Shown here: piece by piece, positions 1 to 64,000 of the stretch
Position numbering within the stretch: the stretch's first letter is position 1
Layout: every line of letters begins with the position of its first letter
Source: Dichomitus squalens LYAD-421 SS1
Taxonomy: Eukaryota > Basidiomycota > Agaricomycetes > Polyporales > Polyporaceae
NCBI RefSeq assembly: GCF_000275845.1
Contig: NW_006766883.1
Location: 386,182 to 450,181 of the forward strand
Length of the DNA stretch: 64,000 nt
Reading direction: 5' to 3'
Notes under the pieces: generated by a model
What the model was told of the DNA's origin: nothing
The model's database searches: none
Seen by the model: the letters and a program-made list of their open reading frames with translations, nothing else
Made by a program: the position numbers and the translations under genes

Positions 1-1281
1 GCGCGAGAGACTAGGGGAGAGGGGTCTGTGGAGGACCGAGAGGTCTTGACGTACGAGAATTGGGTGACCTTCTGGTCAACTCCGGACGTGTACACGACAG
101 AGCCGTCCTAGTAGAGAATCGACATGGCCCCAATCAGCCGAGAACATATGAGGATTAACATGTTGCAGGACGTACAGGGCCTACAGTTAGACACAGCACA
201 TCTGCTGCGTGCCCCTGGAAGCTTTGTAACTGAGTACAAGTCTTGGAGTCCCAGAACTTGACAATGCCCATGGAATCGCCAGACACAATGGTGCCCTCGC
301 TGATCGTCGAGGATGTTTGTGAGCAATCTTGCGGATAAACAACAGAAAATACGTACCCCAATACACCCACCGCCCAAACCAAGGTACGCTCTCCGCGAAC
401 CTTGTCCGTCCCCATCCGGTCAAGCGCGCGACCAGTTGAGAAATCCCACTTTCGCAGGCTGCTGTCAGAGCACCCAGTTACGAGCCAAGAGTCCAGCCAG
501 TCTTCCTCATCGTCGTCCGAGTCTGAGTCTGCGTTTGCAGCTGGCTGTTTTTTCTGTCGGGGAGTAGGAGGACCCCATGCGATGCTTAGGATGCGGCTCT
601 TCACCCTGTCCAGGCGACGCAAGTGATTGAGCTCATCGTATTGTAATGATACTAGACGGACGGCGCCATCTTCACAGCCCAGAGCAAGAATGGTGGATGC
701 AGGGTTAGGCGAAATGGACCAGATGGGACCACCTTGCGAAGCTAGCGTTCGCTAGAGGGAGGATCAGAATCTGTGCTTCGAACACCAAGGTACGGAACAT
801 ACCTTGATGTTACCCTTCTCGATATCCCACTCGACTAGCTCGCTACCTCCTCCCGCACTAAAGAGTCTGAGGTTTGACCACGAAGGGACCTCCTCCTGTG
901 CGGCTCGTCTTGAGGAGCGGAAAGTGAGGGCAAGTGATTCGACTTTTGAGGGGTATGGTCCAATCAATGTCTGTGTTACATCTGTGTGAATACAACGGTG
1001 TGCGTATCGCTCCATTCCTCATACCGTACCTTACGGACAACCCATGCCTGAGGCGCTTGACTGCGAGGATTCGGGCCCGTCCACTCGCAAAGCTCGATGT
1101 TCCCGTTCGCGCGTCCAACTGCCAATAGTCCAAACCCTGGAAACCCTTGACTGGTAGCAGCCTTCTTCCCTTTGACAGACGGGAGTGGAAGCGGAGGGAA
1201 AGCGAGCGCAGTGACCGCCGAAGGCGCAAAGTCCACGAATCGGCACCGATGTACCGCTAGGGTCGGGGGCGTCTCAACCAT
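1..1281 (-). CDS. UTP4: U3 snoRNP protein Utp4 (Cirhin-like WD40), 3' part missing
   Basis: WD40 protein of the t-UTP/UtpA subcomplex of the small-subunit processome, acting in the nucleolus on pre-18S rRNA. The N-terminus contains HRCRFVDFAPSAVTALAF, the signature start of Utp4/Cirhin, after a short MVETPPTLAV leader. WD blades follow (GFGLLAVGRANGNIELCEW, FSAGGGSELVEWDIEKG, WLVTGCSDSSLRKWDFSTG, TIVSGDSMGIVKFWD). An acidic DSDSDDDEED loop sits between blades. At least three introns are visible, the first after VVRKV near 1035. The ATG at 1281 was chosen because conserved sequence begins just after it; the upstream in-frame Met at 1455 lies in sequence without homology. The gene runs off the left edge, so its C-terminus is not seen. 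Confidence 0.9.
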
Positions 1282-1598
1282 GATGCACACGCGTTTTCGC
1301 CAAGGGATAGAGGCCGAGAAATAGACCCAGTACACAAGTAAGAAAGATACGGTGCAGAGCGTAGAGACCCCGAGAAAGCGGTCCTCTGTGTGCCGCGCCT
1401 CGAACGCGGAAGCACGGCAAACTTTTTCCTTTTCCCAATCGGGAAGGAGGCGCATGACGCGCTGGACGGCGTTTCACGCTCCTGCTCATCCAGCGACCAC
1501 CTCGACTCCGGACAGCATTCATCCTTTGCTGTCTTGCATCTTCACAACACCCTTCTTCACGACCTCCTCTATCTGCCTTGCTCACTTCATCTACCAAA

Positions 1599-2011
1599 AT
1601 GTCCTTTCTTGGCCGCGGTTCAACACCCTCCTCGGGTGGTATCAATCAGGAGCGCGTAGAAATGGCTACTCAGGAGTGCGTACACCGCGAAGACCTTTGT
1701 CGTATCACTGGTCCTTCTAACGCGTTGCCGCCAGGCTGGACATGATTACAGACATCTTTAACCGCCTCGTCTCGTCAGTGCCTCGCGGTTGACGCGTCAC
1801 ATTACCCTCAATGTTTACCTCACCTCACAGGTCATGTCACGCCAAGTGCATTAGCACACGGTATGCGGAGGGCGAACTCAACAAGGGCGAAAGCGTCTGC
1901 ATTGACCGCTGCGTTGCCAAGTTCTTTGAGGTCAACAAGAAGGTCGGAGAGAAGATGCAAGCCGTCGGCGCGGCGGCAGGAGCAGGCCCAAGCGGATTCA
2001 CTTCGCTATGA
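1599..2011 (+). CDS. TIM10: Mitochondrial intermembrane-space chaperone Tim10
   Basis: Small Tim chaperone that, with Tim9, carries hydrophobic carrier proteins from TOM to TIM22 in the intermembrane space. Three exons (1599-1675, 1735-1773, 1831-2011) give 98 residues, the family's usual size. The start MSFLGRGS matches the yeast Tim10 start MSFLGFG. The core has the twin CX3C motif (CHAKC and CIDRC) flanking [15 protein letters not shown], followed by [16 protein letters not shown]. The cysteines are oxidised by the Mia40 relay after import. Introns are 59 and 57 nt with clean GT/AG ends (GTGCGT and GTCAGT donors). It is transcribed divergently from UTP4, with about 318 bp between the two start codons. 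Confidence 0.95.
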
Positions 2012-2285
2012 GGTGGAAGCTGTCGCTCACCGTCGCCTTACAACGCCCCACACATCAGTGTGTCGATGCCAGATACTCCAGGTCGCCCTTCGCCATCCCC
2101 ACTTGCTTTGCATGATATAGCTGTATCCGTACCATCGTCTAATGCATCACACCACACGCACAATCGCTCGCCCACTCTAGTAAAAACCATCGTATAGCCC
2201 ATCAGCGAGAGCGACGTACATGACCGGTATCTAACATCCAGAACCAAAGGAAACCCAAGAAGGGAGATGTGCAGAGGACGGTATG

Positions 2286-2680
2286 TCACTTCCCGTAAGT
2301 GGGGAAGCACTCCGCCAAGCTCTTGCTATGCTTATTTTGCGCATGTTCCTCGAGTCTGTAAGGGGCTCACGTAAGGATCCGGCCTTGTAAGTTCCACAGC
2401 CTCTACTCACGCAGGTGCACGGGTAGTAAGGAGCTGCAGTGTACGGTCAGGGCGCAGGTGCTGCAAATTGACAAGCTGGAGAACTCACGAAAGTTTGTCT
2501 GCATACCGAGCAGACGATGTTCAACGCGGCTTGGTTGGTCTTGATCTGGCTTTTTGCGTTGTTGGCCGTCTTGACGGCATTCCTCTCCCTCTTCTGCTGA
2601 GCCTTAGCACCCTACACGCCGGATCGGATGCGGTCAGAGGGTGTCGGAGAAAAGCGTCGGGAAGCGCGTACGTTGCCCAT
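2286..2680 (-). CDS. SERF/4F5-type small zinc-finger protein (At2g23090 / ZNF706-like)
   Basis: A 74-residue protein from four exons (2680-2672, 2611-2489, 2433-2411, 2355-2286). It begins MGN-GAKAQQKRERNAVKTA, the basic 4F5/SERF N-terminal segment, followed by one zinc-binding unit. The Cys pair is in IVCSVCRQTF and the His pair in EEHAQNKH, ending SLAECFPTYGK. The arrangement matches eukaryotic ZNF706/At2g23090 proteins. Their function is poorly known; SERF relatives modulate protein aggregation and ZNF706 has been linked to repression of pluripotency genes. The first exon is only nine coding bases, so it is too split to show up as an open reading frame. It converges on TIM10. Confidence 0.88.
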
Positions 2681-4104
2681 AATGGATGTGAGGAGCAAGA
2701 GATGAAATCGAGGACAAAGCAAGAGAAGAAAGGGAAGACCGGCGAGCAGGCAGCCAGAGGCTAGGGGAGGAGATGGAGAGGGATCGTCGATGTCGTCGAG
2801 ACCGAAGGCAAAGCTCCGTCCACAGTGAGACTCAACGTGGGAATACTAGGGCGCCAATATACTAACCTCTCTACGTAATCGGGATTTACAGCCAAGATAT
2901 CTTTTCCGCCCCGATGCCTACTCATGAAACCCGGATGAACGTCTGCGACGGACACCCTCTATGCCACTTTTTTAGAACAGGCAAGGTGTTTCGATCATTA
3001 CAGATGATGGCTTGTAAGGAATTGAGTTCTCTCGCAACGCGCTGACAGGGAAACGGCAGATCAAACTTCAGACAAAAGTACGCATAGCTGAGCACACTGA
3101 ACCCTTCACAGTGTCAATGACATACAAGCCAGCGCATGATTCGAGCGCATAATTGAGCGCATCTGCAGTTACTGAGGCGCGAACGTTCGACGCCGTCATC
3201 GTGTATCCACGACTTGCATATATGAACTTGAACGCCTCAACAAGTATGTTTGACTCAGTATGAGACATCCTACTTTGAATAGCTGTAGATGAATGGTCGC
3301 ATGATTACTAGGCCCCGCAGATATTATACGCGAACATGAGGGCTTCTCGGAGCAAATATCTGATATGCATATGTTTTCCCGGATGGATGCCGCAGAAGAG
3401 ATATGCAGAAAATGGATCCATGTCATCGTTCTACTCCCGCTCTCCACTAGGGTCACATTCGATGCTTGATGAATGCTAAAGCGTTAAAGTTGAAAACAGG
3501 CAATGTGTTAGATCAAACCAGTGTGCACACCCCGCTCGAAGACTGACTGAATTATCGATCTAGGCCAAGTACTAGTTTATGTCGGGGAGGTACGGTAGGG
3601 TTCTCCCTTAGTATAACCATCACCCGACAGTCCCAATGAAGCTTATACGATATCAAGATCGGTGGGTAAGGTTCGACTACGAGAGCAATCAGTCTACCGG
3701 TGGCCACCAACACCGGTGGAGCCTGGCGCGAACGACTCAAATCGCACTGAGGCCGCCCGATGCAAACATGGGTGACTAGGAAGGTACTATCTGCAGCGCA
3801 ACCACCGGTACGCGCGACGATACCTGTTATTGTCACCATGACAGTCGCATTGTGCTTACTGTCAGACCCTCCGCAGTACGCAGACAACATGATACAACGT
3901 CCAGGTAGTGTACGAACATTCCAACATGGACGCATAAAACCCATCGAAGGACTGAAGCAGGTCACTTCAGGGAATGTCTGATACCGATGGCCATTCCTCT
4001 GCCGATACGAACAAAGCAGACATACAAACGTTTCTAACGAACACAAGCGCACTAGATCCTTCTGATACATCAATGACGAGAACAATCAGCGCTACCAACG
4101 ACGA
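2681..4104. other. Gene-poor interval between the zinc-finger gene and an unknown gene
   Basis: Only short frames occur here. The longest, on the minus strand at 3552-4085, has no recognisable domain, no conserved-looking block and no plausible splice partners. A minus-strand frame at 3068-3268 reads slightly protein-like but has no support. The part nearest 2680 should carry the promoter of the zinc-finger gene. No repeat, tRNA or transposon end was recognised. Confidence 0.5.
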
Positions 4105-5204
4105 TCAGACAAACTCCGGAAACTCCAGGTGATCCTCGTCCCGGGAGGAGTCCGCATTCTCCAAGCCGTCAATGCGCACCGGCACTTTGAATCGGAGATC
4201 CTTATGCCCTGGTCGCTTCAAGATATACGTCTGTCCGTCCCGAAGAACAAACTTCTCCTCTCCCGCTCGGACGATCGACTTGCCAAACATCGCCTCCAAC
4301 GAACGGAGACGCATGGTACCAGTTACACCGAGCCACGGTGTAAAGGTTTCGGGAGCTATCCAGAGCTCGAAGCCAGCAGGCGTGTTGAGAGGTTGCCCCG
4401 TCTGAGTGTGGACAAAGTCTAGACAATATTCGCGCCGGACGATCGAGCCAGGGAAAAGACGTATCGAATAAGGACTGCCTGGAATTGGACGGCAGAAGAC
4501 GTTCGGAGTCCCAGGTTTGGGCTTAGCCTGACAAGCTCGGAGTCAATAAGGTATGCGAAGACTGCTGTAAATCAACTCACTCCGGTGACAGCGCCGCGAA
4601 TGCCGAGGACAGATGTCGCCCGCGCTTCCAAGGCCTGCGTGCCAGCGACAAAAGCCTCCGGATCTTCCTCCGGGTCAGTGAGGCCCGTCTCTAACTCTAA
4701 GAACATCTTGAGCTGCTCGTCCAGCCACCAACGGATTCTGCTCTCCGGCACGTGGTAATCGCTCCCGGTGAGGGCCATGAGCTCGAAGTCGTTTTTAGGT
4801 ACGAAACCTGGATATCTATCTTGAAGCAGTTGGAGGCATGCGCTTCGTATCGTGTCATCCGAGGTCGACGTTGATGCACTAGGCGCAGTACGCGAGACGT
4901 TGTGGCCAGGTGGCAAGCCCCGCGACCCGGCAGGTAACTGTAACCGCGACGAGGACGACGACCCATCTCTATCTGCGCGCGCCGTCAGAGAGCTTGCCTG
5001 GTACGTCGGTGGCCGAGTAACCGTACATGTCGAGGGAGGCGAGATATTGCGGCGTGCCCTTGGCCGCTGACTACTATCGTACGGACCTGGGGCTCTCTTT
5101 GTCTCCCCCAGATGTCAGACAGTGTCCGCTGAGTCTCGGAGCCCACTACATACCTTCTTAGACGTTCCTCCTGTTCTCGCCTGCAATCGCTCGCCAGAAG
5201 ACAT
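4105..5204 (-). CDS. Uncharacterised basidiomycete protein
   Basis: Not recognised. Three exons can be joined. Exon 1 is 5204-5154 (MSSGERLQARTGGTSKK). Exon 2 starts near 5090 and ends at 4581. Exon 3 is 4527-4105. The 4580-4528 intron is 53 nt with a GTGAGT donor; the first intron's acceptor is uncertain (AAG or GAG). The first ~90 residues are disordered, rich in Ser, Arg and Pro. The ordered part opens with DTIRSACLQLLQDRYPGF and SRIRWWLDEQLKMFLELE. The last exon reads like a beta-rich domain (REYCLDFVHTQTGQPLN, FELWIAPETFTPWLG, KFVLRDGQTYILKRPGHK) and closes with an acidic tail. No signal peptide or membrane segment is seen, so a soluble intracellular protein is inferred. Confidence 0.65.
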
Positions 5205-5519
5205 GTCGAATCTTCAAAGCGGAGAGGCAACGGTGAAGCCGTCTCGGACGATGTGGTTGTAAGCGGAGAACAACGTTGAACATGTACATAGAATTAACGC
5301 GCGACGTCAATGGGTGTAGCGTGGTTGGAATCTGATAATCTAATCTTGCATAAGAGAACCGGCGACAAGATCGGCGATCCGAGCTTGAGTGTTTTGCTGA
5401 CTGTGGCAGTTCAGATCTTCCACTCTCCAGGGACGAAGGCACACGCTTTTCCCAACGGCTCGCCCGATCCGGGCACGGATGGAACTGGGAACAATTTAAG
5501 CTCGAGTCAATTCGAGCCT
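5205..5519. promoter_or_regulatory. Divergent promoter region, unknown gene / threonine aldolase
   Basis: About 315 bp between the start of the minus-strand unknown gene and the earliest plausible start of the threonine aldolase. It must hold the promoters of both. No clear TATA box or named operator is visible. Confidence 0.4.
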
Positions 5520-7293
5520 ATGTCTCCTTCCCTCACTCGTCTCTTCCTTCGCCAGCCTATCTTTCCTCTGCAACGGACGCTCTCTTTCAGGAGAACCATT
5601 GGAACCGTAATGTCTGCTAACTTGGACGCTGCGCGTGCTCAGGTCGCAGAGCAAGTCAAGGTCGATATTTTCACTTCGACCCAGGATGATGTGTGTGACT
5701 TCCGTTATCGCGGGATCAGTTCGGTCCTGACCACTGCGACAGGATAACAAGAGAGGCCTCAAAGAGGTCTCGAGGAGTTTCATCTGTAAGTTGTGGCCGC
5801 CCTTATGTGACCTGGTGGTACTCATGTGTGCATCAATCAAGCCGATACCATTACCGGTCAGTGGCGTTCCCGATCACTGGTGATGTTCTGCCTCTTATGG
5901 TGATTATAATCGACAGTGCCTACCCCGGAGATGTACCTGTACGCTGCCAGGGCATCCCTCGGTGACGACGTATACCATGAGCCTTCCACACTTGCGCTCG
6001 AAGCGCATATGGCTAAGGTGACCGGCAAGGAAGCGGCGTTGTTCATGCCTTCTGGGACCATGTCGAACCAGATTGCCTTGAGGACACATCTCCAGCAGCC
6101 TCCCTATGCTGTACTGTGCGACCATCGTTCGCATATCGTCCGGTACGCTGGTCTCAGTACATTCAAGAAGGTTAGGCTGACGAATTACTCAGGTATGAGG
6201 CGGGTGGACTGGCATTCCACTCTGGTGCTCATGCGCAGATGGTCATCCCCTCGAATGGTCTGATTCGCAGCGTCCTGTAGGTGAATGATATTCTCACCAT
6301 TACGTCGCAGGGCACCACCTTACACTCGAGGACGTACAAGAACACGTCGTACTCGGCGATGAGATTCACAGGTAACGGTTCCTTGTGTGTTGCAGGGCGA
6401 GTGCTAATCTGTGTGAAGTGCTCCTACGGCTATCATCTCGTTAGAGAATACCCTGAATGGGACCATCTTCCCCCAGGACGAGATCGTCCGTATTGCGGAG
6501 TTTGCGCATGCAAACGGTCTCAGAACGCACCTTGACGGTGCCCGAATCTGGCATGTCGCTGCTGAGACCGGCACACCGCTCAGCGAGCTACTTGCGCCCT
6601 TCGACAGCGTCAGCTTGTGCTTCAGCAAGGGTCTTGGTACGTCCTAGCGACATCAGAGGCCTAACCGCTCAGGGCCGATGTACTCATCTAGGCGCTCCTA
6701 TCGGCTCATGTCTCGTTGGTCCCGAGGCGTTCATCAAGAAGGCGCGCTGGTTCAGGAAGCTATTTGGTGGAGGCATGCGCCAGACCGGCCTCATGGCCGC
6801 ATCCGCCGCCTACGCACTCACGCACAACTTCCCCCTCCTGCCTGCTGTGCACCAGCTCACGCGGAAGCTCGAGAGCGGCCTCGAGGAGATCGGTGTCGAA
6901 ATCACGAGCGGGGCTGAGACGTGCATGGTACGTGACACGCTCCTTACGTGTCCACACATGCACTTTTCCTCCGTGTGATATGTCAACTTCGTGCTAACGA
7001 TAAGCCTCGGGTTTTCACCCTGGCAGGTCTTCTACGATCCGTCGCCGGTGGGCGTGACCTATGCGGAGATTGTCGAGCGTGCGAGTCAGCTGTCCGACCC
7101 CCTCGCCGTCGGCGGGTCTCGGCTCGTCGTTCACATCCAAACTTCTCCGCAGGCCGTGGAGGATTTCCTGGCCGTTGTGCGGAAGCTCGCGGAGGAAAAG
7201 AAGGCCGCTGGGTTCGTGCCTCCCGAGAAGAAAACGTACCCCAACGGTCGCCCGTACAGCAGCGTCTATGTGAAGAGCAAACGCGCCCAGTAG
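5520..7293 (+). CDS. GLY1: Low-specificity L-threonine aldolase (PLP)
   Basis: Cleaves L-threonine or allo-threonine to glycine and acetaldehyde, a main glycine source in fungi. Conserved blocks appear in order: SDTITVPTPEMY, ASLGDDVYHEPST, FMPSGTMSNQIALRTH, CDHRSHI, EAGGLAFHSGA, the PLP-pocket LDGARIWH, and FSKGLGAPIGS, whose Lys is the PLP Schiff-base residue. About eight exons include 5520-5690, 5743-5785, a 15-nt exon at 5842-5856 and one from 5917. The last exon ends in SVYVKSKRAQ. The start is uncertain. The Met at 5520 adds a basic, acid-free LTRLFLRQP-type leader that looks like a mitochondrial presequence; the in-frame Met at 5610 (MSANLDAAR) would give a cytosolic form. Alternative starts could provide both. 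Confidence 0.9.
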
Positions 7294-7524
7294 ATTAGAT
7301 GGAGGGTGATGCCTATCGAGGGAAGGGGTCTAGATGATCAAGTGTGAAGTTGTGTACCGAAGCGTGCGATGTGTACATTAACTGCATCGGGTTGGTTTAC
7401 GTCTTGGTTACTAGTGTCCACACGATGTAGGCTGTGTTCTCTGAGCTTGTTTTCACATAGACGTGTGTGCCTGTCACACAAAATAGACGAAACAACGATC
7501 TGCCCAACCCGTCTGAGTAATGGT

Positions 7525-10500
7525 CTAGCCCTTGCCAACATAGCGCTGCTTCTCGTACTCCCTCCACAGAACCTTCATCGTCGCCTTCCCGCCTACGTCT
7601 AGCGCTGAGACCATCATGGCATCCCGGGTATGCTCTCCCAGCATCTCACACAACGCGAAAAGGCCGGGTTGCAGTTCCTTCCGGATGCCTGAGGACACCA
7701 AGCAGAGAGGCTCATTCACCGCTTCGACGTACGCGGTGAGCACATACGCGGCGTGCTTCGAGAACGCCCGCGTAAGTGACTCGGGCTTCTGTGAGTCAGC
7801 TGCTGCACCATGCGTCCGCACGATCGTCTTAGTCGTCAAAGTTGTGAGCAGCCGGGCAAGGGCCTTACTTTCCTGACCGGAGAGCGGGCCGGATGGTGAG
7901 ATCCAGCGCGGAAGCGTGTCCATGACCAGGCGACTCTGTTTACCGCCGAGCTGCGGGCGGAGGCTTCGGAGGCACGCAACGAGCTGTCGAAGGACGAAGC
8001 CGAGGTGTGGGAGGGTGTTCAGGACGAGGTCCCGGCGGAGACGCACGAGAGCATTGAGGACGTTCACGATACCATGGAAGACCGTCGAGTCAGTTGACTG
8101 CTCGTGGGCTGTCGAGCCGGAGAGCAGCGCCCGAAGAATCGACCACAGGCTCGAGAGGTCAGCTGTTCGTATCGAGGCGGGCTATCTCACGCGTCAGTTT
8201 GGTCATCATGGAGCCCAACAGGTCCGATAGCTTACCCTGTCACCGCACTGTCGAGCAAGGAAATCAAGGACCTCTCCACGGAGACAGGGATCCGTTGTAA
8301 ACTGCTCATCATCTGCGAAGAGATTTAAGCATTGTGTAGTATGCGACTGGCATATTTTCGCGGTCCCTTGACACTATATTAACCACCGATACATTGTTTT
8401 GCCTCAGAAACCACTAACCTTCTGGTGCATCCCGCAGAAGAATTGAAGATAGGCGAATGAGGCGAGCCACATCTGGTGAGGATAGTCCTTCGTGCAGCGG
8501 CAGACCATCATAGACGAGATCAAGTAGGGAGGAAAAAGTGTCGGTAGAGAGCGTCTTGCAGGCGCTTGCCAGCTGCGACTCTAGACCGGTAATATCTGTA
8601 AAAGCATGTTCGACAGAAGCCTCTTGTTAGCTGGCGGAATGATACGTACCGCTTGGACTAGCCGTGCGAGCGAACGCAAGGTAGGCAACTACCATAAATC
8701 CTAGGCCCTCTCGAACCTCGAGAGTAGCAGCGTCTTGCAGCTCCCCAAGTAGAATGGACAACACGACTGATCCAAGAGATGAGATATTCTCCTTACTACC
8801 GACTGGTGAGAGTAATCGGCGGGATAACTGTCGGCCAATTACGGGAATTCGCACGTCTACTAAAACAAAACGGTAGCTTCAATATACTCCGCCATTATCT
8901 CGTGAAAGGAGAGCATACCGTCGACGTCCAGCCATCGTCCGAGTATCCGCGAGTGAAACCAAATGTCCAGTAGAGAGCGGTCCAAGGGGATTGTATAGTC
9001 GTCGGAACCCAACCCCAGCCTTGGTAGGCTGTAGTTGAGCATACTTTTGTGCAAATTTCGCAGTGAATCGATGCATGGTGCGGGAAGCCTGTCAACGCGG
9101 TCAGTGTGAAGGTGGAATCAGACCTCAGGGTTCTCTGAGACGTACTCAGATGGCGAAGCGCTCTGAACGAGGGAGTCGATCAAAAGAGAAGATGCTTCAA
9201 AGTTGATTTTGGCGTCCGCGGAGTCGAACGCTTCGGCATAGCGATGGGCCAACTCAACAACTGAGTCGGCTTTGCCCTTCTTCGCAAGGCGTACGAGGGA
9301 TCTGTCTCGATGTAAGTGATGAACGATGTATAGGGTCGAGGGGAAGAAATACCCCTGATACATGTCTACCAAGTTCATTGTGGCCAACCTGAGGTCCCTG
9401 CTGGCGTCGTTGACGGCTTCACCGTTAATGCCATGCTCTAGTAGGTAGCCCATGAACTCCTTCGATATCTGACCACATTCCTGATTGAGTATGTCCATAA
9501 TGAAAATACGAGACGCAGACGCACGACATTCTCGATCAAGCCGAGATGATCTATGGTCCGTCGCAGGACTTTCCGAATAACCAGCAAATCCTGCTCAGAC
9601 AGCCAGCTCTTCGCATAGCGAAGGGTCAGATACACGGTGACGTCTGCTGCGAAACCCCGCTTGAGGAATTCGATATGAGTCGCACGTGGAAGGTACTCTG
9701 CCGGAATGAGAAGGAGGACTTTGTATGCCCATGCGATTTGCGAAACCACATCGGGCGACGGGCGGGTCGTGTCTGCCGCGAGACGAGAGAGAAGATCGGG
9801 TAGGTCGACGCCTGCCATCGGGGCTGTATGTTCGACCAGCTCCGAAATGAAAGCATCTGGCATGTGAAAGAACAATGAGAAAATTTTCAGCTGTTATGAC
9901 TAGCATTGTGGATCTACCTCGGAACGTGAGCAGCTCCCAGAACTGTGCATCACGTAACAATCTAGACAATACAGTCTGCACGCTCAGTCCGATTGGCGAT
10001 TGCGAGACATGAGGCAACCGCCCCGCGTTCACAAGAATGGCTGCCAACCTCTCCAGTTGCTTCGATGTTGCCCATGTGCTAGCAGATCAAGAGTTAGTCT
10101 CGGTACCATCCTTGTAGTGGTGGTACAAGCACTCACTCGAAGTCAGGTAGCCACCTGTCCACTAGTAAATGTAGGACCGCTACGCCGCCCGTATCATGCC
10201 CATGCAATGCATGGACTCTACCTGTCCAAGAAGCAGTGTCACCAGCGACGTGCATCTCGAGGTAGTCAAGTAATCTGTCGAGTACAGCCTCCGGCTGTAG
10301 AAAACCAAGGCTACATTGGTGTAGCATTGTCCGAAGCTGCATGCTATGGTGAGGTGAATGTATGCGCCCATGAACTGCGGCACGCACCATTTCCACGACA
10401 AGGTCGGGTATTACATCCGGAGATGGTACGCACTGCAGCATGGCAGACGGCAATTCATCTTCGAGCCTGAGCTCGAGTTGCAATGCTGGTGCACGAGCGA

Positions 10501-12779
10501 GCCCGTAGTGCAGACGCAAGGCTCCCGTGACAACGATTTGCCAAGATCGTGATACCAGTTGACTAGGCCCCCCGAGCCCCTGCGCCAGAGCGGGGGAAGC
10601 AACAGCGTGGTACAGGTCTTGCACCGACCTTTCTGCCTCCGCGCGCGCGTCGTCTGTGAGGCTATGCAACGGTAGCGAACGCAGCACGACAATCATAGTG
10701 CGTGCGATGAGGTCGAACGAAACGGCGTAGTATTCCGATTCTGAACCGTCTTCCGATGAAGGTGCGTTGCTCTTCCTGCGCTTTTTCCTCGGGCCATCGC
10801 CACGAACAGCGGAGACCCTTGCGTCCCGCTCGACCAAGCGCCCATATGCGTCCTTGAGAGTCCGCGCGACATAGGCGATGGTGTCCAAGACCTGACCCGG
10901 CGTGAGGAAGCCGTGGACGGCTCGGGAAAGCTCATCGAGGAAGGGGAGACTGGTCAAAGGGCCCGCGGACGCGAGCTGATAAGCAGTATGTGGGCTATCG
11001 GAGATCCGCTTGAGATGCTGAACCGAAAATGCCTCCGAGACATGCTCGATCGCAGAAGGCAAGGTTCTCGTCTTCGATTCATATTCCAGGAGGAGTCGCA
11101 GGTACTGCGGGGCGGATGAAATCGAGCCAGGGACCTGGAGCATATTAGGCGAATGAACCATTTGGCAACGAGGTCGGGAATGAGGAGACTCACGGCCAGA
11201 AGCCTGGGGTATATGACAGCGAAGGCTGCGGATGTCAGGTCATAGTCGATTCTGGCGAGCGTCGCAAGTATTTTCAAGGCGCAATCCGTGCGCGAAGCAT
11301 GGATCTCTGGAAACGGATATGGATTGAGCGTGCAATGATACAGACCGCGTACGTACGAACCATCCCAAGCCACAGCGAGGGCCTCCACGGCCAGATCGCC
11401 GTCCCCGCGCAAAAGCGTATGAGCCTCCTCATCCTTCACACTGAGTAGATTTTCCCTCTCAACTACCTCAAGCAGGGAGACAAGACATTGCCATGAAGCA
11501 TCATCTGCAGATTTGCGAGCTAGAGTGTTGCACGTGCCGTAGAAGACCATCGACGCAGCTTGCACTTGTTCGAGGATGTGGCCCGGAGCCCGACTAGAAC
11601 CCTGACCGAAGAGCGCGCTCTTGTGCCGCTTCACGCTCTGCACATACGACGCAAACAGCCGAGGGATAGAGCAGGGCACAACAGCCGGAGACTGTATGGA
11701 CGCGTCTTCCATAGCTTCCAACAACGCGGCGTCATACTTACTGTCGGTCATCTGCTTCACGACCTCCAGCCCGAACATGGTTTCTATGCCGGCATCATAC
11801 ACATCGGACAACAGGGCTTGTCCGTGCCCGTCTGCCGGCACGAGTTGCAACCAGAAGGGCAAGTGCTTCTGGAGAAACAACGTGTTAATTTGCTGAGAGG
11901 CGCTCCGTCAGCCAGATAGCCTCTTCTACACAAATCGTACCGAGAATTCCCACCTTGCGCTTCGCAGCCGAGCTCGCCAGGGATGTCCGGTACGACGAAA
12001 CTATGACTGATAAGGCGTTGGCGTGATCTAGTTCTTGCAGAGTGCCCGGTGACCCATCGAGAGCCGACAGCATAGACGACACGCCCAGCTGAAGAACTGC
12101 GCCGAAGCATTCCAGCAACGTTTCGGGGCTGAATTTTGGGACTGCCAGAGGCCATAAGACAGAGACACACCAGGCAACTAGCTTGTACTGTTCGAAGTCA
12201 ATGCTATCGCTTTCGGAAAGCAGCTCGAAGTATGAGAGGATGATAGGTGCAACAGGTACCCGGTTCAGCAACGGCACGAGCCAAGGTCTTGATGTGCGAG
12301 TGCTAGGGTCGCCTTCGCGCGCAGGGCTTGAACAGGCGAGAACGTCAGCAAGTAGCAGCCAGTACCGCGTGTCGAACACGGGATTCTCAGACCTGGTCAG
12401 TTCGTTAATAGTCTAGAAAGCGGATTGCGAAGCGAGGGCCGTACCGCTCTCGCGACCTGTCCTTCAGCAAACGCGACAAGAGCCAGTCTGAGATCGCCTC
12501 CGCCTTGTTAGGAACATAGAGCAGCGAGTCCTCCCATGCCTGTCGTGCAATGTCGATCTTCAAGGGTCCTCCTTCGTGGGGTGGGTCTGAGGGAGCCTTC
12601 AGAGCGCGTATGAAGTCCTGCGCGTTTTGCAGACCCCGCATGGCTTCCCCGATCGGTAAGCTGCTGGGGTCGGCAATGTGAAGCAGGTATTTACCCGTGA
12701 GGTCCAGGTGAGACCGTGCGAGGGAGGGTGAGAAGAGAAGAATTTGGCAAGATGAGGCCTTGGCGAGCGGTGCGGACAT
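7525..12779 (-). CDS. URB2: Nucleolar ribosome-biogenesis protein Urb2/Npa2
   Basis: Large helical-repeat protein of pre-60S assembly, working with Npa1/Urb1 and other early factors in the nucleolus. The assignment rests mainly on the C-terminus, which matches the Urb2/Npa2 C-terminal domain: SSGIRKELQPGLFALCEMLG, then TRDAMMVSALDVGGKATM and VLWREYEKQRYVGKG. The rest is long alpha-helical sequence with little motif content, as usual for this fast-evolving family. Translation starts MSAPLAKASSCQILLFS at 12779. The first intron joins KDRSRER to SENPVFDTRYW. About ten exons follow, summing to roughly 1,500-1,600 residues. A basic PRKKRRKS stretch near 10785 looks like a nuclear localisation signal. 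Several internal junctions, for example near 11890, were not resolved exactly. It converges on the threonine aldolase, 231 bp away. Confidence 0.82.
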
Positions 12780-13330
12780 GTGCCTGCCGACGAGCCCAGG
12801 ACGGGCGAGAGAGAAAGTTTAGCGTGCACTGCCATATATGGCGAAGCCGGCGGGGCACGTGGGATCAGGGGCAGCGCCGCGGAAGGTGAACCGTTCGCAG
12901 CAGGCGCCTCCTGCCCATCGACTGTACACTCTAGATGGCCCCTTCCCAGGCCGTCCCTCGCCTCGCCCTGGGATGGGCTATCTTCCTCCCTTGTTCTCTC
13001 ATCTGGCGCACCGCCCTTTCATCTGTATTACATTGGCTGGAGGACGTCAAGCACCACGCCCGCACATGTACTCTCGATAGGTCTACTCAACTCGGACAGC
13101 ACCGCAACCGCTCAGAGCTAGTCACCTTCTCTATTCATGTCACTCAGTAAACTCTAATGTCCTTCTACAGTACACGACGGAGCGTGCGGAGACGCGTCCT
13201 GTATATATTCTCGCCTCCAAGCTCCATATTCCGCATCAGCTTCCCCCTCCAGTTCACTGTGCCCTCACCTACCTTCAGTCTCGTCAACGCCCCTCCTTCC
13301 GACAATCGCTGAACTCAGTGTTGCACCATC
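12780..13330. promoter_or_regulatory. Divergent promoter, URB2 / small His-Cys protein
   Basis: About 550 bp with no supported coding sequence. The plus-strand half is pyrimidine-rich, as in many fungal core promoters and leaders, and holds a TATA-like element near 13202. Confidence 0.45.
13202..13209 (+). promoter_or_regulatory. TATA-like element
   Basis: TATATATT lies 122 bp upstream of the ATG at 13331 and is followed by a CT-rich stretch, the usual look of a basidiomycete TATA promoter. It fits an inducible or strongly expressed gene. Confidence 0.45.
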
Positions 13331-13870
13331 ATGACTGGATACCTTTGGTTGGTCTGGTATGAGGCACCTGCGCGGTCCGCCATCAGACACTGGACCCTCG
13401 CAGTGACCTACGAAGCAAACGATCGCGCATACGCTACTGTATACGAGGTTAGCTAACGTTATCTCTATCTACCGAAGATGTCAATCTCACGCACGTCAAA
13501 TCAGGTCGCGATCGATTCTTCCGGCCATTATCAGTCGCGGGTGACGCGCCGCGTGCACTTGACCAGCAACCATCCTTCAGGCGCGTACAGCGGCAAGATC
13601 CTCCTCGGAGAAATCAACGACAACGTCCTCTGCTCTCTTGAGCCGTACAGTGAGACCGCCGCCGAGCTTGTGAACAGTCGTAACCGCAAGCGAGGGCCCG
13701 GCGCACAGACCTGTCATGACTGGGCTATGATCATCGTGCGGAGCCTTGAGGACTCCATGCTGCTACCACAGGTGAGCCCGATGACACCGGACGTACCACC
13801 GTGAAACCTGACTCAACCTTGCTCCTAGGGGGCACTGGCCTGCGTAGAAAAATGTCCACGCATCGGCTGA
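13331..13870 (+). CDS. Small fungal protein with His...Cys-x-Asp-Trp, possible permuted papain-like fold
   Basis: Three exons (13331-13447, 13478-13771, 13829-13870) encode 150 residues. Each joins in frame with good GT/AG sites, though the first intron is only 30 nt as drawn and its acceptor may differ. The N-terminus reads LVWYEAPARSAIRHWTLAVT, with His20, and the C-terminal half has QTCHDWAMIIVRSLED, with Cys118. A His near the start of a beta strand and a later Cys beginning a helix is the order used by circularly permuted NlpC/P60, LRAT and PPPDE enzymes. That enzymatic reading is inference. No signal peptide is seen. Proteins with this kind of W/H and C-x-D-W pattern are common in mushroom genomes and lack a known role. 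Confidence 0.7.
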
Positions 13871-14856
13871 GCCGGTGATATGCACTACCCCACTTCCATC
13901 ATGTTCTGTTGTATCCGCCACGTTGCACTGTATCGCTACCATCTACGGCTCTCCACCGCTTCTCTGCACGCTCTCAGGGTTACTGTTGTAGTCTTTCCTT
14001 TGGGTTTTATGGCGTTATTATATATTGGTATACCCATGGGCAAGCTGTTGTACAACTCGACTAATGCTTCACATGGACTACCTACTGCTGATCAATATCT
14101 CTATACGCACTGTACCATTGCATTCTGTCAACTTCCCATACATGTACCTTCTTCCACTATGATATTGTCCTCGTCCTGTCTCCGTGGCAGCACAACCCGG
14201 GTAAGAGCTTGCTTGTAGCGGCAGTTCTTGGCCTGCGTCCAAGTAGACATTGTCGGAGTCAAACGCCGAACGCACAAGGCATCGTGTTGTGGCTAAGCAT
14301 CCGTCGAGAGCGATCGTCTACGCGGGTATTATGCTTTGCAGAAAGGGGGAGCGAGAGACAAAATCAAGCTGGAATGCTCTGGAGTCTGGACGGTTTAAGA
14401 AAATTGTTATGACACAAGTGCCGAAGTACGGACTCCGGAACCAATTATACGGTTGGTCCTGGGAAGACAGCAACAACCATAACCCGCGGGTCACGACGGC
14501 ATCGTAAAGTTGTGACGTGCCGTCGGCAAACTTCGAGATCATCGAATCAGAAGACAGTCCTGATTCAGCGCTGTACGTCATCTATTCCGCTCGCGAATTT
14601 CGCATTTCCTCTCCACGCACTCGCATTGCAGGTCGTTCTTGCACTTGGAGGCCTCGATTTCGTGTCTCACATAGCGTATGTCTTCAGGACAAGCAATATC
14701 TCACACAACGCCTCGATTTACCGGATACCCAATGCGTTGACCCTGGCCAGGACGTGTGGACTTCTGACTCAGCAGCGGTAACCGCTAACTTCTACTCCCG
14801 CGGGGTCGCCGTCCTCCCTTGGCTGCAGCATTCATCATTCCTCTTCTAAATCGATT
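13871..14856. other. Intergenic, no gene recognised
   Basis: Nearly 1 kb with only short scattered frames and no domain, repeat or RNA gene that I can support. The last 100 bp should carry the promoter of the RBR ligase. Confidence 0.5.
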
Positions 14857-16545
14857 ATGAGCACCGAGCCCGACAAGTACGACTTGCAAGGTTGCGCCCA
14901 GCTGCAGCAGGAAGAATGGGAGATACTCGAGGTGCGTCATCCATCATGGCCTCCGTACTTATATCGATCCTCATCTGCGTCTCCAGTCTATTCATCCAGA
15001 CTGCTTATCAAGAGACTCGTCTAGTGGCTTCATCAGACTTGAAGTGCCTGTAGAACTTGCGGAGTCGACCTGCGTCACAATACAGACCGGCCAGGTAGAC
15101 CCGGAGTCGTCATATCACCCCGGACCAAGCTGCCCCAAGGCCCTGTCGCTCGCCTCCCTTCCTCCGATACTACTGGATATCTCTTTACCACCGACCTACC
15201 CATACACGCCACCACAGATACAGACAATACGGGCCACCTACTCTTGGCTACGGTTCGATGACTCCGAGCTCCGCGATTACTTAGGAAGGAAATGGGAAAA
15301 GGGTGAAGGGGTACTCTACACTTGGGTAGAATGCATACGTAGCGGGCAGTTTCTAGACGAGCTGCAATTGACCCAGGCGGAGAATGGGCGGCGGACCATC
15401 CGGTAAGCACTTCTCAGCATTTCGATCACTTGTTTGTGCGCCTGTTGACGCGAAGCCCAGCATTCATCATCCTATGCCGGGCCTCATCAAACCCGTGCTC
15501 GAGAGCTACAATGCATCTACTCAGGCGGCGAGGTTCTCGCAGAACTCGTATGAGTGCGAAGTCTGTCTCACATCGATCAAGGGGGCACGGTGTGTAATGC
15601 TCCTCTGCGGGCACGTCTTTTGCCGATCGTGTCTCGAGGATTTCTGGAAATTATGCATCAAGGAGGGCGATGTAGGGAGGGTAGGCTGCCCAGATCCCGG
15701 CTGCGTCAAGGAGCAAAGGGAGGCAAACGAAGAGGAGGTGCGGCGTGTGGTCACCGAAGAGGAAGTCCTCCGTTGGAAGTGGCTACGCGCGAAACGAGCC
15801 GTCGAGAAGGGTATGACGACAATAGTGACTGCTTTGCGAGGCCGGGCTGAATCTATTCATAGATCCGACGGTAGTGCATTGTCCTATGGCGCAGTGCCAA
15901 ACTCCAGTCCCGCGGGCTCCCAATGTAGAAGAGGGTTCGCCGTACGAGCGTTTACGAACATGTCCGGAGTGTGGCTTTTCATTCTGTGCATACTGTAAAC
16001 ATGCATGGTACGCACATAGTCCGTGGCGCTGCGATGGACCATGACTGACCCACACTGTCTCCGCCCACAGGCATGGCCCGGTCGCTACGTGCCCCATCTC
16101 GGCCACTAAAGCGATTCTGACGGAGTATATGGCTCTACCTGAGGGGTCTGCCGAACGCAAGCAACTGGAGACACTCTATGGACGGGTGGCGTTACAGAAG
16201 CTTGTGGATCAGTACGAGCATGAAAAGAAGTTCCGCGAGTGGCTCGCGCAGCGCATGGGGACGCCCTGTCCAGGATGCGATTTGCCTGTCGAAAAAGCCT
16301 CGGGGTGCAATCACGTATGTCGAACAATCTGGACTGCTGACGCTGACGGTGGAACTAACGACCGGGGACAGATGACGTGTGTTAGGTGTCAGCAGCACTA
16401 TTGCTATCGGTGCGGAGCAAAACTGGACAAGATTCACCCGTACAAGCATTTCTCGACGCCTGGGATCAGGTGTTTCCAGAGGCTGTTCGACGAACACATC
16501 GATATCGACGAATGGCAGCCAGTAGAGGGCTTTAATGTGATATGA
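14857..16545 (+). CDS. ITT1: RWD-RING-IBR-RING E3 ubiquitin ligase (Itt1/RNF14 type)
   Basis: RBR-class ubiquitin ligase. Yeast Itt1 interacts with translation release factors and human RNF14 clears stalled ribosome-bound factors. Six exons: 14857-14931, 14987-15402, 15461-15810, 15863-16007, 16071-16314 and 16372-16545. The N-terminal RWD domain includes LPPILLDISLPPTYPYTPP, the Y-P-x-x-x-P hallmark. RING1 begins ECEVCLTSIKGARCVMLLCG and continues HVFCRSCLEDFW. The IBR has VVHCPMAQCQTPV, CPECGFSFCAYC and HAWHGPVATC. RING2 has MGTPCPGCDLPVEKASGCNH, then MTCVRCQQHYCYRCG. The catalytic Cys of RING2 should be the one in the GCNHMTC segment, which is split across the last intron. It ends in FQRLFDEHIDIDEW, a typical RNF14-like tail. 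Confidence 0.92.
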
Positions 16546-17040
16546 CGCTTGTAAAATAATGCAATGGAATGGGGACTCGATGTCATCTCAGAATTTCGCA
16601 GTCAGACGATCAAGGAGTGCGGGACAGCGGACAGTGGATAGGGGCGGGGTGGCCGAACCCACCGTAAAATTTAGAATGCGGCGGCGGATGGGGGCGGGAT
16701 ACGGGCGCCTATGATATGGGCGCCTATTGCTCGGGGAGCGGGATGGGCGGCCGGCGCCGTTTCTGGCGGATATTTCATCGACGTCGGTCTCGAGCCTCAC
16801 AACTCCCCTCTTTCATCCTCCCCTGCATTCTCTCGCCTTCCGTCTTTTTTTCTGACGACGACGAGCAGCCTCGTCTTCTCTTCTTCGAGGCTGCACGGGG
16901 CCCCCTCCTCGGATACCACTTTGTCCATACCCCCATCATCCGCATACCCCCGTGTCTCCCTACCGCCCGATCCGCTCTCGCTGCCCGCTGCTCGCTGTAT
17001 TACGCTCGCATCTATCTTCACTTTCGCACAAGATCTCGCT
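16546..17040. promoter_or_regulatory. Promoter and long leader of the KH-domain gene
   Basis: About 495 bp. The first third is the ITT1 3' region; from 16790 on the plus strand is strongly CT-rich, typical of a long fungal 5' leader. The frame stays open upstream to 16711, but that translation is low-complexity Ser/Pro/Leu and is judged untranslated. Confidence 0.45.
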
Positions 17041-20000
17041 ATGGAAATTTACACCACTTCTTTCACCTACCCTCGTCGCCTGCGGCACGCTCATTCGCCT
17101 ACCAATTCGCTCGACTTTGCGCCCCGGTCCAACGAACTTCGCCGTGCTAGCTCCTACCCAGCGATCCAGCAGCCGAACGGCCTCGATCCAACTGGTGGCG
17201 CGTCCCCGACCGACTATGATGCCCTCCAGAAGCTCGCCATGATGGCCATGAGCCTCCATGGCGTCCATATCTCCTTCACCCCAGCCGACCAGGGCCGCGC
17301 ATGGAACTTCCAAGTCTCGGGGGCCTACCCGCAGGTCATGGCAGCAAGGGGGATGCTATTGAAGGGGTGTCCGGTCCCGGTACGTTCCCCCCATCCTTTC
17401 ACCATGTCCTTGCCACTGAGCGACGCCTGCGGCAACCAGAACCGCTCGTCCATCAAGGTCACGCGCTCTGAGATCCTTGACTCGCCCTCCTCGAAGCCGA
17501 CGCTCAAGCCTGAGGTCCGTCGTCGCCTCGACGACATCGCTTCTCAGACGTACGCCCACATCGCTGTCGTCAACAGCCCGCTGTCATTGTCGACACGCAC
17601 CCTTCCCGATGGTATTACGAGTAGCGCTGGATGGACCGGCCTCGAGTCGGAGCGGGTATGCGAGCTTGTCATCACCGGAAACGGCGACTCCGTTGATCTC
17701 GCCCGTGTCCGATTGCTCGTCATGCTGGATGAGTTGGTAAGTATCCTCTCCATAACGTCATCACGTGCCCCTAATGCCGCAAGCAGAGCGGTTTGCACGC
17801 TGAGTCGTGCGAAATTGACAACACCCTGCATGCCATCATCACGGGCAGAAAGCGCAATGTACTGCAGACCATCCAGGAGGAGACCGCTACGAATATCTAT
17901 CTGCCTTCTCCCTTGCAGGGTATTTTGGGGAATGACCTCACTCAGTCACCATCGAATAGTTCGCCTACCACGACGAAGGCGAACATGAACACGATCTTCA
18001 TCACCGGAGAGTTTTTCGGGGTGCAACGCGCCCGCGACATGTTATACCAAATGTCGTTAACCAAGGTTTGTGCCTCCATGCTACTTGTGGCCGCGGACAC
18101 TGATCGCTAATCCCCATCCGCTCACGCAGAGCAAGCAACTCATCTCCAGGGACAGCGCGGTGCTCCCGCGCAAGATGGATTGGATGGTCACCGAGCGTGC
18201 CGAGGATCTCAAGATGTTGATGCACGACAACGCCACCTTCATTCAGTTCCCTCCTATCGGTAGTTCTACCAGTTTAATCACGGTTATCGGCGACAACCGA
18301 GTCAACGTTCAAAGGACCATCAGGTCCATCATGCAACTGGTGTGTTTCAACGTGTCAGAGTCACCTTGTGACTGTGGAGACTCAACCCTCTGTTATCCTA
18401 GGCTTGCCAATTCTATGTGGCCTCGCTGTGGCTGCTGCCGGCGCAATTCAACGTTCTCATGCCTTCGCAGAGCCTGAACCCTTCTCAGGTCTCGGCGATT
18501 TTGAAGCAGGTCTCCTATGCGTCCGGGGCCGAAGTAGTCTTCAAGGGCATGTGTTTTGAGATGCACGGTTTGGAGCACGAAGTTCGTCTTGCGGTTTCCA
18601 TGCTCCTTGACTTGGACATCGTTAAAGTACGTTTCGCTTCTGCTTTGTTCTCGTGGTCGATGTTAAGTTAACTTCGTGCAGACCTACCATCACGAGATTC
18701 GATTCCAGATCGAGCTCGCTAACGAGCATCGCGAATTCATCAGCGGCAAGAAGAATGGGAAGATCAACAAGATCATGCAAACTACCAACGTCAAGATCAA
18801 GTTCGAGACGTTCAACGAGCATAACTTCCTCATCGACATCGCCGGTAGCGACGCGTCTGTCTTGCAAGGTCTGACGCTCCTGCAGGAGGAGCTGCCAGCG
18901 GAGATATCTTTCCACGTTCCTGAGTCGTACCACAAGCGTATCATTGGCGTTGGCGGTCGTAGCATCCAGCGGATCATGAAGAAGTACGGTGTGTACGTCA
19001 AGTTCTCTAACGCCGAGGAGTTCGCTGCCATGGGCGGGTATAACGACAACGAGGACAACGTTATTGCTCGGACGCCGGCTAAGAATGCCATGAATCTGGA
19101 AAACCTCAAGCAGGCTGTCATGGAGCTGGTAAACCCGAAGGTAGGCGTAGGTCTGACCCGTCAATCCCGCTTCTATCTAACTTGCGTATATAGGACAAGG
19201 ACTACATCAATGAGACCGTTTCCATCCCGAGGCGGTACCACCGCACTCTGCTCGGCGAGAAGAGTATCTTCATTCACGATATCGAAGCGAAGACGAACTG
19301 TTCTGTTCGCTTCCCCGACAAGGAGACTGCATCCGACTTCGTCACCATCTTCGGACCCGAGTCGCAGGTTCAGATTGCGGCTACGATGCTCTTTGTACGT
19401 CCGTTACTTTTCGTATGATCCATCATGTGTCTTACACTAGCCTAGGATCATGTTCCATTCGAGGCGGACATGGCTGTTCCCCCTCATCCCGACCTCGGCA
19501 GGATCTGCTCATCCCCCGACTTCGTCGCTTTCGCTGAGCGCGTCAAGCGTGAGCTGCAGGTCGTCATCTCGCCCAACATCAAGACGGCTGTCTCAAATGG
19601 CACTATTCCTGATGTGCCCTCAGAGTGTTCTTTCAAGTTCAGATGTCAGCGCAGCAACAGCGACTTCCTCGTCACAGCTCGCGAGATGCTTGAGCAGTAC
19701 CTCATCGACCACAACGTTCACGTGTACCCCTCGGCCACGTCTCGCACTCACCAACGCGGAGATTCCTTCACAGACGCCTTCCCTCACTTCGATAGCAAGG
19801 TGCTCTCCACCGCAAGAACTCGTCATCAGAGTATGTTTTTTGTTAGACTTGCGCGCCGTTTCCGCTGTGCTGACATGCAATGTACCGTAGACTCCGCCGA
19901 CCTCGGCCGCCCTTCAGAGTCCATGATTGACCGTAGATTACGTCTCGCCAGCTCCTCGCCCGACGTCAAGGCTTTGTTCAACAATTCCCCGTCGTACATC

Positions 20001-20578
20001 TACCATTTGGAGGAGGAGGATGACTACGATCAGTCTAGCTACATGCCCGGCTCTTCGGGCAATGACTACTGGCAACCTATGCCTCCCATCGTAAGTCTAC
20101 GCAGCATTTCGTTGTGTGAGCTGTCATTGATGCTTTCGTCCGTAACAAGGGATCGAACATTCCTCACCGGACGCATCACACCGCTGAGGACGCTCTCAAA
20201 CGCGGATCTGATTCGCTATTAGAGGCGAAGTTGAAAGATCAGCTCACTAAGCCCCGCTCGTTGACTAATCGTGCGCAGTCCCTCGACTTGACATTCTCTC
20301 TGAGTCGTATCAACGAGGCCCCGCGTGGGTCCGGACTCTCGCGCCCCGAATCGCCCGACACATCCGTTACTGGAACTGGGACGAATGGGACGTCAAGTCC
20401 CACGTCGGCGACGGTGCCACTGTTTCCCAGCGTGTACGGCCCTCCTGGCGGTCCACGAAGCGCCGTTGCTGGTGCATCTGGCTCGGGACTCGGCCACGCC
20501 AGGGCGCGATCGAGCTTGGGAATCGACGAAGACCCCGTGGACGATGTCTCGCGGGTAATCTCTAACCTCGGCCTGTAA
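17041..20578 (+). CDS. Multi-KH-domain RNA-binding protein (bicaudal-C / Khd4-like)
   Basis: Cytoplasmic mRNA-binding protein of roughly 1,000 residues from about ten exons. The start MEIYTTSFTYPRRLRHA follows a long CT-rich leader. Repeated KH units are visible. Two keep good GXXG-type loops: FISGKKNGKINKIMQ and RIIGVGGRSIQRIMKKYG. Others are degenerate, such as IITGRKRNVLQTI and VIGDNRVNVQRTI, and TLLGEKSIFIHDIEAKTN. A disordered Ser/Pro/Gly tail closes the protein with SRVISNLGL. The layout, with one tandem pair of canonical KH domains among divergent copies, resembles bicaudal-C-like fungal proteins such as Ustilago Khd4, which controls stability of mRNAs needed for polar growth. Orthology to Khd4 is inference. 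A 60-nt in-frame stretch near 17380-17439 is probably an intron. Confidence 0.85.
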
Positions 20579-21557
20579 CGATCGCACGACATCTTACGTG
20601 CAAGAGCGCTCTATAGAAAGAAGCTTGCCAGGACGGCCGTCTCAAAAGCGCGTTGTATTCCCAGCAATGGACATCGATCGCAAGCGTGATGCTGTCTATA
20701 TATACTGAATCGTCGATATCCCTTCGATTCGTTCAGCTTGCTTCCCTACACTCCCTCTAGCTTCTCGTCCGACGTCGGCCCCAATACTTTTGTTTCTCGC
20801 TTCGCCGTTGACCGTCACGCCCATCGTTCCACCCATTCAAGCATGCCACAACTGCAAAGTCCAGTCTCACGCGCATCCCTACGTTACCAACTTCTAGCTT
20901 TCGAACCCGTTCGTCCGCTCTCTTTTCTCAAGCCTTCTTTCTCGTCTCTCCAACTATTTCCTCAGATATTCGTCTCTCATCTGTCGTACCCATTCGACTG
21001 CTGTGCCAGTTTGTCATCACGTCTCTCGTACCTACATCTCCCTGCTTGCATCTCTGTACCATAACAGCGGCAGCTAAAAGATGTGTCGATACGTTCCTCT
21101 ATCCTATCTAGCTACTAGTACGTAGGGACTGGAGCTGGTCGACCGTCCGAATTATTCGTATCCTATCATAGATCAAACGAATGCATGATCCCGCATTCGC
21201 AGACACACGCGTACCCCCCTTTGACGGTCCAATCCAAACGTCGCTCAAGGTGACTCCTCAAACCGCGAGCAGTCTGGGCCTTTCCTGGGAGAATGGCGGT
21301 CTCGGGGCCTGTTGTTCGTGTCGCCCCTAATTGGCCGCGTATGCACATCAAACCGAGCATTGTTCATAACGATAGCTTTATGTGTATGGACGAGGGTATA
21401 CTGAAATGAGCTATGCATTGATGCAGAGGGTGCGGAAGTATTGTACTACAGACTTGTGTCCATGGGCGAGGCGGAACGCGCGAGCCAAAAAAAAATGTGT
21501 ATCGTCACATCAGATACCGCACCTCAGACGGAGTCGCGCATGAAATCCCTCGCGGCC
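20579..21557. other. Intergenic between convergent KH and VMA5 genes
   Basis: Nearly 1 kb without a supported gene. The first part is the 3' region of the KH gene and contains a TATATA-type run near 20697. The 20730-21060 stretch is CT-rich on the plus strand and has an open but unconvincing frame. A run of nine A sits near 21487. Confidence 0.45.
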
Positions 21558-23222
21558 CTACAGCACGATCCATGGTATCTCAAATAGCACAAAGTCGAAG
21601 TACTCCTGCTCCAGCAGATTCGCGTACTCGCCACCGAATTCGTCTCCTTGCGCGGAGCCCCCGGACTTTCCCTTGGCTTTGTCTGGGTTTGCGCGCTGTC
21701 CGAGGTAGGTAAACTGCTGCTGCAATATCGACAGCGTCCGCTTAGTCGCCTTCGGTTCGGGCTGGACAGGTCGGTGAGTGTGCGCGCGCGATACATTGCA
21801 GTGCTCAGGCACCAACCTTGATGAAGTAGCCGGTGTAATGCGCGGGGAGACCGTACCTCAGAACGCTCTCAATGAACAACTGGATGACCTTCAGGTGGAC
21901 AAGGATCTGGAACGATTCTGAGAAGTTCGTCCGTGATAGTTGAAGAAGTTCCGTCTGGCATAAGAGGCTTTCAGCCGACGTTCCGATACGGATGACACAT
22001 TCGTGGACGTACCCAAAGCTCCTTCTCTGTCGTATCCGCAACTTGCAGGTCTTCTCTTTGTTTAGCAATCGCCTCTTCTGAGAACGTGAAATCACGGATG
22101 ATGAACCTGGTGACAGGCAGACGACAAGGTGTGCTCAGTATCAAATCCCCCAAGGCCTCTAGAGTGCTCGTACTTGTTGTCACGGCATTTCTGCGCGAAG
22201 TCATCATGTACGCGCTTAAAGATGACAACTGAAAAGAGACTGTACTCGTCATCGGAAGCGATTAGCCTAGCAGCACGGAGGTTAGCTGATTATCTGGGAG
22301 CCGAATGGGTAGACTAAACTCACGTGGAGGATCGGGGAACAACCATGGCGGTAAGGCGTTCATATTTCGTGTTCCAGTCCTTCACTAAGTTCCTGTTGAT
22401 AGCTGTCTAAACATGCTACATGTCTGGTCGACGCCAGCTGGCTGAAGAACGGGACCTACTTTGGTACAGCGATGATAAGTGTTTGAAGGTAATCCGAGTC
22501 GTTGATGAAGTGTTCCTGGTGAACGATATCCACAAGGGAGCGTACTGATAGGTTTCCCCTGAAGCGATATGAGACAAGGGTGTGTATGGTGTATATCCAT
22601 GATCACTTACGTCTTCTTCCGCTGCATCTGCGTAAGTTGACCCTTTGCAAGGTTGTAGTTGTTCAACTTACTCTTCATAACATTGTCAATGGATGTCATC
22701 TCCTATAAGCGAGTAGAACGTCTGAGCAGACGGCTGATTCATGGCGTGCAGGGTACCGGACCTTGTTCAAAACGTCGATCATCTCTCGGAGCGACCGTTG
22801 CGTTCCATAGCGTCCCTCGTTCCACGACCATCCGCGGAGAAGATATGAGTCCACAGGTTGTTCGTTGACCAGTATATGCTGCGCGAGCTTAGACGGGTCG
22901 TTGTTCAGAAGATTCCGGAGGGTGTCCACCGTCTTGGCGACGGTAGCCGTGAAGAAGGTGTCGGTCTTCGGAAGCTCCTCAGACAAACTGACAAGAGATT
23001 CGAGGGTCCCTGTCTTTATCCAATTGAATCAGTTCCATTGTTGTCACAGGGATATCTTGGATGACGATTGACCTTGAACGACGGGATGGAGAGCTGCGCG
23101 AGGTTGGACGGGAGAACGGACTTTGAGCTTCCGGTGAGTTTAGTCGTCAGCTCGTGGTGGAGGCCCTCGGCATCGCCGGTCTCAGGGATGGAGATTAGCC
23201 AGGTACTCTGATCAGAGGGCAT
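21558..23222 (-). CDS. VMA5: V-type proton ATPase subunit C (Vma5)
   Basis: Peripheral-stalk subunit joining the V1 and V0 sectors; its release drives reversible disassembly of the vacuolar pump when glucose runs out. About nine small exons join to give MPSDQSTWLISIPETGDAEG at the start, then SVDTL-type helices and LRGWSWNEGRYGTQRSL. Later blocks are SKLNNYNLAKGQLTQMQRKK, LSVRSLVDIVHQEHFI, SDYLQTLIIAVPK, YERLTAMVVPRSS and ASDDEYSLFSVVIFKRVHDD. The C-terminus has RDFTFSEEAIAKQREDLQ, LKVIQLFIESVLRYGLP and a fungal tail with a Lys-rich loop before FDFVLFEIPWIVL. These match Vma5 along its whole length. It shares a divergent promoter of about 190 bp with the sulfurtransferase gene. Confidence 0.94.
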
Positions 23223-23415
23223 CGTGCAAGCAGGCTGATAGGTGCGAACAAGAGCGAGCACAATGTCGGGGACGGCGAGAGAGCCCAGTCCGCCGGCGTC
23301 AACCACTAAGTAGCATTTGAGCCCATGATGGCATGGCAGCGTAGGGTTAGGGTCAGTCACGTACTGACTTCAACGTGTCCGACGCTTCGCCGGTAGGACG
23401 TTACCTTGTCCCCAC

Positions 23416-24763
23416 ATGTACGCTCGAGCCTTCGGTCGACATATTATCTCTTGTTCAAGCCGTGGTCCAAGATCCTATGCCACCATGTTCGGCGACCATT
23501 GCCCCCTAGTCGTTACCCCCGCTCAGCTACACAATCTCCAGGCTGAGAACAAATCCGCGTCCCAGGATCTGATCGTGCTCGACGCGTCATGGCACATGCC
23601 CACCTCCCCCCGCAAAGGCGATCAAGAGTATCTTGCTGCCCATATTCCCTCTGCGAGGTTCCTTGACATAGATCGCGTCGCGTCCCCTCACCTACTGAAC
23701 CTCGCGCATATGATGCCCGACCCCCAGACGTTTGTGGCCGCTTGCTGTAAGAAGAAGCTCATTGGAGATGGATGCTTCGTCAATATATCTGAAAGAGCTG
23801 TCCAGCAAAACTAGGCATCGCCCCTTCTACTCATGTTGTCATGTGAGTTTGCCGCATGAGATGGAGATTGGTTTGAGTATGTTGTCTAATGCGCCTTGGT
23901 CAGCTACGACTCGCATGGCGTGTTCTCTTCACCAAGGGCACTGTACATGTTCCGCACCTTTGGCCACAACAGGTCGAGCATTCTGGACGGTGGACTTCCC
24001 GGCTGGCTAGCCCACGGTGGCAACATTGAACAAGGGGAACCGAAAGTCGTTCCTCACTCGAAATACGCTGCCCCTACGCTCAACCAGGAAGCGGTGAAGG
24101 GTAATGCAATTCATTGTAACACAGGCGCGGTCTCGGCGGTTTGACAGCATTCCAGATTATGAGCAGATGGTAGCGAATGCGGAACTCGATCCTTCTCACA
24201 GCCCGGACGCGTACTATGTCCTCGACGCCCGTTCCAAAGGCCGGTAAGTCGACCATCCGGACATAAGCATTCGAAACCTCCGCGTTGGAGCTGACTTAAT
24301 ACTGCTCAGCTTCCTCGGTACTGATCCCGAACCGCGGCCTGGGCTGTCTTCAGGACACATCCCGCACTCCATTTCTCTCCCGTTCAACACTTTCCTGGAG
24401 ACCCACGCTGTGCCAGAGGACATAGCTTCCAACATTATCAACAACATATCACTCAAGCTTCTACCCACGTATACCCGCCTGCGTTCCACGCAAGGCATGC
24501 TTTTCGCTCTCGAGGAATCGCTTGGGCACGAACGTGCCAAAGAAGTCCTGGAGGGTAAGCGTCAGGTGGTCGCCAGTTGCGGGAGCGGCATGACTGCGGG
24601 AGTCATCTGGCTAGGACTCAAGTTGCTCGGTGTAGAGCGTGTCGGGATTTATGATGAAGTAAGATCTCGCCTCAATTGGAGGAGTTGCTTTACTGATTGC
24701 TTCTGTCAGTCCTGGACTGGCTATGCGATGCGACCTGGGAGCAAGATCGTCAAAGGAGAGTAG
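23416..24763 (+). CDS. TUM1: Two-domain rhodanese: mercaptopyruvate/thiosulfate sulfurtransferase (Tum1-like)
   Basis: Transfers sulfur from 3-mercaptopyruvate or thiosulfate to thiol acceptors; in yeast Tum1 feeds the Uba4-Urm1 path of tRNA thiolation. The N-terminal rhodanese domain has DLIVLDASWHMPTSPRKGD, AAHIPSARFLDID and HVVIYDSHGVFSSPRALYMF, with no catalytic Cys, as normal for domain 1. The C-terminal domain has YYVLDARSKGRFLGTDPEPR, GHIPHSISLPFNTFL and the active loop VVASCGSGMTAGVIWLGLK, whose Cys is catalytic; C-G-S-G-M-T-A is close to the C-G-S-G-V-T-A of mercaptopyruvate sulfurtransferases. Six exons were joined. The first ~24 residues (MYARAFGRHIISCSSRGPRS) look like a mitochondrial leader; an internal Met at 23485 could give a cytosolic form. 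Confidence 0.92.
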
Positions 24764-25033
24764 AAGACTACGTAGCGTAGGCATGAGATCTGATCGTGAC
24801 TGTCAATACGCCGCTACTGCCGTATCAGACTCTTCTCGTGGGGCTGTAAGGTGGGCCCCTACCTCCAGTCTGAGATATAATCATGTTCAGACTCGTACAC
24901 GCAAAGCCATCCGTGTCGTGCGGTCAAGTGTGTCTACATGTTGATTGTACAAAAGGTCCTACACGGCTGCTAACCATATCCCAATGTGCATAGAAGCGCC
25001 CTCGTTGTCTACCTCGATGAAGGCATCGCGGAT

Positions 25034-25549
25034 CTATGGTCTACCTGGTCGGTCATCCAGCATTGTCAAGAAGGGGGGCGTCTGTGCTCGCGGGACCGTC
25101 CCCTGTACGCAGGCAGGCCGTCCCCAGTAGCGGACCTCAGCGCGCTCTTGCTTGCCTCGACGTAGATGTGTGACTTTCCAACTGACATGGCCATGAGATA
25201 CGAGCGTATGGTCTGAGAAGGGCAACGTACCCCTCCGTCAAGAAGACATTGTATCCCTTTTCTGCGGCATCTTCCATGAGTGTTTGTCGCGCGAAGACTA
25301 CGGCGTCCTTCAGATTCGAGGCCTTCTTCAGCTCGAAGTCGTAGACGCCACTCATGGTCGCGTCATAAACTTTGACGACGTTAAGATCTGTGCCATGCAT
25401 AGATGACAATTTCCAGCGTCGGCATACCAACCCTAGTACGAGTGGGAGTACGCACCTTCTTGCTCCTCTTCCGTGAATATGGGGACAGTGTCCACCGCTT
25501 GTTGATCAACGACTTCCCAAGGCTGGACATTGCGGTGGAAGAATTTCAT
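25034..25549 (-). CDS. Uncharacterised small basidiomycete protein
   Basis: Three exons (25549-25456, 25387-25231, 25181-25034) join cleanly with GTGCGT and GTACGT donors. They give about 132 residues. The protein opens MKFFHRNVQPWEVVDQQAVD and has VVKVYDATMSGVYDFELKK. A helical segment NLKDAVVFARQTLMEDAAEK follows, then GYNVFLTEGWKVTHLRRGKQ and RAEVRYWGRPACVQG, ending TPPFLTMLDDRPGRP. The block G-W-x-V-T-x-L-R-R-G-K followed by V-x-Y-x-G-R-P-A looks like a conserved beta sheet. I believe similar proteins occur across mushrooms but cannot name a family or function. The frame is open to 25672, so a longer N-terminus is possible. No membrane or secretion signal is seen. Confidence 0.68.
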
Positions 25550-27160
25550 GCTCGTCGACGAAGATTGGAGTACGTGGGGGATATCCACGTGCGGCCGAGT
25601 GCACGAGAAGGTAAGGTTGTGAGGTTGAAGGCTGCGAGTCAAGCGAAGTCGATTGCAGCCAGGCACAGGCACGAGACGAGTATAGAACGCGCTTTAGCCT
25701 ATAACCGGAGGGAGTGAAATCACCGTTGGAGCTGTTGTAGAGGGCTAGAATACGAGATGCGCGAGTATATGGGGAGATTTGAAGCGAGGGAAAGGCATTG
25801 AGTCGAGGAGAGTTAAGTACTTATTGCGGCTGTGCCCAAGAGAACGGAGTGCATCGGTAGTTTCGCCCTGTCCAGCGCGTTCGATCGCAAGCGTACGCAA
25901 CTGCAGCTGGTATCGGCGCGCAGCTGTCCCCCTTACGTGTCCATGTGGCGGCTGTGCGATTCGGAACGGAGTGTGGACCCCTGAACAAGCCGCCGTAGTC
26001 AGTCCTGGAGTGAATCGCCTCGCCCGCGTACCGCGTAAGCATGTCTGTCAAAGTCGTCTTGTTATCGGGGCGCTGGGCGGATACGCTGTGGCGTCCCTCT
26101 GCTCTGAACGCGCATAAGCAGCGGCGTGCAACGGATGCATGGCCCAGAAAAGAACACAGAGGCGGCCGGGGTGCTCAGTTGCGATTGCGACATCCAATGT
26201 TCGACGGGGATGTGGATCGCAGAAATCGGATTGCCGACTGCCTGATTGGAGGTGCGCCTGGCGTTGAATAGAGCTGTATAATCACATGCGATTAACTTCG
26301 GATGTAGAGCCGCCCGGCTTCGTCGGGCCCTCCGTCGGACGCGCCTCTCTCTGTGAACTGCAAGTGCATGGTCCCCTCGGTTCTCCACGGAGTCGGTTCT
26401 CGACTGTCCCGAGGGACAGCACAAATGTCCATCGTAGCATATCATATTCGCTCTCATATTGTGGCCCATCGCTCCGACCAGTCCCATACACAATGGGGAT
26501 CCAACCTGACTCGATCAGAACAGCCAAACATAAGTACTAATGATGGGTCTGGCTTGCTGTGCAGCAACCTTTTTATGGCACCCATCATTGTGATGCTGCG
26601 CTTTGCATACCGCCGGCTTCGGAGGAGTGACCCGCTGTGACCGTCAGGCATCAGAGGGAGGTCACGGCATGGGGCTGTAAACGCCCGTAGAATTGATCGG
26701 CTGTGCAAAGCGGCGCGGTAAACCATCCCTCGGCGGCCTCCAGCGAGATTCGAGGCCTCGGCCTCGATTTTCATGAAGAATTTGGGTAGTTAAGCTCCAA
26801 ACGGCGGACTTTTCCATTGTTGTGCAGCTCAGTCGAGAACAAGATGGAAGAGGTAGATCGGAGCAGAGGTGCCTAAGTTCGCAGAAGAACCACTCCGATC
26901 GCATACACAGACGTGGGCTTGATCGTATAGTATCATCTACGCCCTTACTGTGTCAGCCTGTCGGGTCGAGAAAACCTCACGCTCGACGATCCTCTAGGCT
27001 GTCAGCATGGGATCCAAGCAGGTATAGTGATATGTGCACGTGGTCATGGTTGTGCCACATCCGGTGCCGTTAGTACATGGTATCGGGTTATACTAATGTA
27101 CGACACGTCATTCCACAAATTTACTACACAAGATATCCAAGATAACATCCAGCTTCCGCT
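25550..27160. other. Gene-poor interval
   Basis: About 1.6 kb with short overlapping frames on both strands, none protein-like over more than a few residues and none joinable into a gene. No terminal repeats, microsatellite or RNA gene was recognised. Confidence 0.5.
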
Positions 27161-28004
27161 CAGAGCAAAGCGGCAACAACAGCAACGACACTCGCGAGGC
27201 TCGAAGCACCGATGGCAACATTCCTGAGGGCGCCGTTGCTGCCAGCGGAAGTGCTAGTGGAAGACGGGCTAGAGCTCGAAGGCGAGGTTGCCGTGGCCTC
27301 GACGGTGGTGGATACGGGCGTCGCTACCGAGTTCGTCGCGTTCTTGCAGGCGACAGAGGACGGGATTGTAGCGCTGTCCGAGAGAGTAAGGTCCGCACAC
27401 TGATTGAGAGAAGTTGGTCAGACACCGGACACAACGTAGCGCCTTGAGATGCAAGTACCTGGTAGAGCTGGCCATCACCGCCGTCAAAAATCAGCTGGAG
27501 AGTGACATTTGCACCGTCCTTTACGCCGCTAATGCCGGAGGACGCAAGGTCGATGTTGATGCAGAATGCGCCTTCGCCCGTGGTCTCGAAGAACGGCAGG
27601 AACTGCTGGAAGTTACCGTTGCTGTCGTGGAACAGGTTGAAATTGTTCGGGTCCTGCACGGTGGCAATTATACCACCCACTGCAATGGGACGTTAGCCTG
27701 TAAGGTAGCCGGTAAACTATGAGCGTACTCACGAGTCCACTGCGGGTGCTCCGAGTTAAGGGAGATGATACCCTTAGAGGTAGGGAAGGACGTGCGATTT
27801 GAAACGGCGTCAACGTAACCGTCTACATAAAATTAGTATACAATGAGAATTTGATCATATAAGAAGCGTGAGAGCAGACGGACCGCAGAAATGAGGCTCC
27901 TGGTCTTCGACGAATTCACCACGAGGAGGGGGATACTGGAGCTGGAAATGGGCCGATACGACGGTCAAAAGACCGGCCATAAACGTAAAAGTCGTGAGAC
28001 GCAT
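27161..28004 (-). CDS. BIM1: BIM1-like secreted copper-binding protein (X325, LPMO-like), GPI-anchored
   Basis: Extracellular, membrane-tethered copper-binding protein. Residues 1-18 form a signal peptide ([18 protein letters not shown]) that, once removed, exposes His19 as a new N-terminus ([13 protein letters not shown]). This is the histidine-brace arrangement of LPMO-like X325 proteins. A second likely copper ligand is the His in LNSEHPQWT. Cys pairs (HFCDGY, GAFCINI, YQCADL, VACKNA) suit disulfides. Four exons join in frame. The C-terminal part is a Ser/Thr-rich linker followed by a hydrophobic tail ([14 protein letters not shown]), the pattern of a GPI-anchor signal. In Cryptococcus, Bim1 is needed for growth at low copper and works with the Ctr1 importer. 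Here a CTR gene lies immediately upstream on the same strand. Confidence 0.87.
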
Positions 28005-28163
28005 TCCGGACGTTGGAGACGTATGAGATGGGCGACAAAGTATTCGTGGAATGGGGGTGGGGAATGGAGGGACGAGGAGTCCCGTCTTTTAATGGCTGGG
28101 TCCGAGTCGGATAGGCGAGATTCCTTGAGCGCTTGCACAGATTAAAAAGTTTTTTCTCCTGTG

Positions 28164-28171
28164 TTTGCGCG
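28164..28171 (+). promoter_or_regulatory. Candidate copper-response element, TTTGCGCG
   Basis: Exact match to the yeast Mac1 consensus TTTGC(T/G)C(A/G), lying about 160 bp upstream of the BIM1-like start codon. Low-copper regulators of basidiomycetes belong to the Mac1/Cuf1 family. An 8-bp match can occur by chance, so the functional role is inference. Confidence 0.35.
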
Positions 28172-28222
28172 AGCAACCGCTCATCCCATGTAGCTGTGTG
28201 CCTGTGTCCTATGCGACACGCA

Positions 28223-28230
28223 ATTGCTCA
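28223..28230 (+). promoter_or_regulatory. Second, imperfect copper-response-like element, ATTGCTCA
   Basis: One mismatch from TTTGCTCA, 59 bp from the first site and in the same orientation. Paired sites are typical of Mac1 targets in yeast. Weak on its own. Confidence 0.25.
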
Positions 28231-28412
28231 ATAATCATGAAACGTTCGTGGTGACGCCACCCTTCCGGTCATCTGAGCTTGACAAACACAATTATCCCGC
28301 GCAATGTCACTTCGGAATGAGCAGCGGGTGACATTAACTCTCTGTTACCGTTCACGCATACCGTCTCGCATGTAATCAAAGTACACAAGTTAGCTAAAAC
28401 AGAGCTCTCCCT

Positions 28413-29089
28413 CTAATGATGACCAGGGTGGCTCCTAGAACCAAAGCGCCCGAAGAGTACCTCCCCAATCGCTAACCCGACAACGATCGAAATGAGATAT
28501 CCCGCTTGGAAGGTCCTGAAAGAAAAATCTTTTTCAGCACACAGCCATCAGCGCTAGACCTTTCGGGGACGCACATGACCGCCAGCATCAGGACATAAAA
28601 GAGCAGAGCCTGGAACGCGAACAGCGCACCGCGTGGGACGTCGTGAGAAGGAATGAAGGGTGGGATCATTCGAGAGGACCGTTGGGGACGGCGGGCAGCC
28701 TTGGTTGCCAGGGGGTTGACCTCCACCTCTTCCACGCCATCCAACATCGCCGACTTCGAATCAGGGGAGTTGGAGGGGTTTTGGAAGGAGGGATCGGAAG
28801 AGTGGCACTCGTCCCTTGATGCAGGGGACGACATGGCTGCTAAGGCTCTGGGCACAGCGGCATGGATCGCATCAACATAAAGCCATGTGTGCAGGGAACG
28901 AGGGACGCACTGTTTCTTCCACTGGGCCTCCAACACCCCTCGCATTCCGTTTACCCATCGTTCAAATATGGCGAAGAGGAGTAGACCAATACAAGCGCCA
29001 GCGATAGCCCCCTTCGAGGAGGGCTGCCAAGCCTCGAAGAGCAACTTATCGCCGCTTGTGAAGTGAAGCCAAGGAATCATTGTGTCCAT
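28413..29089 (-). CDS. CTR: CTR-family copper transporter
   Basis: Copper(I) channel of the Ctr family, a trimer in the plasma or vacuolar membrane. Exon 1 is 29089-28575, exon 2 is 28515-28413; the 59-nt intron has a GTGCGT donor and interrupts the Met codon after LMLAV. The ectodomain is short: MDTMIPWLHFTSGDKLLFEA. TM1 is GAIAGACIGLLLFAIF. A cytosolic loop rich in Ser, Pro and Arg follows. TM2 ends FYVLMLAVMTFQAGYLIS, holding the M-x-x-x-M selectivity motif (MLAVM). TM3 has the G-x-x-x-G packing motif in VVGLAIGEVLFGRF. About 205 residues. The N-terminus lacks the usual clusters of Met motifs, which may point to a low-affinity or vacuolar (Ctr2-like) transporter. It ends with two His (HPGHH). 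Confidence 0.9.
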
Positions 29090-29294
29090 GACTGCAGAAT
29101 TTGATAAAGACAGATCGATTGCGGAGAGGTATCGTCGTCGGCAGCAGGTTGGGCTGATCGGTTGTGGTGGGGATCGATGAAGTCCGTTTTCGGTGCACTG
29201 TGAGCGAACGAGAACCCGGGCATTGCCGGTCGCAGCCAAACACGGACAAACATCCGCTGCGACGCGTGGGTGTGGCGACGAGAAACAAGCCCAA

Positions 29295-30101
29295 CTATGG
29301 ATGTTGTTCGTACGGGCGTAGGCATGTACCAGTAGATTCATCACCGATGGACATGGGTGAGTCAGCGATCGGTAGAACTAGGGTGAACAGATAGCCACGT
29401 ACGGGTTGTCAAAGCTGGGCGGACGGTGAATGGCTGGGGAAGCTGAGTGATCTTGCTACCCTACGAAGTCCAATCCATTCGCTAATGCTAAAGCATACGG
29501 GACGCACCTTGATGGGGACAGATTCGGAGAACTGCGCTCGCACGTCCCACACAGTCTGATGTTGACTGGTCACGCACCTAGCATAAAGTCCTCTAACTGG
29601 ACAACTCCACGATCGCCAGCTTCCAGACCAAGGTGAAGTTGAGCGAAGGAAGACGAATGAGCAGATGTGACTGAGCGAGACTGCAAGATGTGCCGATGAA
29701 TCGCAGCCAACGATTGGTTATCGGCGACCCGAACGAGCTTGTTGAGAACTACGCTCCCACTCGTTCGGCCAGGGACAGGAGATATGCATGAGAACAGCAG
29801 ACGAGGGACCGAAGCAGGATGAAGAGGGAGGCGAAACCAAGAGAGGAGAGGAACAACCGAGGGGGGGACTACAGAGGTGACGGTTGAGAGGAGAGAGGCA
29901 GGGATGAGGGAGATTCGCTGAGGCAATTGTGCCCAGCCAATGGCAAAATGCCGCGGCCGAGACTCCTCAAACGCCCTGTCATGTGATGCTGTTAGGCACG
30001 ACTTGGGGCGCCTATATGACCTGTCGCAATCAAGTCGTGACTTCACCAGTTCCCAATAGGATCGTCTACTTTAGTACTTACCTCGGGCTGGCTCTCATCC
30101 G
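29295..30101 (-). CDS. Uncertain small gene upstream of CTR
   Basis: Possible gene, weakly supported. A minus-strand ATG at 30101 (MRASP) is followed by a perfect GTAAGT donor. The acceptor near 30020 would lead into a 450-nt open frame containing LVRVADNQSLAAIHRHILQS and FAQLHLGLEAGDRGVVQLED. Downstream splicing to 29295 can be drawn in more than one way. Much of the open frame (29800-29950) is CT-rich on this strand and contains a CCAAT-like box, so it may instead be the leader of a shorter gene starting near 29787 (MHISCPWPNEWERS). No domain was recognised. If real, its 3' end lies in the CTR 5' region and its start is only 53 bp from the divergent rhodanese gene. Confidence 0.3.
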
Positions 30102-30153
30102 CTCTTTCAAGAAGCTCCTTCTAACGACGATCTGAACCTCGTCGGACCTCCAC

Positions 30154-30783
30154 ATGTTGCGTGCAGCCCTCACTCGATCGGCCGTGCGGGTCGCCTCCCA
30201 TGTCAGACCTCCTACACCCTCTACTCGTATTGCTCTGCAGCACATCCGGTGTGAATCATCCAACGCTTCGGACGAGCGGCGGAAACGACTGGAAGCAGCT
30301 GATAACTTGCGGCGTGACTGGGACGCCAAGGTCATCACTTACGAGGAATTGAAACCGAAGACGACACAGCCGAGTCCTGTACGTACCTGACCTCCTGTGC
30401 CGTAGGACCGCCATCTAAACGAATACAGGACAAATACTTGATTGACGTCCGGGAACCTGATGAGGTCCTGCAAGGCTCGATCCCCTCCGCCGTTAACCTC
30501 CCGCTTTCTCAGCTCGCTACTGCGCTTCATCTGCCTCCCGAGCAGTTCAAGGAGAAGTACGGGTTTGAGAAGCCACGACCCAACCAGGAGGTCACGTTCT
30601 ACTGTAGAAGTGGAGTGCGCTCAACGTCTGCGTCCGACGTTGCTAAGAGGAATGGGTACACAAAGTATGCATCCCGCTCTTGCTTTTCCATGCCGCACCT
30701 GACACCTCGATTCCAGTATCCTTAACTACAAGGGTTCCTGGCTGGAATGGACCGAGCGCGAAGGGACGAAGCCTGCAGCTTAG
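30154..30783 (+). CDS. Mitochondrial single-domain rhodanese (Rdl-type thiosulfate sulfurtransferase)
   Basis: Sulfurtransferase acting on thiosulfate or persulfides, probably in the mitochondrial matrix. Three exons; the first encodes a strong presequence (MLRAALTRSAVRVASHVRPP, basic and without acidic residues). The domain starts DKYLIDVREPDEVLQGSIPS, with AVNLPLSQLATALHLP next, then the active loop VTFYCRSGVRSTSASDVAK, where Cys is catalytic in C-R-S-G-V-R. The last exon restores ILNYKGSWLEWTEREG, the usual end of yeast Rdl1/Rdl2 and bacterial GlpE-like rhodaneses. About 175 residues, normal for the group. Such enzymes take part in sulfide and persulfide handling and have been linked to Fe-S chemistry; frataxin lies next downstream on the same strand. 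Confidence 0.9.
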
Positions 30784-31019
30784 ATCATGTTGACCTCCCC
30801 AATGTATCTACATCACTGAGCGTCCACACATATGCCATCCGTGTCACACATGTCATTTTGCGACATATTGGTCTATAATGATGTCGACATTGTAACCCTA
30901 ACCTCTGTTCAAATCACTGGTTGCGTCACATCCCGGCGGAGACTGCGCGACCCTCTTGCCGTCTGACCGTCCACCCTCTCCTCGCCGCGCTTTGCTATAC
31001 AATTGCAAGTCTCCAGTGT

Positions 31020-31028
31020 TATATATAT
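31020..31028 (+). promoter_or_regulatory. TATA-like element close to the frataxin start
   Basis: TATATATAT only 22 bp before the ATG at 31050. If it directs transcription, the leader would be extremely short or translation would start further in. It may instead be a fortuitous AT run. Confidence 0.3.
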
Positions 31029-31049
31029 CTAGGTTGCAAGGCTAGCAAC

Positions 31050-31788
31050 ATGAATCTTCGACAAGTCTTCAAAGTCTCTGCGCGGCCAGTGTCTGCCCTC
31101 AGATGTGCGTCGCGCCTCAGCGCGTCCCGCCCTCTACACGTCCTGTCCCAGCTTTCGCGCACACGAATACCACCGCCCTCATGCCCGCGAAGACATTATG
31201 CTACGCCGCCACCGCAGGTGAAGCACAGGTCCGCTCGCACCGAAAGCAATTCTGCGGCATGATGTCGAAGATAGCTGATGTGCTTCCCATGTGCGCAGCG
31301 ACCTTCCCGTCAACCTGTATCACCAATATTCCGATGCGACCATGGAGAAGATGCTAGAATCGTTGGAAAACCTACTAGACGAAGCAGGAGATCCAGAATA
31401 CGAGGTTGACTATGGGGTGCGTGGCTCTGCTCTGCTCATCGCATGTGTACGGTCCCCTGACCGCAGTCCAACAGAGCGGTGTTCTAACCCTGAAGTTGGG
31501 CAGCCATGGAACATACGTTATCAACAAGCAGCCGCCAAATAAACAGATATGGCTGTCATCCCCCTTCAGGTGCGCCGTCTTAGTTCGATTCGGATGAACG
31601 AACTGTCCCGAGCGCTGATACCTGCCCCCAGCGGTCCTAAACGGTATGATTATGTACCCGAACGGGACGATTGGGTGTATGCGCGAGATGGCCGGTCCTT
31701 AAGCGAACTTCTCAACCAGGAACTGAGCGATGTCTTTGAGCGAGAAGTGGATCTAGGTTTGGCAGAAGTCTCGACACAAGTCAGCTGA
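31050..31788 (+). CDS. YFH1: Frataxin
   Basis: Mitochondrial frataxin, an allosteric activator and iron partner of the Nfs1-Isd11-Isu Fe-S assembly complex. Four exons join. The long presequence begins [20 protein letters not shown] and is rich in Arg and Ser. The mature domain starts near [20 protein letters not shown], with the acidic ridge [14 protein letters not shown]. Strands follow: [19 protein letters not shown], the conserved [20 protein letters not shown] (N, Q, W and the S-P-x-S-G-P motif bind the assembly complex) and [17 protein letters not shown]. It ends in a short extension after [17 protein letters not shown]. Loss of this gene in other fungi causes iron overload. Transcribed in the same direction as the upstream rhodanese, 267 bp away. 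Confidence 0.95.
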
Positions 31789-32195
31789 AGGCGGCGGAAC
31801 TATGCCGCAAACACCTATGCTGGGATGATATAGCCGACCCTAGGGTATGCTATGGTATGCTTCCCTGGCATTCGTGCAAACCATCTAGCAGTGCCCTGGG
31901 AAGCATTGTGATATGCTATATCTAGAGGGTTCTCGAAGTGGATGGATATGCGTAGTAACATGTAATCAGAGCCAGCATGATAGTAGTGGAGATTGCGTAT
32001 TATACAAGGATGGAGGACGATGCGCTGCGATGCGGAACGAACAGTAACGATGCAAGCAATGATATGCCACGAAGGACGTGAGGCAAGGAAACACAGGTTC
32101 ATTTGATGCGGATGTGCGATGCGATGCGATGCGGAGAAAGGGGAAAGTGATTACGAACACGGGGACGGAAGGTCGGCAGGAACACTACGGGGGAA
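31789..32195. other. Convergent 3' regions with a GATGC microsatellite
   Basis: About 400 bp between the frataxin stop and the stop of the next minus-strand gene. Contains a short GATGC run at 32104-32134 and otherwise nothing recognisable. Confidence 0.5.
32104..32134. repeat. Short imperfect GATGC pentanucleotide repeat
   Basis: Four to five imperfect copies of GATGC/GATGT just downstream of the stop codon of the minus-strand gene at 32196. A small microsatellite in a 3' region. Confidence 0.6.
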
Positions 32196-32900
32196 TTAGT
32201 ATCGGTTTTGTGTGTCTTGGCCGTTGTGCTGCTTCCTGCGGCTAAGGAACAGGGCTCCGAGGTACCTGATAGGGCAGGGGATAAGCTTGAGCAGGGATCA
32301 TCCAAATCCATGGGAGACATACCTGTTTGTGTCCTCGTATTGCTGGGTCACGCGTTGTACCTCGATGTGATCGACCACAGAAGTATCCTTGGAAGGGGTT
32401 GATATGGTAAATGGGGCCGAGGGCCTGTGCACCTCGTGGGGCGGTGCGAGCAGCGTTCCTTGGGCGGAAACAGTGGGAGCCACTTTGTTAGGGGCAGAGG
32501 GGAGCGAGTGCCCGAAATCGGGGTGGGGATGTATCGGCGAAGCCAGAGGGATATGCGACGGCGGCGAGGTAGAGGAAAAGAGTACGCGATGCCGCTGCTC
32601 TGCGTGCAGGTCGTGCAAGAGGCTATTGACGTACTTGTACGCGCCTGCGTGCGCGAGCCGTTGGGCGTGCTCCGACGGCGCTGAGCGCGCCGCGACGGTC
32701 TGCTCGTCACCCTCGACATCCTCTTCCTCGTCGCTATCCCCGCCTCTCCACGGTGCTTTGCCCTTGTCCGTAGCCTGAAATTGTGGTGGCTCAAACTGTC
32801 GCCTCCGCTTCGCTACTCTCTCGGACATGTCGAACGCGGGCTCCTGTGGGAAGTAGGCGTCGGGGACGAAGGAGGGAGTGGACCTTTGGCGTTTCAGCAT
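32196..32900 (-). CDS. Uncharacterised, largely disordered fungal protein
   Basis: Two exons (32900-32323 and 32265-32196) separated by a 57-nt GTATGT intron give about 215 residues. The N-terminus is MLKRQRSTPSFVPDAYFPQE and contains the basic VAKRRRQFEPP, a possible nuclear localisation signal. An acidic loop (DSDEEEDVEGDE) precedes the only predicted helix, HAQRLAHAGAYKYVNSLLHD. A Pro/Ser/His-rich low-complexity part follows, and the protein ends RYLGALFLSRRKQHN. The helix with YKYVNSLLHDLH and the later QRVTQQYEDTNRYLGALFLS segment look conserved, perhaps a coiled or paired-helix interaction. No family was recognised. Proteins of this size and composition with an N-terminal KRQR box are frequent small nuclear proteins in mushrooms, but a function would be a guess. 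Confidence 0.65.
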
Positions 32901-33208
32901 GATTGAGTGCGCAAGTGTGTGTTATATGGATGGATGGCACAGCAAGAGAGCTGGGGACTTGTAGGAGGCTCGATGATAGCTAACCACGCAAGGTCCTGCA
33001 GCTGGTGGCTGTTGTTCCTAGGCAGCGCGGCGTCAAAACCTCGCTCAAATGAGACGCGTCCCGGTAAAACGCGGTCTACGTAAGCGTGCAAGCGCCCGTT
33101 GGCGCAGACCCTCAATGAGTGGTGTGGCCTTGCCCAGGACTTTCTCATTCTACTCAACATCGCCTATCGCTCTCTTCGTGTGCTCTTGGCTCCCTTTACA
33201 GGCTCATA
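32901..33208. promoter_or_regulatory. Divergent promoter, unknown gene / WDR70
   Basis: About 308 bp between two divergent start codons. The last 60 bp before 33209 are CT-rich and may hold a leader intron ending in the CAG at 33200. No named element seen. Confidence 0.4.
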
Positions 33209-35958
33209 ATGTCGGATTTGGACGTCTTTGCTGCTATGGGCATCGCCGGATTTGGCAAGAAGACGAAGCAGCGTCAACTTGATCCCAACCGGTTCGAGAA
33301 GAACAAGAGGGGAGATACGGTGAGAGGCATCACTCAGGCAACTGGCTCCTCAATGTTCAATGAATAATCTTAGGGAGCCCCTTCGATCTCTACCGCCGCG
33401 GCTGTGAAGTCAGAGGACAGCGCTGTTCCGGGACCCAGCTCCCCTTCAGCCACTCCGCAAGCAAAGTCAGACGAGCCCGAGTTTGACCCAGATGAGGTTG
33501 GGCCCCCTCCTCCGCCCAAGGCGGATGGCAACGCAGAGGAAGAGCCCGAGTTTGATGTATCCGACGACGAGCCTGAGGAGGCGCAGTTTCCCATCTCGCA
33601 TGAAATCCTCCTCAAGGACCACACGAAGGTCGTCTCCGCCCTGACCATGGACCCCTCTGGTGCGCGAGTGTTGTCTGGGTCCCATGACTACGACTGTAAG
33701 CTGTGGGACTTTGGTGGAATGGACTGGAGGTGTAAGCCGTTCAAGACTTGGGAACCTGCTGGCTCTTACTATGTGCGCGCCCCTTCTAGCTCGTCCAGTG
33801 CAATGGGGAGGTTGACCTCTTGGCCGTGGCGTTCTACAGATACATGATGTGAAGTTCTCGAACGATGGGCAGCAGTTCTTGGTCATCTCTGGGACGACGC
33901 AGGCGAAGCTTTATGACCGGGACGGCGAAGAACTGTGAGTGGATCCGTACCTGTTTTCACGAGCGGACAGTCTGACCTGACTGGCAGGGCCACCTTCATT
34001 AAGGGCGATCAATACATTCGTGACATGAAGAACACTGCGTACGTATACAGAAATGCACTCGGCTTACTCGAATCTCATACGTGGCTTGATGTTCAGCGGA
34101 CACGTCGCAGAATTGACGTCTTGCGCGTGGCATCCGAAGGATTCTCAGACGTTCATTACTGGTTCCTTCGATTCAACGATACGGTGCGTTTTCTGCCTTG
34201 TGTTCCCGCGAAGCATCGCAGTACTTACGTAAATGTAGTATCTGGGACGTCGAGAACAAGCGGAAGCAGAAGACGGTGATTGTCGTTAAATCGAAGGAGA
34301 GAGGTGCGCGCACAAAGGTGAATGCGTGTGCGTACTCTCCCGACGGCGGCCTAATAGGTGGTGGTGCGTTTTTCGTGACTCGTATGACTCGTGTGAGCGG
34401 CGTCGCTGATCGCTTCGATGCAGCCTGCTTTGACGGAGCGCTGCACATGTGGCAGACCAAATCTAACTTTGTGCGTCCGAGCATGACAATCGAAGGCGCG
34501 CATGCCAAAGGCTCTGAGACGGGCTCCCTTGTTTTCTCTGTTGACGGTCGGACTGTTCTTACTCGTGGTGGAGACGATACTGTGAAACGTAAGTCTTCTG
34601 TCGGCCGTTCTCGACATGTCAGGTTAACGTCATGAAAAGTATGGGATCTGCGATCGTTCAAGAAGCCCCTTGTTGTGCGCTCTGGCCTTGCGACGCTGTA
34701 TCCGAACACAAATGCCATCTTCAGTCCAGACAACAAGTATGTCGTTACCGGGGCAGGTGCGGCGACGAAGGGTGGCAAGGGCCATTTGCTGTTCATGCAA
34801 AAGGACACTCTTGAGACAGTCAAGGACCTTGAAGTTGATACGACGCCTGTCAAAGTGTTTTGGCACTCAAAGATCAACCAGGTATGATGGTCCAGAATGG
34901 CTCCGTTGATTGCGGCTCATTGAGAATCATAGATCGTCACGGGTTTGTCAAGCGGGCAAATATGCGTTTTGTATTCGCCGGATATGTCGGCCAACGGCGC
35001 GAAGCTCCTTCTCAACAAAGGACCACCAAGGAAGGCCACGATCGAGGACATGTCGGACGCCGTGGCAGCGCCTACTATCATCACGCCACACGCTTTGCCT
35101 ATGTTCCGCGACAGCGAGGTCGGTCGCAGCACAAAACGCAAGCGGGAGAAGGAGCGTATGGACCCCAGGAAAAGTCGGAGACCGGAGCTGCCTGTCACTG
35201 GCCCTGGCCGCGGAGGACGTGTTGGGGCAAGCGCGACGCAGCACGTCGTGCAGAACCTGGTCCGAGACACGACGAGAGACGAAGACGTACGTGCACCGGC
35301 TGTCTTGTTCTGTTCCTTCTCGGTCTTCTGCGGCATCTTCCGGGGCATCACCGGCTTCCCTCGTCTAACATCAGTGGTTATGCTTCATCTATCTATCGGA
35401 TACAGCTGTCAGAAGGGCTTCCACCTGTTGGAACAGGCTCGAGGACGCGCTCGTGGTCGTGCTCATCGAGCCGCACGTTGAGAAAGAGCATATCGCGAGA
35501 CGGATGGGACTATCGGGCCTCTGGAAGGATCCAATCAGATCCGCTTTGGTGGTTGCCGTTGTGACACGCCGAATGCGCGTTGCCCTCCGGAACAGGCCCC
35601 GGTGATCCAAATCTGGCCCAGTCTCCCTTGTCGCCTTCCCATCTTCCTCTCCCCCGCGATGTTCTCCGTCCTCCTGCCTGCGCTGAAAGCCTAGACGTGC
35701 TGACAATCGATTTCCTTTGCCAGCCACGTGAGGCGCTGCTCAAGCTGGCCGCGACCGCCGACGAGAATCCGGTTTGGACCGCAGGTGAGTGCGAAAATTT
35801 CAACCCTGATGGGGCTGGCTGCGTTTGCTCCTGTTTGGCCTCGGGCTGTGATTGCTGACGTGTGAATGCAAAATTCGAACTCAGCTTGGCGCGCGAACCA
35901 GCCAAAGCCTGTCTTCGCCCCCACCGAGGAAGGGCAGGAGGAGGGCGAAAAGGACTAA
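33209..35958 (+). CDS. WDR70: WD-repeat protein 70 homologue
   Basis: WD40 protein; animal and fission-yeast WDR70/Wdr70 acts with the CUL4-DDB1 ligase to promote H2B ubiquitination and end resection at DNA breaks. The start MSDLDVFAAMGIAGFGKKTK is the family signature. An acidic Pro-rich linker (PEFDPDEVGPPPPP, EFDVSDDEPEEAQFP) leads to ISHEILLKDHTKVVSALTMD. Blades continue with SGARVLSGSHDYDCKLWDFG, FLVISGTTQAKLYDRDGEEL, CAWHPKDSQTFITGSFDS, IWDVENKRKQKTVIVVKSK, AYSPDGGLIGG and FDGALHMWQTKSNF. The C-terminal PREALLKLAATADENPVW motif and a short acidic end are also typical. Around ten exons. The penultimate intron (35287-35723, 437 nt) is about eight times longer than the others here. The WDR70 motif after it fixes the reading frame and shows the long intron is removed. 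Confidence 0.92.
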
Positions 35959-36086
35959 GGCGATGGCGAGGGGTTGGAGGAGGACGAAGAGAACGTCGAG
36001 GGGTCAAAGGGAGGGAAGGGAGGGAGGGAGAGCGGGATAGGGAGGAAATTGAGGATGGAGGGGCTCGAACCTTATTTCGTTGAGCG

Positions 36087-36092
36087 TATAAA
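36087..36092 (+). promoter_or_regulatory. TATA box of BDF1
   Basis: TATAAA 107 bp upstream of the BDF1 start codon, followed by a CT-rich leader. Good match in sequence and spacing. Confidence 0.55.
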
Positions 36093-36198
36093 GACCTCTA
36101 GCCCAACTTCGGAGCTCTTGTCTCCCCAAATCTCACCTGGCTCTCTTTGCCCTCCCGTCACACCTGCGTGACTGTCACGCGCCTCCCGGTCCCATACG

Positions 36199-38884
36199 AT
36201 GCACGACGCGCTCTCCTCCGCCCTCAACGGCGCCCATACCGACTCGGTCTCTGCCCCGGACTCCCCTGCAGTCGACTCAGTCGCCACACCCATCAACAAC
36301 TCACTTGTTCCCGACGTCAAGATCGACGTCGATTACACCGAGCAGGAGAGTGACGCGCGCCACGAACCTGCTCCCCTAAAGCTGGATAAGTTGGAGAACG
36401 CGTCTATTGTTCCTCAGCTGGGCACGCCAGTAGATCCTGGTACGTGTATCGCGCGATTCGACGCGTCGTCCTCGCCTGACGCGCGTCAAGACACTATCCC
36501 TATCGCCCCTCCCCACGGTACCCCTCCTCCACCGCCGGGCGAGCTCTTAGACGATGTAAAGATGGCTGAACAAAACCCGCCAGTTCCTGGCGGGGACGTG
36601 GAGATGTCGGAGTCGAGTGGCAAGGTCAACGGTCTTCCCAACGGACAAACGCACGAGTCGCCCGTTGCGACTCCGGTCTCACCTTCAGTACCCGCTGTTA
36701 CATCATCGAGTGAAACTGCTGTCGACTCACATCTCGCATCATCTCCATACGCTAATAATACGAATGCTAATGAGGATGATGATCATGACAATAAACCCCC
36801 GCCCGCTAAGAGAGCTCGGAAGTACTCGGATGCAGAGAGAGCGTCGCTCGCCAATGTAAGCACATCTCTCCACTGTGCGCCATGCTGGGCGTACTAATCA
36901 GTGTTTTCTCATCACATTCTGAAGACCGGTACTCCACCTCCAGCCTCTGTCTCGCCTCCTCCAACCGCTTACCCTCCTGCGGAGCCTGCTGGACCCTCTA
37001 CCCTTTCTGTCGCCCAATGGCGCTTCTCATCATCCACGGTTCGTACACTGAAGAAGATGAAGGATGCCGGCCCCTTCCTTAACCCCGTCGATCCCGTTGC
37101 TCTCGGCATCCCTCATTACCCCCAAGTCATCAAGCGTCCTATGGACTTCTCCACCATCGAGCGCAAGCTTGCCGCCTCCAACCCTGCAAAACCTGATCCG
37201 AATCCCTCCAATCCCCGCTACCACCACGCTGAGCAGTTTGTTCAGGACGTCCGTCTGATCTTCACAAACTGTGTCACGTTCAACGGCCCGGACCATCCAG
37301 TGACACAGATGGGGAAGCGGGTAGAGGCAGTTTTCGACAAGCAGATCAAGCAGATGCCTCCTCCAGAAGAGGTAAGCTTCTAACCTATTCTCGCAACTGT
37401 GCCAGCGTCTCACTCGTCGCAGCCCAAGGCCCCTACGCCGAAGAAAGTCGCATCCCCTCCCCCGCCTCCTGCACCGGTTAAGAAGCAGGCACGGCGACCA
37501 TCTGCGCCTGTGGCTCCCGTCATTCGGCGGAATGAGGAGGCGGTCGTTAGTGCTGGGCGTCCGAAGCGCGAGATACATCCTCCTCCCCCTAAGGATCTGC
37601 CGTACGCTGACGCGCCCCGCAAGTCGCGGAAGACCAAGGGGCCTAAGAATGCGATCGTAGCCGAGCAGATGAAGTTCTGTGAGAAGATTTTGAAGGACTT
37701 GCATCAAAAGCAGCACTACCAGATCGCGCATCCGTTTTACGAGCCAGTCGGTCAGTTTAGTTCCTTCAGAACGTCAACCTGAGTATGTTTGCTGAGTCGA
37801 CGTCGCCAGACCCCATCAAGATGGGTATTCCCGAGTACCCGAAGATAGTCAAGAAGCCCATGGACCTCTCCACCATGAAGAGGAAATTGGATACGGGCGA
37901 TTACCCGACGCCTGAGAAGTTCCGCGACGACTTCAGGCTCATGGTCAAGAACTGCATGACGTTCAACCCACCCGGTAATCCCGTACACGAGGCGGGCAAG
38001 TCGCTCCAGAACCTTTTCGATGAGAAGTGGAAGAACTTGCCCATTCCCCGCTCTCACGATCTCAGCGACGATGAGGATGAAGAGGATGAGTATGAGTCGG
38101 ACGATGAGCGTGCTCGTACGTGCCTCGTTCTCCTTGTAGTCTGATCTGACACTGAGCCCATAGGACACGTAGGCATGGAGGGCATGATCGCGGACATGGA
38201 GAGCCAGATCGCCAGCATGAAGAACAACCTTGCCGCGCTCAAGAGGAATGGCAAGGAGAAGGAGAAGAAGAAGGAGAAGCGCGAGAAGCCAACTCCTCCC
38301 GTTGCGTCAACATCCAAGTCCGCGCCCAAGCACTCGAAGGCTCCTCTCCAGAAGAGCAAGAAGGGGAAGAAGCCCGTCACCGACGACGATGTCCTCACGT
38401 TCGAGCAGAAGAAGGATCTCAGCGATACCATCAGTAAGCTCGATGGAGCGAAGCTCGAGAAGGTCATCCAGATTATTCATGATGGTGTGCCCGAGATACG
38501 CGACGTACGTTCACGCTCCAATTGCACGACTAAAACCAAAGGCTGACCGTATTCCAGAGCACGGAGGAGATCGAGCTCGAGATCGATCAGCTACCTGCGG
38601 CCGTGTTGACGAAGTTGTACAACTTCGTCATCAGGCCAATGAAGCCTCCAGTCAAGCGTCCTCGCACAGGCAAGGGTACGGGCACTGGCGGGCTGAAGCG
38701 CAAGAGCATGGACGAGGACGTCGAGACGAAGAAGATTCGGGCGCTCGAGGAGAAGCTCAAGTCGTTCGAGCAGGGCGGCCGCACGTCAGGTGGTACCACC
38801 AACGGTGCAGCCGCCGGCGACATGAGCGAGCACTCTTCGGCAGAGTCGAGCTCAGACGAGAGCTCGGCCAGCGACTCGGAGTAA
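36199..38884 (+). CDS. BDF1: BET-family double-bromodomain protein Bdf1
   Basis: Reads acetylated histone H4 and recruits TFIID and SWR1-type remodelling to promoters. About 220 disordered N-terminal residues include a basic PPPAKRARKYS nuclear signal. Bromodomain 1 runs from VRTLKKMKDAGPFLNPVDP through PHYPQVIKRPMDFSTIERKL to DVRLIFTNCVTFNGPDHPV; the Asn in TFNGP binds acetyl-lysine. A Pro/Lys linker with GRPKREIHPPPPKDLPY follows. Bromodomain 2 has FYEPVDPIKMGIPEYPKIV, KKPMDLSTMKRKLDTGDYP and FRLMVKNCMTFNPPGNPVH, again with the Asn. After an acidic DEDEEDEYESDDE stretch and a coiled coil comes the NET domain (LTFEQKKDLSDTISKLDGAK, STEEIELEIDQLPAAVLTKL) and a Ser/Glu tail. The order bromo-bromo-NET-SEED is complete. 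Seven or so exons, roughly 790 residues. Confidence 0.95.
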
Positions 38885-39186
38885 GCTGTATGTAGTTGAT
38901 CTCTTTTCTGTCGTATGGACCCGTCGATACCTGTCGTCATAACTTCGTCCTTGCCGTATCGCCAACCCCTCCTCCTGCTCGGTGGTCTCGTTGTTTGGGT
39001 AACTGGCTGTTGTTGCGCTCACGTTTGTCGTCAACTTATACTCTTGCCGCTCCTCGTACATATCAAAATTACAGAACTCATCCTTGTAACTAGTTAGTAC
39101 TATACGTTCATATTCCATATCTTTCGATATCCACTTGAGAAGTCGCACGATTGTGGGCAATGCGGTGAAATACTGGAGAGGTATGG
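38885..39186. other. Convergent 3' regions of BDF1 and the G-patch gene
   Basis: About 300 bp, AT-richer than its surroundings, with no coding potential supported. Confidence 0.5.
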
Positions 39187-40942
39187 TCACCGGCGCCGTC
39201 CAGGTGCACCCGCACGGAACTTCTGCCATCCGGATCGAGTGGATTCTTGTCGCGCAGGCTCAGCCGGGGCCACAGGGGGAGGTGGTCTGGGTGCAAACGC
39301 AGCAGGCGCCGGGTTGTGTAGGGGAGGCGCAGCAGTAGGAGGCGGGCCGTTTGCGGGAGGGATCACATTCCATCCTCCTCCGCGGGGCTGTGGGGCAACG
39401 CTCGCCCATCTCTGACGAGGCTCGTTGTATGTCGGTGGCTGAGGGTGGACTGCGGCTGGAGGCGGAGGCGGAGCGCCGAATGATGGAGCAGGCGGGGGAC
39501 CGCCGTATGCTGACGGCGGGGGCGGCGGGTCGCCAGACGTCAACGGTGGAGGACTGCTGTGTGTCCAGTTCGGAGGAGGCGATACGGCGTTACTGGTCTC
39601 GAGGGATGTCCACCCTCCAGTCCTAAAGGATGGTGCGCTCGTGTAATCAACCCGTGACACCGCCGATGTGGATGCGGATTCAGATGGGAGAGCGGGCGCT
39701 GTGCTAGGAGCGGAGACAGGTGCCCAGCCACTCCTGCTGCCGGAGTTGCTCGAGGGCGGCCGGGGTTCGCCCACAGTAGCCCACCCTGATCGCTTGGGAG
39801 GTTCAGCGGGGGGAGAAGGCGTAGTCGCACTGGGCGTCGTGACTGTCGCCCATCCACCCTTCTTGAGACTACCGCTGGGGCCAGCAGACCCGGCGAGCAC
39901 AGACGAGGCCTCGACTACTGCAGACCCAGCGACGGGGGGCTTAGCCATCTTCACGCCGGCGGCCTTCGCGATCTTGCGAAGCTCCTTCTCTTCACGCTTT
40001 CGCTCCTTCTCCTTTCGCTTGTTGATCTCCTCTTCCGTGTTGCGGCTGGCGCGCTGGGCAAGCTGCATGTCCCGGAAGCGGACCTTGTGGTGGTGCGCGT
40101 AGGAGTTGGTGTGCTCGTCATATTGGGCGACATTTTTGAACTGCTTCTCGCAAACTTCGCAGTAGAATGGCCGGAGGACGCTGGAGATCTCGGATTGGAC
40201 CGCAGCGCGGCGCGCAACCGCATCCTGCAGGTAGGCAGATGTAAGGTCGTGCATCATCGGTAAGCATGGCATGGGGGCGCACCTCGCGCTGCCTCCGCTG
40301 CTCCTCCGTCTCTTTCGTCTGCCGCTCTGAATCCAATTCGCGGCGTTGCGAGACGGTTGATTCGACTACGACGGATCAATTCGCAGTTATAGCTTCCGAA
40401 CGACAATGCACTCACTCATACGAACGTCCTGATTGGCCTTTCCGAGTCCAGTCAAATCGTTCTTTACATAGAACGGCACAGGTTCAACACGACCTGGGTC
40501 GCAGTTGAGCATCCGATGGTCATGGAGGGAGGTATATCACACACCATCGCCGGAGATACCAAGAGGCGTTCCTTCTACCCAACCCATCTTCGCGAGCATT
40601 GAAAAGCCGACGTTTGTGCTTTTGATTTTGGTCTCCACGGTGATGACTTCGCGGGACGGCTTGTTGGTGTAGTACTCATCGTACTTGTCTACGTCCATGG
40701 CATCAGGGGGCGGCGGAGAAGGTGTCCGGGAAACTAGAGAGATGTCGTCCTCGGTATCGTCATCCTGGTCGCCTTCGTCGCAGGGTCGCTGGGGGAGGTT
40801 GGGAAGGGAAAGAAGTATGCAGGGTGTATTCTGGGTGCGAAGAATGCACAACGAATACCTTCAACGACGGGTTGGCAATCTCGTCCGGCTCTGGGCGGTT
40901 GAGAGGGATCGCGTTCCAGCGCGCAACAGATTCCGCAGACAT
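39187..40942 (-). CDS. G-patch and C2H2 zinc-finger protein with a GW-rich tail (GPATCH8-like)
   Basis: Probable nuclear RNA-processing factor. Exons join from MSAESVARWNAIPLNRPEPD through an acidic linker to the G-patch STNVGFSMLAKMGWVEGTPL, then GLGKANQDVRMIES, whose Gly pattern is typical and may activate a DEAH helicase. A coiled stretch RQTKETEEQRRQREDAVARR leads to one C2H2 finger, FYCEVCEKQFKNVAQYDEHT, with the second His in SYAHHHKVR. A Lys/Glu helix (EEEINKRKEKERKREEKELR) follows. The final 270 residues are disordered and Pro-rich, with repeated GW motifs (KKGGWATV, RSGWATV, RSGWAPV, TGGWTSL, GGGWNVI, RSGWQKF). G-patch then single C2H2 then charged helix is the GPATCH8 order. Five or six exons; the 58-nt intron after QRRQRE removes the Met-rich open frame that runs upstream of the finger. 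It is divergent from MPH1, with 278 bp between the starts. Confidence 0.88.
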
Positions 40943-41220
40943 TCTGAGGGCGTTTCAAGAGGATAGTTGTCGACGGGGGACAAGCAACGGAAGCAGAAAG
41001 ACGAAGAGGGTGACGGCTGAGAGAAACACACTCTGGAGTCGCAGTGGCAGGAGGAGTGGCGTTGGCGCCCGTGGTGCTCGGAAGGGACACGTGACTGAGA
41101 CGCGGTCGATTCGCGCGTCGCGTCCGAGTCTGCGGCAATGCGACTCGACTCTCCCTCAGCCACAACCACTCCATCCTTCCCCCGGTTCCTTCTTCCCTCC
41201 TCCTCTGGTAGGGGTAGAGA

Positions 41221-44200
41221 TGGACTCAGACGACTACTTTGACGACGACATTGATGCCTCTTTTCTGAATGCCGTGGACGCTATCGAGGCTGCTCATACC
41301 GCTACGGCTGCTGCGGCAGCCCGTCCTCCTGCACCCCAGGCTGCCCACAATGCCTCCTTCAAGCCTGCTTTTGCGCCGAAATCTGCGCCACCCCGAAACA
41401 ACAGCTTGAAACCTGTCCCAGCATCATTGACACGTCCGCCGCGTAAAACGACGCCTCCAGACGTGATTGAACGCGAAGGCTCTAGTAGTGACTACGGTTT
41501 CGATGACATGCCTATGGACGAAGCCGCCCTTGCAAGCATAGATAGAGCCGCCGAGATTGGATACGCCCGTCATGGCGCTCCTCCCTCAAATCAGCCTATT
41601 GCAGGACCCTCTAGAGTCGGCGGTCTCGCCCGCGTACCTTCCAAGACTACACAAATGAATCTATTTGGAGAAGTCGCGCGCGAAGGGGAACCTCCAAAGG
41701 CTGCAGCACCGAGCCATAGGACGTTTGAGCAGACTCGGTCCAAGCTGCGGCAGATGCCACTTCCAGGACAGGCGAAGAGGACCAAACTGTGGGACCGGAC
41801 CGCATATGCGAAGTCGGGCTGGAGGAAACCCAAGCCAGACCCGGAGAAGGAGAAGGGGAAGGGCCGTGGCATGGATGACGAGGACGACGAAGAGCCGATC
41901 GAGTTTGAGCAGTTTCCAGCTCCAGCAATATCCGTCGGGTGAGTACGAACCTCCGAACGTCTGAGACGTGCTCTACTCACGCTCTTATGTACGCTACTTC
42001 AGTCCGGTATGTCGGAAGTTATGTGTATACATGTCGACATACCCGCTAATTATTCGATGTAGACGCCCACGATAAAACTTGTCCCGGATCGGTTAGCTGC
42101 GAAGTCCTGGATATATCCCCTCAACAAACCGAAGCGCGAGTATCAGTACAACATCGTGAAGAACTGTCTCCTCGAGAATACTTTGGTTGCGCTTCCAACT
42201 GGTCTCGGGAAAACGTTCATCGCCGGAGTTGTTATGCTCAATTGTACGTGTCCTCCCAGCAAATCGGCACGTGAGGGTTGTGCACTTATACGCCCCAGTT
42301 TACAATTGGTTTCCTCAGGGAAAGGTGATTTTCGTCGCCCCGACCAAGCCGCTCGTAGCCCAGCAAATAGATGCGTGCCATCAGACTTGTGGCATACCGG
42401 GTAGCGCAGCCGCGGAAATGACTGGCAGTGTGCCCATGGCCAAGCGTGCAAATGCGGTATGGTTATTCATTTAATGTCTGCAACGCTATACTCAACTCGT
42501 ATGCCAGTGGAAGACACAGAGAGTGTTCTACGCCACGCCGCAAACGTTCTTGAATGACCTCATCCGAGGTATTGTCGACCCCCTCGATATTGTGCTGATC
42601 GTGATCGGTAGGGGTAATGGCCAATTGGCGCAGTACGCAGAATTGACGCAGTTGACGTAGACGAGGCACACAGAGGCACGGGCGATTATGCCTATGCACA
42701 GGTCGTGCGATACATGATGCAGCACAACCCACACCACCGTATACTCGCTCTAACTGCAACCCCAGGCGGCAAACCAGAAGTGGTCCAGGAGATCGTCGAC
42801 GCCTTACACATCAGCCATATTGAAATCCGCAGCGAGACTGACCCCGACCTCAAAAAGTACCTCCACACCAAACACGAGCAAGAGCACTTCGTTCAGATGA
42901 CCGAAGACATTTGTGTACTTCGAGATGCACTGTCGGCTATGATGGTGGTAAGTCTACCACCGTCGTAAGACTCCCTCACTTTGCCTGATTGATGTCGCCT
43001 TGCAGCCTCTCATCAAGAAGATCCAAGGTGCTGGGTTTCTGAAAAACGGAAACACGCAACCCACGATGCTGCACCCATATCGATGCCAGTCGACACTCGG
43101 AGAGATGACGAAAGCTCGTGCTCCACAGTATGCCATAGGTGCCGTCGCTCAACTTGGTCCATTGGCGAGAGCAATGGGATATTTGGTATGAAGCAGCCCC
43201 ACGTGAGTCTCAGCATCGCTAACATGATCACTAGATGGAGATGAGCATCAACATGTGCTACGGCTTCCTAAAGGGCATCGCCGAGGGCGCCGACGACAGC
43301 AGTGGGAAGAAAGCTATCCGGAAGTCCGACGCCTTCAAAAGCCTCATGGCCAAGTTCGAAGAACAAGCCGCCCGTGGCTTGTCGATGCACCCGAAGATGG
43401 ACGTCTTGCGCACCCTGCTGATTGATCACTTCGCTCAGCGATTGCCCGACGACACCGATGGAGGTGCGCGCGCTGGCGAATCTCGCGCGATGGTGTTTGT
43501 GTCTTTCCGTGAGTGCGTCGAGGAAATCGTTGAGCTCCTGAACAAGGAGTCTCCGATCATCCGAGCCAAGCCCTTCATCGGACAAGGGACGGACAAGCAG
43601 GGCAAGAAGGGGTATGCCCAGAAGGAGCAACTCGAGGTCCGTCCCTTTCCAACCTTTCCAACCTTTTCCACTGACTGAACCCACAATACCACTGCACATA
43701 AGGTCATCGAACAGTTCAAGGCCGGCAAATACAATGTCCTTGTCTCAACTTCAATCGGCGAGGAAGGTCTCGACATCGGCGAAGTCGACCTCATCGTTTG
43801 TTACGATGCACAGAAGACACCTATCCGCATGGTGAGCTCACTCCCTGCAGTCACATCTAACGACGTACGAACACTGAGCGTTCAACGTTGCTACACAGTT
43901 ACAACGCATCGGACGAACGGGCCGTAAGGCGTCCGGCACTGTGCACATCCTCCTCGCGCAAGGCCGAGAAGAGCAGAATTGGCAAAAGGCACAGTCTAAC
44001 TACGCCAATGTCCAGCACTTCATCGTACGCGCGTCAGACCTCGAGGTCTATGGGGACGTCGACCGGCTCCTTCCCCCCGACATTGAGCCCGAATGCAGGG
44101 AGATGGAGATGGAGATTGAGCCATACATCCGCGAGGAGCGCCCGTCCCGCAAGGGCTCCAATGCGACCGGTTCGCCAAAGGGCCCGAAGCGGAAGCGCAA

Positions 44201-45947
44201 CGATGACCCCATGCGTAACATTCCGGCGGCGGCAGCGAAGGGCTTCGTTAGTGTGGCCGAGCTGCTCACAAAGGGCAGTGCGGCCCGCAAGAAGGCAACC
44301 CAGAAGCTGAGCAAGGTGGATTGGGAGCATGCGGACGAGGATGACTCCGATGACGAAGATATTGAGGCTGGTCTCTTCGCGCAGCCTCGGAGGGTGAAGT
44401 CGACATCTGCGGCGGACTCGTCTAAGGGCAAAGGGAAGAAGGTCCTTGCTCGGAGTGCGACGGCGGCAGGGCCTAGGAAGAAAGCATCAGGGCCGAAGAA
44501 GAAGGGCGCGCAGCAGACGACGCTGACACAGCTGGATCTCGTCTCAAGTGACGACACGGACGATGAGGCGATTGAGCGAGGTTTGCCATTACCCTCAAAG
44601 CCCGCCACCACAGCACACAAGCCCAAGGCAAGACAATCTAGTACACCTCCAGTATTCCGCTCCGCGAGATTGATCCTCGAGCGATCGAGTTCACCGGAGA
44701 TACCTTTGAAGGACGTCGTTGGCATCATCGACCTTCCCGATCCCGACCAGACACGCTCGGGCGCTGCGATGCTGGACTCCTCTCCCGTTCAACGGTCGAA
44801 AAGGTCGTGCCTTAAGATCCTAGATTCTTCGCATGAGCGTCCTCTCAAGCAAGGGCTTCTATCGCGAAGCACCAGTGACCAGAGCCAGGAAAGCAGGCGG
44901 TCGCTACCTCCAGGGTCGTCAAACCCACCAGAGTGCTCTACTTCCCCAACTTCCTGCAGTGCCTCCGCAGAGAAACAGGCCCCAGGAGCCGACAGTATGG
45001 CGTGGCTTATCGAGGACGACGAGGATCCCGACATCCCTGAACTCTCTGCCGCACCTGGTCCTTCACGGCCGATGGCCCCCGCTGGTTCATTTTCCGATGA
45101 GCCTCTCTTCCTGTCATCTCCTGTGCGTGAGATGTCCCCGCTCAGACTACCGTCTGATGACTACGAGGTTGAATTCGTAGACGAGCCCCACCCGAAACCA
45201 TCGTCTCGTCCATCAGCCAGCAATTCCATCTCATCGCCGAGGAGGTCAATAACGTCTCGCAAGTCGGACATGGGGCCTCCCGCGCTGCCGTCCAACCTTG
45301 TACCTGTCTCTCCATCGCTCTCCGACGACTTGCCACCCGAGCCTTCTTTCGCTGTCAGACCTCCGGGCAAGCAAGCACGCAGACGAGTGGCAGGAGACGT
45401 TCTTGACCTAGAATCCTCTCCTCTTGCGCCTCCTCCAGCATCCCAACGTCGCTTGAAACATGAGCGTCCCAAGTCACCCACCCCTCCCCCCGCTCAGCCG
45501 CTCAGGAAGAAGAAGCGCAAATTTAAAGACACTGCAGAAGCCCAGCGACACAACCCCTGGATCGACGTTGAGGCAACCCACTCGGGCGACGAAATGAGCG
45601 TCGGGTCCTCACAGCCCGACCTCGACTATATCGTCCCTGACAGCGACGATCACGCTTTTCTGGAGGAGCCAGCAGAGACGCAAGTGTCCCCGTCTTACGA
45701 CCAAAGCGCCGTCTACCGTCGGAGCCTCATGACGCAGGCTCCGGGAGGTGGCGGGCCCGTTTTTGCGAACAGACCCGCTAGACGCGGCCAGGCGGCACTG
45801 AGGCTAGATCGCGGTGGGACGTCGAGATATCGGCGCGCATTAACTCCGCCGTTACGAGACGATGAGGACGATTACGAGCGTGACAGCTTCGTAGTCGACG
45901 ATGATGCAGAGATTGCCTACACGCAGGCACCTTCAAGCGATTTGTGA
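41221..45947 (+). CDS. MPH1: FANCM/Mph1 3'-5' DNA helicase
   Basis: Superfamily-2 ATPase that remodels replication forks, dissolves D-loops and limits crossovers. It starts [20 protein letters not shown], a typical acidic Mph1 N-terminus. Helicase motifs in order: [20 protein letters not shown], Walker [51 protein letters not shown], the DEAH box in [19 protein letters not shown] (rejoined across an intron), [64 protein letters not shown] and motif [15 protein letters not shown]. The insertion between the two RecA lobes carries the FANCM-type helical domain. A disordered C-terminal tail of about 600 residues is rich in Ser, Pro and Lys. Within it [11 protein letters not shown] resembles a PCNA-binding box. 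About nine exons, roughly 1,350 residues. Confidence 0.94.
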
Positions 45948-46082
45948 TAATCGACTGGCGAGTGTAGTGAAGCGATCGGGATAGCTGTGTACTATACTTA
46001 TGCATATATACTCTACGAGAGAAATGCGATGGTTCACGTGTGAATAAAGAAGAGAGGGAGCGAATGGCCGAGGAAGTCCCCT

Positions 46083-47403
46083 TCATTTTGATAGGGATAG
46101 GAACTGCCAGACCTTCGAGGCGACACCAGCCATCGTTTCCTTCCACTCTTTACTCCCCGGGTCTGTCGCGCCGCTTGCATTGTCTGGGCTGTAGAGCGCG
46201 TAGGGAATGCCGCGATCTCCGCCATGGCTCACGCCCGGGACAAGTGGGAGCTCGCCAAGGACGCCCACCCCGAACTGCTCCGCAGTAGCCCGAAAAGATG
46301 CCGGGGACCCGAACAGCTCGTGTGGTGTCGAACATGACGAACAGATGAAGTGCGACTCGTTCAACAAGAGGCCAACGATCTGGCCGCATGGTGAGCTCCA
46401 CGTCCGTTGCGGCTGAATTACGGATACGTACCGGCACGGATATCTTCTGGAACATCGACACGCCCTTGCGGACGTCTGTCAAGGCAACATCTTGCGGCGT
46501 GGAGACGATCACAGCACCTACACAGCACGGTCTCAAGACCAATCCCGAATTGTGGACTGCGACCTAGGCATGTTGCTCACCGTCGACATTGACCAGTTGG
46601 CCGAGCGTCAGCGGCACGTCACCCGTCCCTGGAGGCATGTCGATGACCAGCACATCGAGTTCGGCCCCGCTGCCTGGGTCCCTCCAGTCTACGTCAAAGA
46701 GCAGCTGCTGTACGGCCTTCTGCACCATGAGCCCGCGCCACACAACGGCAGTATCGGCGGAGGAGTCGGTTCCCGGTATCTTAGGCAGCAAGAAGCCCAT
46801 CGACATGCATGGAAGGCCATGGTTGACGACGGGCACGATGGCTCCGGCTGCACGGGTGTACGTGTTAGTAACAAAGTGGCTCAGATTCGTGCTCGAACGC
46901 TGACCTGCGGTCAACTCGGGCTCTTCTGCCTTCTCGAGAGCCATGAGCTTCGGAATGGAGGGCCCGAAGATGTCCAAGTCGAGTATGCCGACGCGCGGCC
47001 TTGTTCGCGGTGCATGTTCGGAATGCATCGCGAGCGAGAATGCAAGGTTCACTACATCACAATATGATTTCGGTAAATGACAACTGTTAGTTTGTGCAAC
47101 AAAGTACATGCAATGGACCCACCGGCGACGGTGCTCTTGCCTACGCCGCCCTTGCCGCTAGCAACAGCCAGGACTTTCTTGACATAAGGTAACGATCGTC
47201 TCTGTATAGGGCCGCCTTTACGTGGCATCTGCGGCGGGGGCCCGGGTCGTCTTGGAAGTCCCTACATGGGTCAGTGTGCAGACCGTCCCACAAGGGCCAA
47301 GCGCACTCACCAGGGGATTCTCATGTTTCAATGGACGATAAGATGACAAACATCGTCGTGCTATCCATCGAGAAGCTGCAAGAGTCCGATACGCTGATGG
47401 CAT
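46083..47403 (-). CDS. IND1: Mitochondrial complex I Fe-S assembly factor Ind1 (NUBPL)
   Basis: P-loop scaffold protein that delivers 4Fe-4S clusters to respiratory complex I. The presequence is MPSAYRTLAASRWIARRCLS. After the first intron the conserved LPRRPGPPPQMPRKGGPIQR leads to the deviant Walker A VLAVASGKGGVGKSTVAVNL, with both Lys residues of the Mrp/NBP35 group. Walker B and switch motifs are GILDLDIFGPSIPK and LVIDMPPGTGDVPLTLGQL. Next come VIVSTPQDVALTDVRKGVSM and the C-terminal cluster-binding CxxC in FICSSCSTPHELFG, then FGVGVLGELPLVPGVSHGGD. Length and motif order fit NUBPL/Ind1 rather than the cytosolic Nbp35/Cfd1 pair. Its presence implies that this fungus keeps a classical complex I. 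It converges on MPH1, 135 bp apart. Confidence 0.94.
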
Positions 47404-48239
47404 AATGCACGACGGAGTGGTTTGTCACGGTCTTGAACTTGAACCGGACGGGAAGGAGCGATCAACGCTACTTATTATGCCTGTCTCATCATGGGCGCTT
47501 ATATGCAGCACCAACCCGGTCCGCTTCCCGCCAGACAGTCCCGCGGGGAACTCCAGAGTTACAGGTCCAGACTGCCTTCGTCATAAGAAATCTCTACCCT
47601 CCCATAATCCTCACCGATCAACAAAAGCTCTGTCTTGTTGCCGCACGGGCCATTGCTGGACAGGGCACGTCGAATTGGAAGGCTGAGTCTCGGACTGGAC
47701 GCCATACATCCAGCACTGTGCAGTCTAGGGTTGACGGACAATGACTAAACACTTGGATCTTCACTCACTCCAATGGATAGACGTGTGTTAACCTACATCT
47801 TGTCCACTGATATTGTGTGCTCTTTGTAGGTGCAGCAATATCAAGGCACATTCTAGGTGAGTATGTGAGTATATGGCTGTATCCATACACTGTTCACAGG
47901 ATGCAATGCACAACCACTGGCAAGAATCTTATTTTCCGCATAGAATTCATATTCATGTACCACGAGTAGCAACTGCTGCTGTCATGATGTCTATAGATAT
48001 CAACCTGGGTGGCGTCCCAATTCCTACCCACCCAGCATGTACTCGAGGGCTCGAACAAGGGTCGCTGCATCTCGAAAGCCATGGCCGATGTCCTTCGCAC
48101 TTCCAACTGAGTACTTCCCTTGGTATCCGAAGAATCCAGTGGTATGCCAATTCCCGCCTCAGGACTACGGAAATGTAACGAATTCCGGGGCGTCCTCCGT
48201 GCTGCGGCTGCTCTTCCCGCCTGCGCGGGTCGCGGGCCA
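47404..48239. other. Gene-poor interval upstream of IND1
   Basis: About 840 bp. The first 200 bp should carry the IND1 promoter. Remaining frames are short, with no recognisable protein, RNA gene or repeat. Confidence 0.45.
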
Positions 48240-48345
48240 TTAGCGCAGGCGAAAATGTTGTCTTGCCCGAGCCGGGGAGCCCGACTGGCACAAACAGATC
48301 AGCCTCCTTCGGCAGCGAACCTTCGCTCTCCAACGGATAGGGTGG
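48240..48345 (-). pseudogene. Isolated P-loop fragment, probably decayed
   Basis: The minus strand reads KEADLFVPVGLPGSGKTTFS, a textbook Walker A (G-x-x-G-S-G-K-T), then PALMARDPR before drifting into sequence without structure. The frame is open from 48402 to 47953, but no Walker B or other motif follows and no start codon or clear exon partners were found. It lies downstream of, and on the same strand as, the pseudogene at 48563-49080. It could be the next part of the same broken gene, for example a nucleotide kinase or RNA-end kinase module, but this is not established. Confidence 0.35.
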
Positions 48346-48562
48346 CCTACATAGGTATGTTCGTGCAGCGCTTCCAGATGGCGCTGCAGTACTTCGCCAC
48401 AAATATCTTACTGCTGCGTCTCGATACTTCTAGGGCGGATTGGGCGCTGTGCGGCGATGGCCTACTAAGCGGACATCGCGGGTTCTGTCCCGGTCGAGTC
48501 TCGCTTGGCTAAGCCGAATGGACGAGATAGCACGCTGCCACACTAATTTTGCTCACCTTTAC

Positions 48563-49080
48563 CTCCACCACAGTGATCGAGCTCTCGTGCAACACGCATG
48601 GTCCGGATGGCCGTGGCATAAACGCGGTCACATTACTCGGAGCAGCAGAGCATGACGCGCGTTCTCGCCGCCGACATCCTCCTGACCGCGTACTTCAATG
48701 GCGCAGGAATGACACGCGCCCTTGGCTTGTCAGTGCTCAGTGCTCAGTAGTCGGCGCTGGGCCTCGAACAGCACGTCGGAATAGAACACGACGCTTCGTA
48801 GCTATGCCGCATCCTGGAGCATGTTAGCCTCTCACAACCCATCATCCTGAATAACTTGTTTTGCCAACGCCCGATGACGTCTCATGAATTCATGCTCAGG
48901 CAGTCGATCGTTGGCCGAGAAAGACACAAGGACGTCATAAGTCTTCCGGAGTCCTGACTTGCCGGTGTACTGCAAGGCGTCATAAGGAGGCTGACCATGG
49001 GCTGACATGGGCGGGTTAGCAACGCTGACGAGCATATAATCCCTCGGCAAGCACGGACTGCTCTCAGTTTCGGACCTCAA
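48563..49080 (-). pseudogene. Decayed protein-coding gene with in-frame stops and a frameshift
   Basis: The strand reads protein-like from 49080: RDYMLVSVANPPMSAHGQPP, LQYTGKSGLRKTYDVLVSFS, EFMRRHRALAKQVIQDDGL. A TGA then falls at 48834-48832. The same frame resumes with EANMLQDAA, a TAG at 48804-48802, then LRSVVFYSDVLFEAQRRLLS, a TGA at 48732-48730 and a TGA at 48630-48628. After a one-base shift a further block, NVTAFMPRPSGPCVLHESSI, continues to a GTAAAG donor-like site at 48562. TGA and TAG in these places are what C-to-T change of CGA and CAG would produce. The parent family was not recognised. The minisatellite at 49079-49314 directly abuts the 5' end. Confidence 0.55.
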
Positions 49081-49314
49081 GGTACGTGCTTTCTTTCCGG
49101 TGGTGGCCCATTCAAGGTGCGTGGTTTCTCTTCGGTGGTGGGACTCGGCTACAAGGTACGTGGTTTCTTCCTAATCGTGGCGGTTTCCGCCTGAAGGTGC
49201 GTAGTTTCTTCACGGTGGTGGCGGTTTCGGACGCAAGGTACGTGGTTTCTCCCTATCGGCCTCTGGCCCTTCCAAGGTGCGTGGTTTCTTTTCCCGAGGG
49301 AGGGACTCCGGTCC
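49079..49314. repeat. Six-copy minisatellite, 35-41 bp units
   Basis: Units begin at 49079, 49114, 49153, 49194, 49235 and 49274. Each starts with AAGGTRCGTGGTTTCTT or a close variant, followed by a more variable GTGGTGG-containing half. The fourth base of GGTRCGT alternates strictly: A, G, A, G, A, G. This suggests a two-unit higher-order period of about 75-80 bp. Each unit start matches an AG|GTRCGT 5' splice-site consensus on the plus strand. Read on the minus strand the frame is mostly open and would give Arg/Thr/His-rich peptide, possibly once part of the neighbouring pseudogene. Confidence 0.75.
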
Positions 49315-50613
49315 TGGCGCATACCTTTCCGTGGTCCTCGGGATAAGTACCTTCCTGCTCGCCGCCTCAGGCTGAGCGGCCTGAGACGGAGAGCAGGTCG
49401 GGAAACCAAAATGCGCGGTCTTGTCTTCTCGTTGCCTGTGCCTTCAGACTTTGTTATATGATCTGTGATTCCTTCTACGGGATGAGACGGTTAATGCTCT
49501 AGCGTAAACTTCTGTTTTGAAAGCCGCAAGTTGTTCCTGGGTCATAGGTAGCATGAGTCTATCAATACGACGCAGCGAAGCTTTCAACGTCAACCCAAGT
49601 TAGAAGAAAGGACGCCGTACCTTCTAGTCGGCATTCATACTGCTTGCATGTAATTTGTTAGCCATGGGACAGCAGCACGCACTAAAGTCCGGCGCAACCA
49701 GAGAAGAGCTTATTGCCAATAGAGCTCCGTTATGTCCAATGATACAGTAGGCCCCTATTTCAGCTTTTCAGGTTCATAGAGTATACACACCATTCAAATG
49801 AGCAACTTGAGGGCACAAGTATTGGCCAGTTGCGCGGCCGTTGCCTCAAGCGCCGGAGGGTACTTACGGAGGATGACCTCCGCGGGTAATCCAGCCACAA
49901 TGCCGCCGAGACATCGGCCACATGGCATAACGTTTTGAGACATGGCAGGCTGCTTGTCAAGGCCACCTGTCGCCTTTGTCGCATCGCCTATTCTAAGGCA
50001 ACGCGCTTGGAACGCCGGCGTGCCGTTTTGCTAGTGTGTCAGGCACAACCGACAGGGTTTGTGATTATGTACATGCGATCTAGCGAACCGCGCGCTGATA
50101 CGGGGTCGCCTTTGAGACTGGGGTGGCAGGACAAACGATGGGCTGAGAGCATGCGTTCTATCTTTGCCATCGAATTCTCGGCGTATACGCCCTGTCACGA
50201 TGCCCGTCATCCAAGACTGTGTTTAGAAGGCTAGTTGGATAGCTTCGGATGCTTCGACCAAGCTCGAATGGAGCGGGCTAATCAGTCTACCGCACAAGCG
50301 TCGTTGTACGCGGCTTGCCGGGACTGAAGCGCATGCACAGAAGGTCGCCAAGGAGATCTCAAGGCCGGCAACCGCTCGCCGGCCGAGGGCGGGCACGCCG
50401 ACACGGCCTCCGGCCGCGCCAAGCAGCGTCAGTGATCCTTCTTCGTAGGCGTAGGCGCCAGTATCAAACCCGGGCGCACTCAGAACAGGTTCCGTACTTC
50501 CTCCCTCCCACCACCCACAGCAGTCCTACGACGCCTCCGACGACTTCAGCGGCCCCGGTCTGTCCTTACGAGCATCCACATTCGTTACTTCGCTCCCCGT
50601 TCCATCTGAAGCC
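49315..50613. other. Gene-poor interval before the LysM gene
   Basis: About 1.3 kb with no supported gene. A GC-rich patch lies near 50350-50420. The final 150 bp are CT/CA-rich and should be the promoter and leader of the LysM gene. Confidence 0.45.
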
Positions 50614-51485
50614 ATGTTCTCCCGCTCTGTCGTCGCTGCCCTCGTTGCTGCTCCTCTCGTCGCCAGTACGTCATCCCTGTTTGGTTTCCCTGCTTCAGGC
50701 CGTACCCAGTGTCGTGCTTACCTGTGTTCCTCTACTAGCTGCCTTTGCGGCATCGTGCACCCGTACATACACCGTGAAGGAGGGCGACTGGTGTGATACC
50801 ATCTCCGCTCAGCACAATGTCTCTACGTGAGTTGCCCAATATTCGTTCGCACCCTCTCGGCGGTCTCATACACGCTGTGCCGATGCAGCTACCAGCTCGC
50901 CGCTGTGAACCCGGATATCGACGACCTCTGCAACAACCTCGCTGTTGGCCAGAATCTCTGCTTAGGTACCGAGGGCGAGGATTGCAAGAGCACGCACGTC
51001 GTCGAGGCCAACGACTCTTGCGAAGGCCTCTACGGCACCTACGGCATCAACGCGACCGTCCTCTACCACAACAACCCGCAGCTCGACGCCGCTTGCGACA
51101 ACCTGTACATCGGCGAGGTACGTCCGTGCCTGACAGCGCAGCTCGGTCTCTTTCGCGTAATAATAGATTGACTCAATTTTGCGTCCTTCGCGTCCTTCCA
51201 TTTCAGGTCGTCTGCGTGGCCAACTCTCTCGTTGCGCCCGCGCCCCCCTCTGGCACGGTCACTATTGCCGTTCCTACGAGCACCAAGGTCGCCACCACTT
51301 CGATCGCCATTCCTACGAGCACCGAGGTCGCCACTACTTCGATCGCCATTCCTACGAGCACCGAGGTCGCCACCTCGATCGCTGTTACCTCAGTCGCCCA
51401 CAGCACGATTACCAGCTCTGCCCCCGCGGCGACCGAGACTGACGACGACGATGACGACGACCTCCCCTTCTGCGACGAGCTCTAA
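50614..51485 (+). CDS. Secreted two-LysM protein with Thr/Ser repeat tail
   Basis: Extracellular chitin-binding protein of the LysM effector type. Signal peptide MFSRSVVAALVAAPLVATAF. LysM 1 has CTRTYTVKEGDWCDTISAQH, then YQLAAVNPDIDDLCNNLAVG and QNLCLG. LysM 2 has STHVVEANDSCEGLYGTYG, INATVLYHNNPQLDAACDN and LYIGEVVCVA. The Cys pairs per module are typical of fungal LysM proteins. Four exons; the donors GTACGT, GTGAGT and GTACGT all join in frame. The tail is built from a 39-nt repeat giving PTSTEVATTSIAI and ends in an acidic TETDDDDDDDLPFCDEL. No catalytic chitinase domain is present. Such proteins in plant- or insect-associated fungi hide chitin from host receptors; in saprotrophs they may bind wall or bacterial glycans. 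The role here is inference. Confidence 0.88.
51273..51389 (+). repeat. Three-copy 39-nt in-frame coding repeat
   Basis: Copies begin at 51273, 51312 and 51351 within the last exon of the LysM gene, each encoding a PTST(K/E)VAT(T)SIA unit. The third copy is one codon shorter. Near-identity of copies 1 and 2 implies recent expansion. Confidence 0.85.
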
Positions 51486-51862
51486 ATCCCACATGATTGC
51501 GTTCGCCGTAGACGTCACAATCGCTAATGCCCCCTTCCCTCGTCCGTGAAGGCATTTGTTTGTTTTGTCGCTACGCTCTTCCATACCCGCACTATGTTGT
51601 GCATTCGTTGTCATCATTACCTAATTTTGTTTCCTACGTAGATAGTTCCAGCGGACTATCAGTTGTGTCGCACGCAATGTTGAACATCGCTTGGGTCCCG
51701 CGGGCCCGTGGTCGTAGTGAGATACGGAGAATATACAACATGTTGAATCCTGAACTGCCATACGAGAGCATACACACATTGAGAGCTCACTACATCTAGA
51801 GGGTCCATGCAAGAAAACAACGATAGCAATAGGTGCAAGCACGTACAGTCTGCTCTCTGCCG

Positions 51863-52627
51863 CTACGATTCCTCCAAATACCCCTGCACGATGAGATGCT
51901 CGATATCTGACCTGCGCACGAGGAATCGATGCCCGCGCTTGAAGTCGATTGCCCCGAGCTCCGTGTGCACGATCCCGCAATCCCTCACGACGCGGACATG
52001 CACCTGCAGATCCTTCGGCGGATACGATATCGGCGCGAGCAGGTCCACGTCCTCCGTCAACCCCGCGCCCGCGCCCGACGCCGACGAGAACGCCTCCGTG
52101 CGCAACGTGAGGAGCGACGCGGCGTACGATCGCAGGAAGTCGACCTCGTGCGGAGAGAGCTTCGACCGGATGTCCTGCGGCGCGGCCGACGCGGCTCCCC
52201 CCGCGCTCGCGTCCGCGGCAGCCGGGGCGGGGGCGGGGGCGAGCGAGAGGAGGAGCGGCAGCGCGCCGCCGACGGACCAGTAGAGGTCCTTCAGGAACTC
52301 GACGCGGTGGTGGTGGTACGCGAGCAGGCAGCGCTTGTTGCGGAGGATCGCGGTCTGGTAGAGCAGGACCGTCGGCATGTACGCGTTCTCGCCCTTCTGG
52401 TTGCGCGGGCCGTCGTCGCCCAGCGTCGCGTCGGGGTCTGCGTCGGGGGCGGGGGCGGCGGAGTGGGCAAGGGCGGCCTCGATGGCGGCCTCGAGGTCGC
52501 GCTGCTCGCGGATGATGGAGCGGACGAGGACGTCGTTGTACTTGAGGAGGGTGTTGGTGGCCGTGGACCGGCGGGACTCGGTGAGGAGCTGCGTGGCGAG
52601 GTCGCCGTACTGGTTTGCGTTGCTCAT
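51863..52627 (-). CDS. PSF1: GINS complex subunit Psf1
   Basis: Subunit of the GINS tetramer, part of the CMG replicative helicase and needed to start and elongate DNA replication. Single exon of 254 residues. Start MSNANQYGDLATQLLTESRR; an in-frame Met at 52720 is upstream but its sequence is not GINS-like. The A domain has YNDVLVRSIIREQRDLEAAI and the near-invariant VLLYQTAILRNKRCLLAYHH followed by HRVEFLKDLYWSVGG. A Pro/Ala-rich loop interrupts it, longer than in yeast. Then LSPHEVDFLRSYAASLLTL. The C-terminal B domain, required for CMG activity, has DLLAPISYPPKDLQVHVRVV, DCGIVHTELGAIDFKRGHR and FLVRRSDIEHLIVQGYL. Very high GC leaves long false frames on the other strand. Confidence 0.95.
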   Translation of the reverse strand: MSNANQYGDLATQLLTESRRSTATNTLLKYNDVLVRSIIREQRDLEAAIEAALAHSAAPAPDADPDATLGDDGPRNQKGENAYMPTVLLYQTAILRNKRCLLAYHHHRVEFLKDLYWSVGGALPLLLSLAPAPAPAAADASAGGAASAAPQDIRSKLSPHEVDFLRSYAASLLTLRTEAFSSASGAGAGLTEDVDLLAPISYPPKDLQVHVRVVRDCGIVHTELGAIDFKRGHRFLVRRSDIEHLIVQGYLEES

Positions 52628-53042
52628 GGCGGAGATGAAGTGTAGGAGAGACGGATGGTGGTCAAGAAGCAGTTCCCTATGTCCCTCCAGAGCAGTGCCC
52701 ACGCGCCTCCCTGCACTCAAGGCGCGTCGCGACGCGTTCTGTCACGCTCAGACAGCCCTCGGCGTCTGCAGAAGGCGTTCAAATAAGCAGCGAGTGTTTC
52801 TGAGGCTCGGTTACGAGGATCTCTGAAGAGCGAACTGCACCTTAGGCCAACAACCCTGTTGGTGACGTTGCATCATTGGGAATTGTATATGAGGACGATG
52901 ATTCCAGAACAGAAAACGACCCGGAGACTCTTGTCTTCTTGTAACTGACTCGCACGATACTCTACGATGTGAGAACCTGTACTTATGATAGCATACCGCG
53001 AACCACAGGACCCATCATAGATAACGAATCGCGCCGAACAAG
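52628..53042. other. Intergenic, PSF1 promoter and 3' region of the second RBR gene
   Basis: About 415 bp. Nothing coding was recognised; the section next to 52627 is the PSF1 promoter. Confidence 0.45.
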
Positions 53043-54790
53043 TCACCGATCTCGTTCCACCACGTGTATACCGCCCACCGCGGCGTTGTGACGAACCAGC
53101 GCAGGACGTCCCGGGGGCGGTGCCGTGTCCGGGACGTCAGCAAAGCGGGGGCACGGACACGTCTTCCACGGCCGCGCGCAGAGATAGCAGAACTCCTTCT
53201 GGCACCGGCACGTCATGTGATAGCAGCCCACGGTGAGCTCTACGAGGTGTTTGCACGAGGGGCAGCGCTGCCAACCCTCCTCCTGCCCGAGTTCGAGCAC
53301 GACGTCGTCCGAGTGGTCCGCGCATGTGCGGCCTGGGTGCGCGGCGAGCTTGCAGCTGCCACAGGTCTGTGCGCGACAGGAAGGCGAAGTGCAGGCGATG
53401 GACGTAGGGGAGGCTGTCGCAGCGCCTAGGAATGCGGAGCAGGCAGGGATGTGGCAGTAGATGCGGTCCTTGGTGCCGAACTCGCGGCTCTTCTTCTCGT
53501 AGAGTTCGATCAGGGAGCTGTCAAGGAACGGCCATGCATCGTCGAGTTTAATAGGCTGTTGACAGCACTTCGGAGGGAAGAGCGTCTCGTCGCGAGTCGC
53601 GTTCTCGAACATGAGACGGAGGCAGGAGACGTCGAGGTGGTGTCCGCAGGGCGTGTCAATAACCATACCCTCTATCTCGTCTCCGCAAACCACACAGGAT
53701 GGGAGAGACGTGGGTTCTGGTGGATCATTGTCATGAGAAGGGCTGTAGTCGAGTAGGAGGGAGAGTTCGTCTTCGTCTTCGGTTTCGTCTTCAGGGGATG
53801 CAGGGGTCTGAGGAACGAACGCTAAGCGTCTATTTCGTATGTCGGGGGAACTAGAGCGACTCCTATACGTGTATCAGCTGCAATACCCACATATACGGGT
53901 GGCATATAGTACACACCTGGTGGGCCCCGCAAGCCGGGCTTCCTCGTACGGCCCAACAGATAGGTCGAGAAGCCAGTTGGACGACGCTGTCGAGTTTTGG
54001 GAGCTACGAGGGATTATCGCAGCATTTGATGCGAGATCGTCCGCAGAGTACGCTCCAAAGCTTGGTGCACGAGTATAGAGTGAATAAATGGGAAGGGAGC
54101 TGGAAGGAGATCCGAAACGGGTTACGCTATGGCATGTATGCGGTCAGCGGAAACCCAAAGCAGCATGGGCGAAAACTGATAATTACATGCGCCCTCTCCT
54201 CGTACCCGGCCCAGAACCGGATGCTTCGGTGGTGTGGTCGAGCGGCGGAGAATCGGACTGCCGTGATGAGTTGCTTCTGCAAACCTAATCCGTCATCTCG
54301 CCAGATAGAGGTGATCCTCGAGTTCTTACCTGCTCTTGCCACGAAGCCTCGGGGGAGGTCGCGGAGGAGGCTCTCTCCCTTGCGACAGCGCTACCGCCAT
54401 GAGATGGTCGTAGTGGGCCATCTCCTCCATCTCCATCAACTCATCCAGGAGTTCCTCGTCCACTGAGCCGTTAGCGAGATGATCTTTGGTGTGTATGAGT
54501 AGTCCCTCAGCTTCCTCTGCAAACAACGCGAGCGCAAGGTCATGGTCACTCAGGTCAACTACCGAGTGAGAGCTCTCGCGCTTGGCTAGGATGTCGTCGA
54601 TATCGTCGACACTCATGGTAGATATCAACCCCATGAGTGCCGAGAGGCCATCCTGGAGAGGGGGAACTGGTTTACGCCTGACGGGTGATGTTGTTCGCTT
54701 CAATGGAGGTATTGGGGACTTATCGAGGCTAGCAGATGTGCGAGGAGGTGTCGGAAGTGCAAGAGAAGCGTTAGCGACGCGCATTGCCAT
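53043..54790 (-). CDS. RBR-type E3 ubiquitin ligase (RING1-IBR-RING2), second in the window
   Basis: RING-between-RING ligase of the fungal/ARIH-like type without an RWD domain. Exon 1 (54790-54330) gives MAMRVANASLALPTPPRTSA and a long helical region with an acidic LALALFAEEAEGLLIHTKDH and LDELMEMEEMAHYDHLMAVA. Exon 2 carries SFGAYSADDLASNAAIIPRS. The last exon holds the catalytic unit: RING1 CVVCGDEIEGMVIDTPCGHH, LDVSCLRLMFENATRDE and FPPKCCQQPI. The IBR is RIYCHIPACSAFLGAATA, CTSPSCRAQTCGSCKLAAH. RING2 is QRCPSCKHLVELTVGCYHMT followed by CRCQKEFCYLCARPWKTCPC; the catalytic Cys should be in the GCYHMTC segment. About 420 residues. Unlike the ITT1-like gene it has no RWD domain, so its substrates should differ. 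Start taken at MAMRV; MRVAN two codons later is equally possible. Confidence 0.85.
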
Positions 54791-55979
54791 GGCTGTGGGT
54801 GGATGTATGAGAGAGGGAAGGAATTGCAGATCCAGCGGCCACACTGGATGCTAATATATAGACATTTGGTCGCTGCAGCAAAAACGTTGAACGCGGAGGC
54901 TATGCGCCCGCGCGCAGACAGAGACGGGAGAACGAGGCAACCCCGTAGTGAGGCGGCCAGAAAGTTTCGGACCTTCGAGTTTGACTGCCCACAATGATTG
55001 GATTTGAGGTAGCAAGGGACAAGGACGTCCTTTGCATGGAGCTCTAGATCCTCCTCATATTACTTCAGTTCAAGCTCTCGTTGCATGGTTCGTCGGCGTG
55101 CAGGAGTTCAGTTGCACGTATAGTGAAGTACGCCTTCGTCAATCGAGAGCGTTCCGTCGCCTGTATAAGTAACATTATTCAGTGCGCCAGGCAGCTATCG
55201 AGACGTGAGACGCAACGTACTTTTACTCACACCCCTTTAGTGGAGACGAGTACCCAAAGAGTTGCAATCCGAAGGGATCGACAGCAGGGCGATGCCGATC
55301 CTCGTTGTCCTGGATTTGTCTGGATGAAGCTGATGTGAGAAGGCTGACCGTCCGTCAAACTCGGACCGGACCATGTAATCTCATACGAAGACAGTGTGTG
55401 CATGTGAAGGGCGTGTGGCGAGCTTCCTGCTGCAGCAAACATGGACGCGTGCAGTTAGGCAACAAGTATAAGGTTATGAACGTGCCAGAGTTGCATCGAG
55501 TGCGGCGCTTACTGTGGGTGGCAGTGTACGTGTGTCCCCGCGTTGCACCGTGTTTTTACGACATCCGGTGAAGGCATGCTGGAGCCCGCCGATACTAAGC
55601 ACCTCTCGCACCGTCCTCGCCCCTTTGAGTCGCGCGCCCTAGATGCCATGCTCACCCTATTACCTACAGCTCAAGAGCGAACGTATCCCAAGTACCGTCA
55701 GCCAGCGGCCCGTCTCCGCTTTCTGGCTAGGTCACGCCGCCGTTCACCTCCGTTCTGCCGAGTTCAACGAAGAGTAGCAGACGGCTTCTGCATCACGTTC
55801 AATGGCCTGTCGTCCGTCATCTGACCGGAGACCATGTACTCTGACGCCGATGGCCGCTTCCATCATTCCCGCCCCGACACCGCACTCCATTCGAGACCTC
55901 TCATTTTGCCTTAAAAGCCACTCCTCCTCTCACCCCCCCTTTTTCTGACCGCCTAGTCGAGCCACGCCCGCACCTTGCC
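54791..55979. other. Gene-poor interval and GH27 promoter
   Basis: About 1.2 kb. No supported gene; the frames near 55543-55824 and 55081-55338 show no family features. Close to 55911 a TTAAAAG element followed by a CT-rich leader is a reasonable core promoter for the alpha-galactosidase gene. Confidence 0.45.
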
Positions 55980-57907
55980 ATGGCACGCAAACTCCTCGCT
56001 CTCGTCTCGGCAGTGCCAGTGGTTGTGGCGCTCAACAATGGCTTGGCACTAACTCCTCAGATGGGGTGGAACACCTGGAACCATTTCGGCTGCGGCATCA
56101 ACCAGGACACCATCGTGAACTCGGCCAAAGCCCTCATCTCCAACGGCTTGGACAAGCTGGGTTATGAATGTGAGTACGAACCACGCAGCTGCGATTGAGT
56201 CCGAGAGCCTCATTGTGAACACGCGTCCGTCTGCAGATGTCCTCGTCGACGACTGTAAGCTCTTCCTCCTCATTGCGGTAACACAGCTTTGTTGACGCGT
56301 TGCAACAGGCTGGCAAGCTGATGCTCGCGACCCCGACACCGGTGCTCCTGTCGAGGACAAGAGCAAGTTCCCGGATGGCATCAAGGCCGTCGCGGACCAG
56401 GTACACTCTCTGGGTCTGAAGGTACGCAGCCATACGAGCGCGATCGCTCCCCGCCTCATGTGCTCCTAGTTCGGCATCTATAGCAGCGCCGGAACGTAAG
56501 CAGCAGTTTTAGTCGAGTGGTGTCCTAGTGCCGTAAAGCAGACTGAACTTCGACGTCAGGTATACATGCGGCGGCAAGTTTGGTTCCCTGGACTACGAGG
56601 AAATCGACGCGAAGACGTACGCTTCCTGGGGCGTCGATTACCTCAAGTACGACAACTGCAACAACGAAGGCCGTGCCGGTACACCCCAGATCTCGTACGA
56701 GCGGTACAATAACATGTCGCAGGCTTTGAATGCGACGGGGCGTCCCATTCTTTATTCCATGTGCAACTGGGGCGAGGACGGTCCATGGAACTTCGCCGTT
56801 GTACGTCATATGCTATTTTCGAAAACATCTGCGAAGCGTGACGATTACCTTCTTGGCAGAACATTGCGAACAGTTGGCGGATCTCCGGAGATATTTACGA
56901 CGTGAGCCGATTTTGCACATCTAACAACGAGGGGAGAATGTTGACTGCGTTGCAGAATTTCGACCGTTATGATGACCGCTGCCCATGCACAAGCATGCTG
57001 GACTGCAAGCTGGCTGGATTCCGTGAGCGAATCTTATACGTGCGCACATGAACGTCTGTGCTGATTGCCCGCCTCAGATTGCGCTATGTCTCGCATCATC
57101 GATTTTTCTGCTCCTCTGGGGCAGAAGGCGGGTAAGGGCCACTGGAATGATCTCGACATGCTCGAAGTCGGCAATGGTGGTATGACCTACGACGAGTATG
57201 GTGAGTGAATCCTAAGCAGTGACAGAGTGCCAGCCTTACAGCTCATTGCCTAGTCACGCACTTCTCAATGTGGGCCCTTGCAAAGAGTCCTCTCATTCTC
57301 GGTAACGACGTCACCGACATGGTTAGTTGCCCTGCATATGGTGGCTATATCGCTTACAAATGATGTTTGGGCACGCAGTCGGATGAAACAAAGCAAATCA
57401 TCACCAACGATGCTATCATCGCTGTGAACAAGGACACCAACGGTTCTCCCGCCATCCGTGTATGGAAGAAGCCTGTTTCCCAGGGCGGCGACATCCAGCT
57501 TTGGTCCATTACTCTTGTAAACTAGTAAGTACTTCCATCTCTGCCATCACGGCATGCGTACTCACCCACGGAACACTCTTCCCAGCCAGTGGGTCTTCGC
57601 CGTTCTGAACACTTCCCCTGTAAACCAGACGGTGGATATCTCGCTCCTCGACGTCTTCATTGATCAGGGTAGCTCCTTCGGCTCTGGCACATTCACCCTC
57701 TCCGACCTCTGGCAGAAGGACTCGTCTGGCAACTGGGGCGCCTCGGTTGGCAACGCCCAAGGCACATTCACCGTTTCGGTCAACAGCCATGCCACTCGCG
57801 TCTTCAAGGCAGTCCCGGCGTCGTCGTCGTCCAGACGAGAATTTGAGACTGTTGACGATCCTCATGCGTACTACCCTGGCGGCGACTCTCGCGAGTTGCT
57901 CTTGTGA
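55980..57907 (+). CDS. Secreted GH27 alpha-galactosidase
   Basis: Removes terminal alpha-1,6-galactose from galactomannan, raffinose-type sugars and glycolipids outside the cell. Signal peptide MARKLLALVSAVPVVVA, then the GH27 start LNNGLALTPQMGWNTWNHFG. Further blocks: NGLDKLGYEYVLVDDCWQAD, FPDGIKAVADQVHSLGLKFG, TYTCGGKFGSLDYEEIDAKT, and WGVDYLKYDNCNNEG, whose Asp in KYDNC is the nucleophile. SWRISGDIYDNF holds the likely acid/base Asp. GHWNDLDMLEVGNGGMTYDE and HFSMWALAKSPLILGNDVTD complete the barrel. The C-terminal beta domain runs from QWVFAVLNTSPVNQTVDISL to the end. About eleven exons including an 18-nt exon (56237-56254) coding for VLVDD. Around 440 residues, normal for fungal AGL enzymes. 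Fits a plant-biomass degrader. Confidence 0.93.
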
Positions 57908-58519
57908 GGGGAAAAGAGCTGGGATGGAAGAATAGTTGGATGAAGACGAAACTAGCGTATTCGGGGATGGAAATAGGTTTGCTCTCGTACGCTGTGTGCG
58001 CGCATGCTTGTAAGATAGATGGATTGCTGGCATGGACCGTAACGTGGCTGTGTTGTGAGTGCATACGCGAACTCCGACTAGCGCACCGAGACATCATATG
58101 TATTGTATACTGTACCATCCTTTCAGTACCTGTTGCAACATCTGGGAGTCGTAGCAAGCACTCCCCATTTGTACATACCTCTCAGTGCTTAGTGAATGGA
58201 TACTCTTTCGAGTTACGAAGGGTGATCCCACAGCCGAACACAAGATAGATTATGACACATGCAGGTGTAGCCTCGTCTGTTGCGCCAGATACAGAACGCG
58301 AGGAGTATCCGAGAGAGGATGCGGTCGAACACTACGCTTGCCAAAGTGAGGTGTCTGCAGCTGTCAGGCGCTTGACTGGCGTCTATCGGAGAACTGAGGA
58401 AGTTTGCGGACAAGCGCCACTATCACCTCTCCTGGGTGCGCTCGGACACAGACCGCGAATCATCATCTTGACTCTCTTCTCCTTTCCTGACGGCCTCCCA
58501 CGTCCTCCGTAGGCCAACA
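57908..58519. other. Intergenic between GH27 and the RBM26/27-like gene
   Basis: About 610 bp with no gene recognised. It combines the 3' region of GH27 with the promoter of the downstream gene. Confidence 0.45.
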
Positions 58520-61500
58520 ATGCTTTACGACCCTGATACTGCCAACCATCTCAAGCCATGGCTTATCCGAACACTTGAACCAATGTCAGTAGCGCCGCGT
58601 TCACGTTGCTTCTCGTGGAGTAACAGATGCCTAACACCGTTCCTTTGTCCCGTAGATGCGACGCAGAGCCTAGCGCGCTCGCGGACTACATCCTTGCCCT
58701 GCTCAAGCATCAGGCGCCCGAATCCGAGCTACGGAAAGAGCTGATAGCACAGCTGGAGGAGTTCTTGGAGAAAGGTGCGTGCATTACATTGGCCATGCCA
58801 CTGAGGCACTGACATGGATACGTCTGCGGGATGCTGCGTAGAGTGCCCCCCATTTGTTGACACACTCTTCACCGCGCTGCGGACCAAGTCTTACCTCCCC
58901 TACTCCGCAACTGCTTCATCGTCTTCCACCGGCTTCGCCTCGTCGAGCGCGGCTGCGGGCGACAGCGGCATCCCCATACCCGTGGACGCACTCCTCTCAT
59001 TAAACTCCTCGTCACCTGAACGCAGCCGGAAACGCGGCATTGACGACGACTACGATCAGCATGGGCCCTCGAAGGGCGCACGGCTGAGTCACGACGGGCA
59101 GTTTTCGCGATATGGTGGGCGTGGACGCGGTGACGACCGGTCATCATGGGGCGGGAGGGGCGACCGTGGGGCACGCATGGAGCTGAATGGTGGACGCGCT
59201 GACTACATGGACGGCGGGATGCAGGGAATGCAGATGAACGCGAACGGGCGTGGGGGCCAGGGTTACCGGCCACCCGAACAACGGCGTGGAATATGTCGGG
59301 ACTATCACAGTGAGTCGCCATATGCGTTCATATCTCGTCGTTTTGTACCTCATAGCGTTTCATGTTCGCCCCGCTGGCAGACAACGGCTACTGTGCGCGG
59401 GGCGTTTACTGCAAGTACAGCCATGGCGACGACGCTGTCATCCCCTCACAGTTATTCCCTATGGGCCCGGGTGGGATGCCCTTCTTGCCAATGATGGGTC
59501 CGGGAGGCATGCCGTTCCCTATAAATGCTGCTGCGGGTGGCGTGTATGACCCCCACGAGCGGATGGATATGAGGCCGATGGGTGGCATGGGTATTGGGCG
59601 CGGCCAGAACGCACGACCAGCCGTATTGCCGCGGACAGAGGATAGAGATAGCTCTATGGGCCAGAATCCCGGGGAGTTGCCAGTCATCCAGGATCTGACA
59701 CCTCAGGTGCCGATCGAGGACGTGTCGCCCCATAACAGCGGTGAAGCCTTCCGACAGCAGCAACAGGCGCTCCCTATGGACGGTGTCGTGCCCACAGGCG
59801 AGATGAACGGCGGTGGACCTGCCCCCTATCTCCCTGGTCCCAGTACTGACGGACACGCTCCACAACAACGGCCGTACAACGCAAATGGGCGTGGTGGCGG
59901 CAGGGGGAGGGGTCGTGGCATATTTGGCGGCGATGCACAGAGTTTCCGCCCCACGCAGAAGCGCGACGACAAAACGCTTGTTGTGGAGAAGATCCCGGAG
60001 GACAGGTTGTCGCTCGGGGCTGTCAATGACTGGTTTAGCAAGTTCGGCACAGTCACGAATGTCGCTGTCGATGCTGCGAGCGCGAAAGCTCTCGTCAGCT
60101 TCACCAACCACGAGGATGCGCATAAGGCATGGAAGTCGGAGGAGGCCGTCTTCGGCAACCGGTTCGTCAAGGTCTTCTGGCACCGGCCCATGGAGGGTCA
60201 CGGACAGGTCGGCCAGCGTATGCTTGCCGCGTCTGCGAACGTTGTCGCGCAGAGAGCAGTAGGGACATCAGCCCCGACTTCCTCAGCTGCTGCACCTGAA
60301 GGCTCCCCTGCTCCTCAACCCCCTACTACCTCCGCTGCACCTGCCTCTCGCACCCCTTCTTCATCGTCCTCGGCTGCAGCCGCACTTGCTGCGAAGCAGA
60401 AGCTGCTGGAGCAGCAGATCGCGGAGCAGAAGTCGCTCATGTCTCTGCTTACCACAGCGTCTCCTGAGGAGAAGAAACATATCATGGCCCGCCTACGTAA
60501 ATTGGGCGAGGAAATGAAGCCATCTCCCACACCAGCAGCCGCCTCCTCTTCCCTGTCTCCTCCTGCCGCCCCCTCATTTGTACCCCCAAAACGTGCCGTG
60601 AGCTCGACACCTCGCACCGAGGACCAAGAGCGGGCAGAGCGCGAACGGTTGGATAAGGAGTTGGAGCTACAGCGCGCCGAGGGTGATGGCGAGGAAGAGA
60701 GCACCGAGGAACTGAAAGCGAAGCTTGAGAAGCTTAAGGCTGAGGTACGTCATTTCCGCTTCGTTTCCAACATACCTTAGATCAGTTCCGCTAATTATGA
60801 TGCTTACTTCCAGGCTGCGAGCCTCGGCATACCCGTCACCACGGATACCTCGTCCTCGTATGGCAGCTCGACATACCGGCCGTACCGCGGTCGCGGCAGG
60901 GGCGGCCCACGATCCTTCTACCGCGGCGCGACGCGAGGCGGGCCCCCGCGGGCGAGCATGAGGCTTGACAACCGTCCAAAGAAGCTCCTCGTCAAAGGCG
61001 CGTCCGCGGAGTCCCTGCAGGCCGTGCGAGACTGGTACGAGGTGCGTACAGTCTCATGTTGGCGTCTTCATGCCATGTCATCATGTGTGTGAGCTCGTTG
61101 TTGGGCGCATGTGCTGATGGTGGCCCTTGTGCGCGTGTAAACAGACGACCGGACAGGTAGAGTCGGTCGAGACGACGGACGGCGGCGATGTGCTTGTGTC
61201 CTTCCGGAGTCGTGCCGCGGCTGAACAGGTAAGCACCCCTCTTCCACATACGCCATCGTGCCTTGTGTGCGTGCGATGCGCCTTCCGTTCGATGCTAACC
61301 CTCTTTGTTGCAGGGTTTCGCGAAAGGCTCACACATTGCTTTGGTCGGGCCTGTGCAGGTCTCCTGGTTCACCGGGCATGCCACGGGGACTCTCACTCAG
61401 GCACTTTCGGCGGCCACAGCGTCATCTGGGACCGATTCGCAGAAGAACGCCACCGTGACACACAGCCCATCGGCGCCTGCGGACGATACAGACTCGCACA

Positions 61501-61571
61501 TGCTTCAAGAGGAGGTCGAGCCGGAGGCGGGTGGATGGGCCGCTGACGAGGACGGGTTCGGCATGATGTGA
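58520..61571 (+). CDS. CCCH/RRM RNA-binding protein, RBM26/27-Rmn1-like
   Basis: Nuclear RNA-binding protein of the group that in animals (RBM26/27) and fission yeast (Rmn1) links polyadenylated RNA to the exosome. N-terminal PWI-like helical domain: MLYDPDTANHLKPWLIRTLE, SALADYILALLKHQAPESE, LIAQLEEFLEKECPPFVDTL. A Gly/Arg-rich stretch (RYGGRGRGDDRSSWGGRGD) leads to a CCCH finger, CRDYHNNGYCARGVYCKYSH, with spacing C-X8-C-X5-C-X3-H restored by splicing. Then Met/Gly/Pro-rich low complexity and RRM1 (KTLVVEKIPEDRLSLGAVND, FVKVFWHRP). A coiled coil (SSSAAAALAAKQKLLEQQIA, RAERERLDKELELQRAEGDG) precedes a Gly/Arg patch and RRM2 (KKLLVKGASAESLQAVRDWY, DVLVSFRSRAAAEQGFAKG). About 900 residues, about eight exons. 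The PWI-CCCH-RRM-RRM order is diagnostic for the RBM26/27 group. Confidence 0.9.
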
Positions 61572-62280
61572 TGATCGTGGACCGAGTCGTTCTCGAAGTG
61601 CACTGCGCGTTCCCAAATGCTACTGCAAGTGCAATAGCAAATGTCCCGGTTCCTTCTTTCGTCTCTTCATGCTCCTTTGTAACCCTACATTACTGTGGCT
61701 CGGGTCGTAATGACGAGACCAGCGGTGGCCTCAAAATTAGTCCATGCCACCGATCGCCTTCTGGCGTAGCCTATACCTCTCATGCGTGCCATGCCGGTGG
61801 ACGAAGCGGAAAGCGGACCGCAGCAAACATCTTTGTTTCTCCCCTTCGCAGGGTGCATAGTGTATTGAATCACCCGGCGCTGGACGTAGGCTCTGATATG
61901 GCGTGCGCATAGTATTGGGCTGGATCTGTTGGTGATATAATGTTTGCTATAATGCAAACGGATCGTGCGGCGACTTCTCTTCCGACCAATTTCTACTAAT
62001 GGACTATCCCCGATGCCCAGCTCTTGCTCCTTCTCCTTTGTAACCCTCCCCTCTGTACCCACGCTCGTGTGAATAGTGTTAGGTTCCTACGGTATGCAAC
62101 CCGTCAATCAAACCCAAGGACATGCGCATATGCGCGTATGTACTTGATGCAACATCATACAGTAAATTAACTGTGTCCTAGCGTTCGCGCGAGAACCCCG
62201 CGTGCGCTGTCCGGAAACGATCGCAACGAGTCTCCCCGACCTCGACCATGACCACGCAAGGTTTACGCCACTCGCGTATG
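61572..62280. other. Convergent 3' regions
   Basis: About 700 bp between two converging genes. A 16-bp string (GTAACCCT-type) recurs near 61678 and 62038 next to TCTCCTTT-like sequence, a short dispersed similarity of unclear meaning. No gene is supported. Confidence 0.4.
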
Positions 62281-63793
62281 CTACGAGACGGCGCTCTTCC
62301 GCGCGGCCGCCGTCTGTGACTTCGAGCGCGACTTGCGCAGCTTGCCCGACGAGCCCGAGCCTGACAGCGGCATGCTGTACGCGGACGGGGGCCCCACGGG
62401 GACGGCCCCCGTCGCAGACGCACCTGACGCGGGTTCGGACGGTCGCGCAGCCTCTCTCGGCCGGCCGCGCGCGATGTGGTCTCCCGGGAATGATGTCGGG
62501 GGCGTGGGGTAGGCATCCGCGGCTGTGACCGTGTCCGAGCTCGCGCTCATGTACACGGACGGCACGGGGGGCACCGCGGGCGGAGGCATCATCTCCATCT
62601 GCTGCGGCACGGACGAAGAGCGCGCATGGCCCGAGGATGGGACGGGTGGGCGCGAGTCCTCCGCGCTGAAGGCGGCGGATTGGGACTGCGCGCGGCGCAC
62701 GTTGCCTGCGCTGGTGGAACTGGTCGCAGAGAGGTTGCTCCGCGAGCGCTGGTACGGCGGGCGCGATCCGGCTGGGGCGCAGAGAGAAGACAAGGGAACT
62801 CAACGAAACAACGCGAAGGAGGGAACGAGGACACGACTCACCATACGAGTTGCTTGGACTGCCGTTGGAGGATGATGGCCTTGAGGACTGACGGGAACCG
62901 ACCACGACCCATGGGTCTGCCATACTTCTGCGGTCTCCAGCGGCGCTGTAGAAGCTGTAGGACCTCTCCACTCCCTCCGGAGGCGCGTACAGCTGGGGAG
63001 CCAAAGGGGTGGGGAGTACGATCTGGATGTTGCTGTGGATAGAATGGGCAGGACCGCGTAGGGTGTTGCCAGAAGTCGAGTGTGAGGTCTGCACGGAGTG
63101 CATCGTGCCCGAGGACGAGACGACAGATGTCGGCCGTTGGCGCGAGCGCGACGCGCGCGGGGGCCTTGAGCGCGCAGGAGTAACCATGACTGACGCGGAA
63201 GACTCGACAGAGTGACTGACATCTGAAGGCGATGTGGGAACCAACACCGCGTTGACGTCTGAGATGCCATCACTGGATGAGCTTACAACGCTGGCCATGC
63301 TGGCGTGCGGGTTGTTGCTGACGGGCAGGAAGGCCGGATTCGGGGGCAAGAGGTCCTCGGTCGTGGACGGAGTCGGGAAGGGCGAGCCCTCGAGGGAGTC
63401 GACGGCCCAGCTGCTCTCGCGGGTCGGACCGCGGCTCACTGAGATGTCGGGACTACTGCGGATGAGGGAGGCGCTGCTCCCGCTGGCGGAGAGGAAGTGT
63501 GAGTAGGCACGCGGCTTCTGGTGGTAGGGAAGAGGATCGAGCCATGTGGTGGGACGAGGGGCACGGTCGGCGAAAGACGAGAGTTGCTGCTCGCGGTGGT
63601 GGGCGAGGTCTTGGGGAGGGGGTAAGGGGATGGTGGAGCGGCGGAACTGACGAGCGAAGAAACGCCAGGCGAACAGGGCGAATGCAAGAGCAACGACCGA
63701 AGCTGCGACGACGGCTATGATGATGATTGTGGAAGTAGAAATTTTGGAGGAGCTGGAACTGTCCCTGGGGACGAGGGACGGGACATCGGGCAT
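62281..63793 (-). CDS. Single-pass membrane protein with long disordered Ser/Pro cytosolic part
   Basis: Two exons; the donor GTGAGT lies near 62845 and the acceptor near 62775. Start MPDVPSLVPRDSSSSSKIST at 63793 (an upstream in-frame Met at 63883 is possible). One clear membrane helix, IIIIAVVAASVVALAFALFA, directly followed by WRFFARQFRRS, whose positive charges place the C-terminus inside the cell. The remaining 420 residues are disordered: Ser, Pro, Arg and Thr with many possible phosphosites. The short N-terminal part before the helix is Ser-rich and would be outside. The architecture of short ectodomain, one helix and long disordered tail recalls fungal mid2/WSC-like or SKG6-type membrane proteins, but there is no Cys-rich WSC domain. 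The assignment stays generic. Confidence 0.75.
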
Positions 63794-64000
63794 AGTCTGG
63801 GATCCAGAGCGGGCGGGCTTGGGGTAGTCTGTTGCTAGTCGCGACCTTGTGGGTCGTAAGAAGGCGGCAGGTAGGGTGAGCAAAGGAGCGTGCTGAAAAG
63901 AGTGGCGGAGCGATGGGCGATATTAATACATAAACAAGAGAGCCTCGCGCGGCCGTCGGTAAGGAGTGTCGAGATGGCAGTTGGCGGTGCGCTTTGAGCC

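Follow-up and report, generated by a model that had tools for sequence, protein, structure and literature searches.

One of the closest described counterparts of the locus reported here is found in Cryptococcus, where the anchored protein Cbi1/Bim1 is reported to bind and release copper and to work with the transporter Ctr1 (PMC9258870). The Cryptococcus gene CNAG_07701, which has been named CTR1/CTR2 (PMC4992176), is required there for growth in low copper (PMC2932688, PMC4992176); its product carries three MXXM motifs within residues 1–10 and, in the region of its first helix, shares 42% identity with Pleurotus Ctr1 (PMC2932688). The precedent on which the first-pass annotation of the present DNA had drawn, namely that Bim1 works with Ctr1 in Cryptococcus neoformans, is borne out by this literature. 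The Cryptococcus system and the present locus both combine an X325-family protein, GPI-anchored in Cryptococcus and with a putative GPI-type tail here, with a CTR having a short MXXM start. In C. neoformans, however, it is the functional partnership that is reported, with gene linkage going unmentioned in the available portions of these sources, whereas here the genes adjoin and the partnership is proposed by analogy. Copper transfer from an X325 protein to a CTR is known in outline only, mainly from Cryptococcus.

Both protein families and their cooperation have thus been described, as have copper gene pairs of the ctr/fre type in Fusarium. In Fusarium oxysporum, the co-regulated pair ctr3/fre9 and the pair ctr1b/fre12 are reported, which resemble the present locus in that copper-uptake genes adjoin in a fungus. 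The partner there is a metalloreductase and the genes are divergent with common Mac1 sites, whereas the pair described here is in tandem, has an X325 partner and lacks motif support. A further parallel is BLP2 of Pseudogymnoascus destructans (VC83_03095), the tag of which is consecutive with that of another copper-shortage gene (VC83_03096); this partner is again a metalloreductase, and the adjacency is deduced from the tags. BIM1-like genes of this fungus are reported to be induced by copper shortage, yet its three BIM1-like locus tags lie far from its two CTR tags, which indicates that linkage is not needed for a common copper response. The first-pass annotation had been aware of no described genomic pairing of X325/BIM1 with CTR genes. 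The literature searched likewise yielded none, although the founding X325/Bim1 papers, which may mention linkage, were outside its reach.

The window, i.e., the whole stretch of 64,000 nucleotides that was analysed from Dichomitus squalens, a species of the Polyporales, was found to contain the following features at and around the pair:

22700-23250, minus strand: V-ATPase subunit C gene (PF03223), further along, past X325
27160..28004, minus strand: X325/BIM1-like gene, four exons, 223 aa (PF20238; alignment with the solved X325 6ibh)
28005..28412, minus strand: gap between CTR and X325, 408 bp, presumed X325 promoter, scanned for motifs
28413..29089, minus strand: CTR copper transporter gene, three exons, 184 aa, outer segment MDTMIPW (PF04145)
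29090..30153, no strand: intergenic stretch of 1064 bp separating CTR from the divergently oriented rhodanese gene, scanned for motifs
30154..30783, plus strand: rhodanese gene (PF00581, 67.3 bits), 100% identical to a D. squalens protein; divergent neighbour, used as linkage control
31051-31700, plus strand: frataxin gene (PF01491), adjoining the rhodanese gene

The CTR gene lies upstream of the X325 gene, both on the minus strand, with 408 bp from the CTR stop to the X325 ATG. The exons (28004-27884, 27822-27733, 27679-27459 and 27399-27160 for X325; 29089-28911, 28847-28575 and 28515-28413 for CTR) were spliced by script from the window DNA, and all five introns have GT...AG ends. The two adjacent minus-strand genes and the 408-bp gap of the first-pass annotation were confirmed by this splicing; of the limits it had placed on them, 27161..29089, the right end is correct and the left end is off by one base, the X325 stop codon ending at 27160. 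One public D. squalens CTR model translates the first CTR intron (28848-28910) and is otherwise the same protein. The frataxin gene is an iron-sulfur related neighbour, possibly present by chance.

The X325 protein matches the BIM1-like family profile PF20238 over profile positions 1–139 of 140 (102.5 bits against a cut-off of 27), and its domain (residues 1–148) aligns with the solved X325 structures 6ibh, 6ibi and 6ibj at an E value of 4.6e-33. The likeness to this protein, LaX325 of Laetisaria arvalis, extends over the whole domain with conserved His, Cys and Asp positions, although the identity in the alignment is 39%. A predicted signal peptide of 18 residues is followed by His19, the predicted first mature residue. 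The protein has four cysteines (C40, C110, C145 and C162), a linker (residues 164–205) of which 48% is Ser/Thr, and a hydrophobic C-terminus with a mean hydropathy of 2.15 across the last 16 residues; the leader and the GPI-type tail were predicted from hydropathy and family alignment. Copper in X325 proteins is reported to be bound by two His and one Asp (PMC11766592, PMC10952591). His19, His66, the four cysteines, Asp139 and Asp147 are invariant in all 14 aligned sequences, the solved X325 included, so that there are two candidates for the Asp ligand with which the D. squalens protein would bind copper.

One X325 gene, that of the window, came out when the genome was searched with the PF20238 profile and with four proteins as queries, exon by exon and with few candidates scored, a procedure which a divergent paralogue could escape. 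A match on C53 (E value of 0.208, 16.4 bits, one stop) was treated as due to chance. The D. squalens X325 protein is absent among the best 120 of 251 X325 matches, in lists where the D. squalens CTR and rhodanese proteins do appear; public annotations of this species may have missed the gene or modelled it at a very different length.

The CTR protein matches PF04145 (Ctr) over positions 2–151 of 151 with 124.4 bits against a cut-off of 25.3. It is hydrophobic from about residue 24 and has a long stretch at about 130–176 which would fit two helices, the second and third helices showing no separate hydropathy peaks. The MxxxM motif is MLAVM at 147–151 and the GxxxG motif GLAIG at 164–168, with further GxxxG motifs at 27 and 31. 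Thus the protein features in the first-pass annotation (a BIM1-like protein with a leader, an immediate His, a Cys set, a Ser/Thr linker and a GPI-type tail, beside a three-helix CTR with MxxxM and GxxxG) were all recovered, with leader, tail and helices predicted from hydropathy and, for the first two, alignment.

The N-terminus of this CTR reads MDTMIPWLHF, and the Met-rich outer segment of high-affinity CTRs is absent, MDTM alone preceding the first conserved block; this bears on assignment to the high-affinity type and not on membership of the CTR family. Three CTR loci were found in the genome (40.3 Mb, 116 contigs). The other two, referred to as C34 and C3, encode proteins with longer, Met-containing starts (MDMSMDGAM and MPMPMP, respectively), which share 51% and 30% identity, in that order, with the window CTR. 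Several CTR orthologues elsewhere also have more Met at the start, which argues against a strict "replacement" of the Met segment by X325. With three CTR genes in 40.3 Mb, the chance that a single X325 gene would fall 5 kb or less from one of them is about 0.0007.

Linkage in relatives was followed by a proxy, in which rows were grouped per genome and equal-sized contigs were taken as one contig, together with locus tags. The protein lists compared were the best 120 of 251 (X325), 234 (CTR) and 367 (rhodanese) matches, of which 96, 73 and 101 rows were used, respectively; the rows dropped (24, 47 and 19) were nearly all metagenome rows without species. Among the 34 genomes present in both best-120 lists, X325 and CTR were found on an equal-sized contig in 31, against a chance expectation of about 1.5 for genomes of 40 Mb, although the shared contigs are mostly long (15 of the 31 are ≤1 Mb in size, and five are ≤100 kb). 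Where X325 lies on a contig of ≤100 kb, CTR shares that contig in five of five cases (0.007 expected; best-120 lists). X325 and CTR were on different contigs in Abortiporus, Amylocystis and Taiwanofungus; all three were counted as misses even though the Taiwanofungus case compares two strains and the Abortiporus CTR row may derive from another assembly. Consecutive X325 and CTR tags were found in all four same-contig genomes with comparable sequential tags:

Trametes cinnabarina: g134 (CTR) and g135 (X325)
Antrodiella citrinella: g7168/g7169
Steccherinum ochraceum: 005022/005023
Phlebia brevispora: g4153/g4154, on a 13-kb contig

The 31 linked genomes belong to Polyporales (19), Boletales (6), Gloeophyllales (2), Russulales (2), Atheliales (1) and Agaricales (1), with the order looked up for five of the genomes and taken as background for the others. 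The enrichment of CTR genes beside BIM1-like genes in relatives, for which the first-pass annotation had proposed a survey, was therefore found both by shared contig and by tag order.

The rhodanese gene served as a control for this linkage, being the neighbour of CTR on the side opposite X325 and having no evident copper role. Rhodanese and CTR share an equal-sized contig in 28 of 32 genomes (best-120 lists), a figure in which D. squalens itself, represented by different assemblies, counts as a miss though the genes adjoin in the window; for rhodanese and X325 the figure is 28 of 31, and all three genes are on one contig in 15 of the 18 genomes common to the three best-120 lists. The tags of T. 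cinnabarina run from g133 (rhodanese) through g134 (CTR) to g135 (X325), and of the six genomes whose tags are sequential, five have rhodanese and CTR tags at most two apart, the sixth being Psilocybe cyanescens (51 apart). In Fomes, X325 and CTR are retained together, with rhodanese separated from both; in Abortiporus, X325 and rhodanese are retained together, with the CTR among the matches listed lying elsewhere; in Amylocystis all three are apart. The X325-CTR pair is therefore part of an old conserved gene block that includes rhodanese. As the rhodanese-CTR linkage is about as frequent, linkage alone is no proof of functional coupling as opposed to inherited order, and in these genomes no pair should be called functional from linkage counts unless a neighbour gene serves as yardstick. 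A yardstick is offered by the polycistronic transcripts of Plicaturopsis, for which 78 of 288 adjacent ORF pairs are reported to be conserved in at least one of 47 genomes; the pairs conserved in T. versicolor number 19, those in P. chrysosporium 19 and those in G. trabeum 21 (PMC4503453). By this measure a block retained across six orders looks above average, though the comparison is a rough one, of strict adjacency there with the same contig here.

Mac1-type cores (TTGCTC and TGCTCA; Fusarium consensus DHNTGCTCANNN; PMC11563359) and the CuRE consensus from Cryptococcus (PMC7961099) were scanned for upstream of X325 and the three CTR genes. In the 408-bp gap, TTGCTC occurs twice against 0.22 expected (P = 0.022) and TGCTCA twice against 0.28 expected (P = 0.033) by shuffling, and the excess over random window stretches has P values of 0.029 and 0.044, all uncorrected. 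The cores in the gap include:

28323-28318: TGCTCA
28230-28225, opposite strand: TGCTCA
28176-28171: TTGCTC

The 1064 bp before CTR showed no excess, with no TTGCTC (0.62 expected) and one TGCTCA (0.72 expected). Among the X325 gene and the three CTR genes scanned, the weak Mac1-type excess is thus confined to X325. CuRE was not enriched above window background before X325 or CTR (P = 0.27 and 0.26); a single exact match was located 866 bp upstream of the CTR ATG, closer to the rhodanese gene. Judged from these motifs, joint copper control of X325 and CTR is unsupported, but since the elements scanned are those of Fusarium and Cryptococcus and maybe not those of Agaricomycetes, this is a weak negative for co-regulation. 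A scan for AATAAA gave five occurrences in the window and none between CTR and X325, and was considered uninformative.

We lean towards the reading that X325 and CTR form a tandem copper-acquisition pair of Agaricomycetes in which X325 hands copper to CTR, and regard it as probable, if narrowly so. In such a pair, X325 at the membrane would gather scarce copper, a separate reductase would reduce it before transfer, and X325 would then pass it to the neighbouring CTR trimer, itself almost without a Met-rich catching segment (MDTM); X325 would in effect be the outer copper collector for the window CTR. The hand-over is plausible because of the Cryptococcus Bim1/Cbi1-Ctr1 biology and the very short outer segment of the CTR. 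The partnership is also favoured by the short MXXM start that CNAG_07701 has in common with the window CTR, and the pair by the invariant ligand residues, by Fomes, by the position of the one X325 gene beside one of three CTRs and by the co-regulated ctr3/fre9 pair of Fusarium. Against it count the rhodanese-CTR linkage, the lack of motif excess before CTR, the distant BIM1-like and CTR tags of P. destructans, the CTR orthologues with more Met at the start and the three genomes with X325 and CTR on different contigs. The copper-acquisition pair put forward in the first-pass annotation is thus upheld in the gene identities and the conserved linkage, while the linkage proved unspecific and CTR motif support was lacking. 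It is quite possible instead that rhodanese, CTR and X325 form an old, little-broken stretch in which the adjacency of the copper genes is accidental, both maybe still acting in uptake. The rhodanese counts with either gene and with both, and the T. cinnabarina tag order, are what this inherited order would give; it accords less well with the single case of Fomes, where the pair outlasts the rhodanese linkage, and with the above-average retention of the block indicated by the Plicaturopsis pairs.

Two further alternatives concern the proteins themselves. That X325 is mainly a cell-wall or secreted wood-decay protein, and not a copper donor to CTR, appears unlikely: Cbi1 has also been tied to the Cryptococcus cell wall (PMC9258870, PMC12113139) and X325 is reported among the major secreted proteins of Crucibulum laeve in every medium tested (PMC11766592), but several X325 members are reported to be without detected polysaccharide-degrading activity (PMC7924993), the tail of the window protein is GPI-like by hydropathy, and the copper-shortage induction in P. 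destructans speaks against a non-copper role. It is very unlikely that the window CTR resides on an internal (vacuolar) membrane, where an X325 at the cell surface would be unable to load it directly, as might be suggested by its outer segment, which is very short and has a single MxxM. The CSMNM...CH layout, which we take to be that of yeast Ctr2, is found in the C3 CTR, the less similar of the two paralogues, and the short MXXM start recalls CNAG_07701, needed in low copper (PMC2932688, PMC4992176). A stronger form of the preferred pair reading, in which X325 and the window CTR are a dedicated two-gene import unit fixed early in Agaricomycetes, with X325 as external loading subunit of a minimal-Met CTR and with possible read-through transcripts, is rather doubtful. 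The tandem order with CTR first and the 408-bp gap would allow such CTR-X325 transcripts, and the average inter-ORF distance reported for Agaricomycete read-through transcripts is 364 nt (PMC4503453).

Many wood-decay enzymes, such as laccases and LPMOs, need copper, and the pair makes copper hand-over testable in wood-decay fungi. For dozens of mushroom species, the conserved physical pair also indicates which of the CTR paralogues is probably the cognate one. A ferric-reductase-type gene (C34:184347-186471, minus strand; PF01794, PF08022 and PF08030) was found on the strand that carries the C34 CTR, at a distance of about 2 kb and separated from it by a NADAR-domain gene, so that two of the three CTR genes in the genome have another copper-uptake-type gene close by. 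As ferric-reductase-type enzymes can also serve iron uptake, this arrangement is a lead only; if true, the genome would contain partner-CTR modules of two kinds, one with X325 and one with a metalloreductase.

Copper-fist transcription factor domains were located at two places in the genome (C26:133547-133633 and C116:10942-11028), neither on the contig of the pair, and these are candidate copper regulators. In Pleurotus eryngii, a 386-aa protein contains one X325 domain plus another that is incomplete, perhaps two tandem X325 genes fused in annotation. The X325 accessions reported for Crucibulum laeve are consecutive (TFK41392.1 and TFK41393.1).
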